DNA of 64,000 nucleotides from the NCBI GenBank assembly GCA_001314545.1, contig LIHN01000001.1, positions 402,180-466,179 on the forward strand. Reading direction: 5' to 3'. The translations under genes and the position numbers were made by a program. Positions 1 to 64,000 of the stretch are shown here, one piece after another. Under the pieces are notes generated by a model, which was not told the DNA's origin, did not search any database, and saw only the letters and a program-made list of their open reading frames with translations. Each line of letters begins with the position of its first letter. The stretch's first letter is position 1. The stretch comes from Bacteroidetes bacterium HLUCCA01 (GTDB lineage: Bacteria; Bacteroidota; Rhodothermia; Balneolales; HLUCCA01).

Positions 1-921
1 CTTCCAAGCCTTGGATTCATCGTAAGTTCCGCATTCAGTCCGGAAGCAGGCGCCTATGGGATTGGATCCGGTGCCATCATGACCACCCTGGTCTGGGGAA
101 TCAGACGCGGTCTGTTCTCCAACGAGGCCGGTCAGGGCTCAGCTCCTATAGCACATGCTGCTGCCAAAACAGACGAACCGGTACGGGAAGGTGTGGTTGC
201 CCTGCTCGAACCCTTTATTGACACACTTGTAATCTGTACCATGACCGGTCTGGTTATCATTATTACCGGTGTGTGGGACGTCAAACATCCCTCCGCTATC
301 GCTCTGAATTCTGCAGATACTGTTGTCGTAGTAGACGAACCCTTCGGTGTCAATGGTGACGACACCTCGCTGTATGTCGAAAACGGAATCGCAATCAACG
401 GTCAGTTAACCCGTTTCGGTGTAAGTGTAGACACCATCTATGTCAACACGGATCAAACAGAGCTCTTCACAGGCCGGATTTCAGCACCTAATATCGGTGA
501 TGGTCAGATAGCCTATTTGGCGACCGGACCTGAATCAAGACAGGTATTCGGAAATGTGATTGAAAATGGTGCAAGTCTGACCAGTTATGCCTTTGACCAG
601 GGACTTGCTCCGCTTATACCAGGAGGACGATACCTGGTAACTATATGTGTTATTCTTTTTGGGATATCAACCAGTATAAGCTGGAGCTACTACGGTGAAC
701 GATCCATCCACTATCTGTTTGGCGACGGTTCCGTACTGTATTACAGAGTCGTCTACGTAATCATGCACTTCATCGGTGCAATTCTGTCGCTGACGATGGT
801 GTGGGCTATAGGAGATATAGCGCTGGGAGCTATGACTATTCCAAACATCATTGGCTTATTCTTCCTATCGGGTGTCGTATCGAAACTCAGTGTCGATTAC
901 TTTAAGCGCATGAAACTCTGA
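1..921 (+). CDS. Alanine/sodium (AGCS family) symporter, 3' part
   Basis: This is the C-terminal part of a cation-coupled amino acid symporter of the AGCS (sodium:alanine) family, an inner-membrane protein. The reading frame is open from base 1, so the start lies outside the window; about 306 residues are visible. The family motif [19 protein letters not shown] is present, followed by a membrane segment (VDTLVICTM type) and, near the end, the [16 protein letters not shown] region and further hydrophobic segments. An unusual hydrophilic stretch of roughly 110 residues lies between two membrane segments, where relatives have a short loop; it is beta-rich by composition. The stop lies 5 bases before upp, so the two may be cotranscribed. 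Family assignment is firm; the transported substrate is inferred only. Confidence 0.9.
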
Positions 922-926
922 TCTCC

Positions 927-1565
927 ATGACCCCTAAGGCCCCATTACTCATTGTAGAGCATCCGGTTGTTGCACGTGACCTGACGATACTGCGCAATAA
1001 GGAGACCCCATCGGCCGTATTCCGGCCGGTATTAAACCGACTGGCAACGATTCTTGCATACCATGCCCTGGATAAACTGCCCCTGCGGGAGGTTACGGTG
1101 CAGACACCCATTCAGGCAACCAAAGGTTTCGAAATCGATACCCAGGTCATTGTTGTGCCTATTCTCAGAGCCGGACTCGGCCTGGTACATGCCATCACAC
1201 AGTTCATACCCGAGGCCAAAATCGGCCATCTGGGTATTTATCGCGATGAAACCACGCATAAACCCGTTGAGTACTACGTTAACCTGCCAAAAACGGGACT
1301 TTCTGACGGTACCGTACTTTTGGTTGACCCTATGCTGGCAACCGGTGGCTCTGCCTGTGATGCCATCGGATATCTGAAAACAAAAGGCGTTCAGAAAATT
1401 CGCTTTATGTGCCTCATAGCTGCTCCTGAAGGCGTAGAGGCGGTGCAGCAGCAGCATCCCGATGTACCCATAATCACGGCTTCTGTAGATGAAAAACTCA
1501 ACGAAAACGCCTACATCGTTCCGGGGCTCGGTGATGCGGGCGATCGCATTTTTGGCACCGATTAA
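927..1565 (+). CDS. upp: Uracil phosphoribosyltransferase
   Basis: This cytoplasmic salvage enzyme converts uracil and PRPP into UMP and diphosphate. The 212-residue length is normal for the family. The PRPP-binding loop is visible as DPMLATGGSACDAI, the loop VVPILRAGLGLV is typical of Upp, and the C-terminal GLGDAGDRIFGT motif that binds uracil is intact. The start ATG follows the symporter stop by 5 bases. The 3' end runs past the start of the following lptC gene. No attenuator or hairpin was seen in front of it. Confidence 0.95.
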   Translation: MTPKAPLLIVEHPVVARDLTILRNKETPSAVFRPVLNRLATILAYHALDKLPLREVTVQTPIQATKGFEIDTQVIVVPILRAGLGLVHAITQFIPEAKIGHLGIYRDETTHKPVEYYVNLPKTGLSDGTVLLVDPMLATGGSACDAIGYLKTKGVQKIRFMCLIAAPEGVEAVQQQHPDVPIITASVDEKLNENAYIVPGLGDAGDRIFGTD

Positions 1566-2106
1566 TACGCTGTCCGGTCTTCTTATTGTACTTTTTGTAA
1601 CCAACGGTTGCAATAAACTCAGCGATTATGATCGGGAATCGATTCAGCAGGCACTCAATGATTCAACGTTTCATGCAACACAAACATGGAATGTAACCAT
1701 GGATATTCTCCAGGATGGCCAACGCTTTATCCGTATCAACAGTCCCTACGCTACTACCGCAGAAACACCGGAGGGCGGAGAAACTACCCTTGACGGACCA
1801 CTTCGCATTGAAGTCCGCGACAGCCTAGGCGCAACACAAACTCTGGTTACAGCCGATAAAGCCATCTATCAGAACCGTAAGGGATCATTCTTCCTGAAAG
1901 GTAATGTTGAAGTCACCACAGACAATAATCAGGTGCTCCGCAGCGAGGAACTTACCTGGTTTCAGCAGGAACGCACGATCTACACCGAAGCCCCGGTAAC
2001 CCTTATTACTGCCCGTGACAGCCTCACCGGCAGCGGTCTGAGCGGCGATGATCAATTGCTGGAGTACACCATCCACCAGGTAACCGGCAGGTTTACCCTT
2101 GATTAA
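1534..2106 (+). CDS. lptC: LptC-like LPS export lipoprotein
   Basis: This is a likely LptC, the inner-membrane-anchored bridge component that passes LPS from LptB2FG to LptA. From the ATG at 1534 (190 residues) it has a short N-terminus, a hydrophobic stretch and a lipobox ending VTNGC, so it is predicted to be a lipoprotein, as LptC proteins often are in Bacteroidota. An in-frame ATG at 1489 would add 15 polar residues and spoil the signal peptide, so I prefer 1534; either start overlaps the end of upp. The body contains an OstA/LptA-like fold signature (ADKAIYQNRKGSFFLKGNVE, then a similar repeat). The LptA-like gene follows after 15 bases, which supports the call. Confidence 0.8.
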   Translation: MRAIAFLAPINTLSGLLIVLFVTNGCNKLSDYDRESIQQALNDSTFHATQTWNVTMDILQDGQRFIRINSPYATTAETPEGGETTLDGPLRIEVRDSLGATQTLVTADKAIYQNRKGSFFLKGNVEVTTDNNQVLRSEELTWFQQERTIYTEAPVTLITARDSLTGSGLSGDDQLLEYTIHQVTGRFTLD

Positions 2107-2121
2107 ACGCGGCAACACACT

Positions 2122-3534
2122 ATGAAAGACATCGCACTGAAAACAGCTGGCGCGATCTTCCTGGTACTTGCCTTCGTATGCACGACCAACGCACAGACCC
2201 TCGTTGATATCATCCGGGCAGACCAGCAGCAACGGGTACAGAGTCCGGAAGGTCCTATTCTTAAATTGACCGGAAATGTGTTGCTGCAAACCGCCGATCT
2301 CACCATCAGAGCCGACAGCGCCTGGCACCTTACCGATCTTGGTGAGGTCCGGGGTTTCGGAAACTTACGCATCGAAACCAATCGGGAGATTATTCTGGCT
2401 GATTTCATCCGCTACAACGTGAACACCGAAATCAGCACGCTCACAGGAAATGTTATCATCCAGACAGAAACCACTGAAATCTACAGTGCTGAAGCCGTTT
2501 ACAGCTTTATTTCTGAAATTGCCCTGTTCAACAAACCCGTTTGGCTGCGCGACAGCTCCGGTGTGATGCAATCAGACGAGGGGGTGTATTTCAGCCAGCG
2601 TGACAGTGCCGTTTTCAGGGGCAATGTACAGCTGGCCGATTCCGCGCAATATATAGAAGCAGATTCGATGTTTACCAATCGAAAATCCGGCGACTACAGA
2701 TTATATGGCAACGTTTACCTTCAGGACGATGAAAACCAGTCGCGCCTGCGGGGCGACTACATCGAGGCGGACTCCACCGGACGAAGGCTGATTGAGGGGA
2801 ATGCTGTTCTGCGAAGCATAGAAGATAAGGGCGATGAATCTTCCTCTCAGGATACCACCTGGCTGCAGGCACGGAAAATACGAATTGACAGCGATGAAAA
2901 CGGTAACAATACCATCCTGGCCGAGGAAAATGTCACTCTTTGGGAAATTGATTTCGCATCGTTCAGCCAGCTATCCCGCTACAGTGACGTGGACGAGCGC
3001 ATCGAGCTTCGTGGTAATCCAATGGTTTGGTATCAGAATATAGAGCTCAGCGGAGAAGAAATTGACCTTCAACTGCGCAATGATACCCTACAGTATCTCA
3101 CAGCCGTCGGTCAACCCTTTGTAGCCCAGGACGACTCCCTCACTGAAAGAATCCACCAGATGAAATCGGATTCGTTGTATGTCGGGTTCAGGGATGACCA
3201 GATTCAAGAAATCATCCTGAGTGAAAATGCCGAGCTGCTCATGCATGCAACCGACAGCAACGACCAGCCGGATGGCGCCGTGAGCGTGCGGGGTACATTG
3301 ATCCATATCCTTTTTGAGGACGGTCAGGCCGACCGCATGGTGGTTACTGAAAACATTGATGGAGAGGCTTTGGAGGAAAGTACAGCGCTCAAGGAGCGGT
3401 TGCTGCCGGGATTCACATGGAACCCGGACCTGCGTCCACAAAGACCCGATACAAACCTTGCACCCCGTTTGCAGCCTGTATCGCTCACCCCTCCGTTTTC
3501 CCGACCTGCTTCTGTACACATGAGTGAACCCTGA
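2122..3534 (+). CDS. LptA/OstA-like periplasmic protein
   Basis: This 470-residue secreted protein belongs to the OstA/LptA group that carries LPS across the periplasm. A signal peptide ending near CTTNAQT is visible. Repeated beta-jellyroll-type blocks follow, recognisable by recurring phrases such as LKLTGNVLLQTADLTIRAD, STLTGNVIIQTETTEIYS and FRGNVQLADSAQYIEADS. It is more than twice as long as E. coli LptA (185 residues), as in the long OstA-like proteins of Bacteroidota, which may let one chain span more of the periplasm. The C-terminal 45 residues are proline-rich and probably unfolded. It lies directly behind lptC; lptB is not in this window. Family call is good, the exact role is inferred. 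Confidence 0.8.
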   Translation: MKDIALKTAGAIFLVLAFVCTTNAQTLVDIIRADQQQRVQSPEGPILKLTGNVLLQTADLTIRADSAWHLTDLGEVRGFGNLRIETNREIILADFIRYNVNTEISTLTGNVIIQTETTEIYSAEAVYSFISEIALFNKPVWLRDSSGVMQSDEGVYFSQRDSAVFRGNVQLADSAQYIEADSMFTNRKSGDYRLYGNVYLQDDENQSRLRGDYIEADSTGRRLIEGNAVLRSIEDKGDESSSQDTTWLQARKIRIDSDENGNNTILAEENVTLWEIDFASFSQLSRYSDVDERIELRGNPMVWYQNIELSGEEIDLQLRNDTLQYLTAVGQPFVAQDDSLTERIHQMKSDSLYVGFRDDQIQEIILSENAELLMHATDSNDQPDGAVSVRGTLIHILFEDGQADRMVVTENIDGEALEESTALKERLLPGFTWNPDLRPQRPDTNLAPRLQPVSLTPPFSRPASVHMSEP

Positions 3535-3662
3535 GCCCCGGATTTGCACCTTATCAGCCTATCCCCCTATCAACAGACCGGCAGAATAACAGCTCCTGTA
3601 AGGGCAGCCTGCACCGCCGTCAAATATACACCAGGGTAACGCCCTGATGGTCCAGACACAAA

Positions 3663-3700
3663 AAAGGGTACCGCATTCGGGAATACAGTACCCTTTGTTT
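3663..3700 (+). terminator. Hairpin terminator between lptA-like and EF-G-like genes
   Basis: A perfect 9-bp stem (AAAGGGTAC at 3663-3671 with GTACCCTTT at 3688-3696) encloses a 16-base loop and is followed by a T-rich run. On the other strand the stem is followed by TTTTT as well, so it could stop transcription from both converging genes. Confidence 0.65.
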
Positions 3701-3720
3701 TAATGGAGATACGATGTGAA

Positions 3721-5847
3721 TTATGCTTCTTCCATCTCCATCGTTTCACGCATAACCCGTTCCTGTATATCACGAGGAACCGGCGCATATTCACTAAACT
3801 CCATATGGTATGTTGCTCTGCCCTGTGTAATGGATTTGAGATGGGTATAGTATCGATTCATCTCACTGAGCGGAACACGTGCACGGATAGTTTGCAAGGA
3901 TCCTTCAGAATCCATACCAAGAATCTGTCCCCGCCGTGTTGAAAGATCGCCCATTACATCACCCATGAACTCGGACGGCACCAGAACTTCCACATTATAA
4001 ACGGGTTCCAGTAGTTGTGGTGATGCATCCATAAAAGCCTGCTTAAAGGCCATAAGACCGGCCGTCTTAAACGCAGCCTCGTTGGAATCGACCGAGTGCA
4101 TGGATCCGTCGAACACAGAAACACGGATATCACGGGCACGACAACCCGACAGCGGACCGCTTTCAAGTTTTTCCATTACACCTTTAACAATGGCCGGCAT
4201 GAAGCGGTTATCAATCACCCCTCCTACAATACAATTCTGGAACACAAATTTTCCGCCCCAGGGCAGCTCATGCGTCTGAACGTCCCGTACCTGTATTTCG
4301 GCAGGTGGAGGCATATCTTCATACCAGGGCTCTACCAGCATGTACACTTCGCCGTATTGCCCGGCACCACCAGATTGTTTTTTGTGCTTGTAGTGCGATT
4401 TAACCCCTTTTGTAATGGTTTCACGATAGGGAATTCGAGGTTCAATAAATTCGGTATCCAATTTGAAACGGTTTGCCAGACTATGCTTGATGGCTGCCAG
4501 ATGTTCCTCACCCTGTCCGCCGACAATCATTTGTTTCAATTCCTGGGAATGTTCCACATACAGTGAAGGATCTTCACGATGCAGCTGGTTGAGTGCCATG
4601 CCAATTTTATCTTCATCGCCCGTTTTCAGCGATTTTATAGCCATGCGTACGGTTGGGGCGGGATATTCAATTGATTTAAGAATGAAATCGAATCCTTTTT
4701 CATGCAATGTATCACCGAAACCCGAATCCTTGAGCTTGACAACGGCGCCAATGTCGCCGGTATTCAATACGGAAACTTCCTCGCGTTTACTTCCCTGCGA
4801 GACGAAGAGTGTAGACAATCGGGATGAATTGCCATTGGATGCGTTCACAAGGTCCATACCTGATTTCACACTTCCGTTGTACACCCGGAAGTACATCAGG
4901 TCACCAACGTGCTCTTCGCTGTAGGTTTTAAAGATGAAGATTCCGGCTTTACCCTCAGGATCCGCAGTATGCTCCCCACCGTCAACAAGTTCCGGACCTG
5001 CAACTTCGTTAGGATTCGGCGCAACGGCATCAATAAAGCCCATGAGCCTGCCTGATCCCATATTTCGCTCAGCCGACATACAAAAAACCGGGAATATCTG
5101 ACGGTTCAGCATACAGGTGCGAAGTCCGTCGATGAGTTCATCCTCGTCTAAGGTACCCTTGTCAAAGTATACATCCATCAAGGATTCATCATTTTCAGCG
5201 ATAATCTCAATCAATTCATTGTGAAGTAACTGCGCGCGGTCTTTGTGGGAGTCAGGTATGGGAAGTTTGGCCGGTTTGCCCCCGTCTTCGGGAAATTCAT
5301 ACATGGTCATTTTCAGCACGTCAATGATAGCGTGAAAACCATCTCCCTGCTCATAGGGGTACTGCAACGCTACCACTTCCCTGCCGAAACGTTCTTTAGC
5401 CATTTCAAGGGCCTGATCAAAATCGGCTTTAGGATGGTCAACTTTATTGATGACAAAAATGGGAATACTTTGGTAATTGGCGGCCTGCTTCCAAAACATC
5501 TCGGTACCTACTTCCACACCGCGTTCCGCGTCAAGCACAAAAATGGAGGTATCAGATACCTTGAGTGATCCGAAGGTTTCTCCTGAAAAATCGAGCGTAC
5601 CCGGTGTGTCGATGAGATTTATCTTGTGTCCTCGCCAGTCCAGCGTCATCAGACTTGAAAAGACGGACTTTTGCTTTTCTTTCTCGATCGGATGAAAATC
5701 CGATACGGTGGTTCCGGCAGTAATTGTTCCGCGTCGTGCAATGGTTCCGGACTCGAAAAGCATGGTTTCAGCGAGGGTTGTTTTTCCGGAGCCGGCATGT
5801 CCCAGCAGAACAATATTACGGACCCTTTCGGAGGTATACGTATTCAT
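3721..5847 (-). CDS. Elongation factor G-like translational GTPase (EF-G paralogue)
   Basis: This 708-residue protein has the five-domain layout of EF-G: a GTPase domain with P-loop GHAGSGKT (residues 16-23), switch II DTPGTLDF (80-87) and NKVD (133-136), then domains II-V with the conserved YRETI near 480. It belongs to the EF-G2-like subgroup rather than to canonical FusA: canonical EF-G has DTPGHVDF, and here the catalytic histidine is replaced by Thr84. Known members of related paralogue groups in Bacteroides can support translocation without GTP hydrolysis; whether that holds here is inference. No ribosomal protein or tuf gene lies nearby, unlike the usual str operon context of fusA. It faces asnA-type gene ansA across a 196-base divergent region. 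Confidence 0.9.
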   Translation of the reverse strand: MNTYTSERVRNIVLLGHAGSGKTTLAETMLFESGTIARRGTITAGTTVSDFHPIEKEKQKSVFSSLMTLDWRGHKINLIDTPGTLDFSGETFGSLKVSDTSIFVLDAERGVEVGTEMFWKQAANYQSIPIFVINKVDHPKADFDQALEMAKERFGREVVALQYPYEQGDGFHAIIDVLKMTMYEFPEDGGKPAKLPIPDSHKDRAQLLHNELIEIIAENDESLMDVYFDKGTLDEDELIDGLRTCMLNRQIFPVFCMSAERNMGSGRLMGFIDAVAPNPNEVAGPELVDGGEHTADPEGKAGIFIFKTYSEEHVGDLMYFRVYNGSVKSGMDLVNASNGNSSRLSTLFVSQGSKREEVSVLNTGDIGAVVKLKDSGFGDTLHEKGFDFILKSIEYPAPTVRMAIKSLKTGDEDKIGMALNQLHREDPSLYVEHSQELKQMIVGGQGEEHLAAIKHSLANRFKLDTEFIEPRIPYRETITKGVKSHYKHKKQSGGAGQYGEVYMLVEPWYEDMPPPAEIQVRDVQTHELPWGGKFVFQNCIVGGVIDNRFMPAIVKGVMEKLESGPLSGCRARDIRVSVFDGSMHSVDSNEAAFKTAGLMAFKQAFMDASPQLLEPVYNVEVLVPSEFMGDVMGDLSTRRGQILGMDSEGSLQTIRARVPLSEMNRYYTHLKSITQGRATYHMEFSEYAPVPRDIQERVMRETMEMEEA

Positions 5848-5976
5848 AATAATAACCTTTCTGACGGAGGTACCGCCACATGTTGGGTTTCAATGGTTAA
5901 CGGGCAATGCAGATACGGATTTCACCTTCAATAATAATGTTCATAACCAAATCAATTATCCATCATCCATTCCGCT

Positions 5977-6006
5977 TTGCTTTTAAACATTGTAACTAAA
6001 TTTTGG
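5977..6006 (+). promoter_or_regulatory. Possible Bacteroidota-type promoter for ansA
   Basis: TTTG at 5977-5980 is followed 17-18 bases later by TAAATTTTG (5998-6006). This resembles the -33 TTTG and -7 TAnnTTTG elements of Bacteroidota sigma factors, with one extra base in the -7 element. It lies about 38 bases upstream of the ansA start, a plausible leader length. Confidence 0.35.
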
Positions 6007-6043
6007 TAATATGTGAAGCAAAATCTGCACACAAACAAAATCT

Positions 6044-7045
6044 ATGAAACGGGTTCTCATCATCCAGACCGGCGGAACTATCCTGATGCAAACAGACCAG
6101 CGTATGCCCGGCGAAGTTTCCATGGACCCGGGTTTGTCTAAGGGATTTCTGCTGCAGGAAGTACCCGAACTCAGTCGGATCGCCGACCTGCAGATTGAAG
6201 GCCCTTTTTACGAAGACAGCTCCAATATCAACCCGGCTCATTGGAAAACACTGGCCTCCTGCATTGCCACCAACTACAATGAGTTTGACGGGTTTGTCAT
6301 CCTGCATGGAACAGACACCATGGCTTTCACAGCCTCGGCACTTTCATTTGCGCTCCGTCCGTTGACTAAACCTGTTATTTTTACCGGTTCTCAGGTACCA
6401 CTGACAACGCTGCGCAGTGACGCCCACCGGAATCTGATCAACGCCGTTGAAATTGCAACCATGGACGTTCCGGAAGTCGGTATCGTTTTTGATGACAAGC
6501 TCTACCGGGGAAACCGGGCATCCAAGATGAGCATTGGCGACTTCGACGCATTTGCATCGCCAAACCTTCCCGCACTGGCGGAAATTGGACTAAATATTCG
6601 GTTTTCCTCGCACATACGCCCGGCAGGTCCCACCTTTCACAATACGGCGTCCTTCAGCGATGAAGTCTACATCCTTAAAGTATGGCCCGGCATCAATCCG
6701 GACTACCTGCAACCCTTGCCCCAATCCGGTATACGAGGCATCCTGATTGAAGGATTTGGCAGCGGAAACTTCCCGGTCAAAGGGACCGGAAGCCTCGTTC
6801 CATTTTTAGAATCGTGCCGGGACAAGGCTATAGTGCTCGCCATGTGCTCACAGGCCCCGTATGACGCCATCGATCTTAGTAAATATGAAAGCGGAAGGAT
6901 TGCCCGTGAAATCGGTATTTTAAGCGCAGGGTCGATGACCCTGGAAGCCTCTGTTACCAAATTAATGTACCTGCTGGCTCACCATCGGGACAACGGCATG
7001 GTAGCCTCCCAGTTTGTCACTGATCTGGCCGGCGAACTCTCCTGA
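6044..7045 (+). CDS. ansA: Type I L-asparaginase
   Basis: This enzyme hydrolyses L-asparagine to aspartate and ammonia. Both catalytic motifs are present: QTGGTI near the N-terminus, with the nucleophilic Thr, and HGTDTM about 90 residues later, with the second Thr, Asp and the region carrying Lys. The sequence begins MKRVLIIQTGGTI with no signal peptide, so it is the cytoplasmic type I form. Length (333 residues) is normal. A 3'-5' exonuclease gene follows after 18 bases on the same strand, probably on the same transcript but without an obvious functional tie. Confidence 0.92.
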   Translation: MKRVLIIQTGGTILMQTDQRMPGEVSMDPGLSKGFLLQEVPELSRIADLQIEGPFYEDSSNINPAHWKTLASCIATNYNEFDGFVILHGTDTMAFTASALSFALRPLTKPVIFTGSQVPLTTLRSDAHRNLINAVEIATMDVPEVGIVFDDKLYRGNRASKMSIGDFDAFASPNLPALAEIGLNIRFSSHIRPAGPTFHNTASFSDEVYILKVWPGINPDYLQPLPQSGIRGILIEGFGSGNFPVKGTGSLVPFLESCRDKAIVLAMCSQAPYDAIDLSKYESGRIAREIGILSAGSMTLEASVTKLMYLLAHHRDNGMVASQFVTDLAGELS

Positions 7046-7063
7046 AATTAATCAACTACGTTT

Positions 7064-7780
7064 ATGTATTTCGTTTTCGACCTTGAAACTGTACCTGACA
7101 TCAATTTACTGCGCCAGGCAGTGGACGGGCCGTCGGATGATGACACCGTTTTGCTGGAACAGGCTACCGAACAGATTTCACGAAACAAAAGCGGTTTTAT
7201 GCCGCCGATGTTTCACCGTATCGTATCCTGGGTAGGTTTGTGGATTGAAAACAACGGGGAGCCTCGGAATAAAGTATCCTGGAGTGGAACCGACGAAAAA
7301 GAAGGCATCGTCAAACTCATGGAAACCTTATCGGTTTACAAAGACTTTGGGTTGATTCACCACAATGGCAAAGGATTCGACCTGCCGGTACTGACCTATC
7401 GTACCATGAAATATGGCTTGCAACTGGTGAGCAGACTGAATACTTATGACATTAAGTATCGCTTCAGCAAGGTTAACATCGACCTGATGGACGAGTTCAG
7501 TAATTTCGGGGCCAGTCAGGGTCCCAAACTGAAACATCTGGGACTCCTGATCGGTCTTTCCTTCAAGCAAACCGCTGAAGGAAACGAAGTGTATGCGATG
7601 TACCAGCAACAACAGTTTTCAAAAATCGAGCACTACTGCTACGAAGATGTCATGGCAACATACCTGGTCTGGCTGCACCTGAAATTCACAACCGGTGAGC
7701 TGCAGTCGGAGTTTTTCCATAATCTGCGCGACCGGGCCACCAGTAAACTCCTGGAAATCCAACAAACGGTTCCGGCTTAA
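7064..7780 (+). CDS. PolB-like 3'-5' exonuclease domain protein
   Basis: This 238-residue protein matches the predicted 3'-5' exonuclease family related to the proofreading domain of PolB (DNA_pol_B_exo2 type). The DEDD-type motifs can be read: FDLETVP at the N-terminus (Asp and Glu of Exo I), HHNGKGFDLPVL in the middle (Exo II Asp) and YCYEDVMATYLVW near the C-terminus (Exo III, Tyr-x-x-x-Asp). There is no polymerase domain, so it is a stand-alone nuclease, probably in DNA or RNA end trimming; the substrate is unknown. It ends 5 bases from the convergent DUF2207 gene, with no hairpin between them. Confidence 0.85.
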   Translation: MYFVFDLETVPDINLLRQAVDGPSDDDTVLLEQATEQISRNKSGFMPPMFHRIVSWVGLWIENNGEPRNKVSWSGTDEKEGIVKLMETLSVYKDFGLIHHNGKGFDLPVLTYRTMKYGLQLVSRLNTYDIKYRFSKVNIDLMDEFSNFGASQGPKLKHLGLLIGLSFKQTAEGNEVYAMYQQQQFSKIEHYCYEDVMATYLVWLHLKFTTGELQSEFFHNLRDRATSKLLEIQQTVPA

Positions 7781-7785
7781 AAAAA

Positions 7786-9594
7786 TTAACTGGCTCCACC
7801 TCCGGCCCCGCCACCGGCAGCTCCGGCTGCAGCCCCGCCACCTGAAAACGAACCAGCAGCACTCGCCGTAATATTGGATACAGCTCCTGCAACTGCGCCG
7901 GCATTGAAGACCCCGGGATTAAGGAAGATAATCCAGCTGAAATCGTCACCCTGACCAGTAAATCGCTCGACCGAAGCGGTAAATTTCTTACCCGTTATGT
8001 ACAGAGCAACAGCATAAATCAGATGTAAATCGGATATACCTTTGTCCAGATCCTGCCTGCGACCCTTAATCAATCCCTCGCGATACGCTTTCCATTGTAA
8101 ATAATTCCATCTAACCTCCGGTTTCAAACGGCGGATCCCGATGGAAGCCAGTAACAATACAAATGAAGTGCCCATTAAAAATGCCACTATTGGAATCTGA
8201 ACCTGGAAAAACAAAAAGATACCCAGAGCGAATAGAATAAACTGAAACGCCATGCTATACCCCATCCAGCTTGTACTATCAGATTCGTACCAATGCAAGG
8301 TTTTAATGTATTTGTTTAACTCAGTTGTCCAGGATGTATACCATTTAGTAACATCTGATGATTTAACTCGACTTTCAAAAAGACCCGGATTGGCTTGCTT
8401 CACTTTTTTCGAAGTTGTATCTATTTCAAATAGTGCAGCCATGCTTACTCTGTCATCGGACATAGAGCTGGTGAAAAAATCGTATAAATGGCGTTCATAG
8501 CCCAGGAGTTCATCAATTGAAGGAGGATTATCAGCCATTGCAACGACAAGCGTTTGCTTGGGTTTAGCTTTTGATCCAGCCCCCTTGATCTCTGTTTCAT
8601 AAAGCGTATAATACCCCCTGCGAGCCAGGTCAAATAGCGTAGCTGTCAGCAGATAAGATTCCGTACCTCCATATCGGTAGAGCAATTTCCCCGCTACCGC
8701 AGGTGCGAGTTGACCAGGTGGGGCGTAAAGTTGTTCTGGAACTACCTGAGCAAATGCATGATTTCTGCCATATTTGAGGTAAACTCCTACGAATACGCTT
8801 ATTCCCAGTAAAATCAGTATCGGAGCAATAACCTGCGCCCTTGCAGTCCATCGCTGTTCTCTCAGTAGCCGTTCCTCCCGTTCAATGGCCCGTTCCTCTT
8901 CCTGAGCCATTGCGAGACTACGGGTAAAGGATGGATCTGTAACCCTGGCTGCTGGAACAAGCTCCGACGGGAAAACGGACCTGACAATGACCCGATCATG
9001 GCGTGAAACCGGACGCTCGGAAATTATCGTGAATCCATTTGAGGATTCTGTCATTGTAACGAGGTCAGCTCCATCACGAACCCAATGCAAAAAAGACCCC
9101 GAATAGTCGCTGGAAAAGGTTAGTTCTACTGATAACTCCCGGGTACTGCGATCCCATCTGTCGGAAAGATAAATCCAGGTGAATTCAGCATAGTCAGGTC
9201 CCACAACCAGCGCCCCATCCAGCTCATAGGTAAGGGTGAAGGTGCGTACTTCATTGGAGGCCCGGTAATTCCAGTTAATTTCAAGCTGACTTCGACTCTC
9301 TCCAATCCAGAAAGTTCCTTCTTCATCACCTCCTTCGACACGCCGGTAATCAACCCCGTTTTCACTCACCGATATATTGCGGATTTGTGCAAAACCGCGA
9401 AGGGGAAGATTGTAGTCGGCTTTGGAAAAATCTCCGTCAAAACGGTACGTTCTCGATTCACTATACCGTACGGTACCGTCGGCAAGTATATGTGCCTTAA
9501 TAGCAACCCGGTCAATGGTAAAGTCCTTACCATCGGCTATTCCCGCTAAAATGAGTAAGCTTAGTGCGAACAGAAAGACTGATTTCGTATTCAT
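7786..9594 (-). CDS. DUF2207 family membrane protein
   Basis: This 602-residue protein has the architecture of DUF2207 proteins: a signal peptide (residues 1-22, ending near GIADG), a long beta-rich extracytoplasmic domain (to about residue 230), a transmembrane helix around 255-275, a cytoplasmic segment, a pair of further hydrophobic helices near 460-500, and a low-complexity Gly/Ala tail (last ~25 residues, GGGAAAGAAGGG type). Such Gly-rich tails are a family feature. Function is unknown for the family. It follows rfbB on the same strand after 85 bases, so it might be read from the rhamnose operon, but this is not proof of a shared role. Confidence 0.82.
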   Translation of the reverse strand: MNTKSVFLFALSLLILAGIADGKDFTIDRVAIKAHILADGTVRYSESRTYRFDGDFSKADYNLPLRGFAQIRNISVSENGVDYRRVEGGDEEGTFWIGESRSQLEINWNYRASNEVRTFTLTYELDGALVVGPDYAEFTWIYLSDRWDRSTRELSVELTFSSDYSGSFLHWVRDGADLVTMTESSNGFTIISERPVSRHDRVIVRSVFPSELVPAARVTDPSFTRSLAMAQEEERAIEREERLLREQRWTARAQVIAPILILLGISVFVGVYLKYGRNHAFAQVVPEQLYAPPGQLAPAVAGKLLYRYGGTESYLLTATLFDLARRGYYTLYETEIKGAGSKAKPKQTLVVAMADNPPSIDELLGYERHLYDFFTSSMSDDRVSMAALFEIDTTSKKVKQANPGLFESRVKSSDVTKWYTSWTTELNKYIKTLHWYESDSTSWMGYSMAFQFILFALGIFLFFQVQIPIVAFLMGTSFVLLLASIGIRRLKPEVRWNYLQWKAYREGLIKGRRQDLDKGISDLHLIYAVALYITGKKFTASVERFTGQGDDFSWIIFLNPGVFNAGAVAGAVSNITASAAGSFSGGGAAAGAAGGGAGGGAS

Positions 9595-9678
9595 GACCTG
9601 GATTTGGGTTATGATTGTCAGACAGGTTGTCTTGCAGTACTCGATAACCGCACCAAAGTTACGAAAACCGGCAAAGTA

Positions 9679-10686
9679 TCATTTTTTGTAACGGGCCACA
9701 TACCATGCTACGGTAGCCTTCAGATCATTTTCAAAGGATTGGGTGTTATGCCAGCCTAACTCCTCCTCCAGTTTGGTCGCATCAATCGCATAGCGTAAAT
9801 CATGACCCGGACGATCAGTGACAAAAGAAATCAACCGTGCATAACCTCCATCCGGACCACCATCTACGGTTACATCTAGAATACTGCAGATTTTTCGAAC
9901 GAGGTCGATGTTGGTCCACTCATTTCGACCACCGACATTATAGGTTTCCCCCGCGCGACCATGATGAAACACCATATCCAGAGCCCTGCAATGATCGGCT
10001 ACATACAACCAGTCGCGAACGTTCTCACCCTTCCCATAAATCGGAATGGGGTTGTGCTGAAGCGCAGTTCGGATAACGGTAGGAATAAGTTTCTCATCAT
10101 GCTGATGCGGACCATAATTATTAGAGCAGTTTGTAGTGACCACATTCATGCCATAGGTATGATGGTAAGCACGTACCAACATATCACTGCTGGCCTTGCT
10201 GGCCGAATAGGGTGAGTTGGGCGCGTAGGGAGTTTCTTCTGTGAAAAGGCCGTCCGATCCGAGTGTGCCATAAACCTCATCGGTTGAGACATGGAGTAAA
10301 CGGGCTGTTTCAAGCATGCCCTCCTCCGACCAGTACAACCGTAGTTCCTCAAGCAGATTAAACGTTCCTACCACATTGGAAAAGATAAATGGCTCTGGTC
10401 CGCGGATTGAATTGTCAACGTGCGACTCAGCGGCCAGGTGAAATACACTGTCGGGTCTGAATGCGCGTATCAACTTTGCCAGTGACGCCCTATCTGTGAT
10501 ATCCGTTTTGGAAAACGTGTACCCAGATGATGATGAAACCTTGCTTAGATACCGTAGATCGGATGCGTAGGTTAATTTGTCTACATTCAGAATCTCGTAC
10601 TCCGGGTAGTTTTCAACCAGGTGCAATATCAGGTTTGAACCAATGAATCCGGCACCTCCGGTCACCATGACGCGTTTTTTATCCAT
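9679..10686 (-). CDS. rfbB: dTDP-glucose 4,6-dehydratase
   Basis: RfbB (RmlB) carries out the second step of dTDP-L-rhamnose synthesis, removing water from dTDP-glucose to give dTDP-4-keto-6-deoxyglucose. The N-terminal NAD-binding GGAGFIGSN motif, the STDEVYG active-site segment and the YSASK catalytic Tyr-Lys pair are all present, in an extended SDR fold of 335 residues. Its start overlaps the end of rfbC by 8 bases, so the two are translationally coupled. Product would feed O-antigen, capsule or other surface glycans. Confidence 0.95.
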   Translation of the reverse strand: MDKKRVMVTGGAGFIGSNLILHLVENYPEYEILNVDKLTYASDLRYLSKVSSSSGYTFSKTDITDRASLAKLIRAFRPDSVFHLAAESHVDNSIRGPEPFIFSNVVGTFNLLEELRLYWSEEGMLETARLLHVSTDEVYGTLGSDGLFTEETPYAPNSPYSASKASSDMLVRAYHHTYGMNVVTTNCSNNYGPHQHDEKLIPTVIRTALQHNPIPIYGKGENVRDWLYVADHCRALDMVFHHGRAGETYNVGGRNEWTNIDLVRKICSILDVTVDGGPDGGYARLISFVTDRPGHDLRYAIDATKLEEELGWHNTQSFENDLKATVAWYVARYKK

Positions 10687-11236
10687 GATATACGGGTAAA
10701 TCCTCGCTATTTACGTTTGATAGTTCGGGTAGTATTTGATCCTTTGGTGATAGTATGGGTTCGGTAGTACCCCAATCTATTTCAAGCTGTTTATCGGCCC
10801 AGGATATCCCTCGTTCACCGGAAGGATCATAGTAACGACTACATTTATACAGGAAATCGGCCGAGGGTGAAATAACATGAAATCCATGTGCAAATCCCTC
10901 CGGAATATACATAACCCTGCGGTTTTCTGAACTGAGCAGCATGGTAACATGCCGGCCGAACGTAGGAGAGCCTCTTCGGATGTCCACGGCAACATCCAGC
11001 ACTGAACCCTGCGTAACCATCACAAGTTTTGCCTGCGCATTCTGAATCTGATAGTGCAGACCTCGCAAAACCCCTTGAACCGACCTGGATAAATTATCCT
11101 GAACAAAGTCGTGGTTAATACCTACTTCACTCAGCCATTCATGACGGTAGGTCTCTAAAAAATAGCCCCGGTCATCGGTATAAATCCGGGGTTCTACTAC
11201 CAGGATCTCCGGTATATCTGTCTTAATTATTTGCAT
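10679..11236 (-). CDS. rfbC: dTDP-4-dehydrorhamnose 3,5-epimerase
   Basis: RfbC (RmlC) epimerises C3 and C5 of dTDP-4-keto-6-deoxyglucose, the third step to dTDP-rhamnose. The cupin motifs RGLHYQ, with the catalytic His, and PEGFAHGF are intact, and the 185-residue length is normal. It lies between rfbD and rfbB, overlapping rfbD by 14 bases and rfbB by 8 bases. The order of transcription is rfbD, rfbC, rfbB. Confidence 0.95.
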   Translation of the reverse strand: MQIIKTDIPEILVVEPRIYTDDRGYFLETYRHEWLSEVGINHDFVQDNLSRSVQGVLRGLHYQIQNAQAKLVMVTQGSVLDVAVDIRRGSPTFGRHVTMLLSSENRRVMYIPEGFAHGFHVISPSADFLYKCSRYYDPSGERGISWADKQLEIDWGTTEPILSPKDQILPELSNVNSEDLPVYHG

Positions 11237-12101
11237 GTTCCAGTTCAGTTAGTAACTCCCGGAGGTTGTCTTTCCAATTACCCATTTCACGTTTAGTGAC
11301 GGCAACCGTGCTGCGGCAGTCCAGCAGAGAAAAAGCCGGACGTCGGACTTTGGATGGAAATTGACTGGACGGTATGGGATTAACCCGGCAATCCACACCA
11401 GCCTGCAGGAACGTTTCCACGGCAAGGTCGTACCAGCTGATTATTCCGGCTGAAGCCACATGGAAAATGCCCTGCTGCTCAGCCCGAATGAGTGCCAGCG
11501 TCTGCTGAACTACCTGCCTGGTAAACGATGGTGAACCGATTTGATCATTGACAACGGAAAGCTCATCCCGCTCACGACCCAGTCTCAGCATGGTTTTCAC
11601 AAAGTTGTTCCCAAACCGTCCACAAAGCCACGATACCCGGATAATCATGTGCCGACAACCGGATTCCTGCAGGGCTGCTTCGCCCTCCCACTTCGTCTGA
11701 CCGTAAACACCCGCAGGAGATCCCGGATGCCCCGTAGGATAGCCCATGGGGAACGTATCTGCGTCTTCCTGGAGTCCCGGAAAAACGTAATCTGTGGAAA
11801 AATGTACCAGAAGAATGTTTTTCTCTTTGCATATAGCCGACATGTGAGCAACAGCCGCGGCGTTAATCAACCTGCTGCGTTCAGGTTCATCCTCAGCCTG
11901 ATCTACTTTCGTGTAGGCAGCACAGTTAATTATGACATCCGGTAACACTTCCTCAATGACTCTCCGTAATAACGCTGAGTCCGTGATATCCAGCTCTTTA
12001 CTGCTGAAAGCATGAACTGCAGCACCGTTATTACCTAAAGTAAGGGCAAACTCCTGCCCCAGCTGTCCGCCGGCGCCTGTTATAAGGTATCTGTGAGACA
12101 T
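11223..12101 (-). CDS. rfbD: dTDP-4-dehydrorhamnose reductase
   Basis: RfbD (RmlD) reduces the 4-keto group to give dTDP-L-rhamnose, using NAD(P)H. The Rossmann motif GAGGQLGQ and the YGQTKWEGE segment with catalytic Tyr and Lys are visible; STDYVF precedes it as expected. I take the ATG at 12101 (292 residues); a longer reading from 12128 would need GTG and would add nine residues before the Rossmann strand, which is atypical. It is the first gene of the rhamnose operon, divergent from murB across about 190 bases. The thymidylyltransferase gene rfbA is not in the operon. Confidence 0.93.
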   Translation of the reverse strand: MSHRYLITGAGGQLGQEFALTLGNNGAAVHAFSSKELDITDSALLRRVIEEVLPDVIINCAAYTKVDQAEDEPERSRLINAAAVAHMSAICKEKNILLVHFSTDYVFPGLQEDADTFPMGYPTGHPGSPAGVYGQTKWEGEAALQESGCRHMIIRVSWLCGRFGNNFVKTMLRLGRERDELSVVNDQIGSPSFTRQVVQQTLALIRAEQQGIFHVASAGIISWYDLAVETFLQAGVDCRVNPIPSSQFPSKVRRPAFSLLDCRSTVAVTKREMGNWKDNLRELLTELEHANN

Positions 12102-12290
12102 AGTATAGCAACGTAGGACCGATAGCACACTACCGGCGTTAGCAGGTTCAAAAGTGGCTTCATAATATCAACTTAATCCCCCAATTGAAACATATTTTCG
12201 ATGGTCGGATGACACTTCTATTATATATTCGGTAGTTTAGCCACCATACCACGCCATCGCCTGCAATCGACTCGCTAACCGTTCTGTTTC

Positions 12291-13316
12291 ATGCCTGAAG
12301 TTCAACATCAAATCAGTCTCCGTTCGTATCACACCTTCCACACACAGGTAGTCGCACAGACTTTTTGCGAGGTATACACCATTCAAGATATTCTTGAGCT
12401 GGCTGATTATCCCGGGTACGGCGGTCAACCCTGGCATATACTTGGTGGTGGAAGCAATGTCTTGTTTACCCAAAATCCGCCCAGACCCGTCGTGAAAGTA
12501 TCCCTGCCGGGCATTCAGATTGTACGCAGGCAGGGCAACATCAGCTGGGTTCGCGCCGGGGCGGGCGTTGGCTGGCACGAGCTGGTAGCATGGAGTCTGG
12601 AAAACAATCTGGCAGGACTGGAGAACCTGAGTCTGATTCCCGGTCTATGCGGAGCTGCTCCCATGCAGAATATCGGCGCCTACGGCGTTGAGCTGGAACA
12701 AGTTTTTGACGAGCTTGAAGCGATAGAACTTGCCACCGGCACAATTCGGATTTTTCGGCATGATGAATGCGATTTCGGATATCGAAAAAGTATTTTCAAA
12801 AATGAACTTCGCGACCGTTACCTGATTACCTCCATAACCCTGAAACTCCACGATGCTGCAAGCGCACCGCTGAACCTGGGATATGGTGATATCCGCACCG
12901 TCCTGGCCGACCGAAACATACAAACCCCCACCCCACGCGATGTGTCGGAGGCTGTAATATTCATCCGAAAAAGCAAACTGCCGGACCCGGCCCTGCTTGG
13001 TAACGCAGGGAGCTTCTTTAAAAATCCGGAAGTACCAGTACCGGGCTTCGATAAACTGAAAGCTTCCTATCCGGCTATTCCCGGGTATCCGTTGGATAAC
13101 GGCATGGTTAAAGTTCCTGCCGGCTGGCTGATTGACAACCTCGGACTCAAAGGTTTTCGGGCAGGCGATGCCGGCATTCACGACCGACAGGCCCTGGTTC
13201 TGGTGAATTACGGTAGTGCCTCCGGAACCGATATTCTGGATGTTGCCCGAATGGTTCAAAGGCGCGTAGAGCAGACCTACGGCATTGAACTCGAAGCCGA
13301 GGTGAATATCATCTGA
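12291..13316 (+). CDS. murB: UDP-N-acetylmuramate dehydrogenase
   Basis: MurB reduces UDP-GlcNAc-enolpyruvate to UDP-MurNAc with NADPH through bound FAD, the second committed step of peptidoglycan precursor synthesis. The FAD-binding motif LGGGSNVL, the FGYRKSIFK segment, the GNAGSFFKNPEV motif with the proton-donating Ser, and a C-terminal LEAEVNII with the conserved Glu are present. The GSFFKNP and FGYRKS forms fit the E. coli-like type I MurB. At 341 residues it is of normal length. It is followed by a strong hairpin terminator. Confidence 0.95.
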   Translation: MPEVQHQISLRSYHTFHTQVVAQTFCEVYTIQDILELADYPGYGGQPWHILGGGSNVLFTQNPPRPVVKVSLPGIQIVRRQGNISWVRAGAGVGWHELVAWSLENNLAGLENLSLIPGLCGAAPMQNIGAYGVELEQVFDELEAIELATGTIRIFRHDECDFGYRKSIFKNELRDRYLITSITLKLHDAASAPLNLGYGDIRTVLADRNIQTPTPRDVSEAVIFIRKSKLPDPALLGNAGSFFKNPEVPVPGFDKLKASYPAIPGYPLDNGMVKVPAGWLIDNLGLKGFRAGDAGIHDRQALVLVNYGSASGTDILDVARMVQRRVEQTYGIELEAEVNII

Positions 13317-13350
13317 TAACAGGCCCGTGCCTCATATACTGCGTAAATAA

Positions 13351-13377
13351 AAAGGCCCGCAAAACAGGCCTTTTTTT
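13351..13377 (+). terminator. Bidirectional hairpin terminator after murB
   Basis: The stem AAAGGCC (13351-13357) pairs with GGCCTTT (13367-13373) around a 9-base loop, followed by a run of T. The reverse strand also shows a T-run after the stem. It separates converging murB and the PDH E2 gene. Confidence 0.7.
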
Positions 13378-13402
13378 ACAGGTACTATAAAACGATTTAC
13401 CG

Positions 13403-14704
13403 TCAGTAAACCAGCATGGTTGTCGGGTTTTCCAGAAACTTACGAACCGTATTCAGGAATTCGGCGCAGGTAGCTCCGTCAACGACGCGGTGATCGCTGG
13501 ATAAGGTTACCTTCATACGCTTGCCGGGAACCACCTGGCCGTTTACTACAACAGGTACGTCACGGATGGCGCCAACCGCCATAATGGCTGCATTAGGCGG
13601 ATTAATAATGGCGGTAAACTCCTCAATACCGTACATGCCGAGATTGGAGATGGTAAACGTACTGCCTTCCCAGTCCTCAGGCTGTAGTTTTTTATCGCGG
13701 GCTTTGCCTGCAAGTTCCTTCGTTTCAGCGGAAATCTGGGCTAAACCCTTCACATCGGCGTTGCGGATTACCGGTGTCACCAGTCCGTCATCAATGGCTA
13801 CGGCAACTGCAACATGTACCCCGCCGTGCTGACGAATCACATCCCCCAGCCATGAACTATTCATTTTGGGGTGCAAACGCAACGCTTTGGCACAAGCCTT
13901 CACCACCAGGTCGTTAAACGAAATTTTAACGTCACCACCGGCATTCATCGCCGTTCGGGCTTCTATGGCCCGTTTCATATCGATGTCGATGGTTTCATAA
14001 AAGTGTGGATTGGTGAATTTACTTTCTGCCAGACGCTTGGCAATGGTTTTGCGCATCTGAGAAATCTTAAATTCCTGATCCTCGGCAGTAATTTCGTAAA
14101 CCGGAGCTGAGGGCGCAGACTTGGATGCAGGTGCGGCGGAAGCAGCTTCAGGCTCAAAATGCTCGACATCCTTTTTGACAATGCGTCCGTTCGGACCGCT
14201 ACCTTTGACCTGGCTGAGTTGAATACCCTGCTCTTCGGCCATTTTACGGGCCAAAGGAGAGGCTTTCAGCCTGCCGTCTTCTTCTGATGGAGCGGCTTCA
14301 TCTTTAGATTCTTTTTTGGACTCAATTTCGCCGAACAGCGGGTCAAAGTCTGCTTCATTTTCTTTTGATTCGGATTTCTCCGCAGATTCAGCGGCAGGTT
14401 TCTCTTTAGAATCCTTGGGAGCGGAACCGCCTTCTTCGCCATCAAGCAAACCGCTGATGTCTTCACCCTTCTCACCGAGGATGACCATTTTACCTCCTAA
14501 AGGCACAGCCTCACCCTCTTTGGCCAGAATTTTGAGTACCACACCATCATCGAACGCCTCTACGTCCATGGTGGCCTTATCGGTTTCAACTTCAGCAATG
14601 ATGTCGCCGGACTTAACCGCGTCACCCTCTTTGATATTCCATTTGGAGATAACGCCCTCCTCCATGGTGTCACTGAGCTTGGGCATGTCAATAATAATAG
14701 CCAT
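13403..14704 (-). CDS. pdhC: Pyruvate dehydrogenase E2, dihydrolipoamide acetyltransferase
   Basis: E2 is the core of the pyruvate dehydrogenase complex and transfers acetyl groups from lipoyl-lysine to CoA. Domains in order: a single lipoyl domain (residues 1-80) with ETDKATMDVE, where the Lys is lipoylated; an acidic, Lys/Glu/Ser-rich linker (to about 140); a peripheral subunit-binding domain (ASPLARKMAEEQG to about 185); an Ala/Pro linker; and the catalytic domain with the DHRVVDGA motif at the end. It has one lipoyl domain, fewer than E. coli AceF. It is the last gene after E1 alpha and E1 beta. E3 (lpd) is not in this window. Confidence 0.94.
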   Translation of the reverse strand: MAIIIDMPKLSDTMEEGVISKWNIKEGDAVKSGDIIAEVETDKATMDVEAFDDGVVLKILAKEGEAVPLGGKMVILGEKGEDISGLLDGEEGGSAPKDSKEKPAAESAEKSESKENEADFDPLFGEIESKKESKDEAAPSEEDGRLKASPLARKMAEEQGIQLSQVKGSGPNGRIVKKDVEHFEPEAASAAPASKSAPSAPVYEITAEDQEFKISQMRKTIAKRLAESKFTNPHFYETIDIDMKRAIEARTAMNAGGDVKISFNDLVVKACAKALRLHPKMNSSWLGDVIRQHGGVHVAVAVAIDDGLVTPVIRNADVKGLAQISAETKELAGKARDKKLQPEDWEGSTFTISNLGMYGIEEFTAIINPPNAAIMAVGAIRDVPVVVNGQVVPGKRMKVTLSSDHRVVDGATCAEFLNTVRKFLENPTTMLVY

Positions 14705-14733
14705 AGCGAATCGGATTGAATTAGAAAATATGA

Positions 14734-15714
14734 TTAATGGGTGTAGGTAACTGCCTTCACTGCAGCAATAACCTGTTTGGCATCCGGGAACCAGATATCA
14801 TACAGGTTCCGGGCAAAAGGAGCAGGTACATCCGGTAACGTAACACGTTGAACGGGAGCATCCAAATAATCAAAGGCCTCCCGTTGAATAAGGAAGCCAA
14901 CCTCTGCAGCAACGCCTCCGAAAGGATGTGATTCATCGAGAAGAACAACACGGTTGGTTTTCTTGACCGACTCAACCACCAGATTGATATCAAATGGTTT
15001 GATGGTGCGGGGATCGATTATTTCACATTCGATGCCATCCTTGGCAAGCTGATCGGCCGCCTGACGGGCCACATGCAGCATTTTGCCATGCGCAACCAGG
15101 GTAACATCACTGCCTTCCCGCTTAATTTTGCCCTCTCCGATGGGGATCAGATATTCCTCTTCGGGAACCTCACCTTTCAGGCCGTACATCTGCTCAGACT
15201 CCAGAAAAATGATGGGATTTCCATCACGAATGGCGCTTTTCAGCAGGCCTTTGGCGTCATAGGGCTCCGATGCGTAGATGACCTTCAGGCCCGGGAAATA
15301 CGAAAAGAAGCTCTCAAAGGCAACCGAGTGCGTTGCCCCCAGCTGTCCGGCCGCCGCGTTCGGTCCACGAAAGATAACCGGCATTTGTACTTGTCCGCCG
15401 CTCATGTAACGAATCTTTGCAGCGTTATTCAAAATCTGGTCTACGCCTACCATCGAAAAGTTGAAAGTCATGAATTCAACGATGGGAATCAGACCGTTCA
15501 TGGCTGCACCAACACCGATTCCGGCAAAACCAAGCTCTGAAATGGGAGTGTCAATAATACGCTTTGGACCAAACTCGGCGAGCATACCCTGACTGACCTT
15601 GTACGCGCCGTCATATTCAGCCACTTCTTCACCCATCAGAAATACGCGGTCATTGCGGCGCATCTCCTCCTGCATGGCTTCACGAATGGCTTCACGAAAT
15701 TGTAACTGAGGCAT
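14734..15714 (-). CDS. pdhB: Pyruvate dehydrogenase E1 component, beta subunit
   Basis: This 326-residue protein is the beta chain of the heterotetrameric, thiamine diphosphate-dependent E1. It carries the conserved MGEEVAEYDGAYKVSQG start region, the segment RIIDTPISELGFAGIGVGAAMNG, and the C-terminal transketolase domain with DPRTIKPFD. It is placed 15 bases after pdhA and 29 bases before pdhC, so the three genes form one operon. The alpha/beta E1 type differs from the single-chain AceE of E. coli. Confidence 0.95.
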   Translation of the reverse strand: MPQLQFREAIREAMQEEMRRNDRVFLMGEEVAEYDGAYKVSQGMLAEFGPKRIIDTPISELGFAGIGVGAAMNGLIPIVEFMTFNFSMVGVDQILNNAAKIRYMSGGQVQMPVIFRGPNAAAGQLGATHSVAFESFFSYFPGLKVIYASEPYDAKGLLKSAIRDGNPIIFLESEQMYGLKGEVPEEEYLIPIGEGKIKREGSDVTLVAHGKMLHVARQAADQLAKDGIECEIIDPRTIKPFDINLVVESVKKTNRVVLLDESHPFGGVAAEVGFLIQREAFDYLDAPVQRVTLPDVPAPFARNLYDIWFPDAKQVIAAVKAVTYTH

Positions 15715-15729
15715 TTCGAAATCTCCTGC

Positions 15730-16824
15730 TTAATCTAAAAATGTAGTTTTCTTGTGATCATGGATAAGCTGTTCACCCGTAAAAATATGGTCGTACAGGC
15801 TGTCTGGATCCGGGAAGTCGCTGTTTTCCGCAAACTCAATGGCTTCCAGCACTTCTTCGTTGACTTCATCCATGATGGATTCGATTTCATCCTCTTTGAG
15901 AATTTTTTTGTCAACCATGTAGGTTTTTAACCGCTCGATAGGATCAATCTGTTTGAACTCGTCGAGTTCTTCTTTGGTGCGATAATTACCCGGATCACTC
16001 ATGGAGTGCCCCTTGTACCGATAGGTTCTGATTTCAAGGAAGTACGGAATAGAATTTTCGCGCACATCCCTGGACACTTCCTGCAGCTTGTCAATCATAC
16101 TGAGCAGATCCATGCCGTTGACCACATCGTATTTCATGTCGTAGGCCAGTGCCCGTTTGTAGATTTCAGTAGCCGTATGCCGCTGCACGGCGGTCCCCAT
16201 AGAGTATCCGTTGTTCTCTACCACAAAAATGGCGGGAAGCTTCCAGAGCTGAGCCAGGTTGAATGCCTCATGGAGTGCTCCCTGGTCGACCGCACCGTCA
16301 CCGAAAAAGCTGATGGAAATGCGGTCATTTTTAAGGTACTTATTGGCGAAAGCCAGTCCGGCTCCTACCGGGATGTGAGCTCCAACAATGCCATGACCAC
16401 CCCAGAAATGCTGCTCAGCATTGAAAAAGTGCATGGATCCGCCTTTGCCTTTACTGCATCCGGTTCCTTTTCCGAAGAGTTCGGCCATCCCGGCCCTGGC
16501 GCTGATTCCCCGAACCAGACCAAATCCATGGTCGCGATAAGCCGTAATAATATCATCCTCGGGCTTCAGTACAAAGTTGGTAGCGCTGGAGATAGCTTCC
16601 TGGCCAATGTACAGGTGAAGAAATCCACCGAACTTTCCTTTCTGATACATCTGAGCGGCGCGTTCTTCAAAACGGCGCTGCAAATACATTTCCCTGAACA
16701 AAGCAATAATATCGTCGTTGCTCAAACCGAGCTTTTTGTGATCTTTCTTGGTAGCCGGTGGCAAGGTGGTACTTTTGTACACAAATCCGGTCGGCGTGAA
16801 AGACGTTTCAGCAGTTTTTGTCAT
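15730..16824 (-). CDS. pdhA: Pyruvate dehydrogenase E1 component, alpha subunit
   Basis: The alpha chain of E1 decarboxylates pyruvate with thiamine diphosphate and passes the hydroxyethyl group to lipoyl-E2. The ThDP motif is visible as GDGAVDQGALHEA ending in ENNGYSMGT, and the loop YRYKGHSMSDPGNYR corresponds to the region that is phosphorylated in eukaryotic homologues. I use the ATG at 16824 (364 residues); the open frame continues upstream to a TTG at 16956, but those extra 44 residues do not resemble the family. It starts about 140 bases after the alaS stop, so readthrough from alaS is possible. Confidence 0.93.
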   Translation of the reverse strand: MTKTAETSFTPTGFVYKSTTLPPATKKDHKKLGLSNDDIIALFREMYLQRRFEERAAQMYQKGKFGGFLHLYIGQEAISSATNFVLKPEDDIITAYRDHGFGLVRGISARAGMAELFGKGTGCSKGKGGSMHFFNAEQHFWGGHGIVGAHIPVGAGLAFANKYLKNDRISISFFGDGAVDQGALHEAFNLAQLWKLPAIFVVENNGYSMGTAVQRHTATEIYKRALAYDMKYDVVNGMDLLSMIDKLQEVSRDVRENSIPYFLEIRTYRYKGHSMSDPGNYRTKEELDEFKQIDPIERLKTYMVDKKILKEDEIESIMDEVNEEVLEAIEFAENSDFPDPDSLYDHIFTGEQLIHDHKKTTFLD

Positions 16825-16965
16825 AATAACGTTATGGTAAATCGTGTGGCACGCAATGGCAAACGTGCATGATTGGATATAGCAAAACGGGTAATTCCCG
16901 GGGAACGTTCTAAGCTTGATAATATACCGTTTTTTTAGGTACCTATCAGTCGACAAGACAGGGTT

Positions 16966-19620
16966 TTACAACAGTCCTGCCACGGCATCGAGGGCTTCCG
17001 GAAGTTTTTCAGGGTAACGTCCGCCGGCCGTAGCCAGCCCCGGCTGCCCTCCACCTCCTCCGCCTACCAGCCTGGCTACGTTGCCCACCAGTTGGCCGGC
17101 TTTGAGTTTTCCCGAAGCAATCAGGTCGTCTGTAACGGTAGCCGCCAGGTAGACTTTGCCCGCCTCATCATCGCGTGAACCAAGTACTGCTACCGTTTTC
17201 TCAGGACGTCTTCGCAGCAGTTCATACCCCATCTGCTTTAGCAGGTCGGCACCGGCACCCTGAACCTCTCCGGTTATCAGTATTACACCGTCTTCCAGAG
17301 TCTTTCCGCCCCGAATCAGCTCGTCAATGACGCCCATAGCCTGCCGGGTGCGGAGTTTTTCGAGCTCTTTTTCCAGGTGTTTCTTATCGGCAATAAGCTG
17401 CTCTACAGCGGTTACGTGATCTTTGCCGGATCCCAGCAAACCAGTAAGCATTTGCGCGGTTTGCTTCTGCTCACGAAGCAGACGGTCTGCCTGCAGGCCA
17501 ACTACCGCTTCCACCCTTCTCACCCCCGATGCCGCCGAGGACTCACTGAGAAAACGGAAATACCCGATTTCACCAGTTGAGGCAACATGTGTACCCCCGC
17601 AGAGCTCAATGGAATAGGACGGATCGATGGTGACAACACGCACAAGCTCACCATATTTTTCACCGAACAGCATCATCGCACCCATTTCACGGGCCTGATC
17701 AATGGGTACCTCGTTTTGAATCTGAACCGGAATATTCTGTTGAATCCGCTCATTAATTTCGGCTTCCACGGCTTCCAGAACTTCAGCAGATACCGCTTCA
17801 TAGTGCGAAAAGTCAAACCGAAGTCGATCCGGCTCCACGAGGGAGCCTTTCTGGGCTACATGATTGCCCAGATGTTTGCGCAAAGCGGCATGCATAAGGT
17901 GCGTGGCTGAATGATGCTTCTGCGTTTCCGTGCGATGCAGGCGGTCTACCCGGGCTACCCACACGCCCGTGAGGTCTTCAGGAAGCTGGTCGGTCACGTG
18001 ATAAAAACGACCCTGATTTTTCTTCACGTCCAGAATTGAAATCAGGGTATCGCCTCGCTGTAATACCCCCTTATCGCCTACCTGGCCGCCGCTCTCAGCA
18101 TAAAACGGGGTTACATCCAGCAGCAGATAATACCACTCGCCCTCTTTGCGAACCGATCTGATGACCGACTCGGTTTCCATCGAGGTGTAACCCACAAAAT
18201 GAGAGTCTTCCCCCTCATTGATAACCGTCCACGCTTCACGTGTACCCATGTCTACCGTAAATTTACCGGCAGCACGAGCGCGGTCCTTCTGCTCTTTCAT
18301 GCGCCCGTCGAATCCGGATAAATCCACGCTGACACCTTTTTCTCTGGCCATAAGTGCAGTCAGGTCGATGGGAAATCCATAGGTATCATGCAGCTTGAAG
18401 GCGTCCTCGCCAGACAATACATTTCCGCCGCCAATCATAGACTCAAAAAGCTGGATTCCCTGTCCAAGGGTGCGCAGAAACGCTTCTTCCTCGGCGCGTA
18501 TGATATTGATTACGAATTCCTGCTGCTGACTAAGTTCCGGGAACACCAAATGAAAGCGTTGAGCAAGTCCATCAACCAGTTTGTACATGAACGGCTGCTT
18601 GAGATCGAGTTTATCCCAGCCATAACGTACCGCACGACGCAGAATACGCCGGATCACGTAGCCTCGACCGTCATTGGAGGGGGATGCCCCGTCAGCAATG
18701 GAGAAGCTCACTGCACGGATATGATCGGCAATTACCCGCATGGCAATGTCGCTGTTGACATTGCTGCCATAGGGTATACCGGCAAGTGCGCTGATCTGTG
18801 CAATGATGGGCGTAAAAACATCGGAGTCGTAATTGGAAGTCTTGCCCTGGATGACCGCACAGATGCGTTCGAAGCCCATTCCGGTATCTACATGTTTTGC
18901 AGGCAGACTGACCAGTTTGCCGGAAGACTCACGGTTGAACTGGATGAAAACCAGATTCCAGATCTCCATTACCCTTGGATCGTCGGCGTTAACCAGCTCG
19001 GCTCCGTTGACAGCCGCGCGTTCTTCATCGCTGCGCAGGTCAATATGAATTTCCGAACACGGTCCGCACGGGCCGGTTTCTCCCATCTCCCAGAAGTTAT
19101 CCTTTTTACCGAATTTCAGAATATTTGATGGGTTTATGCTGGTTTTGGATTTCCATAAAGCAACGGCTTCTTCATCGGGTGGCAGACCGTCTTCTTGATC
19201 ACCACCAAATACAGTTGCGTACAATCGGTCCGGGTCCAGTCCCCATCGGTCAACCAGAAGTTCCCAGGCCCACTCAATGGCTTCTTCCTTGAAATAATCA
19301 CCGAACGACCAGTTACCCAGCATTTCAAAGAGCGTGTGATGGTAGGTGTCATGCCCGACTTCCTCTAAATCATTGTGCTTACCGCTGACACGGATACACT
19401 TCTGGGTATTGGCGGCGCGCTGCCAGATACTGCCCTCACTGGCATAACCGGGCTCTTCTCCCAAAAAAATGGGTTTGAACTGGTTCATACCTGCATTGGT
19501 AAACAGTAAGGTTGGGTCTTCTGCAGGAACCACAGGGGCACTGGGGGTGATGGCATGCTTCTTCTCACGGAAAAAATCCAGAAATTCCTGACGTATCTGG
19601 TCGGAAGTTTTAGTAGACAT
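16966..19620 (-). CDS. alaS: Alanyl-tRNA synthetase
   Basis: AlaRS charges tRNA-Ala and edits mis-acylated Ser and Gly. Its 884 residues hold, in order, the class II catalytic domain (starting QIRQEFLDFFREK, with the FTNAGMNQFKPIFLG motif), a tRNA recognition region, the editing domain with zinc-binding HHSATHLMH and CGGTHV motifs, a coiled coil near 700-780, and the C-Ala domain ending with the glycine stretch GGGGGGQPGLA. All editing residues are present. It is preceded by a divergent gap of about 190 bases to the rimB-like gene. Confidence 0.97.
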   Translation of the reverse strand: MSTKTSDQIRQEFLDFFREKKHAITPSAPVVPAEDPTLLFTNAGMNQFKPIFLGEEPGYASEGSIWQRAANTQKCIRVSGKHNDLEEVGHDTYHHTLFEMLGNWSFGDYFKEEAIEWAWELLVDRWGLDPDRLYATVFGGDQEDGLPPDEEAVALWKSKTSINPSNILKFGKKDNFWEMGETGPCGPCSEIHIDLRSDEERAAVNGAELVNADDPRVMEIWNLVFIQFNRESSGKLVSLPAKHVDTGMGFERICAVIQGKTSNYDSDVFTPIIAQISALAGIPYGSNVNSDIAMRVIADHIRAVSFSIADGASPSNDGRGYVIRRILRRAVRYGWDKLDLKQPFMYKLVDGLAQRFHLVFPELSQQQEFVINIIRAEEEAFLRTLGQGIQLFESMIGGGNVLSGEDAFKLHDTYGFPIDLTALMAREKGVSVDLSGFDGRMKEQKDRARAAGKFTVDMGTREAWTVINEGEDSHFVGYTSMETESVIRSVRKEGEWYYLLLDVTPFYAESGGQVGDKGVLQRGDTLISILDVKKNQGRFYHVTDQLPEDLTGVWVARVDRLHRTETQKHHSATHLMHAALRKHLGNHVAQKGSLVEPDRLRFDFSHYEAVSAEVLEAVEAEINERIQQNIPVQIQNEVPIDQAREMGAMMLFGEKYGELVRVVTIDPSYSIELCGGTHVASTGEIGYFRFLSESSAASGVRRVEAVVGLQADRLLREQKQTAQMLTGLLGSGKDHVTAVEQLIADKKHLEKELEKLRTRQAMGVIDELIRGGKTLEDGVILITGEVQGAGADLLKQMGYELLRRRPEKTVAVLGSRDDEAGKVYLAATVTDDLIASGKLKAGQLVGNVARLVGGGGGGQPGLATAGGRYPEKLPEALDAVAGLL

Positions 19621-19808
19621 GATTATTATAAACTGTTGTTATTGCTGTTTTTAATTACCCTTATTCTGAAAGCACACCCCGGAATACCGGTATATTTCAC
19701 AGAGCCTGCAAAGATACGAATTCTCTATGATTCACACAGGGAAACCTAACCGTGCTTGCTGTTGTGCAGGAGTATCTGCGTATATTGTAGTAACCTCACA
19801 AAAATGAC

Positions 19809-20243
19809 ATGCAGTTACCTCCTGTTCTTATTGGTCGGCGTGAATATGTTGGATTACCCGGGTTACATATTGATGAAATCGAGGCTAAAATTGATACCGG
19901 CGCATACACCAGCGCACTACACTGCAGTCACATTGAAGTGCATGAGCTTGAGGGAGGGCAGCCTGTGATTTGCTTCCGGGTTCTTGATCAACGTCATCCG
20001 GATTACAGCGACACCCTGCACCAGACCACGGACTTCAAACAGAAACGAATACGTAGCTCCAACGGTCAGATTCAGTACCGGTACATCATCTGTACACAAG
20101 TCAAGCTGGGAAACCTGATCTTTGATACGGAATTCTCACTGACTAACCGCGCTGCAATGCGCTATCCCCTGTTGATCGGTCGAAAAGCCTTGTCGGGCCG
20201 GTTTGCCGTTGACGTAACCAAACTCCACACCGGAGGACTATAA
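19809..20243 (+). CDS. RimB-like retropepsin-fold protease (ATP-dependent zinc protease family)
   Basis: This 144-residue protein belongs to the family once annotated as putative ATP-dependent zinc proteases (Pfam Zn_protease type), which has an aspartyl, retropepsin-like fold. The motif IDTGAYTSALH near residue 28 carries the Asp-Thr-Gly active-site signature, and PLLIGRKAL near the end is the second family mark. In Pseudomonas a homologue, RimB, sits in an operon with rimK and influences S6 glutamylation. Here rimK follows after 15 bases, which strongly supports a link. No zinc-binding motif is visible. The catalytic activity is inferred. Confidence 0.8.
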   Translation: MQLPPVLIGRREYVGLPGLHIDEIEAKIDTGAYTSALHCSHIEVHELEGGQPVICFRVLDQRHPDYSDTLHQTTDFKQKRIRSSNGQIQYRYIICTQVKLGNLIFDTEFSLTNRAAMRYPLLIGRKALSGRFAVDVTKLHTGGL

Positions 20244-20258
20244 ATCCATAGCCATTGT

Positions 20259-21167
20259 ATGAAAATTGTTGTCTTATCCCGAAATCCAAATCTGTATTCC
20301 ACTCGCCGATTGGTTGAAGCCGGTCATCAGCGAGGCCACGCTGTTCACGTACTGGATCATCTCAAATGCTATGTTGCCATCGAGCAGGGAAATCCAACTA
20401 TTCACTACGAGGGTGAGGCCATTACCGATGTGGATGGAATCATACCAAGGATTGGTGCCTCGGTCACCTTTTATGGCTCGGCTATTGTTCGCCAGTTCGA
20501 AATGATGCACGTTTTCAGTGCCAATGAGTCACAGGCTATTGCCCGATCGCGCGACAAGCTCCGCAGTATGCAGATTATGGCCCGTGAAGGTATTGGCATG
20601 CCGATTACCGGATTTGCCCGCAGTGCACGCGACATCGACGACCTGGTACGCATGGTTGGGGGCGTGCCGGTGGTTATCAAGCTGCTGGAAGGCACGCAGG
20701 GTGTGGGTGTGGTTCTGGCGGAAACCAAGAAGGCGGCACAGTCGGTTCTGGAGGCTTTTTACGGTCTTAAAACCAACATCCTCATACAGGAATTTATCCG
20801 GGAATCAAACGGAACCGACGTCCGGGCTTTTGTGGTAAACGGCAAAGTGGTGGGCGCCATGCAGCGGAAGGGTGCCGAAGGAGACTTTCGATCCAACCTG
20901 CACCGTGGCGGCACAGCCAGCGTGGTGAAGCTATCGCCAAAAGAACGCTCAACGGCTCTGAAGGCAGCACGGGCACTGGGATTAAATATTGCCGGAGTAG
21001 ATATGGTACGCAGCAAACGCGGACCCCTGGTACTGGAGGTCAATTCCTCGCCCGGTCTGGAAGGCATTGAAAAGGCGACCGGGGTAGATATTGCCGGAAG
21101 TATCATTGATTTTGTTGTGCAAAATGGTGGTCACCGCAAAAAGCAGAAAGACAAGGTGGGGGTTTAA
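20259..21167 (+). CDS. rimK: RimK-type ATP-grasp L-glutamate ligase
   Basis: RimK adds glutamate residues to the C-terminus of ribosomal protein S6 in E. coli, using ATP. The 302 residues align over the family: an N-terminal Rossmann-like domain ([18 protein letters not shown]), then the ATP-grasp domain with [22 protein letters not shown] and, near the end, GVDMVRS plus [12 protein letters not shown], which carries Asp, Glu and Asn ligands for Mg-ATP. Target protein cannot be told from sequence; S6 itself (rpsF) is not in this window. It is the middle gene of a tight three-gene set (15-base gap before, stop abutting the next ATG). Confidence 0.92.
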
Positions 21168-22106
21168 ATGGATTCCATCACCTTTAACGGCAAGGTAATC
21201 GCTCCGGGCGAACAACGCTACGTTGACCTCCGCATCGCAAAACTCCCTACTCACACCCCCATCGACCTGCCCATCTACATTTCCAGAGCCCGTCAGGAGG
21301 GTCCCACCCTCTTGCTTACCGCCGGGCTTCATGGCAATGAAATAAACGGCATTGAAATCGTTCGCCGGCTTATTGCATCGAAGGTTCTGCATCCGGAACG
21401 CGGTACCGTTGTAGCGGTGCCTGTTGTCAATATTTATGGATTTTTGCAGCAGGAGCGCTATCTGCCGGACGGGAAGGATTTAAACCGTTCTTTCCCGGGA
21501 AACAAAAACGGATCTCTTGCCGGTCGGGTGGCCTTTGCTATAGTCAATCAGATTCTTCCCATAATTGACGTGGGCGTTGACTTTCACACCGGGGGTGCGA
21601 GCAAGGATAATTACCCTCAGACGCGTTGTGTGCTGGCCCATGAGGATAATCGCGAATTGGCTGCAGCATTTAGCGCACCGTTTACACTGAATTCGCCACT
21701 TATTGACCGCTCTTTCCGAAAAGCTGCCCACAGAAGGGGTAAATCCATCATAGTTTACGAGGGCGGCGAGTCTTTGCGGCTGGATGAACAAGCTATTCAG
21801 CATGGCATCGATGGTACCCTGCGGCTTATGAAATGGCTGAGTATGAAATCCACTGCACCACAAGCCATTCTGGCCAACCGGGTACTGGAAAAAAGTGTGT
21901 GGGTTCGGGCCAGGGTGTCCGGCCTGTTCCGCACGGAGCTCCAACCCGGAGACAAAATTAGTCGTAATCAGCCGCTGGGAAGTATCAGCGATCCGTTCGG
22001 AGAGACAGAAATTGAGGTAAAGTCCCCATCGAACGGGTATATTGTGGGATTGAACCGACTACCTGTGGTCAGTGCCGGCGATGCATTAATTCATCTGGGG
22101 CACTAA
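21168..22106 (+). CDS. Succinylglutamate desuccinylase/aspartoacylase family (M14-like) deacylase
   Basis: This 312-residue protein belongs to the AstE/AspA branch of the zinc carboxypeptidase superfamily. Zn-binding residues are readable in AGLHGNEINGIE (His and Glu) and DFHTG (His), with RYLPDGKDLNRSFPG between them forming the substrate-binding region. After the catalytic domain a C-terminal beta-barrel of biotinyl/lipoyl-like form begins near WVRARVSGLF. Its ATG directly follows the rimK stop codon, so coupling is likely. Related enzymes in this superfamily remove acyl groups or glutamates from amino acids and proteins; a role in reversing RimK products is my inference. Confidence 0.85.
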   Translation: MDSITFNGKVIAPGEQRYVDLRIAKLPTHTPIDLPIYISRARQEGPTLLLTAGLHGNEINGIEIVRRLIASKVLHPERGTVVAVPVVNIYGFLQQERYLPDGKDLNRSFPGNKNGSLAGRVAFAIVNQILPIIDVGVDFHTGGASKDNYPQTRCVLAHEDNRELAAAFSAPFTLNSPLIDRSFRKAAHRRGKSIIVYEGGESLRLDEQAIQHGIDGTLRLMKWLSMKSTAPQAILANRVLEKSVWVRARVSGLFRTELQPGDKISRNQPLGSISDPFGETEIEVKSPSNGYIVGLNRLPVVSAGDALIHLGH

Positions 22107-22117
22107 TTTGAACGTTT

Positions 22118-23293
22118 ATGAAACCCAAACTTCTGCCTCATTCCCTGCTTGAATCCTACCGCAGAGAATTTCCTCACCTGAGTCAGCCGCATTACTACCT
22201 GAATCATGCTGCTTTTGGCGTGCTTTCGAATCAGGTAAACCGACATATTAATCGTCATCTGGACGAGCGGAACCATGGAGTGATTGAATCCTTCATGAAG
22301 GACCAGGAAATTATCGAGGAAACCCGCACGAAGATTGCACAGCTGATTAATGCCCCGTCATCCGATCATATTGCCTTTGTAACGAACACGTCGGAAGGAC
22401 TTAACCTGATTGCCGGCGGACTACCCTGGAAGACCGGAGACTCCGTTGTATTAAACGATATCGAGTTTCCTTCCAATGTTTATCCCTACACCAATCTTCG
22501 TAATAAAGGTGCCGATGTACGTTTCCTGAAATCCGAAAACGGGATGATAACTGCCGATAGTATCATTGAGCAGCTCACCGACACCGACAAACTGGTTTCG
22601 GTTTCAGCGGTACAGTTTCTCAGCGGGTATCGCATTGATTTAAAAGCACTGGGCGAGGCGTGCAAAAGGCAGGGTAAATGGCTTATTGTTGATGGTATTC
22701 AGGCAGCAGGTAACAGTCCTGTTGATGTGCAGGAAATGCAAATTGACGGCTTTGTGGCCGGAGGACTGAAATGGCTGATGGCCCCGATGGGAATTGGATT
22801 TGTCTATCTGAGCCGGGCGCTGCTGGATGCTATCAGACCGGCTTACGTTGGCTGGCTGTCCGTTGAAACCCCGTGGAACTTGTTTGATTACGAGCAACGA
22901 CTTAATCCTACAGCACGCCGCTTCGAACTCGGGGGGCTGAATGTACCGGGCATCTATGCCCTTCACCATTCTCTGGACCCGTTTCTGGAGATTGGGACTG
23001 ACCGTATTCACTCGCATCTGCTGGCACTGACAAACCAGATTATGGATACCATTGACATCCCTGATGCAACATGTTTCACCCAGGGCAGCTATGCGGAGCG
23101 AACAGGTATTGTATCGTTTACCTTGCCGGAATCGGTGAACGGAGACGCGTTGGTGGAAAACCTCCGCAAACAAGGCGTTACCGTTTCACACCGTACGGGT
23201 AAACTGCGTATATCGCCGCATTTTTACAATAATTCGGACGACATCAAAGCAGCCGTTTCTGTAATCAACCAGACGGTGCGCAAGAACATCTGA
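22118..23293 (+). CDS. Aminotransferase class V-fold PLP enzyme
   Basis: This 391-residue protein has the class V fold-type I layout. It shows HAAFGVLSNQVN near the N-terminus, the SAVQFLSGYRID segment, the DGIQAAGN sequence with the Asp that binds the PLP pyridine nitrogen, and GGLKWLMAPMG, in which the Lys should hold PLP. It looks like the cysteine desulfurase/isopenicillin epimerase-like branch rather than IscS or SufS, but I cannot assign a substrate. It follows the M14-like gene after 11 bases, so it is probably in the rimK transcript, and the YihY gene follows after 8 bases. Confidence 0.82.
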   Translation: MKPKLLPHSLLESYRREFPHLSQPHYYLNHAAFGVLSNQVNRHINRHLDERNHGVIESFMKDQEIIEETRTKIAQLINAPSSDHIAFVTNTSEGLNLIAGGLPWKTGDSVVLNDIEFPSNVYPYTNLRNKGADVRFLKSENGMITADSIIEQLTDTDKLVSVSAVQFLSGYRIDLKALGEACKRQGKWLIVDGIQAAGNSPVDVQEMQIDGFVAGGLKWLMAPMGIGFVYLSRALLDAIRPAYVGWLSVETPWNLFDYEQRLNPTARRFELGGLNVPGIYALHHSLDPFLEIGTDRIHSHLLALTNQIMDTIDIPDATCFTQGSYAERTGIVSFTLPESVNGDALVENLRKQGVTVSHRTGKLRISPHFYNNSDDIKAAVSVINQTVRKNI

Positions 23294-23301
23294 GCATACC
23301 C

Positions 23302-24375
23302 ATGCCCAATTTAATCCAGCGATTTATCGGTCGGTTTATTGACTGGCTCATGGCCCGTTACGGTGAGTTCAAAGCTCTGCGTATCATTCGTATCATCGAT
23401 AGAGCCATCGACGTGGTGGTTAACACTTTCAAAAATTGGGTCAACGATGAAATCCCCCTGCATGGTGCTGCACTGGCATTCTATACTATTTTTTCCCTGG
23501 CACCACTGCTTTTGATCATCATCGCACTATCGGCCGTTTTTTTCGGCGAGGCTGCAGCGGCAGGTCAGTTATCATCGTTTTTGGATGAACTTATCGGTCC
23601 GGAAGCGGCCAGCGTGATTGAAAGTATCATATCCAATGCAAATCAACCTTTCAGCGGACTCTTGGCTACGGCAGTGGGAATCGGGACCATATTGTTTACC
23701 TCCACAACGGTTATCGCACAGCTAAAAAGCTCCCTGAATACCATCTGGAATGTTGAAACCCGCGAGGGTCAAACGATACGTCAGTTCCTGATTTCACGAC
23801 TCTACGCCCTGCTGATAGTACTTATCCTTGCGTCTATGCTGATTGCAACCATGACACTGGATGCCGTTATTGCAGTTGTGAGTATTAATCTGGAGAACTT
23901 GCTGCCCGTGCGCATCAGCCTGATCAGCTGGATCAACTACCTGGTTTTCGTAACTACTACAATTTTTCTGTTTGCCGTTATTTTCAAGATGCTGCCTGAC
24001 ATAAAAATTGCCTGGTCTGACGCATTGGTTGGTGCCACCGTGACGGCTTTTCTGTTTCTGATCGGTCGATTTCTGATAACCAAATATCTGGGGACAGCCA
24101 ATTTTACCAGTACGTATGGCGCTGCGGGAACCTTCGTACTATTTCTGATCTGGATTTATTACAACTCAATGACCGTTTTTCTGGGTGCGGAGTTCACGCA
24201 CCAATACACGATCACTTTTGGCAAGGGAATAGAGCTGCCCAGACACGCCAGAATGCGCAAAAACCGGCTTCATAAAATTCCCGGCACTGATAATGAACGC
24301 GTACGTGTACGAAGAATCGGCAAAGAGGCAAAAAAGGGCAAAACACCTGGTGAAGACAACTCCACCCTTTTCTGA
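23302..24375 (+). CDS. YihY/BrkB family inner-membrane protein
   Basis: This 357-residue protein matches the YihY (virulence factor BrkB) family: a cytoplasmic start, then six hydrophobic segments between about residues 55 and 300 (for example ALAFYTIFSLAPLLLIIIAL and the RTFLFLIWIYY-type last helix, here FVLFLIWIYYNSMTVFLGAEFT). The C-terminal 45 residues are basic and hydrophilic. The molecular function is not known for the family, although members have been called ribonuclease BN by mistake. It is the last gene of the group that begins with the rimB-like gene. Confidence 0.88.
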   Translation: MPNLIQRFIGRFIDWLMARYGEFKALRIIRIIDRAIDVVVNTFKNWVNDEIPLHGAALAFYTIFSLAPLLLIIIALSAVFFGEAAAAGQLSSFLDELIGPEAASVIESIISNANQPFSGLLATAVGIGTILFTSTTVIAQLKSSLNTIWNVETREGQTIRQFLISRLYALLIVLILASMLIATMTLDAVIAVVSINLENLLPVRISLISWINYLVFVTTTIFLFAVIFKMLPDIKIAWSDALVGATVTAFLFLIGRFLITKYLGTANFTSTYGAAGTFVLFLIWIYYNSMTVFLGAEFTHQYTITFGKGIELPRHARMRKNRLHKIPGTDNERVRVRRIGKEAKKGKTPGEDNSTLF

Positions 24376-24440
24376 AGCCTACGTCTAAAACACGCTTCGC
24401 AGTATTGAACGCTTGATACAGCCTGCTCCGTCAAAGTGTT

Positions 24441-25370
24441 TTAATACACTTCAACGTGCATACGGTCAGACGGCTTGATGGACTTAATTTCTTCCCAGGA
24501 CCAGCTGGCCGGATCTTTATCCTGGAGTTCTTCGGGAATTTTCAGGTAATCCAGATAGCCTTGCTGCGCTAAAATCTGGTAAATACCCGTTTCCATGCCC
24601 TTCAGGCCGCACACATATATCAGGGTATTGTCCTTACGCAGCATAGGTTCCAGCAATTCCCGGTTGTCAATAAGCTGATACTGAACATAGTGCTTGGAAC
24701 CATCGCCGCGTGGCGCTTCACGCGAAATGGATTTCAGGTAATGAAAATGGGTCGACTGCTGGTTCAGGGTTTCAAAATAATCACGGTATAACAGATCTGT
24801 TCTGAAAGGACATCCGAAAATCATGGCAATTTCGTTGTGAACTCCCTGTTCCATGAGGTCCATAGTCATCCCTCTGAATGGCGCAATACCGGTCCCTGTA
24901 GCAAAAAACAGATAATTGAAATCGTTCGCGGCTTCCGGAAGGATAAAGCGCTTGCCGCTAGGTCCGGTCATTTTGACTTTCGAACCGACAGGTAAACTGC
25001 AAAGGTAGTTCGAGCATACTCCGGTGTAGATGTCTTTGGTGTCCCAATGCTCATCAATAACCCGTTTAACGGTGGTTGATACCAGAGTTGATTGCCCGTC
25101 TTCTCCTCTGCTAGGTGACGATACGGAGTACAATCTAACCTTGTGGGGTTTGCCGTTTTCATCCGTCCCTTCGGGTATTATACCGATGGACTGTCCGGCC
25201 GTGATGTTTCCCTCCAGCGGAGTACCAGAGACATCAAAGGTAATATGGCGTATAAAGCTGGGTGATCCGGCTTCGGTGGCAATTCGGTTTTCAACGATGG
25301 TTACTTCGACGGGGTCTTTAGCCCGGACCAGATTGATGGCAACATCCGGGTATGTAATTTCAATGGACAT
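24441..25370 (-). CDS. Plant-type ferredoxin-NADP(+) reductase
   Basis: This 309-residue FAD enzyme transfers electrons between ferredoxin or flavodoxin and NADP(H). FAD motifs RLYSVSSP and GVCSNYLC, the NADP-binding GTGIAPFRG, and CGLKGMETGI are all present, and the chain ends VEVY with the C-terminal Tyr that stacks on FAD in plant-type FNRs. This is the cyanobacterial/plastid-like subgroup, not the bacterial Fpr subgroup. No photosynthesis gene is nearby, so a role in supplying reduced ferredoxin or in NADPH generation is more likely. The gene ends 65 bases from the convergent YihY gene. Confidence 0.9.
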   Translation of the reverse strand: MSIEITYPDVAINLVRAKDPVEVTIVENRIATEAGSPSFIRHITFDVSGTPLEGNITAGQSIGIIPEGTDENGKPHKVRLYSVSSPSRGEDGQSTLVSTTVKRVIDEHWDTKDIYTGVCSNYLCSLPVGSKVKMTGPSGKRFILPEAANDFNYLFFATGTGIAPFRGMTMDLMEQGVHNEIAMIFGCPFRTDLLYRDYFETLNQQSTHFHYLKSISREAPRGDGSKHYVQYQLIDNRELLEPMLRKDNTLIYVCGLKGMETGIYQILAQQGYLDYLKIPEELQDKDPASWSWEEIKSIKPSDRMHVEVY

Positions 25371-25731
25371 ACGGTTTTTGTAATTGGATCCCTAAACATT
25401 GTATTGTTGCTCTGAAACCGGTTTTAACGCTTAGACACGTTGGTTTGCAGGCCTTCTGCCAAATTTGCAGGCTGAGATAAACGTGAGTGAATTTACAATA
25501 AAATTTCGATTTAGGATAACCCGTATAGCAGTTTTTGCGTTCCGGATGCGGCCGGTGTCTGGTTGCGACTCAATCACTATGCCGAGGCATGTTTGACCAT
25601 AACCCTATTATGAGCAAAACAGGCATATGCCCCCCACTTAAATGAGCTGAATCGCTTCCGTGAAAGAATACCCGAATCACAGGGGGCAGGTTACCGAGCC
25701 GCAGAATACGACTTCCTTTGTGGCCCGTAAC
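25371..25731. other. Intergenic stretch, no gene seen
   Basis: About 360 bases lie between the FNR start and the tmRNA terminator. The part next to 25371 should hold the FNR promoter on the minus strand. It contains a short repeat (TTTGCAGGC twice near 25445 and 25465). I see no convincing ORF, tRNA, or known small RNA in it; an unknown small RNA cannot be excluded. Confidence 0.5.
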
Positions 25732-25770
25732 AAAAAAAGGCACCGCAGACCAAAGCTGCGATGCCTTTTT
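25732..25770 (-). terminator. Terminator of the tmRNA gene
   Basis: Reading on the minus strand, the 10-base arm CTGCGGTGCC pairs with GGCATCGCAG with one mismatch around a 7-base loop and is followed by seven T. It lies directly behind the tmRNA 3' end. Confidence 0.75.
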
Positions 25771-25776
25771 GTATTG

Positions 25777-26136
25777 TGGAGGTGGCGGGAGTCGAACCCG
25801 CGTCCGAACAGGAGAACCAACAAGTATCTACACGTTTAGCCTGACTATAAATTTAACGATACGGTTGGCGGTCAGGCCCGCGTCGTATCGCTGGATTGTA
25901 AGGATTCATGTTGCAGGTACAATCATTGTACAACACTAGCCTGCTAAGTATAACGCCCTGAAACACACCAGCAGGCAGGTATGAGACAGAACGGCACGGG
26001 CTGTTAGGCGGCCATGCGGTATTCGTAATTGTTTGCATTTACGATTAACCCCGGTTGTTTTTACAAGATACATCCGAGAAAAACTTGACGTGCAACCTGC
26101 GACCCAACACTATCCGTCGAAACCAGGTACACCCCC
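25777..26136 (-). ncRNA. ssrA: Transfer-messenger RNA (one-piece)
   Basis: tmRNA rescues stalled ribosomes and tags the unfinished protein for degradation. On the minus strand the 5' end GGGGGTG pairs with CACCTCC at the 3' end (seven pairs including one G-T), the start is followed by the typical GTACCTGGTTTCGACGG, and the 3' part shows the T-arm GCGGGTTCGACTCCCGC. The length is about 360 nt. The tag frame at 26004-26036 starts with resume codon GCA and reads ANNYEYRMAA followed by TAA. The discriminator base is A and the genome continues CAA, so CCA is not encoded and must be added after transcription. An intrinsic terminator follows. Confidence 0.96.
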
Positions 26137-26283
26137 AATACGTCAAAGAACATGCCGTAATATACGCATTAATTACACCCTATACGTTTGAAGGCGTCCA
26201 TTTATTTTCCAACCAAACCGCATCTATGTTGATTTCTTTGTATTTTTACAGTGATTGTTCAGGAGTAGTTTATTAGTAAAAAA

Positions 26284-27456
26284 ATGCACACAGGGATGAA
26301 AATTGCAGTTATAGGTGCCGGTGCCGCCGGTACCGCCATCGCCAATGTACTTATAAAGGAGCAAGCCGTGAAATCCGTATCGGTGATAGACCGGAACGGA
26401 AATTTACTGGATGAACTCGAAGATCGCGCTGAAAGTCCGAAACTCCGCGTTCACCGTGTCGGGCTGGAAAAAGAGCTGTCCATCCTCAGTCTGATCAAAG
26501 GATATAACTGCGTTATTTCTGCACTTCCGTACTATCAGAATTACAAAATGGCGCAGCTGGCCCTGAAAGCGGGTATACATTACATTGATCTGGGTGGTGA
26601 TGATAAAACCCTCAAAGAACAGTACCAACTGGATGAAAAAGCCCGGGAACGGAACATTTTCATTGTTCCGGGTGCAGGATTTGCCCCCGGAATGGTCAAC
26701 ATCCTCGGTCTGCACGCATTTGAGTCTATGGATAGCGTTGACTCCCTTCATCTACAGGCTGCTGCACTCCCCAAAAACCCGGTACCACCACTGAATTTTC
26801 ATCTCAGTTTCTCTCCAATGGGTCTGGTGAATGAGTATCTGAATGAGGTAACCATCATAGAAAATGGCTCACTACTGCGTCGTAATGCCCTGGATGGCTA
26901 TACAACCCTTTCGATGACTTCCAGACCTGAACTTGGGGAGCTGGAAGCATTCTATACCAGTGGTGCAGCCCTGGTGTTAGCAGAACACCTTAATGGAAAA
27001 GTCCATGACTTTAGCTTCAAGTCATTACGGTACTCGGGCCATCGAAATATCATGAAAGCTATGTTCGACTTAGGATTTGATTCTGAGCAGATTATTGACA
27101 TTCAGGCATCAGTAACGTACAAAGACCTACTGGTGCGTCAGCTCAGGAAGAATCTGCCACAGAGTATTGAAGATCTGGTCATTGCCAATGTTGAGGCCAC
27201 GGGTACCCGAAAAGGAAAAAAAATTAAATTAACCTATGAGCTGAATCTTGACTACAACGAAGATATGGGTATTTCAGCGATGATGACCTGTACAGCGCTT
27301 TCTGCCGTTCAAATTGCTATGGCCATTGGCAGCAGGATTCCTGATGTACCCGGTGGAGTTTATGTACCGGAGTTGATTGTCAATAAAGACGAGTACATTG
27401 AATTCCTGCAACGAAATGGAATATCCTTGAATATTACTGAGACGGAAGTATCCTGA
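26284..27456 (+). CDS. Saccharopine dehydrogenase-like NAD(P)-binding protein
   Basis: This 390-residue protein has a Rossmann start (MKIAVIGAGAAGTAIANVL) and the domain order of saccharopine dehydrogenase/reductase (LYS9-like) proteins: NAD(P)-binding part to about residue 130, with YIDLGGDDKTLKE, then a substrate domain with PGAGFAPGMVNIL. In the sequence context it could act in lysine metabolism or as a related oxidoreductase; the substrate is not certain. ATG codons at 26284 and 26296 are both possible; the second fits the Rossmann start better, the first gives four extra residues. A long hairpin terminator lies behind it. Confidence 0.82.
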   Translation: MHTGMKIAVIGAGAAGTAIANVLIKEQAVKSVSVIDRNGNLLDELEDRAESPKLRVHRVGLEKELSILSLIKGYNCVISALPYYQNYKMAQLALKAGIHYIDLGGDDKTLKEQYQLDEKARERNIFIVPGAGFAPGMVNILGLHAFESMDSVDSLHLQAAALPKNPVPPLNFHLSFSPMGLVNEYLNEVTIIENGSLLRRNALDGYTTLSMTSRPELGELEAFYTSGAALVLAEHLNGKVHDFSFKSLRYSGHRNIMKAMFDLGFDSEQIIDIQASVTYKDLLVRQLRKNLPQSIEDLVIANVEATGTRKGKKIKLTYELNLDYNEDMGISAMMTCTALSAVQIAMAIGSRIPDVPGGVYVPELIVNKDEYIEFLQRNGISLNITETEVS

Positions 27457-27490
27457 GCGATATTTTCGTCGCTTAGAGTCTTAATTAAAC

Positions 27491-27531
27491 AAAAAAGGCC
27501 TTCAACATCGATTTGCTGAAGGCCTTTTTTT
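27491..27531 (+). terminator. Bidirectional hairpin terminator
   Basis: A perfect 14-base stem (AAAAAAGGCCTTCA at 27491-27504 with TGAAGGCCTTTTTT at 27517-27530) encloses a 12-base loop. It separates the converging saccharopine dehydrogenase-like and floA genes and should work in both directions. Confidence 0.85.
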
Positions 27532-27542
27532 GTATGACAGGT

Positions 27543-28562
27543 TTACTTCTTCTTACGCGTATCTGTTTCAGCATCGGCATCGCTCTTTGACCTGGCATCG
27601 CTGCCTGAGGATGCAATCGACTCACGCATATCCGTGTCAGCTATTACATTTTTCATGTTGTAATAGTCCAGTACACCAAGTTTACCAGTACGGAACGCCT
27701 CAGCAATAGCCTTGGGTACCTCAGCTTCTGCCTCAGTAACCAAAGCACGCATTTGCTGCGTCTTGGCTTTGTTTTCCTGCTCTTCAGCAACAGCCATAGC
27801 CCGGCGTTCTTCCGCTTTGGCACGGGCAACTTTAAGGTCGGCTTCAGCCTGATCCGTCTGAAGTTTAGCACCGATGTTGTCACCTACATCTACATCGGCA
27901 ATATCTATGGAGAGAATCTCGAAAGCCGTACCACTGTCAAGGCCTTTGCTCAGTACCACTTTTGAAATATTATCCGGATTTTCAAGCACAGCCTTGTGGT
28001 CTGTAGAAGAACCCACTGTAGTAACAATGCCTTCACCTACCCTGGCCAAAATGGTTTCTTCGGTTGCACCACCAACAAGCCGTTCGAGATTGGCCCTAAC
28101 CGTTACGCGCGCCACAGCCCGCACCTGAATTCCGTCTTTTGCCAGGGCCGTAATCGGCGGAGTCTCAATAACTTTTGGGTTAACGGAGATCTGAACTGCC
28201 TCGAATACGTCACGACCTGCCAGGTCAATGGCAGCGGCACGTTCAAAGGTAAGTCCGAGATTTGCCTTGTCAGCGGAAATGAGTGCCATCACTACCTTGT
28301 GAACATTACCCCCCGCAAGATAGTGGGCTTCAAGTTTGCCGATGTCAATGTCTAAACCGGCTTTGCTGGCCGTGATAGCAGCCTTGACTATAGGTCCCGG
28401 AGCGACCTTCCGAAGGCGCATACCGACCAGATCCCGGAGAATCGATATTTTGACTCCCGAGAAGTAGGCCGTTATCCATAACCCGATCGGAACAAAGTAA
28501 AAGAAAATAAAAATGGCAAGGATAATCGCTACGATAATCCCTACACCAAAGTATGCTTCCAT
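27543..28562 (-). CDS. floA: Flotillin-like protein FloA
   Basis: FloA is a membrane scaffold protein of flotillin-like lipid domains. The 339 residues start with a hydrophobic segment (residues 5-28, then a second hydrophobic stretch to about 35), followed by the flotillin (SPFH-like) body with the recognisable [23 protein letters not shown] and a coiled-coil Ala/Glu/Lys-rich region (about 240-290). The sequence closely fits the UPF0365/FloA family. It lies behind nfeD with a gap of about 95 bases, a pairing seen in many bacteria (yuaF/yqfA types). Confidence 0.95.
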
Positions 28563-28657
28563 AGTGGTTTGTGATGATTTACGTTAATTGTTTGCATGCC
28601 GTACATCGTACCGCATTGTTTCTGGATAGAATGAAGTGGAACGGAAAAGCGTATACC

Positions 28658-30034
28658 TTAACCAACGCGTGATACCATAACGCGGGACCCTGACGTATCG
28701 ACAACTTTAACCTGGGCACCCTTTTCAATAAATTCGCCCACAGAAACTACGTCAACACGACGTTCCTGTATAAGAACTGTTCCTGCAGGACGGAGCGAAG
28801 TAAGTGCAACACCTTCCAGGCCCATGAGATCATCTTTTGAATCAGAGGATGTGTACCCATGATTTCGGTCAGTCTGATCAGCTAAAACTAATTTGTTAAA
28901 CATCCTGTTCTCCGGTAAATACCTAATCATTGATGCAATCATGCCCACACCCAGTATGAGTGTGATGGCCATAGTCCATATCGCTTGTGTAATCTGATGC
29001 ATTTCGGGGAACCTCAGACCCACATTGCCAATTATGGATGCGCCCATACTAAAAATTACCAGCGTTATGCCGGCTATGCCGGGAACCCCGAACCCGGGAA
29101 TTACAAATACCTCGACCAAAAGGAGCCCGACCCCCAGCAGGAACAATAAGATTTCCCAACTTTCTGCCAGACCCATGATATACATAGGTGCAAAAAATAA
29201 CAATGCACCAACACCTGAGATAGCGCCCGGAAAACCAACACCTGGTGACTGCAATTCAAAATACAGTCCTCCCAGCATCATAAGCATCAAAAGACTTGTA
29301 ATCACCGGGTTTGCGAGGAAGCGCAGCACCGATTCTGCCCAGAATTCCTGAAAATCAACAAGTTCTTTGTCCTGCCACTCCATGTATTCCAGCAATTCAT
29401 CAACATCACGAAATGAACCATCAGCCAGACCGATTCCAAGAGCCTCGGTAGTACTGAGAGTCAACAATTGCCCGTCTTCAACCAGACCTTCAATTACAAC
29501 ACGTTCATCAACCATCGCCTCAGCGACTTCCGGATCACGACCTGTAGCTTCGGCAGTCGCCCGCATAATTCCGCGCATGTAACTTTGCATCTTCTCTGAG
29601 GCATAGGTGCCGGAACCATCCACAACGGTAGCGGCACCGATAGATGACCCCGGAGCCATATAGATGGAGTCTGTAGCCAATGCTATCAGGGCACCCGCGG
29701 AGGCAGCATTTTTATCAATGAAGGAAATAATTAGCTGATCGTTATCAAGAAGATCTTTGCGGATATTATCAGCAGCGTCTACCAATCCACCAAAGGTGTC
29801 GATATATAGGATGATACCTGAGGCCTGATTGGACTCAGCCTGGGACAATCCGCGCTGTATATACTTGTGAAGACCGTTATCGATCAGACCTTCAACATGA
29901 ATCAGATAGATAGCCCCTGGCTCCGGTATATACTCATCAACATCATCTGCGTTCATCCCCATGGCAAATGAAAGCATTAGCATGATTCCAGCCATGGAGA
30001 AAAAGCGGGCTTTTGTAGGTTTGAATGTTTTCAT
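28658..30034 (-). CDS. NfeD family membrane serine protease
   Basis: This 458-residue protein (ATG at 30034; a GTG three codons upstream is less likely) is an NfeD protein of the long type: signal peptide, ClpP-like protease domain (to about residue 220), a group of four to five hydrophobic helices (about 235-380), and a C-terminal NfeD OB-fold domain. The ClpP-type catalytic Ser lies in NAASAGALIALATDS and the Lys in YASEKMQSYM, fitting the Ser-Lys dyad of the PH1510 type. Known partners of NfeD are stomatin- or flotillin-like proteins, and floA is next to it. It is divergent from the TonB receptor gene. Confidence 0.9.
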   Translation of the reverse strand: MKTFKPTKARFFSMAGIMLMLSFAMGMNADDVDEYIPEPGAIYLIHVEGLIDNGLHKYIQRGLSQAESNQASGIILYIDTFGGLVDAADNIRKDLLDNDQLIISFIDKNAASAGALIALATDSIYMAPGSSIGAATVVDGSGTYASEKMQSYMRGIMRATAEATGRDPEVAEAMVDERVVIEGLVEDGQLLTLSTTEALGIGLADGSFRDVDELLEYMEWQDKELVDFQEFWAESVLRFLANPVITSLLMLMMLGGLYFELQSPGVGFPGAISGVGALLFFAPMYIMGLAESWEILLFLLGVGLLLVEVFVIPGFGVPGIAGITLVIFSMGASIIGNVGLRFPEMHQITQAIWTMAITLILGVGMIASMIRYLPENRMFNKLVLADQTDRNHGYTSSDSKDDLMGLEGVALTSLRPAGTVLIQERRVDVVSVGEFIEKGAQVKVVDTSGSRVMVSRVG

Positions 30035-30247
30035 AATCGGCACTTGTAAATTCAGTCAGGTTCACATCTACGGTATACAGGAAACTACCACCGGCATGTC
30101 GGCTCTACGATGTCCTGAGAATAAAGTTAATCTATCGATTTTTCTCGGATATTCGGCAACATGCTCAAACATGAAACGTAAGGTTGACAACAATGGTTCT
30201 GCTTTATGGCGTTACTTTTACAAATTATCATCTACCCCGCGCCTCCA

Positions 30248-32494
30248 ATGAAACTAGCAGTTGCGCTAATCCTCGTTCTCTTCAGCCTCATTAATGAAAC
30301 AATCGCTTCCGATCAGCCTGTGAGAGCTTCGGTCAGCGGTATTATCACAGACAGTCGGACCGGTGAGACTCTAATAAATGCCTCGGTAGTCATTAAGGGA
30401 ACCACTACAGGTACTGTAACAAACGCCTCGGGATTCTACACCTTCAGTGATTTAAGAGCCGGGAATTATACATTTCAGTTCACCTATGTTGGTTACCAGC
30501 CCATTGAACGTGATATTACGTTAGTTGAGGGCGAACGTCTGCGGCTGGATGTGAGTTTGACTCCGGCAGATTTTATGCTTGAAGAGGTTGTAGTTCAAGC
30601 AGACCAGGAACGTGAGGAGGCCCGAAACATAGGTACGGCACGTATTTCGACCCAGCTGATAAAAGACATACCTGCGGTTCTGCAGGCTGATGTATTTCGC
30701 TCCGTCCAGTTGTTGCCGGGGGTGAAAGCTGCCTCGGACTTTTCCTCGGGTCTGTACATACGAGGTGGTGGTCCGGACCAGACACTCATTCTGCTGGACA
30801 GAACCACGGTGTATAACCCCTCCCACTTCTTCGGCTTTTTCTCAACATTCAACCCTGACGCCATCAAGGATGTGCAACTGTTCAAGGGCGGCTATCCGGC
30901 TGAGTTCGGAGGCAGGCTGGGATCGGTATTGAATATTTACAATAAGGATGGTAACCGCAATGAAATCAACGGGGTGGTCAGTCTGGGCATGTTGTCTTCG
31001 AGGGCCATGATAGGAGGACCCTATCAGCGGGGCTCGTACATGCTGGCAATCAGAAGGTCAACCATTGAGCCGCTGCTGGCCGCACTTCGCGGTCGCGTAG
31101 ATACCGTACCGGATGGGTTTTACTTTTATGATATCAACGGTAAAATTAATGCAGACCTCAACGCAGATAATAAAATCAGCCTGGCCTTCTACGGCGGGCA
31201 GGATAACGTAGACTTCCCATTCGGCGATGATCTTGAATTCAACCTGGTGTACGGCAACAGAACCCTTAGCTCAACGTGGACCAGTATACGAAGTGATCGT
31301 CTTTTTACTTCCCTGACTGCCACCGCCTCGCAGTATTTCAATACGCCTCGCTTCAGTTTTGGCGGAACAGAATTTACACGGGATAACTACATCTGGGACT
31401 ACAGCCTGAAATCGGATGCCGAATGGATACTAAACAGTACACACGCTGTGAAAGCCGGCTTCTGGTTGGGAAATATGCGTCTTGAACTGAACGACACCTT
31501 TGACGGTCGGCCTTCGTTGCAATCGTTACTTGAAACACGCTACATCACCACGTTTATTCAGCACACGTATAAGCCGGCACGCACTATTTCTGCAACCTAC
31601 GGTCTGCGTACGAACTACTTTTCGAAGGGGGACTTCCTCAGGGCCGAACCTCGTTTTCAACTCGAATATACTCCCGATCCTTCACTACGACTCCAACTGG
31701 CGTACGGCCGCTATTACCAGTTTCTTACGCTGATTACCAATGAAGCATTCTCCGGGTTTGATGTATGGCTGACCACTGACCGGGATGTTCCACCAGCTTG
31801 GGGAGACCAGTTCGTTGCCGGTGCCAAGGTGTATCCTGCCCAGGGCTATAATATTGAAGCCGAGGTTTATTACAGAACCATGCAGGATTTGTTTGAACTC
31901 GACCCGCGTGCAGCAGATGCAACCGGCACCGAATATGCTGCCTTATTTCGTTTTGGTCGTGGTTACGCCTATGGATTTGAGCTGCTATTGGAAAAAACTA
32001 CAGGTCGGCTTAATGGTTTTATTGGATATAACTGGAGTCTCACAAGGAGACAATTTGACGGATTTAATGCCAACCGATTCTACCCACCCAAGTATGACCG
32101 AACGCATGATGTAAACCTTGTTGTAAATTATCGACTGAGCCCACGATGGAAGTCAACGCTGGTTTTCAGCTATGCTACCGGGCAGGCCTATACCCGCGTA
32201 CTGGGCAGAGCAGAGGTAGAAAATCCATTTTCAACCACACCCGAGCAACCTGTATTGGTAGGAAAGGTGAATGCATCCAGACTGCCTGCCTACCACAGAG
32301 CGGACATCAGTTTCACCAGAGAGGGTACATTCTTTGGTTTGGGTAAATCAGCGTTGCAACTACAAATCATCAATATCTACTCTCGTCGCAATATCTGGTT
32401 TTATCAATTTGATCTGGAAGAAAATCCGGCTGTACAGTCTGAAGTACCGCTACTGCCAATTCTTCCCACCGTTTCTTATACCCTATATTTATGA
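30248..32494 (+). CDS. TonB-dependent receptor with carboxypeptidase-like regulatory domain
   Basis: This outer-membrane beta-barrel receptor takes up a substrate by TonB energy. From the ATG at 30248 (748 residues) there is a signal peptide ending near ETIAS, then a carboxypeptidase D regulatory-like domain (SGIITDSRTGETLINASVVI, residues 27-110), a plug domain (DVFRSVQLLPGVKAASDFSSG to about 225) and the barrel. The earlier ATG at 30206 would give an atypical N-terminus. The next gene, a DUF4249 lipoprotein, overlaps it by 4 bases. The pair is a known Bacteroidota arrangement; the substrate is unknown, possibly peptides or a siderophore. Confidence 0.9.
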   Translation: MKLAVALILVLFSLINETIASDQPVRASVSGIITDSRTGETLINASVVIKGTTTGTVTNASGFYTFSDLRAGNYTFQFTYVGYQPIERDITLVEGERLRLDVSLTPADFMLEEVVVQADQEREEARNIGTARISTQLIKDIPAVLQADVFRSVQLLPGVKAASDFSSGLYIRGGGPDQTLILLDRTTVYNPSHFFGFFSTFNPDAIKDVQLFKGGYPAEFGGRLGSVLNIYNKDGNRNEINGVVSLGMLSSRAMIGGPYQRGSYMLAIRRSTIEPLLAALRGRVDTVPDGFYFYDINGKINADLNADNKISLAFYGGQDNVDFPFGDDLEFNLVYGNRTLSSTWTSIRSDRLFTSLTATASQYFNTPRFSFGGTEFTRDNYIWDYSLKSDAEWILNSTHAVKAGFWLGNMRLELNDTFDGRPSLQSLLETRYITTFIQHTYKPARTISATYGLRTNYFSKGDFLRAEPRFQLEYTPDPSLRLQLAYGRYYQFLTLITNEAFSGFDVWLTTDRDVPPAWGDQFVAGAKVYPAQGYNIEAEVYYRTMQDLFELDPRAADATGTEYAALFRFGRGYAYGFELLLEKTTGRLNGFIGYNWSLTRRQFDGFNANRFYPPKYDRTHDVNLVVNYRLSPRWKSTLVFSYATGQAYTRVLGRAEVENPFSTTPEQPVLVGKVNASRLPAYHRADISFTREGTFFGLGKSALQLQIINIYSRRNIWFYQFDLEENPAVQSEVPLLPILPTVSYTLYL

Positions 32495-33375
32495 AAAAAA
32501 CACTATTGCTACTGATTGGAGTAGCTTTCATAGCTGGTTGCGATTTATATCCGCAGGATGACTATACGGAACAGTATGTGGTAGACGGATGGTTAACCGC
32601 CATGGAACCTCTTCCTGAGATCCGACTGACGCGCACTGGCGAAATAAGCACCGTATTTGATATTAATGAACGCGGTGTGGCTGATGCTATGATTTCAGTC
32701 AGTGAAGTTGACCCGGTTACCGGTGACACTGTATGGTCGCAGTTGTATCGACATAAAGATTCGGGCTTTTACGAACCGGTAAACACTATTCGGATTGTTC
32801 AACCCAACACCCGATACGATCTTGATATCAGTACGGCCCGGGGTGACCGCATTACGGCAAAGACAGTAGTTCCGGACACCTTCAGCGTTATATCCCTGAA
32901 CGCCGACCGGCTTCCCTATCAGGGGCCGGAACAGTTTGAGCTGAACCTAACCCGTTCGGTGAATCCATCCAGGCAGTCTTACTATGTTTTTTCCGCACAG
33001 ATATTGGATACGCTCAACGCAGAACTCACCCCGTTTTACGCCAATTTTGACGATGTGGATCGCAGCGAACTTTTTATCGTTTCGTCGGGTATTATCAATG
33101 AAAGCAATTCCAGGCAGCCGGGAAGTGATGTGGTTGATTTGGTTTATCCCTGGATAGGAATTGCATTTTACGGTTCTACACGTATCACTGCAGCGGCCAT
33201 TGACGATAATGTGTACGATTTTATTCGTTCTGCGGGAACCCAGCTAGGTGGCGGCACCCAGTCTCCCGGTGAAATTGAGAACATTATCAGCAATGTAGAA
33301 GGAGGAATTGGTTTGTTTGGAAGTTACAGCAAGGTCTCCGTTACTGTCGACATAGAAAAGCCCGTTCTGCAGTGA
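32491..33375 (+). CDS. DUF4249 lipoprotein
   Basis: This 294-residue lipoprotein has a signal peptide with lipobox IAGC at residues 13-16 and then the DUF4249 body, which begins QYVVDGWLTAMEPLPEIRLTRT. It overlaps the TonB receptor gene by four bases (ATGA), so translation is coupled and the product is likely the surface or periplasmic partner of that receptor. The function of the domain is not established. A hairpin covers the stop codon and may terminate transcription. Confidence 0.87.
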   Translation: MKKTLLLLIGVAFIAGCDLYPQDDYTEQYVVDGWLTAMEPLPEIRLTRTGEISTVFDINERGVADAMISVSEVDPVTGDTVWSQLYRHKDSGFYEPVNTIRIVQPNTRYDLDISTARGDRITAKTVVPDTFSVISLNADRLPYQGPEQFELNLTRSVNPSRQSYYVFSAQILDTLNAELTPFYANFDDVDRSELFIVSSGIINESNSRQPGSDVVDLVYPWIGIAFYGSTRITAAAIDDNVYDFIRSAGTQLGGGTQSPGEIENIISNVEGGIGLFGSYSKVSVTVDIEKPVLQ

Positions 33376-33392
33376 AGCAAAACGGGCTTGTT
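33358..33392 (+). terminator. Hairpin overlapping the DUF4249 stop codon
   Basis: AAGCCCGTT (33358-33366) pairs with AACGGGCTT (33381-33389); a short T-containing run follows. The stop codon of the DUF4249 gene sits in the loop. It also faces the convergent amylase gene. Confidence 0.55.
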
Positions 33393-33420
33393 GTATTCAA
33401 GAAATCAGTTTAAATGATCG

Positions 33421-35316
33421 TCATCGTATCAGTTCAAAAATCATGGCTTTTCTGCCCGGTACGGTAATTTGATCAATCCGGGGGAAGTCGCGTTCACTGG
33501 TGATTTCGCGGGCACTGGTAAATCCGTGCAATTGCTCTTCAAATCGGGTCATATCCAGGGTCTGTGCTTCACGGTTTGCGTTTATCATTACCATGACTGT
33601 ATTTTCCTCGTCATGCCTGAAATACACATATACATTATTTTCCGGAACAAAGTGAGTGAGCTCACCGTGGTGAATCACCGGGGTTTCATTCCTCCATCGT
33701 ACCAGGCGCCTCAGATACTCAAAATTCTGCTGAACCGGTAAATCCAACGCGGTACCGAGTTCTACGCGACCTTCCCGGGTAAACGCATTAATTGGGTCTT
33801 CCTGCCAACCGCCCGGAAAATCACGCCGTTTATCCGGGTCGTTGGAACCACCGGCCATCAAAATTTCAGTGCCATAATAAATTTGAGGAATACCCCTGGT
33901 TGTAAGCAAAAATGCCAGGCCCATCTGGAATTTTGATACATCCTCTCCCACCGATGTGAAGTATCGGGTGAGGTCGTGGTTGTCAAAGAAAATCACATTT
34001 AACATAGGGTCCGTGTAAAGGAAATCCTGTGAAAGGATGTAATACAACCGCATAATTCCGGTATCCCAGCCAAAATCTTCATTGAAAGCCTGTGTCATTG
34101 CATAAAAAAGCGGGAAATCGGTAACAGAGGGAAGGAACGAGTTATATCCCTGGCCGCCTATAAAGTCATATTGCCAGTAGGCTGTAGTTGCGACATTCGG
34201 CATCCAGGCCTCGCCAACAATATTAAAATCGGGAAACTCTTCCAGCACACGGCGAGTCCACTCAGCCATATATTCTTTGTAGGGGTATGGATGCGTATCC
34301 ATACGAATTCCGTCTATACCGGAATATTCTATCCACCACAGTGTATTTTGAATAAGATAGGTAGCCAAAAACTCATTTCGCTGATCGAGATCAGGCATCT
34401 CATCTACAAACCATCCTTTCACCATGGAATTTAAATCCCTGTCACTTGCATAGGGGTCCATAATGGCACTGGTTCGGTAGTTGGTATTTCCATATTCGGA
34501 TTGATCGTGTACCCAGTCAGAAAACGGCATATCCTTGATAAACCAATGCTCCGTGCCTACATGATTATGAATCATATCCATAATCACTTTCATCCCCATG
34601 CGCTGGGCTTCGCTGACCAGATCAACGAACTCCTGGTTAGACCCAAACCGCCGGTCGACGCGGTACATGTCTGTAGCGGCGTAACCGTGATAAAATCCAG
34701 CACCTATGGCGTAGTTAGGCGCCATATCATTTTCAAATATAGGATTGAGCCATACTGCCGTCATACCCAGATCCTGCATATAGGCAAGGTTATCACGAAC
34801 ACCCTTAAGGTCCCCACCATGGCGACCAAATTCTTCATTACGGTCGGTCTGTTCCAGCATTCCGGGTATGTTATCATTGGATGGATCCCCGTTGGCAAAG
34901 CGATCGGGCATAAGCAGATAAATCACATCGCTGGCATCAAATCCCTGTGCACGATTCGGGATAGCTGATCGCGCGTAGAGAGGATAGCTGTGGGTGAGCT
35001 CCTCATCGCCCTTACGGAATACAATGGGCACATTTCCTGGTTCAACATCTTCTGAAAGCACCAGATTCAAGAACAGATAATTCGGATTTTCAGCAACAAC
35101 GGAATTAAGTAGGCGAACACCCGGGTAATCAATTGTTACACGGGCATCGGAAATATCCGGACCGTACACAAGTAGCTGGAGATTGGGATTTTCAAACCCG
35201 GCCCACCAGTTTTCAGGCTCTAATCGGTCGATTTGTATTGACTGAGCAAACAGAATGGGTATAAAGATGACCTGCAGGATACCAAGTAGTATGAAGCGTT
35301 TTGTCATTGTTTTCAT
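33421..35316 (-). CDS. Secreted GH13 alpha-amylase/cyclomaltodextrinase-like enzyme
   Basis: This 631-residue glycoside hydrolase has a signal peptide ending near ILFAQS, an N-terminal cyclomaltodextrinase-type beta domain (about 25-120) and a GH13 (alpha/beta)8 domain. Catalytic residues are visible: nucleophile Asp in GIRMDTHPY, acid/base Glu in VGEAWMP and transition-state Asp in FFDNHDLTR; DMIHNHVG precedes them. There is a C-terminal beta domain. It is close to SusA/neopullulanase-like enzymes, which cut starch, pullulan or cyclodextrin in the periplasm. There is no lipobox, so it is probably periplasmic or secreted. No Sus transporter is adjacent; susCD lies at the far end of the window. 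Confidence 0.9.
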   Translation of the reverse strand: MKTMTKRFILLGILQVIFIPILFAQSIQIDRLEPENWWAGFENPNLQLLVYGPDISDARVTIDYPGVRLLNSVVAENPNYLFLNLVLSEDVEPGNVPIVFRKGDEELTHSYPLYARSAIPNRAQGFDASDVIYLLMPDRFANGDPSNDNIPGMLEQTDRNEEFGRHGGDLKGVRDNLAYMQDLGMTAVWLNPIFENDMAPNYAIGAGFYHGYAATDMYRVDRRFGSNQEFVDLVSEAQRMGMKVIMDMIHNHVGTEHWFIKDMPFSDWVHDQSEYGNTNYRTSAIMDPYASDRDLNSMVKGWFVDEMPDLDQRNEFLATYLIQNTLWWIEYSGIDGIRMDTHPYPYKEYMAEWTRRVLEEFPDFNIVGEAWMPNVATTAYWQYDFIGGQGYNSFLPSVTDFPLFYAMTQAFNEDFGWDTGIMRLYYILSQDFLYTDPMLNVIFFDNHDLTRYFTSVGEDVSKFQMGLAFLLTTRGIPQIYYGTEILMAGGSNDPDKRRDFPGGWQEDPINAFTREGRVELGTALDLPVQQNFEYLRRLVRWRNETPVIHHGELTHFVPENNVYVYFRHDEENTVMVMINANREAQTLDMTRFEEQLHGFTSAREITSERDFPRIDQITVPGRKAMIFELIR

Positions 35317-35440
35317 TTATTTGTGATGTACATAGAAACTATGCGTTTTCAGTAGCGATTGGCTTATTTTATGGAGGCACGAATCGCAGTGAATATTCGT
35401 TTATCAGGGTATCAGATTTTGAACCACTACAGGCAAATTA

Positions 35441-36136
35441 ATGAATTCAGTCAAATTTCAAGCTATCATTTCGTTGATCCTTTTATGGTTTTCAGGCAGC
35501 ATCGCCATCGCTCAAACTTCAGCTGATGACGCCGTGCGTATAGCACGCGCAGAGTACCGCGGCGGCGGTGACTGGTATAATGATGCCTCTTCCCTGACCA
35601 ATCTGATACGCTATGTGAATGCCAATCTTCCGGCCGGAATTTCCCAAACCTACGACGATGTGGCTCTGGGGAGTCGTGATATTTTCAATTATCCCTTTTT
35701 GTTTTTAACCGGGCATGGAAATATAACCCTCAACCGGGCAGAGCAGTCCAATTTGCGAAAGTATCTTGACAGCGGTGGGTTCCTTTACATTGATGATGAC
35801 TACGGACTCGACCCTTTCATTCGACCACTACTACAGGATCTTTTCCCGGACGCAGAACTGGTAAACCTGCCGTTCACACATCCGATTTACCATCAGGCCT
35901 ATAAATTTGATCAGGGACTACCCAAGGTACATGAACACGATGGCAAGCCGCCGCAAGGCCTGGGTCTCTTCAGAAATGGTCGGCTCGTAGTGTTTTACAC
36001 CTATGAAAGCAATCTGGCCGATGGATGGGCAGACCAGGACGTACACAACCTGCCCCAGTCGGTTCGCGAGCAGGCACTTCGAATGGGGGCAAATATTCTG
36101 ATGTATACCTTGACATCCGCACCGTTAATCAACTGA
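35441..36136 (+). CDS. DUF4159 domain protein, secreted
   Basis: This 231-residue protein has a signal peptide (MNSVKFQAIISLILLWFSGS, cleaved after IAIAQ) followed by a single DUF4159 domain (RAEYRGGGDWYNDASSLTNLIRYV to the end). In many bacteria DUF4159 occurs at the end of larger membrane proteins near MoxR genes; here it is alone. The function is unknown; the fold resembles GATase-like/flavodoxin-type hydrolase-like domains, but no catalytic residues are evident. It lies 80 bases upstream of rpiB and could be its own unit. Confidence 0.82.
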   Translation: MNSVKFQAIISLILLWFSGSIAIAQTSADDAVRIARAEYRGGGDWYNDASSLTNLIRYVNANLPAGISQTYDDVALGSRDIFNYPFLFLTGHGNITLNRAEQSNLRKYLDSGGFLYIDDDYGLDPFIRPLLQDLFPDAELVNLPFTHPIYHQAYKFDQGLPKVHEHDGKPPQGLGLFRNGRLVVFYTYESNLADGWADQDVHNLPQSVREQALRMGANILMYTLTSAPLIN

Positions 36137-36217
36137 CGCAAATGCGCTATTAAAGTTTATTTTAAACCGAATAATCAGGATATTTAACACTTACATCCAA
36201 TTCAGCAATCAGTATTT

Positions 36218-36661
36218 ATGATTATTCCCATTGCCAGTGATCATGCCGGTTTTCAGGCTAAAGAAAAAGCCATACGTGTACTCAAAAAACTCGGGTATGA
36301 GGTCAAAGACCTGGGTGTTCATAGTGAAGACTCCGTAGATTATCCGGATTATGCTGTTCTGGTGACTACCTCTGTAGCCGACGGTACTTTCGAGAAAGGT
36401 ATACTTATTTGCGGAAGTGGTCAGGGAATGTGTATTACGGCCAATAAAGTCCCCCAGGTGCGTGCTGCTCTGGCCTGGGATCCTGAAATTGCGGCATTGG
36501 CCGCTCAGCATAACAATGCCAATATCCTTTGCCTTCCTGGTCGGTTCCTGAACGATAAACAGATTGATGAGATTATTCAGGCATGGCTGTCAACCCCCTT
36601 TGAGGGTGGGAGGCATGAACGAAGAGTCCAGAAAATACACAGCAATACTGCTACCCAATAA
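36218..36661 (+). CDS. rpiB: Ribose-5-phosphate isomerase B
   Basis: RpiB interconverts ribose-5-phosphate and ribulose-5-phosphate in the pentose phosphate pathway. At 147 residues it is a full-length LacAB/RpiB protein with the N-terminal ASDHAGF, the ICGSGQGMCITANK segment carrying the catalytic Cys, and the later HNNANILCLPGRF part. It is followed by glyA after 22 bases; both may be one transcript with tatC. Confidence 0.95.
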   Translation: MIIPIASDHAGFQAKEKAIRVLKKLGYEVKDLGVHSEDSVDYPDYAVLVTTSVADGTFEKGILICGSGQGMCITANKVPQVRAALAWDPEIAALAAQHNNANILCLPGRFLNDKQIDEIIQAWLSTPFEGGRHERRVQKIHSNTATQ

Positions 36662-36683
36662 GCTTGTCATTTAACTTCACCAA

Positions 36684-37985
36684 ATGAAATCACTTCAAAC
36701 GCAAGACCCCTCAATTTTTTCACTCATTGAGCAGGAAACCGAACGTCAAAATCTGGGTCTGGAGCTTATAGCTTCAGAAAATTTCACTTCACGTGCGGTG
36801 ATGGAGGCCTGTGGGTCTACTCTGACCAACAAATATGCAGAGGGACTTCCGGGCAAGCGGTATTACGGGGGTTGTGAATTTGTGGATCAGATTGAAGACC
36901 TTGCGCGGGAACGCGCCAAAAAGCTGTACAATGCCGATTGGGTCAATGTGCAACCCCACTCGGGTGCCAGTGCCAATGCAGCCGTATACCTTGCTTTGTT
37001 AAAGCCCGGCGATACCATCCTGGGGCTGGACTTGAGCCATGGTGGACACCTGACCCATGGCTCACCGGTTAACTTTTCCGGAATACACTATAATGCCGTG
37101 TTTTACGGAGTCGACAAGCAGACAGGCCGCATTGACATGGATGCCATTCGGGATGCTGCACGCAAGCACCAGCCGAAATTGATTTCGATCGGTGCTTCTG
37201 CCTACACACGGGATTTCGACTACAAAACCTTCCGCGAGATTGCCGATGAAGTCGGAGCTCTTCTGTGGATGGATATGGCCCATACGGCTGGCATCATTGC
37301 AGCAGGTCTGCTGAACGATCCGCTTCCACACTGCCATGTAGTAACCACGACTACGCACAAAACACTACGGGGTCCGCGAGGCGGGATGATTTTGGTTGGA
37401 AACGACCATGAAAATACGCTGGGAATAACAGCAGCCAAGTCCGGTCGTGTGAAGAAATGGTCGGAACTCTTTGACTCCGCCGTCTTCCCCGGAACGCAAG
37501 GTGGTCCGCTTATGCATATCATTGCGGGTAAAGCCGTAGCCTATCAGGAAGCCCTGAAACCCGAATTTAAATCGTATCAGCAGCAAGTGCTGAACAATGC
37601 CAGGGCAATGGGCGAACAATTCACGGAACTTGGGTATAACCTTATAAGCGGCGGAACCGACAACCACCTGATTCTGATAGACTTGCGAAGCAAGGGCGTA
37701 ACCGGAAAACAAGCCGAAGAAGCGTTGGGCAGAGCAGAAATCACCGTCAATAAAAACATGGTTCCCTTTGATACGGAATCGCCCTTTGTGACCTCCGGTA
37801 TCCGTATTGGCGCCCCCGCCATGACAACCCGTGGTTTAAATGAAATCGATTTCACCCGGATTGCACGACTCATCGACCGGATTATCTGCAATCCTGAAAA
37901 CAATGAGGTTATTTCCGGTGTGAAGCAGGAAGTACACGACATTTGCAGGCAGTACCCCCTGTATGATTTTGTCACCACGGCCTAG
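36684..37985 (+). CDS. glyA: Serine hydroxymethyltransferase
   Basis: GlyA converts serine and tetrahydrofolate to glycine and methylene-tetrahydrofolate. All hallmarks are present: [35 protein letters not shown], and [14 protein letters not shown], where the Lys binds PLP. The length (433 residues) is normal. It lies between rpiB (22-base gap) and tatC (12-base gap). No riboswitch-like structure is seen in front of it. Confidence 0.97.
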
Positions 37986-37997
37986 TACAGGCACCAT

Positions 37998-38858
37998 ATG
38001 AGCGAAACCGCCTCCAAACGAAACGTCATTGACGGAACGCCTCCCAGGGCCATCCCTCCCAAAATTGTGGTAGAAATGTCGTTTCTTGACCACCTGGAAG
38101 AACTCCGGTGGCGCATTCTGAAAGGAATGGCCGGTGTTATGGCCGGTATTGTTGTTGCATTTGCATTTTCAGAGTTCTTTATTGACACTGTACTTTTGGG
38201 TCCATCCAAGGCCGATTTTTTCATTTATGATCTGCTCGGACTCAATGCAGTTGACCTCGTACTGCAAAACCGGACCCTTCCGGGGCAGTTTTTCAGCTAC
38301 TGGGGTACTCTTTTTGTTGTGGGGCTTATCGTAGGATCACCCGTATTCTTCTACCAATTGTGGGCTTTTATTGAACCGGCGTTGGAACGCAAGGAAAAAC
38401 GGGGAAGTACGATGGTGGTCGTGTCTATAACCTTCATGTTCACAGTGGGTCTGCTGTTCGGCTACATGATTCTCACGCCATTTGCACTTCAGTTTTTTGC
38501 GACCTTCCAGCTGTCAGAAGCCGTCAGAAATGACTTTGATATAAGCGCATACTTCTCATCGTTAACGATGTGGACCATGGCATCCGGTCTGATTTTTCAA
38601 CTTCCCGTTGTCAGTTACGGGTTATCACGAATCGGTTTGCTCACGCCCGATTTCTTGCGCCGTAACCGGAAAGTTGCCCTTGTTATCTGCCTTGTGCTGG
38701 CTGCATTTTTAACCCCGCCTGATCCGGTTTCTCAGATTCTGATGGCAGTTCCTTTGGTTATTCTATACGAATTCGGTATCTGGATCAGTCATATAACCAA
38801 CAAGCGGCGCGACAAGAAAATTTGGGGCGACGCCGGTAAACCTGATAACATTGCCTGA
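37998..38858 (+). CDS. tatC: Sec-independent protein translocase TatC
   Basis: TatC recognises twin-arginine signal peptides and forms the core of the Tat translocase. The 286-residue protein has the N-terminal FLDHLEELRWRI motif that all TatC proteins share, then six hydrophobic helices (first near residues 37-60, last near 225-245, with the RKVALVICLVLAAFLTPPDP region). No tatA or tatB gene is adjacent. It is the third gene in the rpiB-glyA-tatC group. Confidence 0.95.
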   Translation: MSETASKRNVIDGTPPRAIPPKIVVEMSFLDHLEELRWRILKGMAGVMAGIVVAFAFSEFFIDTVLLGPSKADFFIYDLLGLNAVDLVLQNRTLPGQFFSYWGTLFVVGLIVGSPVFFYQLWAFIEPALERKEKRGSTMVVVSITFMFTVGLLFGYMILTPFALQFFATFQLSEAVRNDFDISAYFSSLTMWTMASGLIFQLPVVSYGLSRIGLLTPDFLRRNRKVALVICLVLAAFLTPPDPVSQILMAVPLVILYEFGIWISHITNKRRDKKIWGDAGKPDNIA

Positions 38859-38909
38859 TTTCATGCGTTCAGCAATCACATTCTTCATTACAAAAACACA
38901 GACCAATTC

Positions 38910-39404
38910 ATGAGAAAGCAACCATCTACGCTCAACTTTTTGTTATTCGCCATTCCTCTGCTCCTCATAGCAGGTCTAACTACCGCATGTGATGAAACCG
39001 ACCCGTTTTCTTTTGAGGATGACTTTTCAATGGTACCTGAGCCCTATGACACGCTGACCGCCGATCTGGAGGTTCGCACAAATGGTCTGAGAATTTTCAC
39101 GCATGATGAAGGCGATGGTCTCTTCGGCATCACCGAACGCGACAGAGTGGATTTGTTTTACACCTTCCGGCTAAGCGACGGTAATATTGTTGAGAGCACT
39201 TATGCAAACGGGAACACCTTCCCAAACTCAATGAATCTGCCAACCACAATCAGGGGCTTCCGTGAGGGTTTGATTGGCAAAAAGGAAGGTGGCACGATAA
39301 CCCTGGTCATTCCACCCGCCCTGGGTTATGGTTCAGACCCTAACAGTCCTTTTCAGAATGATACACTCTACTATGATATTCTCATCGACAGAATAATCGA
39401 GTAG
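38910..39404 (+). CDS. FKBP-type peptidyl-prolyl isomerase lipoprotein
   Basis: This 164-residue lipoprotein has a signal peptide with lipobox LTTAC (Cys near residue 27), then a single FKBP domain (about 80-164, with LSDGNIVESTY, LPTTIRGFREGLIGKKEGGTITLVIPPALGYG). Residues of the active-site pocket (IRGFREGL, LGYG) are conserved, so isomerase activity is likely. The usual N-terminal dimerisation domain of FkpA-type proteins is missing. It lies 51 bases behind tatC. Confidence 0.9.
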   Translation: MRKQPSTLNFLLFAIPLLLIAGLTTACDETDPFSFEDDFSMVPEPYDTLTADLEVRTNGLRIFTHDEGDGLFGITERDRVDLFYTFRLSDGNIVESTYANGNTFPNSMNLPTTIRGFREGLIGKKEGGTITLVIPPALGYGSDPNSPFQNDTLYYDILIDRIIE

Positions 39405-39416
39405 GTACAAGCAGGC

Positions 39417-40508
39417 TCAGGTATAGATGCGCCGGACCCGGTTCCCGATCATACATGTTATCTCATAGGTAATGGTTCCCAGCAAGTCTGCAAGCACATA
39501 GGCGCTGGTTTTGTCGGTACCTCCAAGCAAGATGACATCACTGCCGGACTCAACTTCATCATTACCCAGGTAAACCATAATCTGATCCATGGTGATATTA
39601 CCAACCTGAGGGTAATATTTATCACCGATGCGAACCATCATTTTGTTACTCAAATTGCGATTCAGCCCGTCTGCATACCCCACAGGGATGACGGCAAGAT
39701 TTCCATCATCCGGCATATGCCACGTATGGGAATAACTGACTCCGCTGCCTTTGGGTAAACGCCGGATTTGTGAAACTTTTGAATGCCAGGTCAATGCCGG
39801 CTTTAACAACGGATTCACTTTCCCGTTGGGATCAAAACCATACAAGGCCGTACCGTTTCGGATCATGTCGAAGTGAACTCCGGCCTGGTGAATCGTTGCA
39901 CCTGAATTGGCTGCATGTACTGTAACGTGTTCACCCAACTTTTCAGCAACATCCGCAAACGCCTCTTGCTGAGCTGCGAATATCGCCGAGCCAACCACTT
40001 CTGAGTCGGCAAAATGCGTCATCAAACCGGTGTATCGGAGGTGTGGTTGTGCATGGATTTCCTTTTCCACACGATCTACCATATGCGGGAGAAAACCTAC
40101 CCGACCCATTCCGGTATCAAATTTAATATGGTAGGATGTTCCAGGATATAGGATATCAAAATGCTCCAGGCAGCTCACCGTTGCGGTAAGCTGGTACTCC
40201 AGATAAAACCTTGCCGTTTCAGGGGTCGGTGTTCCAAAAACCAGAATAGGTGTATCGATGCCGGATTCACGAAGTTCAGCGCCCTCACGCACCTGGTATA
40301 CGCCAATCCAGTCCACAGCTTTGGCAATCACCCGGGCTGTAGCAACGGCTCCGTGACCGTATGCATCGGCCTTGATGACCGCCATCTGTAAAATTCCCGG
40401 TTCAACACAACGCCTCAGATAGCTGAGGTTATCAAGCAGGTGTTGGGTATGGATTTCGGCCACGGAGTACCAGCCTTCGTCATAGCTGGTTGAAATCGTA
40501 TCGTTCAT
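39417..40508 (-). CDS. alr: Alanine racemase
   Basis: Alr makes D-alanine for peptidoglycan with PLP. The PLP lysine is in AVIKADAYGHGA; the catalytic Tyr of the C-terminal domain is in GVSYSHTWHMP; GNITMDQIMVYLG is also present. The length is 363 residues. In many Bacteroidota alr is fused to murF, but here it stands alone. Its start is 3 bases from the stop of the site-2 protease gene, so the two are coupled. Confidence 0.96.
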   Translation of the reverse strand: MNDTISTSYDEGWYSVAEIHTQHLLDNLSYLRRCVEPGILQMAVIKADAYGHGAVATARVIAKAVDWIGVYQVREGAELRESGIDTPILVFGTPTPETARFYLEYQLTATVSCLEHFDILYPGTSYHIKFDTGMGRVGFLPHMVDRVEKEIHAQPHLRYTGLMTHFADSEVVGSAIFAAQQEAFADVAEKLGEHVTVHAANSGATIHQAGVHFDMIRNGTALYGFDPNGKVNPLLKPALTWHSKVSQIRRLPKGSGVSYSHTWHMPDDGNLAVIPVGYADGLNRNLSNKMMVRIGDKYYPQVGNITMDQIMVYLGNDEVESGSDVILLGGTDKTSAYVLADLLGTITYEITCMIGNRVRRIYT

Positions 40509-40511
40509 GAG

Positions 40512-41669
40512 TTAATCACAATAAGCGTCAGGTATAACGTCAGCAGGGTCATAGGGTTTTGCAGGATCGTAAAGTTCGTTCTGGTTGAGCCAAAAGCGCA
40601 ACTCGTAGGCATCGCACAATCCAAGAAAATAGCCATTCTGAACTACAGGTACATAATCACTGTGGAAGACAACATCATTGCTGTAGCTTTCACGCTTGCT
40701 AAGATCAATGTAGGTACCTCGACTAACCTCCTTTTGCAGACTTTCGAAGCTCCTGTCGATGTCTGCTGCCGTGAATTTTTGGTGCAGGTTTTGAACATGT
40801 TGCCCATGAACAACTCCCTGTAAATAGTTGTCTGTAAGTACGGGAAGCACAGTACGGGGTAAATATCTGGAATCCGATTCCTGAATTTGTCGTACCGTCT
40901 CCTGCAGACTGTACGGTGAGTCCAGGCGATACAACAAATCTACAAACTCAGGCTTGTGTGTCAGCTCTTTTTTCCCCCCTGAAACGGTGTAAAACAAATA
41001 AGCAGCCAGCAGGAGAATCAGCAACCCGTATGGCGTAGAATACAGGGTCAGATCGGCGATGCCAGCCAGCATTATCAACACAATAAGGGTGTAACTCAGA
41101 TACAGGGTTACCACCGAAGCAGTGTGAAATTTACCCAGGAGCAACCACACAAAAGCGCGTGCAGCCCGCCCTCCGTCCAGCGGAAAGATGGGGATCAGAT
41201 TAAAACCCGCCAGCAGTACATTAATATGAACCACAAACTGAAAAAGGATAATCAGTAAGGTATTTTCCGGGTCTATCCAACTTTTTGCGGACCATACCAG
41301 CCCGGCCAGAAGAAAAGACGCCAGGGGTCCGCTTACCGCAATGCTCAATTCCTGGTAGGCCGTTACAGGACGATGTTTTAGTTCTGCCATACCACCAAAA
41401 AGCAGTAAATGAATGCGGTCAATGCCCAGTTTGGAAATACGGGCAGCTGTTGCATGACCAAGCTCATGAAACAGGATGGAAAATGTCAGCAGTACTGAAG
41501 CTGCTCCGCCCAGGAAATAATTCACTTCCGGCAGATAACCAATGGTATATGGGGGGAAATACCGTTCACTAAGTAACCATCCGATAAGTATGATTACAAC
41601 CGGAAGCAGCGGGTCTATTGTTAAGCGAAGCCCCCCTATTTGTAAGCCACGGACGCCAGAAGTTGTCAT
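40512..41669 (-). CDS. Site-2 protease (M50 family) with C-terminal CBS-like region
   Basis: This 385-residue membrane metalloprotease has the zinc-binding HELGH at residues 68-72 and the second motif NLIPIFPLDGGRAARAF near 160, within several hydrophobic helices (residues 20-245). The C-terminal 130 residues are soluble and show a weak CBS-pair-like pattern. Site-2 proteases cut membrane-bound anti-sigma factors and similar regulators; no such target is visible nearby. It lies between the LD-carboxypeptidase gene (16-base gap) and alr (3-base gap), which suggests a cell-wall-related operon. Confidence 0.88.
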   Translation of the reverse strand: MTTSGVRGLQIGGLRLTIDPLLPVVIILIGWLLSERYFPPYTIGYLPEVNYFLGGAASVLLTFSILFHELGHATAARISKLGIDRIHLLLFGGMAELKHRPVTAYQELSIAVSGPLASFLLAGLVWSAKSWIDPENTLLIILFQFVVHINVLLAGFNLIPIFPLDGGRAARAFVWLLLGKFHTASVVTLYLSYTLIVLIMLAGIADLTLYSTPYGLLILLLAAYLFYTVSGGKKELTHKPEFVDLLYRLDSPYSLQETVRQIQESDSRYLPRTVLPVLTDNYLQGVVHGQHVQNLHQKFTAADIDRSFESLQKEVSRGTYIDLSKRESYSNDVVFHSDYVPVVQNGYFLGLCDAYELRFWLNQNELYDPAKPYDPADVIPDAYCD

Positions 41670-41685
41670 TCTACGGTTACGGTTA

Positions 41686-42717
41686 TCAGGCTACAGCACC
41701 CTCTGTTGTTCGTAGTAAACCACGATGCGCATCGATTTCAACGTTGACTCCCAGCGGAAGGGTGAGAATATTCGGAACATGACCTGTTGGTACGCCCATG
41801 TAACAAGGCTTGCCTAACGGTTCAAACCGGTCACGGATAACCGAAGCCAGGTCCAGATCATCGTTTCGGTCGCGCCGAACGGTAATATGCCCTATGGCAA
41901 ATCCTGCTGCTACCTGAAGCTTTCTTGCCAACCAAAGGTGGGTAAGCATGCGGTCTATGCGGTAAGGCGACTCGTTTACATCCTCAAAGAACAGGATTTT
42001 ACCACGGGTATCAATCTCCCAGGGGGTACCCAGGGTCTGAACAATGAGTGACAGGTTACCACCAATCAGCGGTCCGGCTGCTCTTCCCGGCACTATGGTG
42101 GTATGGGCAAGCAGTGGTCGGCCGTTACCGGATACCGGGTTTTCCATCAGACCAACCGGCTGTTGGTTCATAATCACCCTCGTCAGATTCTGACGGGTGT
42201 AATTGGTCCAGTCGAAATGTGCATTCGGACCATAAAACGTCACCAGACCTGCATAGGCATTCAGGCTGAGAACCAGTGATGTATTATCTGAAAAGCCGAC
42301 AAAAGCCTTGGGATTACGGGTAATCAGCTCAAAATCCAGCATCGGAAGCAACCGACTGGTACCGTAACCGCCGCGAAGAGGAAATATCACTTTAACTTCG
42401 GGATCAGCAAACGCGTCGTGCAGATCATTGACACGCTCGGTATCCCTTCCCCCAAGATATCCCCACCTGCTGCCTACATTGGCTCCCAGACGTGGTTGCA
42501 GCCCCAGTGCCCGAACTGCATTCACGGCATTCTCTACTTCCCCATTCGTGCTCAGATTGCCCGCTGGAGACACAATGGCCGCCACATCGCCCTGTCGTAC
42601 GCGGGGCGGACGAAGCAAGGCAGGTGTTGTTCTGGTCTTTGATTCGGTCTTTACAAAAGGAGCGAAAATCAGACCAGATCCCAGCGTAATTCGTTTTAAA
42701 AAACTTTTTCTGTTCAT
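41686..42717 (-). CDS. LD-carboxypeptidase (S66 family) with a Tat-like N-terminus
   Basis: This S66 peptidase cuts the L-Lys/meso-DAP-D-Ala bond of tetrapeptides. Family motifs are present: AAIVSPAGNLS, FPLRGGYGTSRLLPMLDF, the nucleophile Ser in GFSDNTSLVLSLN, FFEDVNESPYRIDRML with the Glu, and AIGHIT with the His. The 343-residue protein begins MNRKSFLKRITLGSGL, a Tat-like signal with RK in place of RR followed by a hydrophobic stretch, so it may be exported. E. coli LdcA is cytoplasmic, so an exported form would act on the sacculus or free periplasmic peptides. The gene is second in a four-gene run. Confidence 0.88.
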   Translation of the reverse strand: MNRKSFLKRITLGSGLIFAPFVKTESKTRTTPALLRPPRVRQGDVAAIVSPAGNLSTNGEVENAVNAVRALGLQPRLGANVGSRWGYLGGRDTERVNDLHDAFADPEVKVIFPLRGGYGTSRLLPMLDFELITRNPKAFVGFSDNTSLVLSLNAYAGLVTFYGPNAHFDWTNYTRQNLTRVIMNQQPVGLMENPVSGNGRPLLAHTTIVPGRAAGPLIGGNLSLIVQTLGTPWEIDTRGKILFFEDVNESPYRIDRMLTHLWLARKLQVAAGFAIGHITVRRDRNDDLDLASVIRDRFEPLGKPCYMGVPTGHVPNILTLPLGVNVEIDAHRGLLRTTEGAVA

Positions 42718-42777
42718 TCAGAAAATAAAGCGTTCAAATTTGATTAAATACCATCGGAAAATAGCGTATTACCGGCT

Positions 42778-44379
42778 TCAGAACCATTGTTTCTTGGAAT
42801 GTTCCTTCAATATCACACCGGCGGCATTATAACCGGCAGCAGCAAAGACACCACCACCAGGATGACAGGATGCACTGGAGAGATATAGATTCGCAATCGG
42901 GGTTTTGTACTGGCTGAGTTCAGGCGTTGGGCGGAACATGAACATCTGATCGAAGGTCATTTCAACATGCATCACATTGCCATTAATCAACCCATGCTTA
43001 CGCTCAATATCCAGGGGCGACTGAATGTACCAATCTATGAGTTTACCTTTCATATTGGGTGCATAGCGCTCCATGACGTTATATATTTTCATGGCTTCCT
43101 GTTCGCGAATGTCATCCCATTGCAGACCGTTGGCAAGGTTATATGGATGCCATTGTGCCCATAGAAAAAGGGTATTACCGCCATCCGGCGCCAGTGTCGG
43201 ATCAATTTTCGAGAAGGTCATTGCAACAACGGCAGGCTCTTTGGGTGGCATACCTTGCTGGTAATCGCCAATAGCGCGGTTCATGTAGTCCCTGGACGGG
43301 CACAGCAACTGTAACCCACGGTGAATATCATCATCTTCGGGACAAGCAGTATACTCGGGCAGTTCCCGAACCGCGCAGCGGATAACCATGCCAAAACCGT
43401 TACCAACGTTAATATTTTTGACTCTGTGCAACAATGAGGCGTCCAGATGTTCCGGACCGACCATCTTCAGCATGGTAGTTTGAACGTGAGCATTAGACAC
43501 AACGATGTCGGCCAGTATCTCCTCACCTGCCACAGTACGAACCCCATAGGCCTTCCCATTTTTTATCAGAATGGAAGCAACCGGACTGTCAGCTCTAACC
43601 TCCCCGCCATGTGCTATAATCATTTTGATCATAGCCTGCGTGAGCATTCCACTGCCTCCCCGAGGTCGCTTGGCGCCACTTTCATGGAGCATCGCCTGCC
43701 AGCCAACAAAATCACCGCTGGCCGACTGATCGGGTGTTGGCCCGGACTGAGCTGCAAACCACAACAATGCTGTTTTCAGATAGGGATGTTCGAAGGCTTC
43801 ATCAACAACCTGTCCGTAACTGCTAAGAATACGCCGAAGACCATCCATCTGCTCACCCTTGGCAAACATAGACCCGTCGCGAATCTGCCCACGAATCATT
43901 TCAGACATGATATGCTTACCGGTTGGGGGCACCATGAACGTCTTCAATACTCCTTTGTTAATACGACCCCAGAAGGTGATGAAATCCTTGTAGTTCTGAA
44001 CATCGGGGGGAGAAAGTTGTGCGATGGAGTCCAGTGTACGGTTGATATCCTTATAGAAGTGCAATACGCCTTTGCCATCCGGATAAGGAAACGACATCAT
44101 CGGATCCATTTCAATATACTCCAGCCCGTAATCGGCCAGCTTGAGTTCATCCAGCACGGGGGTCTGATGTATCATAATGTGTGCGGAGGAACCCACATCG
44201 ATTCGGAAACCCGACGGGAACGCATCACTCTGAAACATGGTCTCCGTACAAACTGCCCCACCCAGGGTATCACGACGCTCCAGAACCAGCACTTTTTTTC
44301 CGGCTTTGGCAAGATACCCGGCCGTTGTCAGCCCGTTATGACCTGATCCGATGATTATTGCATCATAATTTGTATTCAT
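42778..44379 (-). CDS. FAD-dependent oxidoreductase, phytoene desaturase-like
   Basis: This 533-residue flavoprotein belongs to the CrtI-like/PYROXD2 group of NAD(P)/FAD-dependent oxidoreductases. The dinucleotide-binding motif DAIIIGSGHNGLTTAGYLAKAGKKVLVLE fills the N-terminus, and the C-terminal GYNAAG region of the same fold is present near CHPGGGVFAAAGYNAAG. No carotenoid gene is adjacent, so I do not call it a phytoene desaturase. Substrate is unknown. It is the first gene of the minus-strand run that includes the LD-carboxypeptidase, 60 bases downstream. Confidence 0.85.
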   Translation of the reverse strand: MNTNYDAIIIGSGHNGLTTAGYLAKAGKKVLVLERRDTLGGAVCTETMFQSDAFPSGFRIDVGSSAHIMIHQTPVLDELKLADYGLEYIEMDPMMSFPYPDGKGVLHFYKDINRTLDSIAQLSPPDVQNYKDFITFWGRINKGVLKTFMVPPTGKHIMSEMIRGQIRDGSMFAKGEQMDGLRRILSSYGQVVDEAFEHPYLKTALLWFAAQSGPTPDQSASGDFVGWQAMLHESGAKRPRGGSGMLTQAMIKMIIAHGGEVRADSPVASILIKNGKAYGVRTVAGEEILADIVVSNAHVQTTMLKMVGPEHLDASLLHRVKNINVGNGFGMVIRCAVRELPEYTACPEDDDIHRGLQLLCPSRDYMNRAIGDYQQGMPPKEPAVVAMTFSKIDPTLAPDGGNTLFLWAQWHPYNLANGLQWDDIREQEAMKIYNVMERYAPNMKGKLIDWYIQSPLDIERKHGLINGNVMHVEMTFDQMFMFRPTPELSQYKTPIANLYLSSASCHPGGGVFAAAGYNAAGVILKEHSKKQWF

Positions 44380-44528
44380 TCGTACTGCAGAAGTTGGTTC
44401 GTGGAATGTTGGCCAATTTTATAAAAATCAATCGGGCCTTCGGTTAAAATAGCTATAATTGATGTAGAAACTATTTTTCTGCAATCAGCATTCATCCTTA
44501 CAACTTATAATTATACAGGATAAACGGT

Positions 44529-46307
44529 ATGTCTTTTTTTAAAACTTTTTTGGCAGTAATACTGGGTCTGTTCACAACAGCCTTTTTGTTAACAATGATA
44601 TTAATCGGCATTGTTGCATCAAGCAGTACAGAGACTGAGCCCTACATTCGCACCGGTACCGTTCTGAATATTCCCGTGTTTGGTGTGGTTTCAGAACGCG
44701 CTGCTGCAGATCCTTTCGCAGAAATCTTTGACAGCGGAGCCTCAGACCGGGTCACCATGGATCGTTTCAGAAGCGTAATGCGCAAGGCAAAAGCCGATGA
44801 GCGCGTTGCGGGAATACGCCTTGACTTATCGTATGCCGGAGGATCTTTTACCCATCTTACCGAAATGCGCGACTTACTGATTGACTTTAAAAGTACCGGT
44901 AAATTCATCTATGCCTACATTGATGATCGTGGCGCAAATGAAGCCGGTTATTTCATTGCAACAGCGGCAGACTCCATCTTTGCCCAGCCTGAAACCTACC
45001 TTGAACTGGACGGATTCTACATTCAGTCGCCTTTTTTCAGCAATACCTTAGAGCGTTATGGACTGGAAATGGAGGTAATCAATACCGGCTCGTATAAAAC
45101 CGCGGCCGCAACCTTTATTGAGGATGAGTTTTCAGCATCAGACCGGGAACAGCTTCAGGCCATCATGCAAGGGTATACCGACGTTTTCGTACAAGCGGCC
45201 TCGGAATTTACCGGCCACGAGACCAGCCGTATCAACGAAATCCTCAACGGTCAGCCTAACATACTTATTCAACATGCACTCGATAATGGCTTTGTTCACG
45301 GACTGATGTTTGAGTCTGAATTTGAAGACTTTCTGAGTGAGCGCACGGATAACAGTTCACTGAGAGATGTAGATTTCGGCAGATACAACCGGGTCAGTAA
45401 TGCCAAGGCCGGTGTCGAAACCCCGGGCAGAAACGCGAAAGAAATCGCCGTTGTATTTGCTGAAGGCCCTATTATGCCGGACGTGGGTGGCAGTATATTT
45501 GACGAGGGTGGCACTATTCACTTCAATAAAATGCGCGAAACTATTGACGACCTGGTTGAAGATGATAATGTTGCAGCCATCGTGGTGCGGGTAAACAGTC
45601 CGGGCGGAGCGGTCACCACCTCTGAGGCTATTAAAAACCTGTTCGAACAAGCCTCGCAGGTCAAACCCCTTGTGGTGTCCATGGGGCCGGTTGCCGCGTC
45701 CGGTGGATATTACATAGCTATGGGCGCAGACAGCGTGTTTGCGGAAGCCAATACCATCACTGGTTCCATTGGTGTTATACTCACCAAACTCTCCTACGGT
45801 AAAGCTCTTGAAGAAAATTTTGGGGTTACACACGACGAAATTCGCTCACATACTAATGCAGACTGGTTTTCACCTGTAAATACGCTTACAGCTGAACAGC
45901 GCAACGGTCTTCAGAATATTGCTGATATAACCTATCAGAATTTCCTTGAACTGGTAGCTGAAGCACGGGGCACCACAGCCGATGCGATACATCCCATTGC
46001 ACAGGGACGGGTTTGGACGGGTCAGACAGCTTTGGAACTCGGTCTTGTTGATGGTATCGGAGCTTTACCTGATGTAATTGTCGTTGCAGCCGAGCGCGCC
46101 GGTCTTGAAGAATTCACCGTGGGACACTATCCTGCACCGGAAAACTTTCTTGAGAGTCTTATGGCTTCCGGTAATGCACAGATACACGCTGTTACACGTC
46201 ATATTTTCGGGGTACAGCCTGCCATGAATACCCTGCTTCGGGACATACATCGCATGAACAGACCTCAGGTATTCAGCATTTTAGATACCGATTTTTCCGT
46301 AAATTAA
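44529..46307 (+). CDS. sppA: Signal peptide peptidase SppA, 67 kDa type
   Basis: SppA degrades remnant signal peptides in the membrane. This 592-residue protein is of the long type with two ClpP-like halves after an N-terminal membrane anchor (residues 4-30). The catalytic Lys is in the first half (NTGSYKTAAATFIEDEF), and the nucleophile Ser is in the second half (GPVAASGGYYIAMGADSVFAE), with NSPGGAVTTSEAI before it, so the Ser-Lys dyad is complete. The MBL-fold gene begins 3 bases behind the stop. Confidence 0.94.
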   Translation: MSFFKTFLAVILGLFTTAFLLTMILIGIVASSSTETEPYIRTGTVLNIPVFGVVSERAAADPFAEIFDSGASDRVTMDRFRSVMRKAKADERVAGIRLDLSYAGGSFTHLTEMRDLLIDFKSTGKFIYAYIDDRGANEAGYFIATAADSIFAQPETYLELDGFYIQSPFFSNTLERYGLEMEVINTGSYKTAAATFIEDEFSASDREQLQAIMQGYTDVFVQAASEFTGHETSRINEILNGQPNILIQHALDNGFVHGLMFESEFEDFLSERTDNSSLRDVDFGRYNRVSNAKAGVETPGRNAKEIAVVFAEGPIMPDVGGSIFDEGGTIHFNKMRETIDDLVEDDNVAAIVVRVNSPGGAVTTSEAIKNLFEQASQVKPLVVSMGPVAASGGYYIAMGADSVFAEANTITGSIGVILTKLSYGKALEENFGVTHDEIRSHTNADWFSPVNTLTAEQRNGLQNIADITYQNFLELVAEARGTTADAIHPIAQGRVWTGQTALELGLVDGIGALPDVIVVAAERAGLEEFTVGHYPAPENFLESLMASGNAQIHAVTRHIFGVQPAMNTLLRDIHRMNRPQVFSILDTDFSVN

Positions 46308-46310
46308 GAC

Positions 46311-47174
46311 ATGATTTCAGGAACATATCGCTTTGAACACCTTAGTGAAGGGCTTTTTGATTTGTATACCGATGGCAGCCTGTCGAAGAATGAACAGGCC
46401 GCCACGGTACGCAAATCGTGGGCTTCTGAAGATATGTACGCCGATTTAAGTCAGCAGGTTGGTATAGATCCAATACTGGTAACACTGGACCAAACCAATA
46501 TTCTATTGGATGCCGGTATGGGCTTCGGATTGAATCATAAGAATTTTAATCCGGCGGTATCCAACCTTCGAACCAACCTGGATATTTTCGGACTATCGCC
46601 GGAAGACATTGATCATGTGGTACTCACCCACTTACACTACGATCACATTGCAGGACTGACCTACACCGACATCAGTTCAAAAGTCCGGGCAACCCTTCCC
46701 AATGCAAGCATTTGGGTACAGCGAGCTGAATGGGAATATGCCCTGGCCAACCTTGATAACCGGGATGCTGCGGGCGATTTACCCTATCAGTTGGACGACT
46801 TTTACAGACTTGTTGCAGACGGGCAGGTACACTTTCTGGACACCCCCGCTACTGAAATCATCCCGGGACTTGAAGCAATCCGTACAGGTGGCCATACTCC
46901 GGGCCATCAGATGGTCAGGATTTCGCACAACGACCAGAAAGCATACTATTTCGGAGATTTGATACCAAACGAGCATTTTTTAGGCTTCCGCATGGTACCC
47001 GATGCAGATTATGATGTCACAGCATCCAGGCAACTGAAAATGCTGCTCCTCAAACAGGCACACCTGGAAGATGCCCAGGTACTGTTCTATCACTCTGTTC
47101 ACCTCAAGCACGGCAAACTCAGCAAAGACCAGAGCCGGCAGTTCGTTGTAGATACCGGTAGTAGTTCTAACTGA
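46311..47174 (+). CDS. MBL-fold metallo-hydrolase
   Basis: This 287-residue protein has the metallo-beta-lactamase fold: the signature HLHYDHIAGL (positions about 104-113), the later HTPGHQ His and the Asp/His of YYFGDLIPNEHF. The two-metal site appears complete. There is no signal peptide. The family includes lactonases, glyoxalase II and phosphodiesterases; this one looks closest to the generic YflN/AHL-lactonase-like group, but no substrate can be read. It follows sppA by three bases and is probably cotranscribed. Confidence 0.88.
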   Translation: MISGTYRFEHLSEGLFDLYTDGSLSKNEQAATVRKSWASEDMYADLSQQVGIDPILVTLDQTNILLDAGMGFGLNHKNFNPAVSNLRTNLDIFGLSPEDIDHVVLTHLHYDHIAGLTYTDISSKVRATLPNASIWVQRAEWEYALANLDNRDAAGDLPYQLDDFYRLVADGQVHFLDTPATEIIPGLEAIRTGGHTPGHQMVRISHNDQKAYYFGDLIPNEHFLGFRMVPDADYDVTASRQLKMLLLKQAHLEDAQVLFYHSVHLKHGKLSKDQSRQFVVDTGSSSN

Positions 47175-47203
47175 CTACGGCCATTATCCTTGCCTGAGTG
47201 AAA

Positions 47204-49258
47204 TTACTGATTCATGGAAATCAGAAATTCCCGGTTATTCCGTGTTCCCTTCATTTTATCCAGAACAAATTCAATAGCTTCATTAGGACTCATTGAGGTC
47301 AGATAACGACGAAGCAGAACCACCTTCTCACGCTCCTCCTCTACTACAAACAGCTCTTCTTTACGGGTACCGCTCTTGTAAACATCAATAGCCGGGAAAA
47401 TTCGGCGTTCTGCCACACGTCGATCCAGAACTACCTCCATGTTTCCAGTCCCTTTGAACTCTTCAAATATCACATCATCCATACGACTTCCGGTATCTAC
47501 CAGTGCTGTGGCAATAATAGACAGGGAACCACCATTTTCGATGTTTCGGGCTGAACTGAACAGTTGCCGGGGAATTTTCAACGCTTCCGAGTCGATACCC
47601 CCCGTCATGGTCCTGCCATTATTGGATGCCGTAATATTGTAGGCACGTGCAAGGCGCGTAATGGAATCCAGCAGAAGCAGCACATCATGACCGCTCTCAA
47701 CTAGTCGTTTGGCTTTTTCAAAAACGATTTCCGCCAATCCCTTATGATTTTCCGGTTTTTGATCAAATGTAGAAGCCACAACCTCCGCATTCACCACCGT
47801 ACGTTCCATTTCAGTGACTTCTTCCGGCCGTTCATCGATAAGCAGAATGATGATTTTAGTATCCGGATTGTTCATGGATACTGCATTGGCTATCTGACGC
47901 AGGATGGTAGTCTTGCCGGTTTTAGGCTGGGCAACAATCAGCCCGCGCTGCCCCTTGCCCAGAGGCGCAAAAAGGTCAATGATTCGGGTGGTGTAGTTAT
48001 CAGGAGCGTCTTCAAGCCGGTAGCGTTGATCCGGATAAACAGGCAGTAGTTCGTCAAAATCACGCCGGTCATCCACATCCTGAGGAATCTTTCCGTTTAC
48101 TCCTTCCACACGCAGCAGAGCGAAGTAACGCTCACCAACCTTGGGAGGCCGGATGATGCCAACTACCGTATCACCCTGCTTAAGGCAAAAACGCTTGATC
48201 TGGGATGGAGAGACGTAGATATCGTCCGGGCTGGCTGCGTAATTATAATTAACCGACCGTAGAAAACCGTATCCATCCGGCAGGATTTCCAGAGTACCTT
48301 CATTCACCAGATAACCGCCCAGCTGAGGTTCAATCTCTTTTATCCGTTCCAGCAGAGTGGGTGCATCAGACTCGGGCAAGGCATCGTGAACGAGTTGTTT
48401 CTTGGCTTTCTGGTCGCGCCGTCCACCATTGGACGTGGCATCCCGAAAATCCGCGTGAGGCTTATTATCCGATGCAGCCTTGTCCTGATGTCTATTATTC
48501 GGGGAAGGCCTGGACTGTGGTTTCGGTTCGTTGGCGTTCACGGATTTGGAAGCGGGCTTTGCTTCTGTGCGGGGATTAGCACGATCAGCAGGCTGCTTAT
48601 CCACAACCGGTTGCTTGGATGCGGGCCTGTTGGGTTTTCGGTTGTTTCTCCCGGCTGGTGTAGCCGTGGTAGTTTCTTCTGTTTGAGAACGTCTGTTATC
48701 AGCGCGATGGTCCGGCGCTGGTGACGACTGTTTTTCCGGTGGATCCGGTAGCGGTGAAGGGGGCTCCATCGATACAGCATCTTCAGGTTTCGGTTCATCA
48801 AAAATCGATGTTTTAACCTTTGCAACCTTGCGTTTTCGTCTCTTTCTTGACGTTGAGCCTGGTTTGATGGCCTCCTGAAATTCCGGAAAAATATCGTCCG
48901 GATTAACTTCTGCGTCACGTAAGGACGAATCATCCGGAAAGGGCGATTCCGGCAATACCTGGTCCGAAGTTGCGGGTTTTACCTTTCGCGACCGGCCTCC
49001 GGGAGAACCGGGAAGCAACAATGCGTCCGAATCTTTGGAAACAGAGGGCTCATCGCCTCTTTCCTGCTGAAAATCAATCAGGGTTTGAGCATGTGAAGCA
49101 ATTACTTTTCTCAGACGGGCGACCAGCTCCATCTTTTTGACACCGGTGACGGGGGTAAGACCATACTTTCGGGCGAGTGTCTGAAGTTCTTTGAGGGTCT
49201 TGTCTTCGAGAAACATTAAATCTCGGGATTGAAATCCAACAGGTTGGATATCGGACAT
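47204..49258 (-). CDS. rho: Transcription termination factor Rho with a long disordered insert
   Basis: Rho is a hexameric RNA helicase that ends transcription at unstructured C-rich RNA. The 684-residue protein has the Rho N-terminal domain (residues about 15-60, [17 protein letters not shown]), an insert of about 230 residues (70-300) rich in Pro, Ser, Asn, Lys, Arg and Glu, then the cold-shock-like RNA-binding domain ([12 protein letters not shown] and following) and the ATPase with P-loop [11 protein letters not shown] and Walker [14 protein letters not shown]. coli Rho has 419 residues. Long inserts of this kind are typical of Bacteroidota, and one in Bacteroides has been linked to phase separation. 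Confidence 0.96.
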
Positions 49259-49363
49259 AGGGTATCCTGCACTATACGTTGAAAAAAATTGAGTGGAAGC
49301 ATTTCGTTTCAGGGCCTTCGGGAACCGGGTGCGGAGGATTTGTGTCTGCCCGGGAGGCGTATT

Positions 49364-50620
49364 TCATTTATCGGGAGCATTCGTTTTGTAGTGCTCCAAC
49401 CATTCAGAAACGACACTATAAAAGTAAAAACTTCCTGTAAATAAAACCAATTCTGTTTTAGCTGTTTCTAAAAGCTCTGCAAGTGCTTCCCGGGACACGT
49501 CCATACTCCGGGCGCGTGGCAAAAATTTGCGGAAATCCCGGAAGGTTGCAGCTCTGGTCTGCTTAAGCTGCAGGTAGTAAATGTTGGAAAAAACATCAAA
49601 ACTGGCCAGGGTTTCAGCATTCAGCTTGTCTTGCATCATGGCAACAACCACTGTTGCCCTGCTCAGATCGAACCTGCCGGCAAGGTAGTTACAGACCGAT
49701 TCGATTGCATCCCGGTTATGCGATCCGTCAAAAAAAAGGTTTAACCCGGGATGCAGCTGTTCCAGTCTGCCCTGCAGACCGCTTAAGGCGCGAACGTTTT
49801 TCAGCGCCGAATGCATGTCCTGGGTAATTACCGGAAACTCTTCCTGCAGCGTGGTTACAACCGTGCGGACAATCCCGATGTTGGTACTTTGGTGCAGTGA
49901 TCCGACATCGGTTGGCAGCGATTCTTGCAGAACGAGCCGGTTTACAGCCACTGCGCCGCAACGTTCACCTGCTTTGCGGATGACAGCTGCAGCTTCTTCG
50001 GGCACATCACCCGTCACATAGGGAATTCCGGGTTTCAGAATCCCTGCTTTTTCTGCGGCTATGGCCGAAAGGGTATAACCAAGCTGCTCCATGTGATCAA
50101 ACCCGATACTGGTAATTACACTCATGCGGGGCGTCACAATATTGGTAGCATCCAGCCTTCCTCCCAAACCCGTTTCAATGATCGCAAGGTCTACCCCCTT
50201 GCGATTAAAATACCAGAACGCAATAATGGTTGTTAACTCAAAGAACGTGAGGGAATGTCGATCAAGCACAGAATCCATTTCGTCAAAGAACAAGACCAGG
50301 TCTTCCGGCTGCATCATTTCGCCGTTTATGCGAAATCGTTCACGTACATCGGTCAGGTGTGGCGACGTATACAATCCGGTAGAATAGCCGGCCTGGGTGT
50401 AAACCGCTGCCAGCATACTGCAGACCGTCCCCTTCCCGTTGGTTCCTGCCACATGGATTACCGGAATGTTGCGATAAAATGTTCCTGTATCCCTGAAAAA
50501 ATCCTGAATCTGCTCCAGGGCAAAGTTGGCTCCCCTGGCTCCTACCGTTGAAAAACGAGGCATAGCCTCCAGTCGGGCACAAACCTGCCGGTAGCGCTCC
50601 TTAAATCCTGAATCTGGCAT
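49364..50620 (-). CDS. folC: Folylpolyglutamate synthase/dihydrofolate synthase
   Basis: FolC adds glutamate to folates and, in its DHFS activity, to dihydropteroate. The P-loop AGTNGKGTVCSML, the HYTSPHLTD-like SPHLTDVRERFRIN motif, and the C-terminal domain with LFFDGSHNRDAIESV are visible. Length is 418 residues. It lies upstream of rho on the minus strand with a gap of about 105 bases. The start (ATG at 50620) faces pyrD across 41 bases, so both promoters must be very close together. Confidence 0.94.
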   Translation of the reverse strand: MPDSGFKERYRQVCARLEAMPRFSTVGARGANFALEQIQDFFRDTGTFYRNIPVIHVAGTNGKGTVCSMLAAVYTQAGYSTGLYTSPHLTDVRERFRINGEMMQPEDLVLFFDEMDSVLDRHSLTFFELTTIIAFWYFNRKGVDLAIIETGLGGRLDATNIVTPRMSVITSIGFDHMEQLGYTLSAIAAEKAGILKPGIPYVTGDVPEEAAAVIRKAGERCGAVAVNRLVLQESLPTDVGSLHQSTNIGIVRTVVTTLQEEFPVITQDMHSALKNVRALSGLQGRLEQLHPGLNLFFDGSHNRDAIESVCNYLAGRFDLSRATVVVAMMQDKLNAETLASFDVFSNIYYLQLKQTRAATFRDFRKFLPRARSMDVSREALAELLETAKTELVLFTGSFYFYSVVSEWLEHYKTNAPDK

Positions 50621-50661
50621 TCTGTTGAGTTACTTGTTCTACAAAATGGTAATTTACCACA

Positions 50662-51735
50662 ATGTGGTACGAAAAGACACTAAAACCCCTGCTGTTTAAA
50701 CTGGATCCGGAAACGGCGCACGATATGGCCTATATGCTGGGTAAACTGGCGTCATCCAGTCCGGCTGCGTGTCACTTTATCGGTAAATTTGCCCACACCC
50801 TCGTACCGGACGACCCGTTTACGTGCTGGGGTCTGAGCTTTCCCAACCGCCTGGGACTGGCCGCCGGATTCGACAAACACGGCTACCTGCCCGCCGTATT
50901 ACAGGCATTGGGCTTCGGTTTTGTGGAGGTAGGCAGTGTAACCGCACTTCCCTCACAGGGAAACCCCAGACCCAGAATGTTCCGACTGCCTGCCGACCGC
51001 GCCCTGATTAATCGAATGGGGCTGAATAACGAGGGCGCCCGACGCATTGTTGACAGGCTCATCCAAGCTCCGGCAGTACAGATTCCCGTAGGCATCAACA
51101 TCGCAAAAACCCACAACCCACAAATTCTGGGGGCTGCAGCCATTGAAGATTATCGGGTATCATTCAGTCAGGCTGTACGGTTCGCTGATTATATCACCGT
51201 GAACATATCCTGCCCGAATACCGAAGAGGGGAAAACGTTTGAAGATCCGGAGGCCCTGTCAAGGCTGCTTACCGTGCTGATGGCGCAGCCAAGACGCAGA
51301 AATAACCGGACGATACCCGTTCTGGTTAAATTATCAGCCGATCTGGATGCACCACAGCGACGGGAACTGGTTTCGCTGTGCGAGGAGGCTGGAATTGACG
51401 GGTATGTTGCCGTGAATACCTCCGGACTTCGAAAAAGTCTGGTACACAGCAGCGATGCAGAGATTGCCCGGGCAGGTCGGGGGGGGCTCAGTGGTGCTCC
51501 CCTGCTGCAGCGATCGCTAGATACCATCAGCGACCTCCACAGCCTGACCGGGGGCCGCAAACCGATTATCGGTGTAGGTGGGATTGTTGAACCGTCCAGC
51601 GCCGTTGAAATGCGGCAGGCTGGTGCGTCTTTAGTTCAAGTATACAGCGGACTTGTTTATAAGGGTCCGGGACTGGTAAAACAGCTGCGGGAAAGCCTGG
51701 GCACTATCAGGGCTGAAAGTCTACCGATACACTGA
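50662..51735 (+). CDS. pyrD: Dihydroorotate dehydrogenase, class 2 type
   Basis: PyrD oxidises dihydroorotate to orotate in pyrimidine synthesis; class 2 enzymes use quinone and sit on the inner membrane. The 357-residue protein has the N-terminal alpha domain (about 1-40), RLGLAAGFDKHG, the class 2 mark EVGSVTALPSQGNPRPRMFR, INRMGLNNEG, and the active-site loop VNISCPNTEE. Position 184 is Cys, where class 2 enzymes have a catalytic Ser (INISSPNT type); Cys is the class 1 residue. The final 29 bases overlap the end of the convergent TPR lipoprotein gene. Confidence 0.93.
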   Translation: MWYEKTLKPLLFKLDPETAHDMAYMLGKLASSSPAACHFIGKFAHTLVPDDPFTCWGLSFPNRLGLAAGFDKHGYLPAVLQALGFGFVEVGSVTALPSQGNPRPRMFRLPADRALINRMGLNNEGARRIVDRLIQAPAVQIPVGINIAKTHNPQILGAAAIEDYRVSFSQAVRFADYITVNISCPNTEEGKTFEDPEALSRLLTVLMAQPRRRNNRTIPVLVKLSADLDAPQRRELVSLCEEAGIDGYVAVNTSGLRKSLVHSSDAEIARAGRGGLSGAPLLQRSLDTISDLHSLTGGRKPIIGVGGIVEPSSAVEMRQAGASLVQVYSGLVYKGPGLVKQLRESLGTIRAESLPIH

Positions 51736-54499
51736 AATAACATGTAGTCTGGGCTGGTTCATCACCGCTTCTGGGCTGAGAAAAGCGACCCTCACGTATC
51801 AGCAGCTCACTGAGGGCATTGGCCAGCCCGGTAGGATCGTCAACAAGTGAGGTTGCGTTGGTGATGGTTCCGGTGTGATCAACGCTCACATCGAACTCAA
51901 AATCAGCGGACAGTACGCCTTCTGACCGCATCATTTCCTCAAAACCGGTACGCGTCAGAAAAGAATCGATTTCTTCGAGAAATTGAATCGGTTCATCCAA
52001 TGCGTCACAGGGATGAAATTCGGCCAGAAAATCATCCGGAAACTCGGTGATTGCAGCAGCAGCGGCATCTGTTGAGGATTCTTCCTGCAAGGAATCTGGT
52101 ATGCGAAGGGTCTCCAGCATTATACGAGCCCGTTCGGTAAGGCGGTCGCCCTGAAATTGTTCAACCAGTGTTGACAAGGTTGAACGGGTGCTGTCCCATG
52201 CTGGACTGTCATACGGGAAATAGGCGTCAAGATCAGGTTGAGACAAGGTGGAATCCTGAATAGCCGTGTATCCAGCGATCTGCTCTGATGTAAGTGTGGT
52301 ATCTTGAAGAATCACACCGATACTATCCTGAAGCTGGGAAAATTCACGTTGTTGCTGCTGCCAGGAGGCTCTGGCCTGTTCCAGCTGGAAAAACTTATCC
52401 GAGAATGCATCCTGTGATCTTCCTATTTCGGCAAATGCCAGGGCCTTGGTAAAAAGGGCTTCAGCCAGGCGATCGGAAGAAGGATGACGTTGAACAAAGG
52501 ATGTGAGGTTTTCAATCTGCAGTTCGGGCGTCATTTCACCGAGCACCTCCAGAAGGCGGTTATATTCCTGTGAAGCTACTTCGGTGTCACTAACGGAAGC
52601 ACCGGTCAGATCGACATCGATATTCAGACGGGTAGCAATGCGCTGGGCGACCGAATTGGACGGATATTCTTCAAGTATAACTTCAGCCCATCGAAGTGCT
52701 GTAGCCTGATCACCGGCCGACCAGTAAATATCCGCTATGCTGTAGAGTGCCTGCGGCCTGACTTCGCTTTCTGTGAGCTCCTCAGCAACTCTGAGGTAGC
52801 TGACCAGCGCTGAATCGGGCATGTCTAAATTCAGATAAAATACATTACCGAGCTCGAATTCAAGCCCTGCTAATTCCGCTTTCATGGTGTGTTGCGCGGC
52901 GGCAGTTCGGGGAATATCTGCCAGGTTTATTTGTAACTCGGGGGGAATTTCAACATCCAGGACTTCAGCCAGACCGCTTGTATCCGGTTCGATGACCTCT
53001 TCCTGGAGTTCTCCGGCTTCTATGGCGATGACAGCTTGTCTGACAGCCTCTCTTCTGCGCCAGTTATCTACCAATGGCCTGGACTCCCATACTGCGGCGA
53101 AAGACGCTGCGGCCTGGGCTACGAGGGTCGGATTCAAGTGGTTGAGGAATCCATTCTGACCGGTATCCTGCGTGGTGTCCTGGTCGTTGTCGGTAACCGT
53201 GACCACGGTAGTACCACGCAACTGATCCTGGCGTTGTTGTCGTTCGAACTCCCGAAGGCGCTGGTCTCTGATCTGAACAATGCGTTCTTCAAATTCACTC
53301 ACAGGGAGCTGCCCGAGAAACAGGAGGCTGTCACGCGCAGAAATTTCATTACGAAGTCGTGCATATTCACCGAAGGATGCGGCCAGCTCAGCGGCGTCAA
53401 ATGCTTCCGGCAGTCGGGTCAGATCGGTAGCACTACGGCTGGAAGAATCGTAATACAGGGCCGCCGTACTGAAATCGCCATAAGCGAAACGGTAGAGTTC
53501 TGCCACTGCATAATGGGTTTTGGCGATAGTCTCACGTGTGGGGTTCTGAATGCTTCGGTAAAGAACCTCGTCAAACACCTGAAAAGCTTCATCGTGCTGC
53601 TGCATGGCCTGCAATGTTCTGCCGATCTCGTACTCAAGCAAGGACAACTGATCGAAGTTTTTATCATCGCGGGACATAGCCGTGAGATTGCGCAGGGCGA
53701 GCCGGGTTTCACCTTGTTGGCGAAGTAATTGATTTTCCCGGAGCTGAGCCAGGAAAATGAGTTGATACTCCGGATATCTGCGACTGATCTGTCGGTAGGC
53801 GTCTATGGCAGCCTGCGGTTGATCGAGTCGTTCATGGAGCTGTCCGTTCAAAAAAGCGGCGCGGGAACGCAATAATTCGTCCCGAAATCCCGGAAGGGCC
53901 CGATCCAGATAGTCAGTAGCCTCTTCCCACTGTTGTAGCTGAACGTGCAACTGTGCCAATACCATGTAAATTTCCTGCTGAATCTGCTGATTCCAATTGT
54001 GTTCATCGGAATTCAGCGTTCCAACCAGATACTGCATTCCTTCGTTATAGCGATTGGTTTCCAGAAACACCCGGCCTCGCCAGTAGATGGCCCGTTGCAG
54101 CAGTTCCGGGTTAACCGATGTCTGCAGGATTTCATTGAATTTTTGTTCGGCAGAGAAATATTGACCGAGATGAAAATAGGATTTCCCGATCAGTTCCAGG
54201 GCATCATCTACCCATTTGGATTCACGGTGATTGCGCAGTACATCGGCCGACTTTTCAATAGCGCGTTCGAAGTCGGCCTGGCCGGCCCGTACCGGAGTTC
54301 GGTGAATACGCACCGGGCGTTCGGCATTGATATCTACATTCTGGCTTTCCAGGGAGCGAATTCCGGCCTCATAACTTTGTCTGGCGTTGTAAAAGGTATT
54401 GTAGTAGGCGTTGAAATCACTCCACCGTTGCTGTAGTCCTACCGAACACCCGGATAACAGCAATGCCAGCACCAGTAAAGCCAATAGGCGGAAATGCAT
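51707..54499 (-). CDS. TPR lipoprotein, SprE/PorW-like, with TonB-like C-terminal domain
   Basis: This 930-residue lipoprotein has a lipobox (LLSGC at residues 14-18) and an N-terminus (FNAYYNTFYNARQSYEAG) like SprE/PorW lipoproteins, which act in type IX secretion and gliding in Bacteroidota. TPR-type repeats follow: ADVLRNHRESKWVDDALELIGKSYF, then several helical pairs through residue 800. The last 85 residues (FEFDVSVDHTGTITNATSLV to GRFSQPRSGD) look like a TonB C-terminal domain. It starts 2 bases behind pyk and runs 29 bases into the convergent pyrD. The call to SprE/PorW is by resemblance, not proof. Confidence 0.72.
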   Translation of the reverse strand: MHFRLLALLVLALLLSGCSVGLQQRWSDFNAYYNTFYNARQSYEAGIRSLESQNVDINAERPVRIHRTPVRAGQADFERAIEKSADVLRNHRESKWVDDALELIGKSYFHLGQYFSAEQKFNEILQTSVNPELLQRAIYWRGRVFLETNRYNEGMQYLVGTLNSDEHNWNQQIQQEIYMVLAQLHVQLQQWEEATDYLDRALPGFRDELLRSRAAFLNGQLHERLDQPQAAIDAYRQISRRYPEYQLIFLAQLRENQLLRQQGETRLALRNLTAMSRDDKNFDQLSLLEYEIGRTLQAMQQHDEAFQVFDEVLYRSIQNPTRETIAKTHYAVAELYRFAYGDFSTAALYYDSSSRSATDLTRLPEAFDAAELAASFGEYARLRNEISARDSLLFLGQLPVSEFEERIVQIRDQRLREFERQQRQDQLRGTTVVTVTDNDQDTTQDTGQNGFLNHLNPTLVAQAAASFAAVWESRPLVDNWRRREAVRQAVIAIEAGELQEEVIEPDTSGLAEVLDVEIPPELQINLADIPRTAAAQHTMKAELAGLEFELGNVFYLNLDMPDSALVSYLRVAEELTESEVRPQALYSIADIYWSAGDQATALRWAEVILEEYPSNSVAQRIATRLNIDVDLTGASVSDTEVASQEYNRLLEVLGEMTPELQIENLTSFVQRHPSSDRLAEALFTKALAFAEIGRSQDAFSDKFFQLEQARASWQQQQREFSQLQDSIGVILQDTTLTSEQIAGYTAIQDSTLSQPDLDAYFPYDSPAWDSTRSTLSTLVEQFQGDRLTERARIMLETLRIPDSLQEESSTDAAAAAITEFPDDFLAEFHPCDALDEPIQFLEEIDSFLTRTGFEEMMRSEGVLSADFEFDVSVDHTGTITNATSLVDDPTGLANALSELLIREGRFSQPRSGDEPAQTTCYFSVSVDFQP

Positions 54500-54501
54500 G
54501 A

Positions 54502-55938
54502 TTATTCAATGACCGATATCTTGATCATATTGGTTCTGCCGCGTTGCGTGATGGGAATACCGGTGGCAATTACGACTCGGTCGCCTTTTTGAACAAGCCC
54601 CTGCTGGAGCAGGTATTCTTCCATAAGCTGTACACTGCGGTCTGTTTCGAAAAGTTCTTTGAGTTTTACGGACTGCACACCCCATACCAGATTCAACTGA
54701 CGGCGTACGTCCAGACTCTCTGTGAATGCAATAACGGGTACTTTGGGCCGATATTTTGCAATTCGTCGTGCTGTAGTTCCGGAATGTGTTATGGTTGCGA
54801 TAACTTTGGCATCCACCTCCTCCGCCATTCGAACACAGCTATAGCTCAAGGACTCAATAACCTGCTTTTCTTTCCATTCAGGCTTCATGAAATCAAGACT
54901 GTAGTAAATTGAAGAGCTTTGTCGTTCGATTGATCTGCAAATTTTATCCATCACATGTACCGCCTCGATAGGATACTTACCGGCGGCCGTTTCACCGGAA
55001 AGCATGATCGCATCGGTACCGTCGAGTACGGCATTGGCAACATCGGAGCTTTCAGCACGTGTTGCCCTTGGATTATTGATCATCGATTCGAGCATCTGTG
55101 TGGCGGTAATTACGGGCTTTCCGGCCGCACGACAAGCCCGGATCATACGCTTCTGGTACAGCGGCACCGTTTCGCTGGGAATTTCAATACCGAGATCACC
55201 ACGGGCAACCATAATACCGTCGGTCTCTTCAAGAATTTCCTCGAAATTGGTGATGGCTTCCGGCTTTTCAATTTTAGCAATAATACCCGCGTTGGATCCG
55301 CCGGAACGAATTCGCGATATCAGGTTCTGCACATCTTCCGCATTGCGGACAAAAGAAAGTGCTACCAGGTCGACCCCCATTTTCAAACCGAATTCAAGGT
55401 CTTCGATATCTTTTTCAGAGGTAGCGGGAATGGATAATTTGACTCCGGGCAGGTTCACCCCTTTGCGGGATTTAAGCTGACCACCGTTGATAACCTGAGC
55501 CGTGATAGATTCTCCGTCTTTCTTAACCACCCGAAACTCGAACAGGCCGTCATCGAGCAAAATGGTATCACCCGGCACGGCATCTTTGGCAAGTGTAGGG
55601 TAGTCGATGGGAATTACAGAGCTGGTCCCGATGACATCAAGGTCGGGTGTAAGGGTGACATAATCACCGGCAGTCACGGTTTGCACCCCATCTTTCATAT
55701 GTCCAACTCTGATTTTCGGACCCTGAAGGTCCATCAGGATAGGTATACTGTATCCAAGTTCCTGGGCAACCGAACGGATGTGCTCTATCACTTTTTTGTG
55801 ATCGTCATGTGTGCCATGGGAGAAATTTAACCTGACCACATTCATGCCGGCCCTGGCCAGCTCCATAATGCGTTCCCGGGAATTGGTGGCAGGACCGATG
55901 GTACATACAATTTTGGTGCGACGATCAGAATGGTGCAT
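54502..55938 (-). CDS. pyk: Pyruvate kinase
   Basis: Pyk makes ATP and pyruvate from PEP and ADP, the last glycolytic step. Motifs RRTKIVCTIGPATNS at the N-terminus, MDLQGPKIRVG, MVARGDLGIEIP and TATQMLESM with the catalytic residues are present. I use the ATG at 55938 (478 residues); a TTG three codons upstream is the alternative. The C-terminal allosteric domain is intact (ITHSGTTARRIAKYRPKVP). The TPR lipoprotein gene begins 2 bases behind it. The promoter region faces the GWxTD genes across 255 bases. Confidence 0.96.
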   Translation of the reverse strand: MHHSDRRTKIVCTIGPATNSRERIMELARAGMNVVRLNFSHGTHDDHKKVIEHIRSVAQELGYSIPILMDLQGPKIRVGHMKDGVQTVTAGDYVTLTPDLDVIGTSSVIPIDYPTLAKDAVPGDTILLDDGLFEFRVVKKDGESITAQVINGGQLKSRKGVNLPGVKLSIPATSEKDIEDLEFGLKMGVDLVALSFVRNAEDVQNLISRIRSGGSNAGIIAKIEKPEAITNFEEILEETDGIMVARGDLGIEIPSETVPLYQKRMIRACRAAGKPVITATQMLESMINNPRATRAESSDVANAVLDGTDAIMLSGETAAGKYPIEAVHVMDKICRSIERQSSSIYYSLDFMKPEWKEKQVIESLSYSCVRMAEEVDAKVIATITHSGTTARRIAKYRPKVPVIAFTESLDVRRQLNLVWGVQSVKLKELFETDRSVQLMEEYLLQQGLVQKGDRVVIATGIPITQRGRTNMIKISVIE

Positions 55939-56193
55939 ACGTGACAAATTGGTTGTTCTATATTACTTACCTAACACAACAAGATAAAGAATGTACAGGA
56001 ACATTGTCTTGTCTGAGCACACTTTTTGCGGACCGGACCGGTATAACGGGCCGGGTTCCATGGCGTTACACAGGTTACGATACGTTTAAATGATTATGTT
56101 AAAGCGTTGATTTAGGTGAACGATACAGGTATTCCTATGTTTTAATGTGTAGATTATATGCGCGCTGCCTCAAATTCCATCGTTAACGACATT

Positions 56194-57624
56194 ATGAGCC
56201 GTTTACTTCTTCTTATTACACTTTTCAGCATAGTATGGGTAGGTTGCACTTCAGAACGTTTTGCGAACATTGAACGCGGCTCCGACGTTAGTTTCCGGCA
56301 GGGTTATCCGGAGGTAAGGATGATGGCGGTCGGGCTGTTTGATCAGGACGACATGCCGGGTGTCTCACTTCATGTTGATGTGGTCAAGGGAAGTCTGATT
56401 TATAAGAGTACTGACGATGTTTTCACAGCTACGTTCGATTTGCAGGTACAGGTTATCCAAAATCTGGACAACGATGAGGTGCTTTTGCAAAATCGTGTGG
56501 CTACCATAGAAGTGACCGACCGTGATCCGCTGGTGGTAGACAGTTCAGAACTTGCTACCTATACCGAGCGGATCAACCTGCTTCCCGGTTCTTACGAGGT
56601 CGTTATCGCCGTTACCGACAAAGCCTCTTCACGAAGGACCGTCCGGCGCTCTACGGTTGATATTCCGGATCCGGAGGGTGCCTATACCGGCATAACCAGC
56701 GTGATGCTGCTCGGGAAAAGTAACGAGGACACGCTGGGTTACCAGCCTGTTACTACGTATTTCGTGCCGGCAATGTATGATTCCCTGAAGTTTCAATTTC
56801 AGGTGACCCGACCCGCAACCGATGTTGAATCAAGTGTAAACATGCAGTTGGAACGGTTTACAGCTGACTCTACTTTCGCGCGCGAAGTAGCCGGAATACA
56901 GCACTCACCGGGGTCGGTAGCATATCGGGGAATTGATTACGCCCGACCTGAAATCATTGAAAGTACGCAGCGGACGCTGGTCAGTGAAACCGGAAATATT
57001 CTGATTGATTATGTCACACCGGTATTGCCTAGTGCCAATTATCGCTTTGCCGTTACCATTACAGAAACAAGGGATGAAGAACAACCCACGGAAATCTTCA
57101 AAGCCCGTGAGTTTTTCATATCGGAAAGTCCGAACTTTCCGAACATCCAGGGTGTACGTGAATTTGCGGAACCGCTTATTTATTTAATGGATCGGAGGCA
57201 ATACGCCAGGCTCATGCAAATTGAAGATGCAGACAGCCTCAAACAGACCATCGACCGATTCTGGCTGTCTAATATTCCTAATGTAAACAAGGCAAGGCAG
57301 GTTATTGAATTATACTATACCCGGGTTGAACAGGCCAACAAACAGTTTTCAAACTTCAAAGAAGGCTGGAAAACGGATATGGGGATGGTTTTTATACTGT
57401 TTGGACCTCCCCTGCAGGTTGAAAATACCCTGGATTTATCAATCTGGTTTTACTCGTACAACCGCAACGATCCCCGAACTATATTCCAGTTCAGAAGGCC
57501 CCGGGTATCCGATCGGTTTTTCCCATTCAATCACTACATCGTGGAACGTGACCGGTTTTATCACAACGTTGAGTATGAACAACGCCGGGAATGGCTGACG
57601 GGTACCATTTTAAACCAAAACTGA
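56194..57624 (+). CDS. GWxTD-domain lipoprotein 1
   Basis: This lipoprotein (476 residues from the ATG at 56194) has a short signal peptide with lipobox VWVGC, then an N-terminal beta-rich domain (ERGSDVSFRQGYPEVRMMAVGL and following) and the C-terminal GWxTD domain with FSNFKEGWKTDMGMVFILFGPP. An ATG 36 bases earlier would add 12 mostly polar residues before the signal peptide and is less likely. The next gene is a paralogue starting 4 bases later. The GWxTD domain has no established function. Confidence 0.85.
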   Translation: MSRLLLLITLFSIVWVGCTSERFANIERGSDVSFRQGYPEVRMMAVGLFDQDDMPGVSLHVDVVKGSLIYKSTDDVFTATFDLQVQVIQNLDNDEVLLQNRVATIEVTDRDPLVVDSSELATYTERINLLPGSYEVVIAVTDKASSRRTVRRSTVDIPDPEGAYTGITSVMLLGKSNEDTLGYQPVTTYFVPAMYDSLKFQFQVTRPATDVESSVNMQLERFTADSTFAREVAGIQHSPGSVAYRGIDYARPEIIESTQRTLVSETGNILIDYVTPVLPSANYRFAVTITETRDEEQPTEIFKAREFFISESPNFPNIQGVREFAEPLIYLMDRRQYARLMQIEDADSLKQTIDRFWLSNIPNVNKARQVIELYYTRVEQANKQFSNFKEGWKTDMGMVFILFGPPLQVENTLDLSIWFYSYNRNDPRTIFQFRRPRVSDRFFPFNHYIVERDRFYHNVEYEQRREWLTGTILNQN

Positions 57625-57628
57625 TACT

Positions 57629-59116
57629 ATGACAAAACTATTTGGATGGAACATCTCTGTAACATCATTACCTGGCGGGAGTGCGGGCAGACTGCTTTTT
57701 TTTACCCTCATTGTCCTGGTGGCTTTAACCGGTTGCAGGTCGGTACCCTCTGCCGTTGTTGAACGCGGTAACGATGCACCTTTTCGTCCCGGACATCCTG
57801 AAGTGTACACTGAAGCTATTGCCCTCATTGATGCCGAAGATAAACCTTACCTGAATTTATCACTGAACGTCAAGAACCGATCTCTTGTGAGGCGGTCAAC
57901 AGAAGCCGGAACGAACCTGAATTTTTCAGTTATTGTGGAAATTTACAAAGTTGAAGGTACCACTACCAGTCTGATACAGCGCGTCGGATATGATGAAATA
58001 ATACCGGTAAATCCGGACGATTTTTTTGATTTCGGCGAGGATTACTTTGATAACAGACAGCTTCCGCTGCCGGAGGAAAATATGCTGCTTGAAGTCTGGT
58101 TTCAGGTTACCGATAACAATAGCGGGTTGGAAACGGTGCAGCGAAACTACACCTCGGTTACACTCCCAGACGGGGCTACACCGGGTGTCAGCAGTATCAG
58201 TCTGTTCGTGATGGATACAGCTGATTCCTTAGAATTCAGAAACCACACATCGCATATCATCACCTCTGAAATCGATTCTATACAGTTTCAGTATCAGCTT
58301 GTACAGCCCGAGCAGCAATCCAATGCCATGCTGGTCATGAATTTGTACAAATTCCCGGCCGATCGTGATCCGGCACGTCACCTTTCAGACACCTTCGTTG
58401 GACTGGGTACCCTGTGGTATCGGGGAATTGAATATCAACGACCGGAACGTATAGCCAGTATAGAACGAGAGCTGATTACCGAATTTGGTCCAATCACATT
58501 CGACTATAAATCTGAACTACCTGAACCTGGCAACTACCGCTTTGAAGTGATTTACTACCCGGATGGAGCCGATGGTGAACGTGTTTCGAAGCTTCGCGAA
58601 TTTCGCGTCACAGCGGCCCGGAAATTTCCCCAAATTGAAACCGTACAGGAGTTACGCGATCCATTGGTCTACCTGATGACCACCAGAGAGTACGAAGCGT
58701 TGAAGGAAATTGATGATGCCGAAGAGCTGAAAGAGGCCATCGACGCTTTTTGGCTGCGAAATATGGATAATGCGCAACAGGCACAACAGGTTATTGAATT
58801 ATATTATTCACGCGTTGAACAGGCCAATCTTCAGTTTTCAAACTTTAAAGACGGCTGGAAAACAGATATGGGATTTGTGTACATCATGTTTGGCCCTCCC
58901 ATGTACGTCGACCGGGCGTTGGACCGGATGGTTTGGCGCTACTCATACAGCGATGTAGAACGGGTTTCAACTTTTACCTTCGTACGACCCAAGCTTAACG
59001 ACGAGTTCTTTCCGTTTCATCATTACGTTTTGGAGCGTAGAAGGGACTATCATAGTGTTGAATACAACCGCATCCAATCATGGCTCAGCGGGCATATTCT
59101 ATCATTGCAGTACTGA
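57629..59116 (+). CDS. GWxTD-domain lipoprotein 2
   Basis: This 495-residue lipoprotein is a paralogue of the preceding gene: the same block order, beginning ERGNDAPFRPGHPEVYTEAIAL, ending with FSNFKDGWKTDMGFVYIMFGPP and a near-identical C-terminal pattern (FFPFHHYVLERRRDYHSVEY). A lipobox (ALTGC, Cys near 33) lies after a hydrophobic stretch. With a 4-base gap it must be cotranscribed with gene 1, so the two may form a heteromeric complex on the outer membrane. Function unknown. A strong bidirectional terminator follows. Confidence 0.86.
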   Translation: MTKLFGWNISVTSLPGGSAGRLLFFTLIVLVALTGCRSVPSAVVERGNDAPFRPGHPEVYTEAIALIDAEDKPYLNLSLNVKNRSLVRRSTEAGTNLNFSVIVEIYKVEGTTTSLIQRVGYDEIIPVNPDDFFDFGEDYFDNRQLPLPEENMLLEVWFQVTDNNSGLETVQRNYTSVTLPDGATPGVSSISLFVMDTADSLEFRNHTSHIITSEIDSIQFQYQLVQPEQQSNAMLVMNLYKFPADRDPARHLSDTFVGLGTLWYRGIEYQRPERIASIERELITEFGPITFDYKSELPEPGNYRFEVIYYPDGADGERVSKLREFRVTAARKFPQIETVQELRDPLVYLMTTREYEALKEIDDAEELKEAIDAFWLRNMDNAQQAQQVIELYYSRVEQANLQFSNFKDGWKTDMGFVYIMFGPPMYVDRALDRMVWRYSYSDVERVSTFTFVRPKLNDEFFPFHHYVLERRRDYHSVEYNRIQSWLSGHILSLQY

Positions 59117-59138
59117 TACAATTTTTTTATGACAACAA

Positions 59139-59175
59139 AAAAAAGGCCGTTGCACAGTGTGCAACGGCCTTTTTT
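59139..59175 (+). terminator. Strong bidirectional hairpin terminator
   Basis: A 17-base perfect stem (59139-59155 with 59159-59175, core GGCCGTTGCAC / GTGCAACGGCC) has a 3-base loop and A/T runs on both outer sides. It separates the converging GWxTD pair and susD. Confidence 0.85.
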
Positions 59176-59193
59176 GTAAGAATGACGCAGAAT

Positions 59194-60615
59194 TTAGTTC
59201 AAATAACCTTCATTCTGAACCATGTTCGGATTTGCGTTCATTTCTGCGTTAGGAATAGGCAGAGCAAAACGATAATCTCCGAACTCAAGAGCACCATTAT
59301 TGTCATTGAATCGGAGTCCTGCACCAACGCCAGCACGAATTGGCGGATTAGGTATATCGAGACCATGACGGGCCAGATCAAAGAAACGATGTCCTTCGAA
59401 AGCCAGTTCAAGGCGTCGTTCCGCGAGAACGGTAAGCGGTTCACCATCAGCGTAAACACGGCTTGAGCCACGTGCAGCTGAAAGTGTGTTGATCATGCTT
59501 TGAGCTTCAGCACGATCGCCCCCTTGATTACGACGGGCCAGTGCTTCAGCTTTGTTCAGCCATACTTCAGCATAACGAATAACACGGATGTTGTCTGTAC
59601 CAACGAGGTCGTCAACATATTTGCCGGTCATTCGGATTTCCTGATTACCATCGGTATGCACTGTCAGCAGATCACGACGAACATCATCGGCATCATAAGC
59701 GTCGTAGAGATCTTGTGTAGCTTCTACGTCACCGTAGTTACTACGTCGGATAATACGTGCCATGTTGTCGAACCCGGGGTTGTCGGTGTCAATGAAGACC
59801 AGTTCAAACAATGAATTCGGTCCTGTACCTGACGCCCAGGTTGACAACAGGTTAGCAGCTGGTACAAGCGTGTAGTTACCAGAATTGATTACTACATCTG
59901 CAGCAGCAATGGCAGCATCGAAGTCACCGGTATACAGATAGTATCGCGACTGCAAACCTTTCACAGCGTAGTAGCCAATTGCTCCGACGTTCGTGTCAAA
60001 CTGCGGATCCATGAGATCGGCAGCCATCTGGAAGTCGTTACCAATGTTGGTCCAAACGGTAGCAATCGGGTCACGAGCCGGATAGTTGTTTCCTTCAGCA
60101 TAGGTAGTAACATATGGAACACCCAGGTTAGGGTCGCCACCAGTTACCCATTGCTGACCAAAAAACTTAATCAGGTTCATGTGCGCCAGAGCGCGAAGTG
60201 CATACGCCTGACCAACGATGTTGTCATACTCATCGCCGCTTAATCCGCTTTGATTGTTAATGACAATGTTGGCAACAGCAATAACACGGTAGAAGTTATT
60301 CCAGGTGTTTGCAGAGTAAGCATTCTGGGTGGTGAAATCAAACTGCGACTGAATCACAAACCGGTTGGAAGAACCGGTTGAGAACGCGTTGTCTGACATA
60401 ACATCAGGACCAACATGAATATCCCGGCCGTAGAGTACAGCGCTGTTTAGGAGATCATGCGCACCCAGTATCAGACCCTGAAGGTCTCCGATCGTTGAAA
60501 CTGCAACTTCGGTGGGAACAGCCTGGTCCACAGAGGGCTCCAGGATGTCGTCACACCCGCTGAACATCACAGCAACAAGTAATAACGGAAGTGTGAATTT
60601 AAAAATGTTCTTCAT
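59194..60615 (-). CDS. SusD/RagB-type surface lipoprotein
   Basis: This 473-residue lipoprotein binds the nutrient for its SusC partner. The signal peptide ends with lipobox VMFSGC. The SusD body is recognised by the N-terminal DILEPSVDQAVPTE, TPR-like helices with QAYALRALAHMNLIKFFGQ, and a C-terminal segment ERRLELAFEGHRFFDLARHG. It lies 13 bases behind susC, as is usual. The substrate (glycan, peptide or other) cannot be told; no glycoside hydrolase is adjacent. Confidence 0.93.
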   Translation of the reverse strand: MKNIFKFTLPLLLVAVMFSGCDDILEPSVDQAVPTEVAVSTIGDLQGLILGAHDLLNSAVLYGRDIHVGPDVMSDNAFSTGSSNRFVIQSQFDFTTQNAYSANTWNNFYRVIAVANIVINNQSGLSGDEYDNIVGQAYALRALAHMNLIKFFGQQWVTGGDPNLGVPYVTTYAEGNNYPARDPIATVWTNIGNDFQMAADLMDPQFDTNVGAIGYYAVKGLQSRYYLYTGDFDAAIAAADVVINSGNYTLVPAANLLSTWASGTGPNSLFELVFIDTDNPGFDNMARIIRRSNYGDVEATQDLYDAYDADDVRRDLLTVHTDGNQEIRMTGKYVDDLVGTDNIRVIRYAEVWLNKAEALARRNQGGDRAEAQSMINTLSAARGSSRVYADGEPLTVLAERRLELAFEGHRFFDLARHGLDIPNPPIRAGVGAGLRFNDNNGALEFGDYRFALPIPNAEMNANPNMVQNEGYLN

Positions 60616-60628
60616 AGTTAATTACTTT

Positions 60629-63600
60629 TTAGAAATTTAAGGATACGCCGAAGGTATAGCTTTTCAGTGGCGGCGTGAGCAGCGCGGTGAAACCATCAGC
60701 CGGTACGGCTGGATCATGGTTCAGGCTCTCATCGAAGGCGTAAGTCCACAGGTTGGTTCCCAGGAAGTACACATTAAGTCCACTCAAACCGGTTCCCTGA
60801 AGCAGGTTGGCTGGCACGTTGTATCCGATACGCAGATCCTGGAGTCTCAGGTGGTCTCCGTCATACAGGAATCGGGAAGAACCTAAGCTGGAGTTTTTGT
60901 TTCCACCCCACACAGGTAGTGGGTTCTCTGCTATATCACCGGGTTGCTGCCAGCGGTCGGCCTGACGGGCGTATTGTCCCCAGATGAAGTTACGACCATC
61001 ACCACGCTGGAAGCCTGCCCAGTCGTCGTAGACTTTGTAACCAAATGCATAGTACATGGTAGCACTGGCATAGAAACCCCGGAAATCCAACCGGGTGTTG
61101 AAACTACCAAAAACACGTGGCAGTGCTGCGGCACCCTGATCATACAGAGAAGCCTCATTGTAGTTGTTGGTGGTTTCCTGACCGGTCACATTGCCATCGG
61201 CATCTACGATGTCTTTGAGCCAGAGCGGGTCTCCGTTATCCGGATCTACGCCAGCCCATGAACGCATATACCAGGTATTTACGGCATAACCCTCAACTGC
61301 TATGTATCGCGTACCGGTGGTAATGGTAATGGGGTTGCCATCACCGTCTACCGGCAACTTGGTAACTTCGTTGTCAACAAAGGTATAATTACCGCCGACA
61401 TTCCAGCTGAAGTCACGTGAACGAACCAGATTCAGGTTCAGCTCAAGCTCCAGTCCCTGGTTGAAAAGTTCACCAACGTTCTGGGTTTGTGCGGTATGAC
61501 CTGTTGTACGTGAAAGCGGTACACTGAAGAGCAGGTTTTCACTGTCTTTACGGAATACGGTTGCACTACCGGTGAGACGCTCAAACATTTCAAACTCAAG
61601 CGCAATATCCAGCGAATTGGCGGTTTCCCACGTGAGCGCCTGATTACCCAGGTTTGAGTTCAGAATGGAAGGCTGACCGGCATACGCGCCGAATCCAACC
61701 GTAGCCTGATACAGGTTCAGACCGATGGAGGCGTTACCCGTTTTACCGTAGGATGTACGCACACGGGCATAATCCAGAAAGCCAAGATTACGGAAGAAGT
61801 CTTCTTCGGTCAATACATAGGCAAGACCTACAGACCAGAAGCTACCCCAGCGCTCGTCCGAAGCGAAACGGGAATTACCTTCGTAACGGAAGCTGACATC
61901 ACTGTAAAGTTTCTCACGGAAACCGTAGTTAACCAAACCGGTGAAGGACTGAATGCCCCAATCCGTTGTTTCACCACCTACAGCAAACGGAGTCGCAGTG
62001 GTGTTCAGGTTGAACAGCCCGTCAGCGGCAATACCACGACCGGTAGCTGAGAAACCTTCATAGGTATTCTTCTGGGTTTCAGAGATTAGGCGGAAGGTAA
62101 ATGCATTATTGGCATCCAGATTCCACAGATACTGAGCAATGTTTTGCCATACCCAGTTGATGTTTCGGTTGTTGATATCGTTAACCGATCCGTTGAAGTT
62201 AACTGCATCACCGTAAGCACGGTTTCTGTAGTATTTCTCTACGGTCTCAACAAAGTCAACGGAGAACCGGGAGGTAACCAGCAGGTTATCAGCCAAATTC
62301 AGTTCCAGACGGGTGTTGTTCAGGAACCGGTAGGTTCGCTTGCGGTTAAGATCGTTTTCCTGGATGTACAATGGGTTAAAGATAGGTACTCCCAAAGTTC
62401 CGATGTTGGGTGTTCCGTCTTCGTTACGAGGATTGATGTTCGCAGGGAAGAAGTAGCCAGCCAGGTTCGGGTTTCCAAAGAAACCACCGCCCTCAAGGTA
62501 ACCATCCTGCTCGGTGAACGATCCCTGCATGCTGTTGGAGATACGAACGACATCGTCGAAACGGTGCGTTACATCAACCTTACCGGACATACGCTCCAGG
62601 CTGGAACCGATTGTATGTCCTTCCTGAGTGAAGGCACCACCGGAAATGTAGAAGTTGGTGGTCTGCGTACCGCCACGGGCTGAAAGCGAGAAGTCTTGCT
62701 GAACCGCACCGTCATTGGTTGTTTCTTCTACCCAGTTGTAGTCTCCACCATCCCAAGGCTGACTAATAGCCGCAAAATTGGTGTATCCGTTGTTCGGGAA
62801 CATCTGCTGGAAGATTTCCAGTCGGGTGTTCACATCCATAGGTTGCTCGCCATCTACGGCACGGCTGTTGACACCACGCTGGTAGGACGCGTTGTATTCC
62901 GTGCGGCCCTGACGACCTTGTTTGGTTGTAATTACAATTACACCATTGGATCCGCGTGCACCATAAGGAGCTGTAGCAGCGGCATCTTTCAATACCGTGA
63001 TGGATTCAATGTCGTTGGGGTTCAAGCTCGACATGATACCGAACGATGAGGTAGCTGTAGAAGAAGCGTTTGAGCCGCTGACTACAGGAACACCGTCGAT
63101 AACGAAAAGCGGGGCAACACCGGCGTTAACCGAGCTGATTCCACGAATTCGAATCTGTTGTACAGCACCCGGAGTTCCGGTAGCAGCATTCACGGTAAGA
63201 CCGGGAGCAGCGCCGCGAAGGGCCTGATCAACCGATGATACAGGAACGTTGGCAAAGCGGTCACCGCGAACTGTAGAAGCAGCACCGGTAAACGCCTGAC
63301 GCTCAATGTTACCGACACCGGTAACAACTACTTCGTCCAGACCCGTAGCATCCAGACGCATCTGCACATCATAGGTATTCTCACCGGCAGCAATATTGAC
63401 CGTACTGGATTCAGTCCGGTAGCCAACATAGCTTACGCGAACGGTATACGATCCCACCGGGATGTTAGTAACTCGATAAACGCCGTCAATACCAACAAAT
63501 CCACCTGTCTGTAATTCCACGATCTGAACCGAAGCGCCGGTGAGTAATTCTCCGGTGCTTTGATCAGTCACGGTACCGGTGAGAACACCGGTCTGAGCCA

Positions 63601-63658
63601 TCACAGATAAGGGAGCTAGCATGACAATGAATGCCACTGACAGTAGCTTTTTAAACAT
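60629..63658 (-). CDS. SusC/RagA-type TonB-linked outer-membrane protein
   Basis: This 1009-residue importer has a signal peptide (MFKKLLSVAFIVMLAPLSVMAQ), a carboxypeptidase D-like domain (GTVTDQSTGELLTGASVQIV, residues about 25-110), the SusC plug (LDEVVVTGVGNIERQAFTGAAS to GVPVVSG) and a 22-strand barrel ending FGVSLNF. I prefer the ATG at 63658 because AGGT lies 8 bases in front of it; an ATG four codons upstream (63670) is possible. It forms the SusCD import complex with the next gene. No regulator (HTCS, ECF sigma or anti-sigma) is seen inside the window. Confidence 0.93.
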   Translation of the reverse strand: MFKKLLSVAFIVMLAPLSVMAQTGVLTGTVTDQSTGELLTGASVQIVELQTGGFVGIDGVYRVTNIPVGSYTVRVSYVGYRTESSTVNIAAGENTYDVQMRLDATGLDEVVVTGVGNIERQAFTGAASTVRGDRFANVPVSSVDQALRGAAPGLTVNAATGTPGAVQQIRIRGISSVNAGVAPLFVIDGVPVVSGSNASSTATSSFGIMSSLNPNDIESITVLKDAAATAPYGARGSNGVIVITTKQGRQGRTEYNASYQRGVNSRAVDGEQPMDVNTRLEIFQQMFPNNGYTNFAAISQPWDGGDYNWVEETTNDGAVQQDFSLSARGGTQTTNFYISGGAFTQEGHTIGSSLERMSGKVDVTHRFDDVVRISNSMQGSFTEQDGYLEGGGFFGNPNLAGYFFPANINPRNEDGTPNIGTLGVPIFNPLYIQENDLNRKRTYRFLNNTRLELNLADNLLVTSRFSVDFVETVEKYYRNRAYGDAVNFNGSVNDINNRNINWVWQNIAQYLWNLDANNAFTFRLISETQKNTYEGFSATGRGIAADGLFNLNTTATPFAVGGETTDWGIQSFTGLVNYGFREKLYSDVSFRYEGNSRFASDERWGSFWSVGLAYVLTEEDFFRNLGFLDYARVRTSYGKTGNASIGLNLYQATVGFGAYAGQPSILNSNLGNQALTWETANSLDIALEFEMFERLTGSATVFRKDSENLLFSVPLSRTTGHTAQTQNVGELFNQGLELELNLNLVRSRDFSWNVGGNYTFVDNEVTKLPVDGDGNPITITTGTRYIAVEGYAVNTWYMRSWAGVDPDNGDPLWLKDIVDADGNVTGQETTNNYNEASLYDQGAAALPRVFGSFNTRLDFRGFYASATMYYAFGYKVYDDWAGFQRGDGRNFIWGQYARQADRWQQPGDIAENPLPVWGGNKNSSLGSSRFLYDGDHLRLQDLRIGYNVPANLLQGTGLSGLNVYFLGTNLWTYAFDESLNHDPAVPADGFTALLTPPLKSYTFGVSLNF

Positions 63659-63670
63659 AAATGACCTCAT

Positions 63671-64000
63671 GTTTGGTTGTTTTTTTTACAGTGTCGACAC
63701 ACACATTAACAAACGAAGACAGCCGGTCAGCTGCCTTTGATTCATTCACTAACGACTCGACACTTTGGTTTACTATTCGTCGATAACCCTAACTGAGCAC
63801 AGGACGGGCAACGAGATTAGAGTAAATTAACCTAAACAGAGCATTTTTAAAAAAAAAACCATCACATTTATCGCACTAAAGGTGATTATTTGCCTTATTG
63901 TATTAACAATTAACGAGTTGCACCTGCCGGACAGGTGTCATATCCGGGTACGTGGTGGTTTTTCGGGGCTTAAAAAACCATAGCCAAGGCAAAACCCGGG
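63671..64000. other. Upstream region of susC, no gene seen
   Basis: About 330 bases to the window edge with no convincing ORF. It holds a perfect 10-base palindrome GTGTCGACAC (63691-63700), a related half-site near 63755, and an A-rich run near 63850. These could belong to the susC promoter or a leader on the minus strand, but I could not match a full -33/-7 pair. Confidence 0.45.

Follow-up and report, generated by a model that had tools for sequence, protein, structure and literature searches.

Class 2 (quinone-dependent) dihydroorotate dehydrogenases (DHODHs) have a serine as catalytic base, which is regarded as their textbook hallmark. In E. coli PyrD, this serine (Ser175) is said to form a proton relay with Thr178 and a water molecule that rests on Phe115. 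Throughout this work, we assume that Ser175, Phe115, Thr178 and the quinone-site residues play their presumed roles in the E. coli enzyme. Class 1 DHODHs lack the N-terminal quinone domain.

Exceptions to the serine are described as few in class 2 (PMC8520639, citing the survey of Sousa et al. 2021), and the bacterial Cys-type branch dealt with here may already have been described in that survey. According to the same paper, the Ura9 proteins of A. robustus, D. bruxellensis and S. japonicus carry a cysteine and support anaerobic pyrimidine synthesis in yeast; among 331 fungal orthologs, Cys is reported in just three other proteins. The C265S exchange abolished the anaerobic function of S. japonicus Ura9 and slowed aerobic growth almost two-fold, whereas A. 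robustus Ura9 was unaffected by C168S. K. marxianus Ura9 with the S263C exchange showed the same aerobic growth as before and no gain of anaerobic growth (PMC8520639). In these enzymes, cysteine and serine could therefore replace each other for aerobic growth, and the base alone did not set anaerobic function. Titles and abstract openings, in a collection that lacks most subscription papers, yielded no paper on Cys-type bacterial class 2 enzymes, and the available parts of PMC6805499, PMC7762340 and PMC8910288 hold nothing bearing on the base residue.

Here, we describe a pyrD gene of Bacteroidetes bacterium HLUCCA01, which lies in a 64,000-nucleotide stretch of DNA (hereafter the window) and whose product has a cysteine in the column of the catalytic base (Table 1).

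Table 1. Position of pyrD and of the features discussed in the text, in window coordinates.
Feature	Coordinates	Strand	Basis or remark
pyrD, class 2 (quinone-dependent) dihydroorotate dehydrogenase	50662..51735	+	ATG start, 357 aa; NCBIfam, Pfam, Foldseek
Class 2 domain at the N-terminus; residues 2-44 form three helices in the model and include His20	50662..50793	+	AlphaFold model
Arg105 of GNPRPRMFR	50974..50976	+	Present in at least 90% of 52 aligned class 2 proteins
Codon of Leu121, aligned with E. coli Phe115	51022..51024	+	phmmer alignment with 1f76
Cys184 codon TGC, column of E. coli Ser175	51211..51213	+	phmmer alignment; kept in the window's order and class
Codon of Thr187, aligned with E. 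coli Thr178 and conserved	51220..51222	+	phmmer alignment
Tyr328	51643..51645	+	Present in at least 90% of 52 aligned class 2 proteins

Family and predicted fold

In profile searches, window PyrD scored 305.2 bits against TIGR01036 (cut-off 200) and 373.5 bits against the NCBIfam model NF003652 (cut-off 267), and it matched Pfam PF01180. The class 1 and archaeal PyrD models gave 57 to 100 bits, with cut-offs of 269 to 330. Membership in class 1 was ruled out, as the scores lie far under the cut-offs of that class (TIGR01037, 86 bits against 270; NF005574, 100 against 269; NF002702, 57 against 301). NF003652 was also considered as a model specific for Cys-type enzymes and dropped, as E. coli PyrD and the Ser-type protein L034 pass it too.

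The AlphaFold model (pLDDT 94.5, pTM 0.93; alignment of 43 sequences) has N-terminal helices at residues 2-11, 16-31 and 34-44, ahead of the barrel. The 50 Foldseek matches listed are all class 2-type DHODH structures, with human, rat, E. coli, M. tuberculosis and A. baumannii among the species titled; the E. coli structure 1f76 aligned with TM scores of 0.87 (query) and 0.93 (target) at 2.3 A. The initial annotation had called the protein class 2 in all but its base residue, and both the TIGR01036 score and the N-terminal helical domain bear this out. His20, which lies in this domain, is invariant among 52 aligned class 2 proteins. Going by motif, we take Arg105 to be the quinone-site arginine and Tyr328 to be the quinone-tunnel tyrosine; the latter column holds Tyr in 208 of the 237 class 2 rows tallied below. 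Window PyrD lacks the hallmark serine, and in this we see no ground for excluding it from class 2, because our survey shows that the hallmark fails across the class.

At its 3' end, pyrD shares 29 bases (51707-51735) with a convergent open reading frame of 930 amino acids on the minus strand (51707-54499).

The catalytic base and its relay partner

The active-site loop of window PyrD reads VNISCPNTEEGKTFE. In phmmer alignments, Cys184 lies opposite Ser175 of E. coli PyrD (PDB 1f76; numbering counted along the alignment). In 7ut5 (A. baumannii) and 8ofw (M. tuberculosis), whose loops read N[IV]SSPNT, it lies opposite the second of the two serines. These alignments confirm the cysteine that the initial annotation had read at the base position. 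Ser183, just before it, corresponds to a serine shared by all 52 class 2 proteins aligned. The base column therefore holds no other serine.

A second change, absent from the initial annotation, concerns Leu121, which stands in INRMGLNN where E. coli has Phe115 in INRMGFNN (phmmer). All Ser-type enzymes read have Phe in this column, and the five class 1 rows have Leu. Window PyrD differs at two of the three relay residues and keeps the threonine.

The residues at the base and at position 121 were tallied as pairs in 237 class 2 rows that cover at least 300 query residues; shorter rows were left out, as were L001 and L003, which both duplicate the window's own gene, the six repeat loci L202-L207 and seven loci added later. 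The tally leans to Cys, as 80 loci came from a scan with Cys-family patterns, and it comprises 163 Cys/Leu, 63 Ser/Phe, 11 Cys/Phe and no Ser/Leu rows (138, 63, 11 and 0, respectively, in the 212 distinct sequences among them). All five class 1 outgroup rows are Cys/Leu; by its residues, the base site of this class 2 protein resembles that of class 1. The pairs would fit a rule by which Ser requires a relay supported by Phe and Cys does not. Correlated change between the two positions amounts to 3 to 4 independent pairs only, with a sign test p of about 1. Joined to Cys in most Cys-type proteins, the Phe-to-Leu change offers a natural-variant test of the cooperation between base and relay.

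Distribution of Cys-type class 2 enzymes

The phylum was sampled by an even draw of 148 genomes, and in 75 of them a class 2 gene passed the cut-off; the residues were read in all 75. In the NCBI taxonomy, Balneolales and Rhodothermales belong to separate phyla beside Bacteroidota, and the grouping used here joins them with the Ser-type families in one phylum. Within the window's class, all 35 genes are Cys/Leu (23 genomes of its own order and 12 from other families), and two more genomes of this class, from family f8, lacked a class 2 gene scoring above the cut-off. The rest of the phylum (n=40) contributed 35 Ser/Phe genes and five Cys/Phe genes with the loop LNVSCPNVxSHAKL, the latter from families f20 and f22. 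These five (L060, L062, L077, L078 and L079) are a separate Cys-type, in which Phe is kept and Val stands at the relay threonine. A search for relatives found a match in 55 of 59 genomes, giving 55 loci, one per genome and the window's own included, all of them Cys/Leu. The nearest relative found (L004) is 58% identical and also carries Cys.

Two further groups were searched around centres that came from the Cys scan, and these centres are counted in their groups. The first is Bdellovibrionota, the phylum of L158 (Bdellovibrionales; lineage looked up), where 45 genomes yielded 30 class 2 genes over the cut-off: 21 Ser/Phe, eight Cys/Leu and one Cys/Phe. The second is Patescibacteria, presumably the phylum of L152 (Candidatus Kerfeldbacteria). 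Here, nine of the 59 genomes drawn carry ten class 2 genes over the cut-off, seven Cys/Leu and three Cys/Phe, with no Ser-type gene among these ten.

A scan of GTDB contigs with two Cys-family patterns found 565 places encoding relatives, and the best 80 of them are all Cys/Leu. The sole view of other phyla comes from ten plasmid-borne class 2 genes, hand-picked from 89 matching plasmid records (40 listed): seven are Ser/Phe, two Cys/Phe (haloarchaea) and one Cys/Leu (Vibrio). The haloarchaeal proteins (L262 and L263, on plasmids of Haloterrigena and Natrinema) have a Cys base, keep the Phe and read NVSCPNTP.

The initial annotation had taken a Cys base to be unusual for class 2, and this view has to be given up. 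Many class 2 enzymes carry Cys, namely 9/30 in Bdellovibrionota, 10/10 in Patescibacteria, 5/40 in the rest of the phylum and the two haloarchaeal plasmid genes. In the microbes sampled, Ser versus Cys fails to separate class 2 from class 1 enzymes, which corrects a rule of thumb.

Phylogeny

Trees were built without the columns around residues 121 and 184, which hold the traits of interest. With the base residue mapped onto the careful tree of 52 proteins, window PyrD falls within a Cys clade of 23 rows with 98/98 support (bootstrap/SH-aLRT). The clade contains 22 Cys/Leu proteins and one Cys/Phe protein, and its members come from the window's class, Bdellovibrionota, Patescibacteria and viral contigs. 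In the quick tree of 101 proteins, the matching clade has 56 rows and an SH-aLRT value of 97. On these sequences, there is good support for a Cys-type branch of class 2 that unites the window's class (Balneolales and Rhodothermales-like) with part of Bdellovibrionota and with Patescibacteria. The suggestion that Cys184 could be a lineage variant agrees with this clade and with the 35 of 35 genes read in the window's class. Judged from the alignments and trees, Cys184 is a clade-wide trait of the Cys-type branch, a true observation with an ordinary explanation, and the gene itself is ordinary for its genome.

Both trees require four changes of the base residue within class 2. An AU test on the quick tree rejected a single clade of all 60 Cys class 2 rows (p = 0.0137; group named post hoc). 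Cys proteins outside the main clade are the haloarchaeal L262, L062 (f22), L224 (Bdellovibrionota) and L236 (Patescibacteria, Cys/Leu). L062, the only f20/f22 member in the trees, is nested among Ser-type proteins and apparently marks an independent switch from Ser to Cys. The base of class 2 has no resolution in the careful tree of 52 proteins, which therefore decides neither for an ancestral nor for a regained Cys.

Viral contigs and the Patescibacteria branch

Cys-type class 2 PyrD proteins with the loop NISCPNTQ[DE]GEPF occur on IMG/VR contigs classed as viral (L186-L189 and L191-L198) and on a Vibrio plasmid (L271). In L195, PyrD adjoins a tail-tube protein, UvsY and a 2OG-Fe(II) oxygenase, and in L187 it adjoins a phage lysozyme. 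Because phage genes adjoin it in these two contigs, the viral-contig PyrD probably serves T4-like phages as an auxiliary metabolic gene. In PHROGs, the L187 protein corresponds to phrog_14943, which is annotated as of unknown function. L193 differs, with cytochrome b beside PyrD and a fragment of DNA polymerase III alpha.

Ile takes the place of window Tyr328, with His20 kept, in L237-L243 and L259 (Patescibacteria search), in L186 and L199 (viral contigs) and in L271. In this branch, INRMG is also replaced by other letters. Along with the paired Phe-to-Leu change, the Patescibacteria and viral-contig branch is the part of our data that deserves specialist attention.

Electron acceptor and genome content

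The genome contains a menA gene that scored 209 bits (cut-off 102), along with two COX1 genes at 517 and 395 bits. The PyrK Fe-S domain PF10418, which would point to the partner of a class 1B enzyme, had no match in this genome (98% complete) and was matched in six of 14 control genomes. Because of menA, the two COX1 genes and the undetected PyrK domain, quinone is the likely acceptor of window PyrD. Taken with the kept quinone-site residues, this gene content argues for an ordinary quinone acceptor; the initial annotation had considered a changed acceptor or pH optimum. The simplest reading would be a menaquinone-linked class 2 reaction, with menA as the one pointer to menaquinone.

The genome has one other PF01180 gene, which encodes a PRK07565-type DHOD-like protein (464.6 bits, cut-off 303; L002:1366-2373 on contig C1). 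It reads IELNIYYIAGDP, and the base loop is absent. The gene adjoins an open frame that, by eye, resembles pyruvate:ferredoxin oxidoreductase.

Proposed mechanism and alternatives

We propose that window PyrD is a housekeeping class 2 DHODH of the Cys-type branch, with Cys184 as base, Leu121 in place of Phe and a quinone that reoxidises FMNH2 (probability about 0.88). From the residues, family, predicted fold, clade and gene content, we infer the role of the cysteine, the FMN chemistry and the acceptor as follows. Like the Cys of class 1 enzymes, Cys184 would most likely deprotonate dihydroorotate at C5, and the hydride from C6 would pass to FMN. Leu121 would replace the Phe that supports the water of the Ser-water-Thr relay in Ser-type enzymes. 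A quinone, probably menaquinone, would then bind beneath the N-terminal helices and reoxidise FMNH2. A wider and still speculative version would see the Cys/Leu enzymes as a multi-phylum branch in which base and relay switched together (Ser with Leu being absent from the tally), placing class 1 base chemistry on a quinone-reducing scaffold, with a perhaps non-quinone acceptor in the Patescibacteria and viral-contig branch, where Ile stands at the Tyr328 column.

It is improbable that Cys and Leu instead mark a functionally shifted class 2 enzyme, suited to another acceptor or to work without respiration and with an altered pH profile. Patescibacteria are generally thought to lack respiration, and all ten of their class 2 genes over the cut-off are Cys-type (59 genomes; centre genome found via a Cys pattern), as such a shift might predict. 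The window protein, however, keeps His20, Arg105, Tyr328 and the N-terminal domain, in a genome with menA and COX1. The fungal enzymes speak on both sides: Cys-type class II DHODs sustain anaerobic pyrimidine synthesis and C265S ended the anaerobic function of S. japonicus Ura9, but C168S was without effect in A. robustus Ura9 and S263C conferred no anaerobic function on K. marxianus Ura9 (PMC8520639).

Since Cys184 and Leu121 equal the residues of the five class 1 rows used, one could also imagine a chimera, in which a class 2 gene of this lineage gained a class 1 active-site loop by recombination. We consider this very improbable, as the protein stays in the Cys-type clade when the loop columns are removed, its loop contains EGKTFE and Thr187, which occur in none of the five class 1 rows, and all 35 class 2 genes read in the window's class show the trait. 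A sequencing error or strain-specific point mutation, for which the sole argument is that one base can separate Ser from Cys codons, is for practical purposes excluded because Cys is conserved in 55/55 loci of the window's order, including L004 at 58% identity, and in 12/12 loci from other families of the class.

Comparison with known systems

The housekeeping enzyme proposed here resembles the fungal class II DHODs of S. japonicus, D. bruxellensis and A. robustus (Ura9) in combining class 2 membership with a Cys base, a likeness by description only; unlike window PyrD, the fungal Cys enzymes are tied to anaerobic function (PMC8520639). With class 1A and 1B DHODHs, as represented by five class 1 rows, it has the Cys base and the Leu at the Phe115 column in common, a shared active-site feature only. 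In contrast to these enzymes, window PyrD scores far below the class 1 cut-offs and its genome has no match to the PyrK domain; the five class 1 rows have no residue aligned at His20.

The known class 2 DHODHs, including E. coli and M. tuberculosis PyrD and human DHODH, are also among the closest systems. Window PyrD departs from them by Cys for the Ser base, Leu for Phe115, NIAKTH for NIGKNK and EGKTFE for GLRxLQ. It shares with them the predicted fold, the N-terminal domain, the GNPxPRxFR, INRMG, NxxPNT and C-terminal GG motifs, and the relay threonine.
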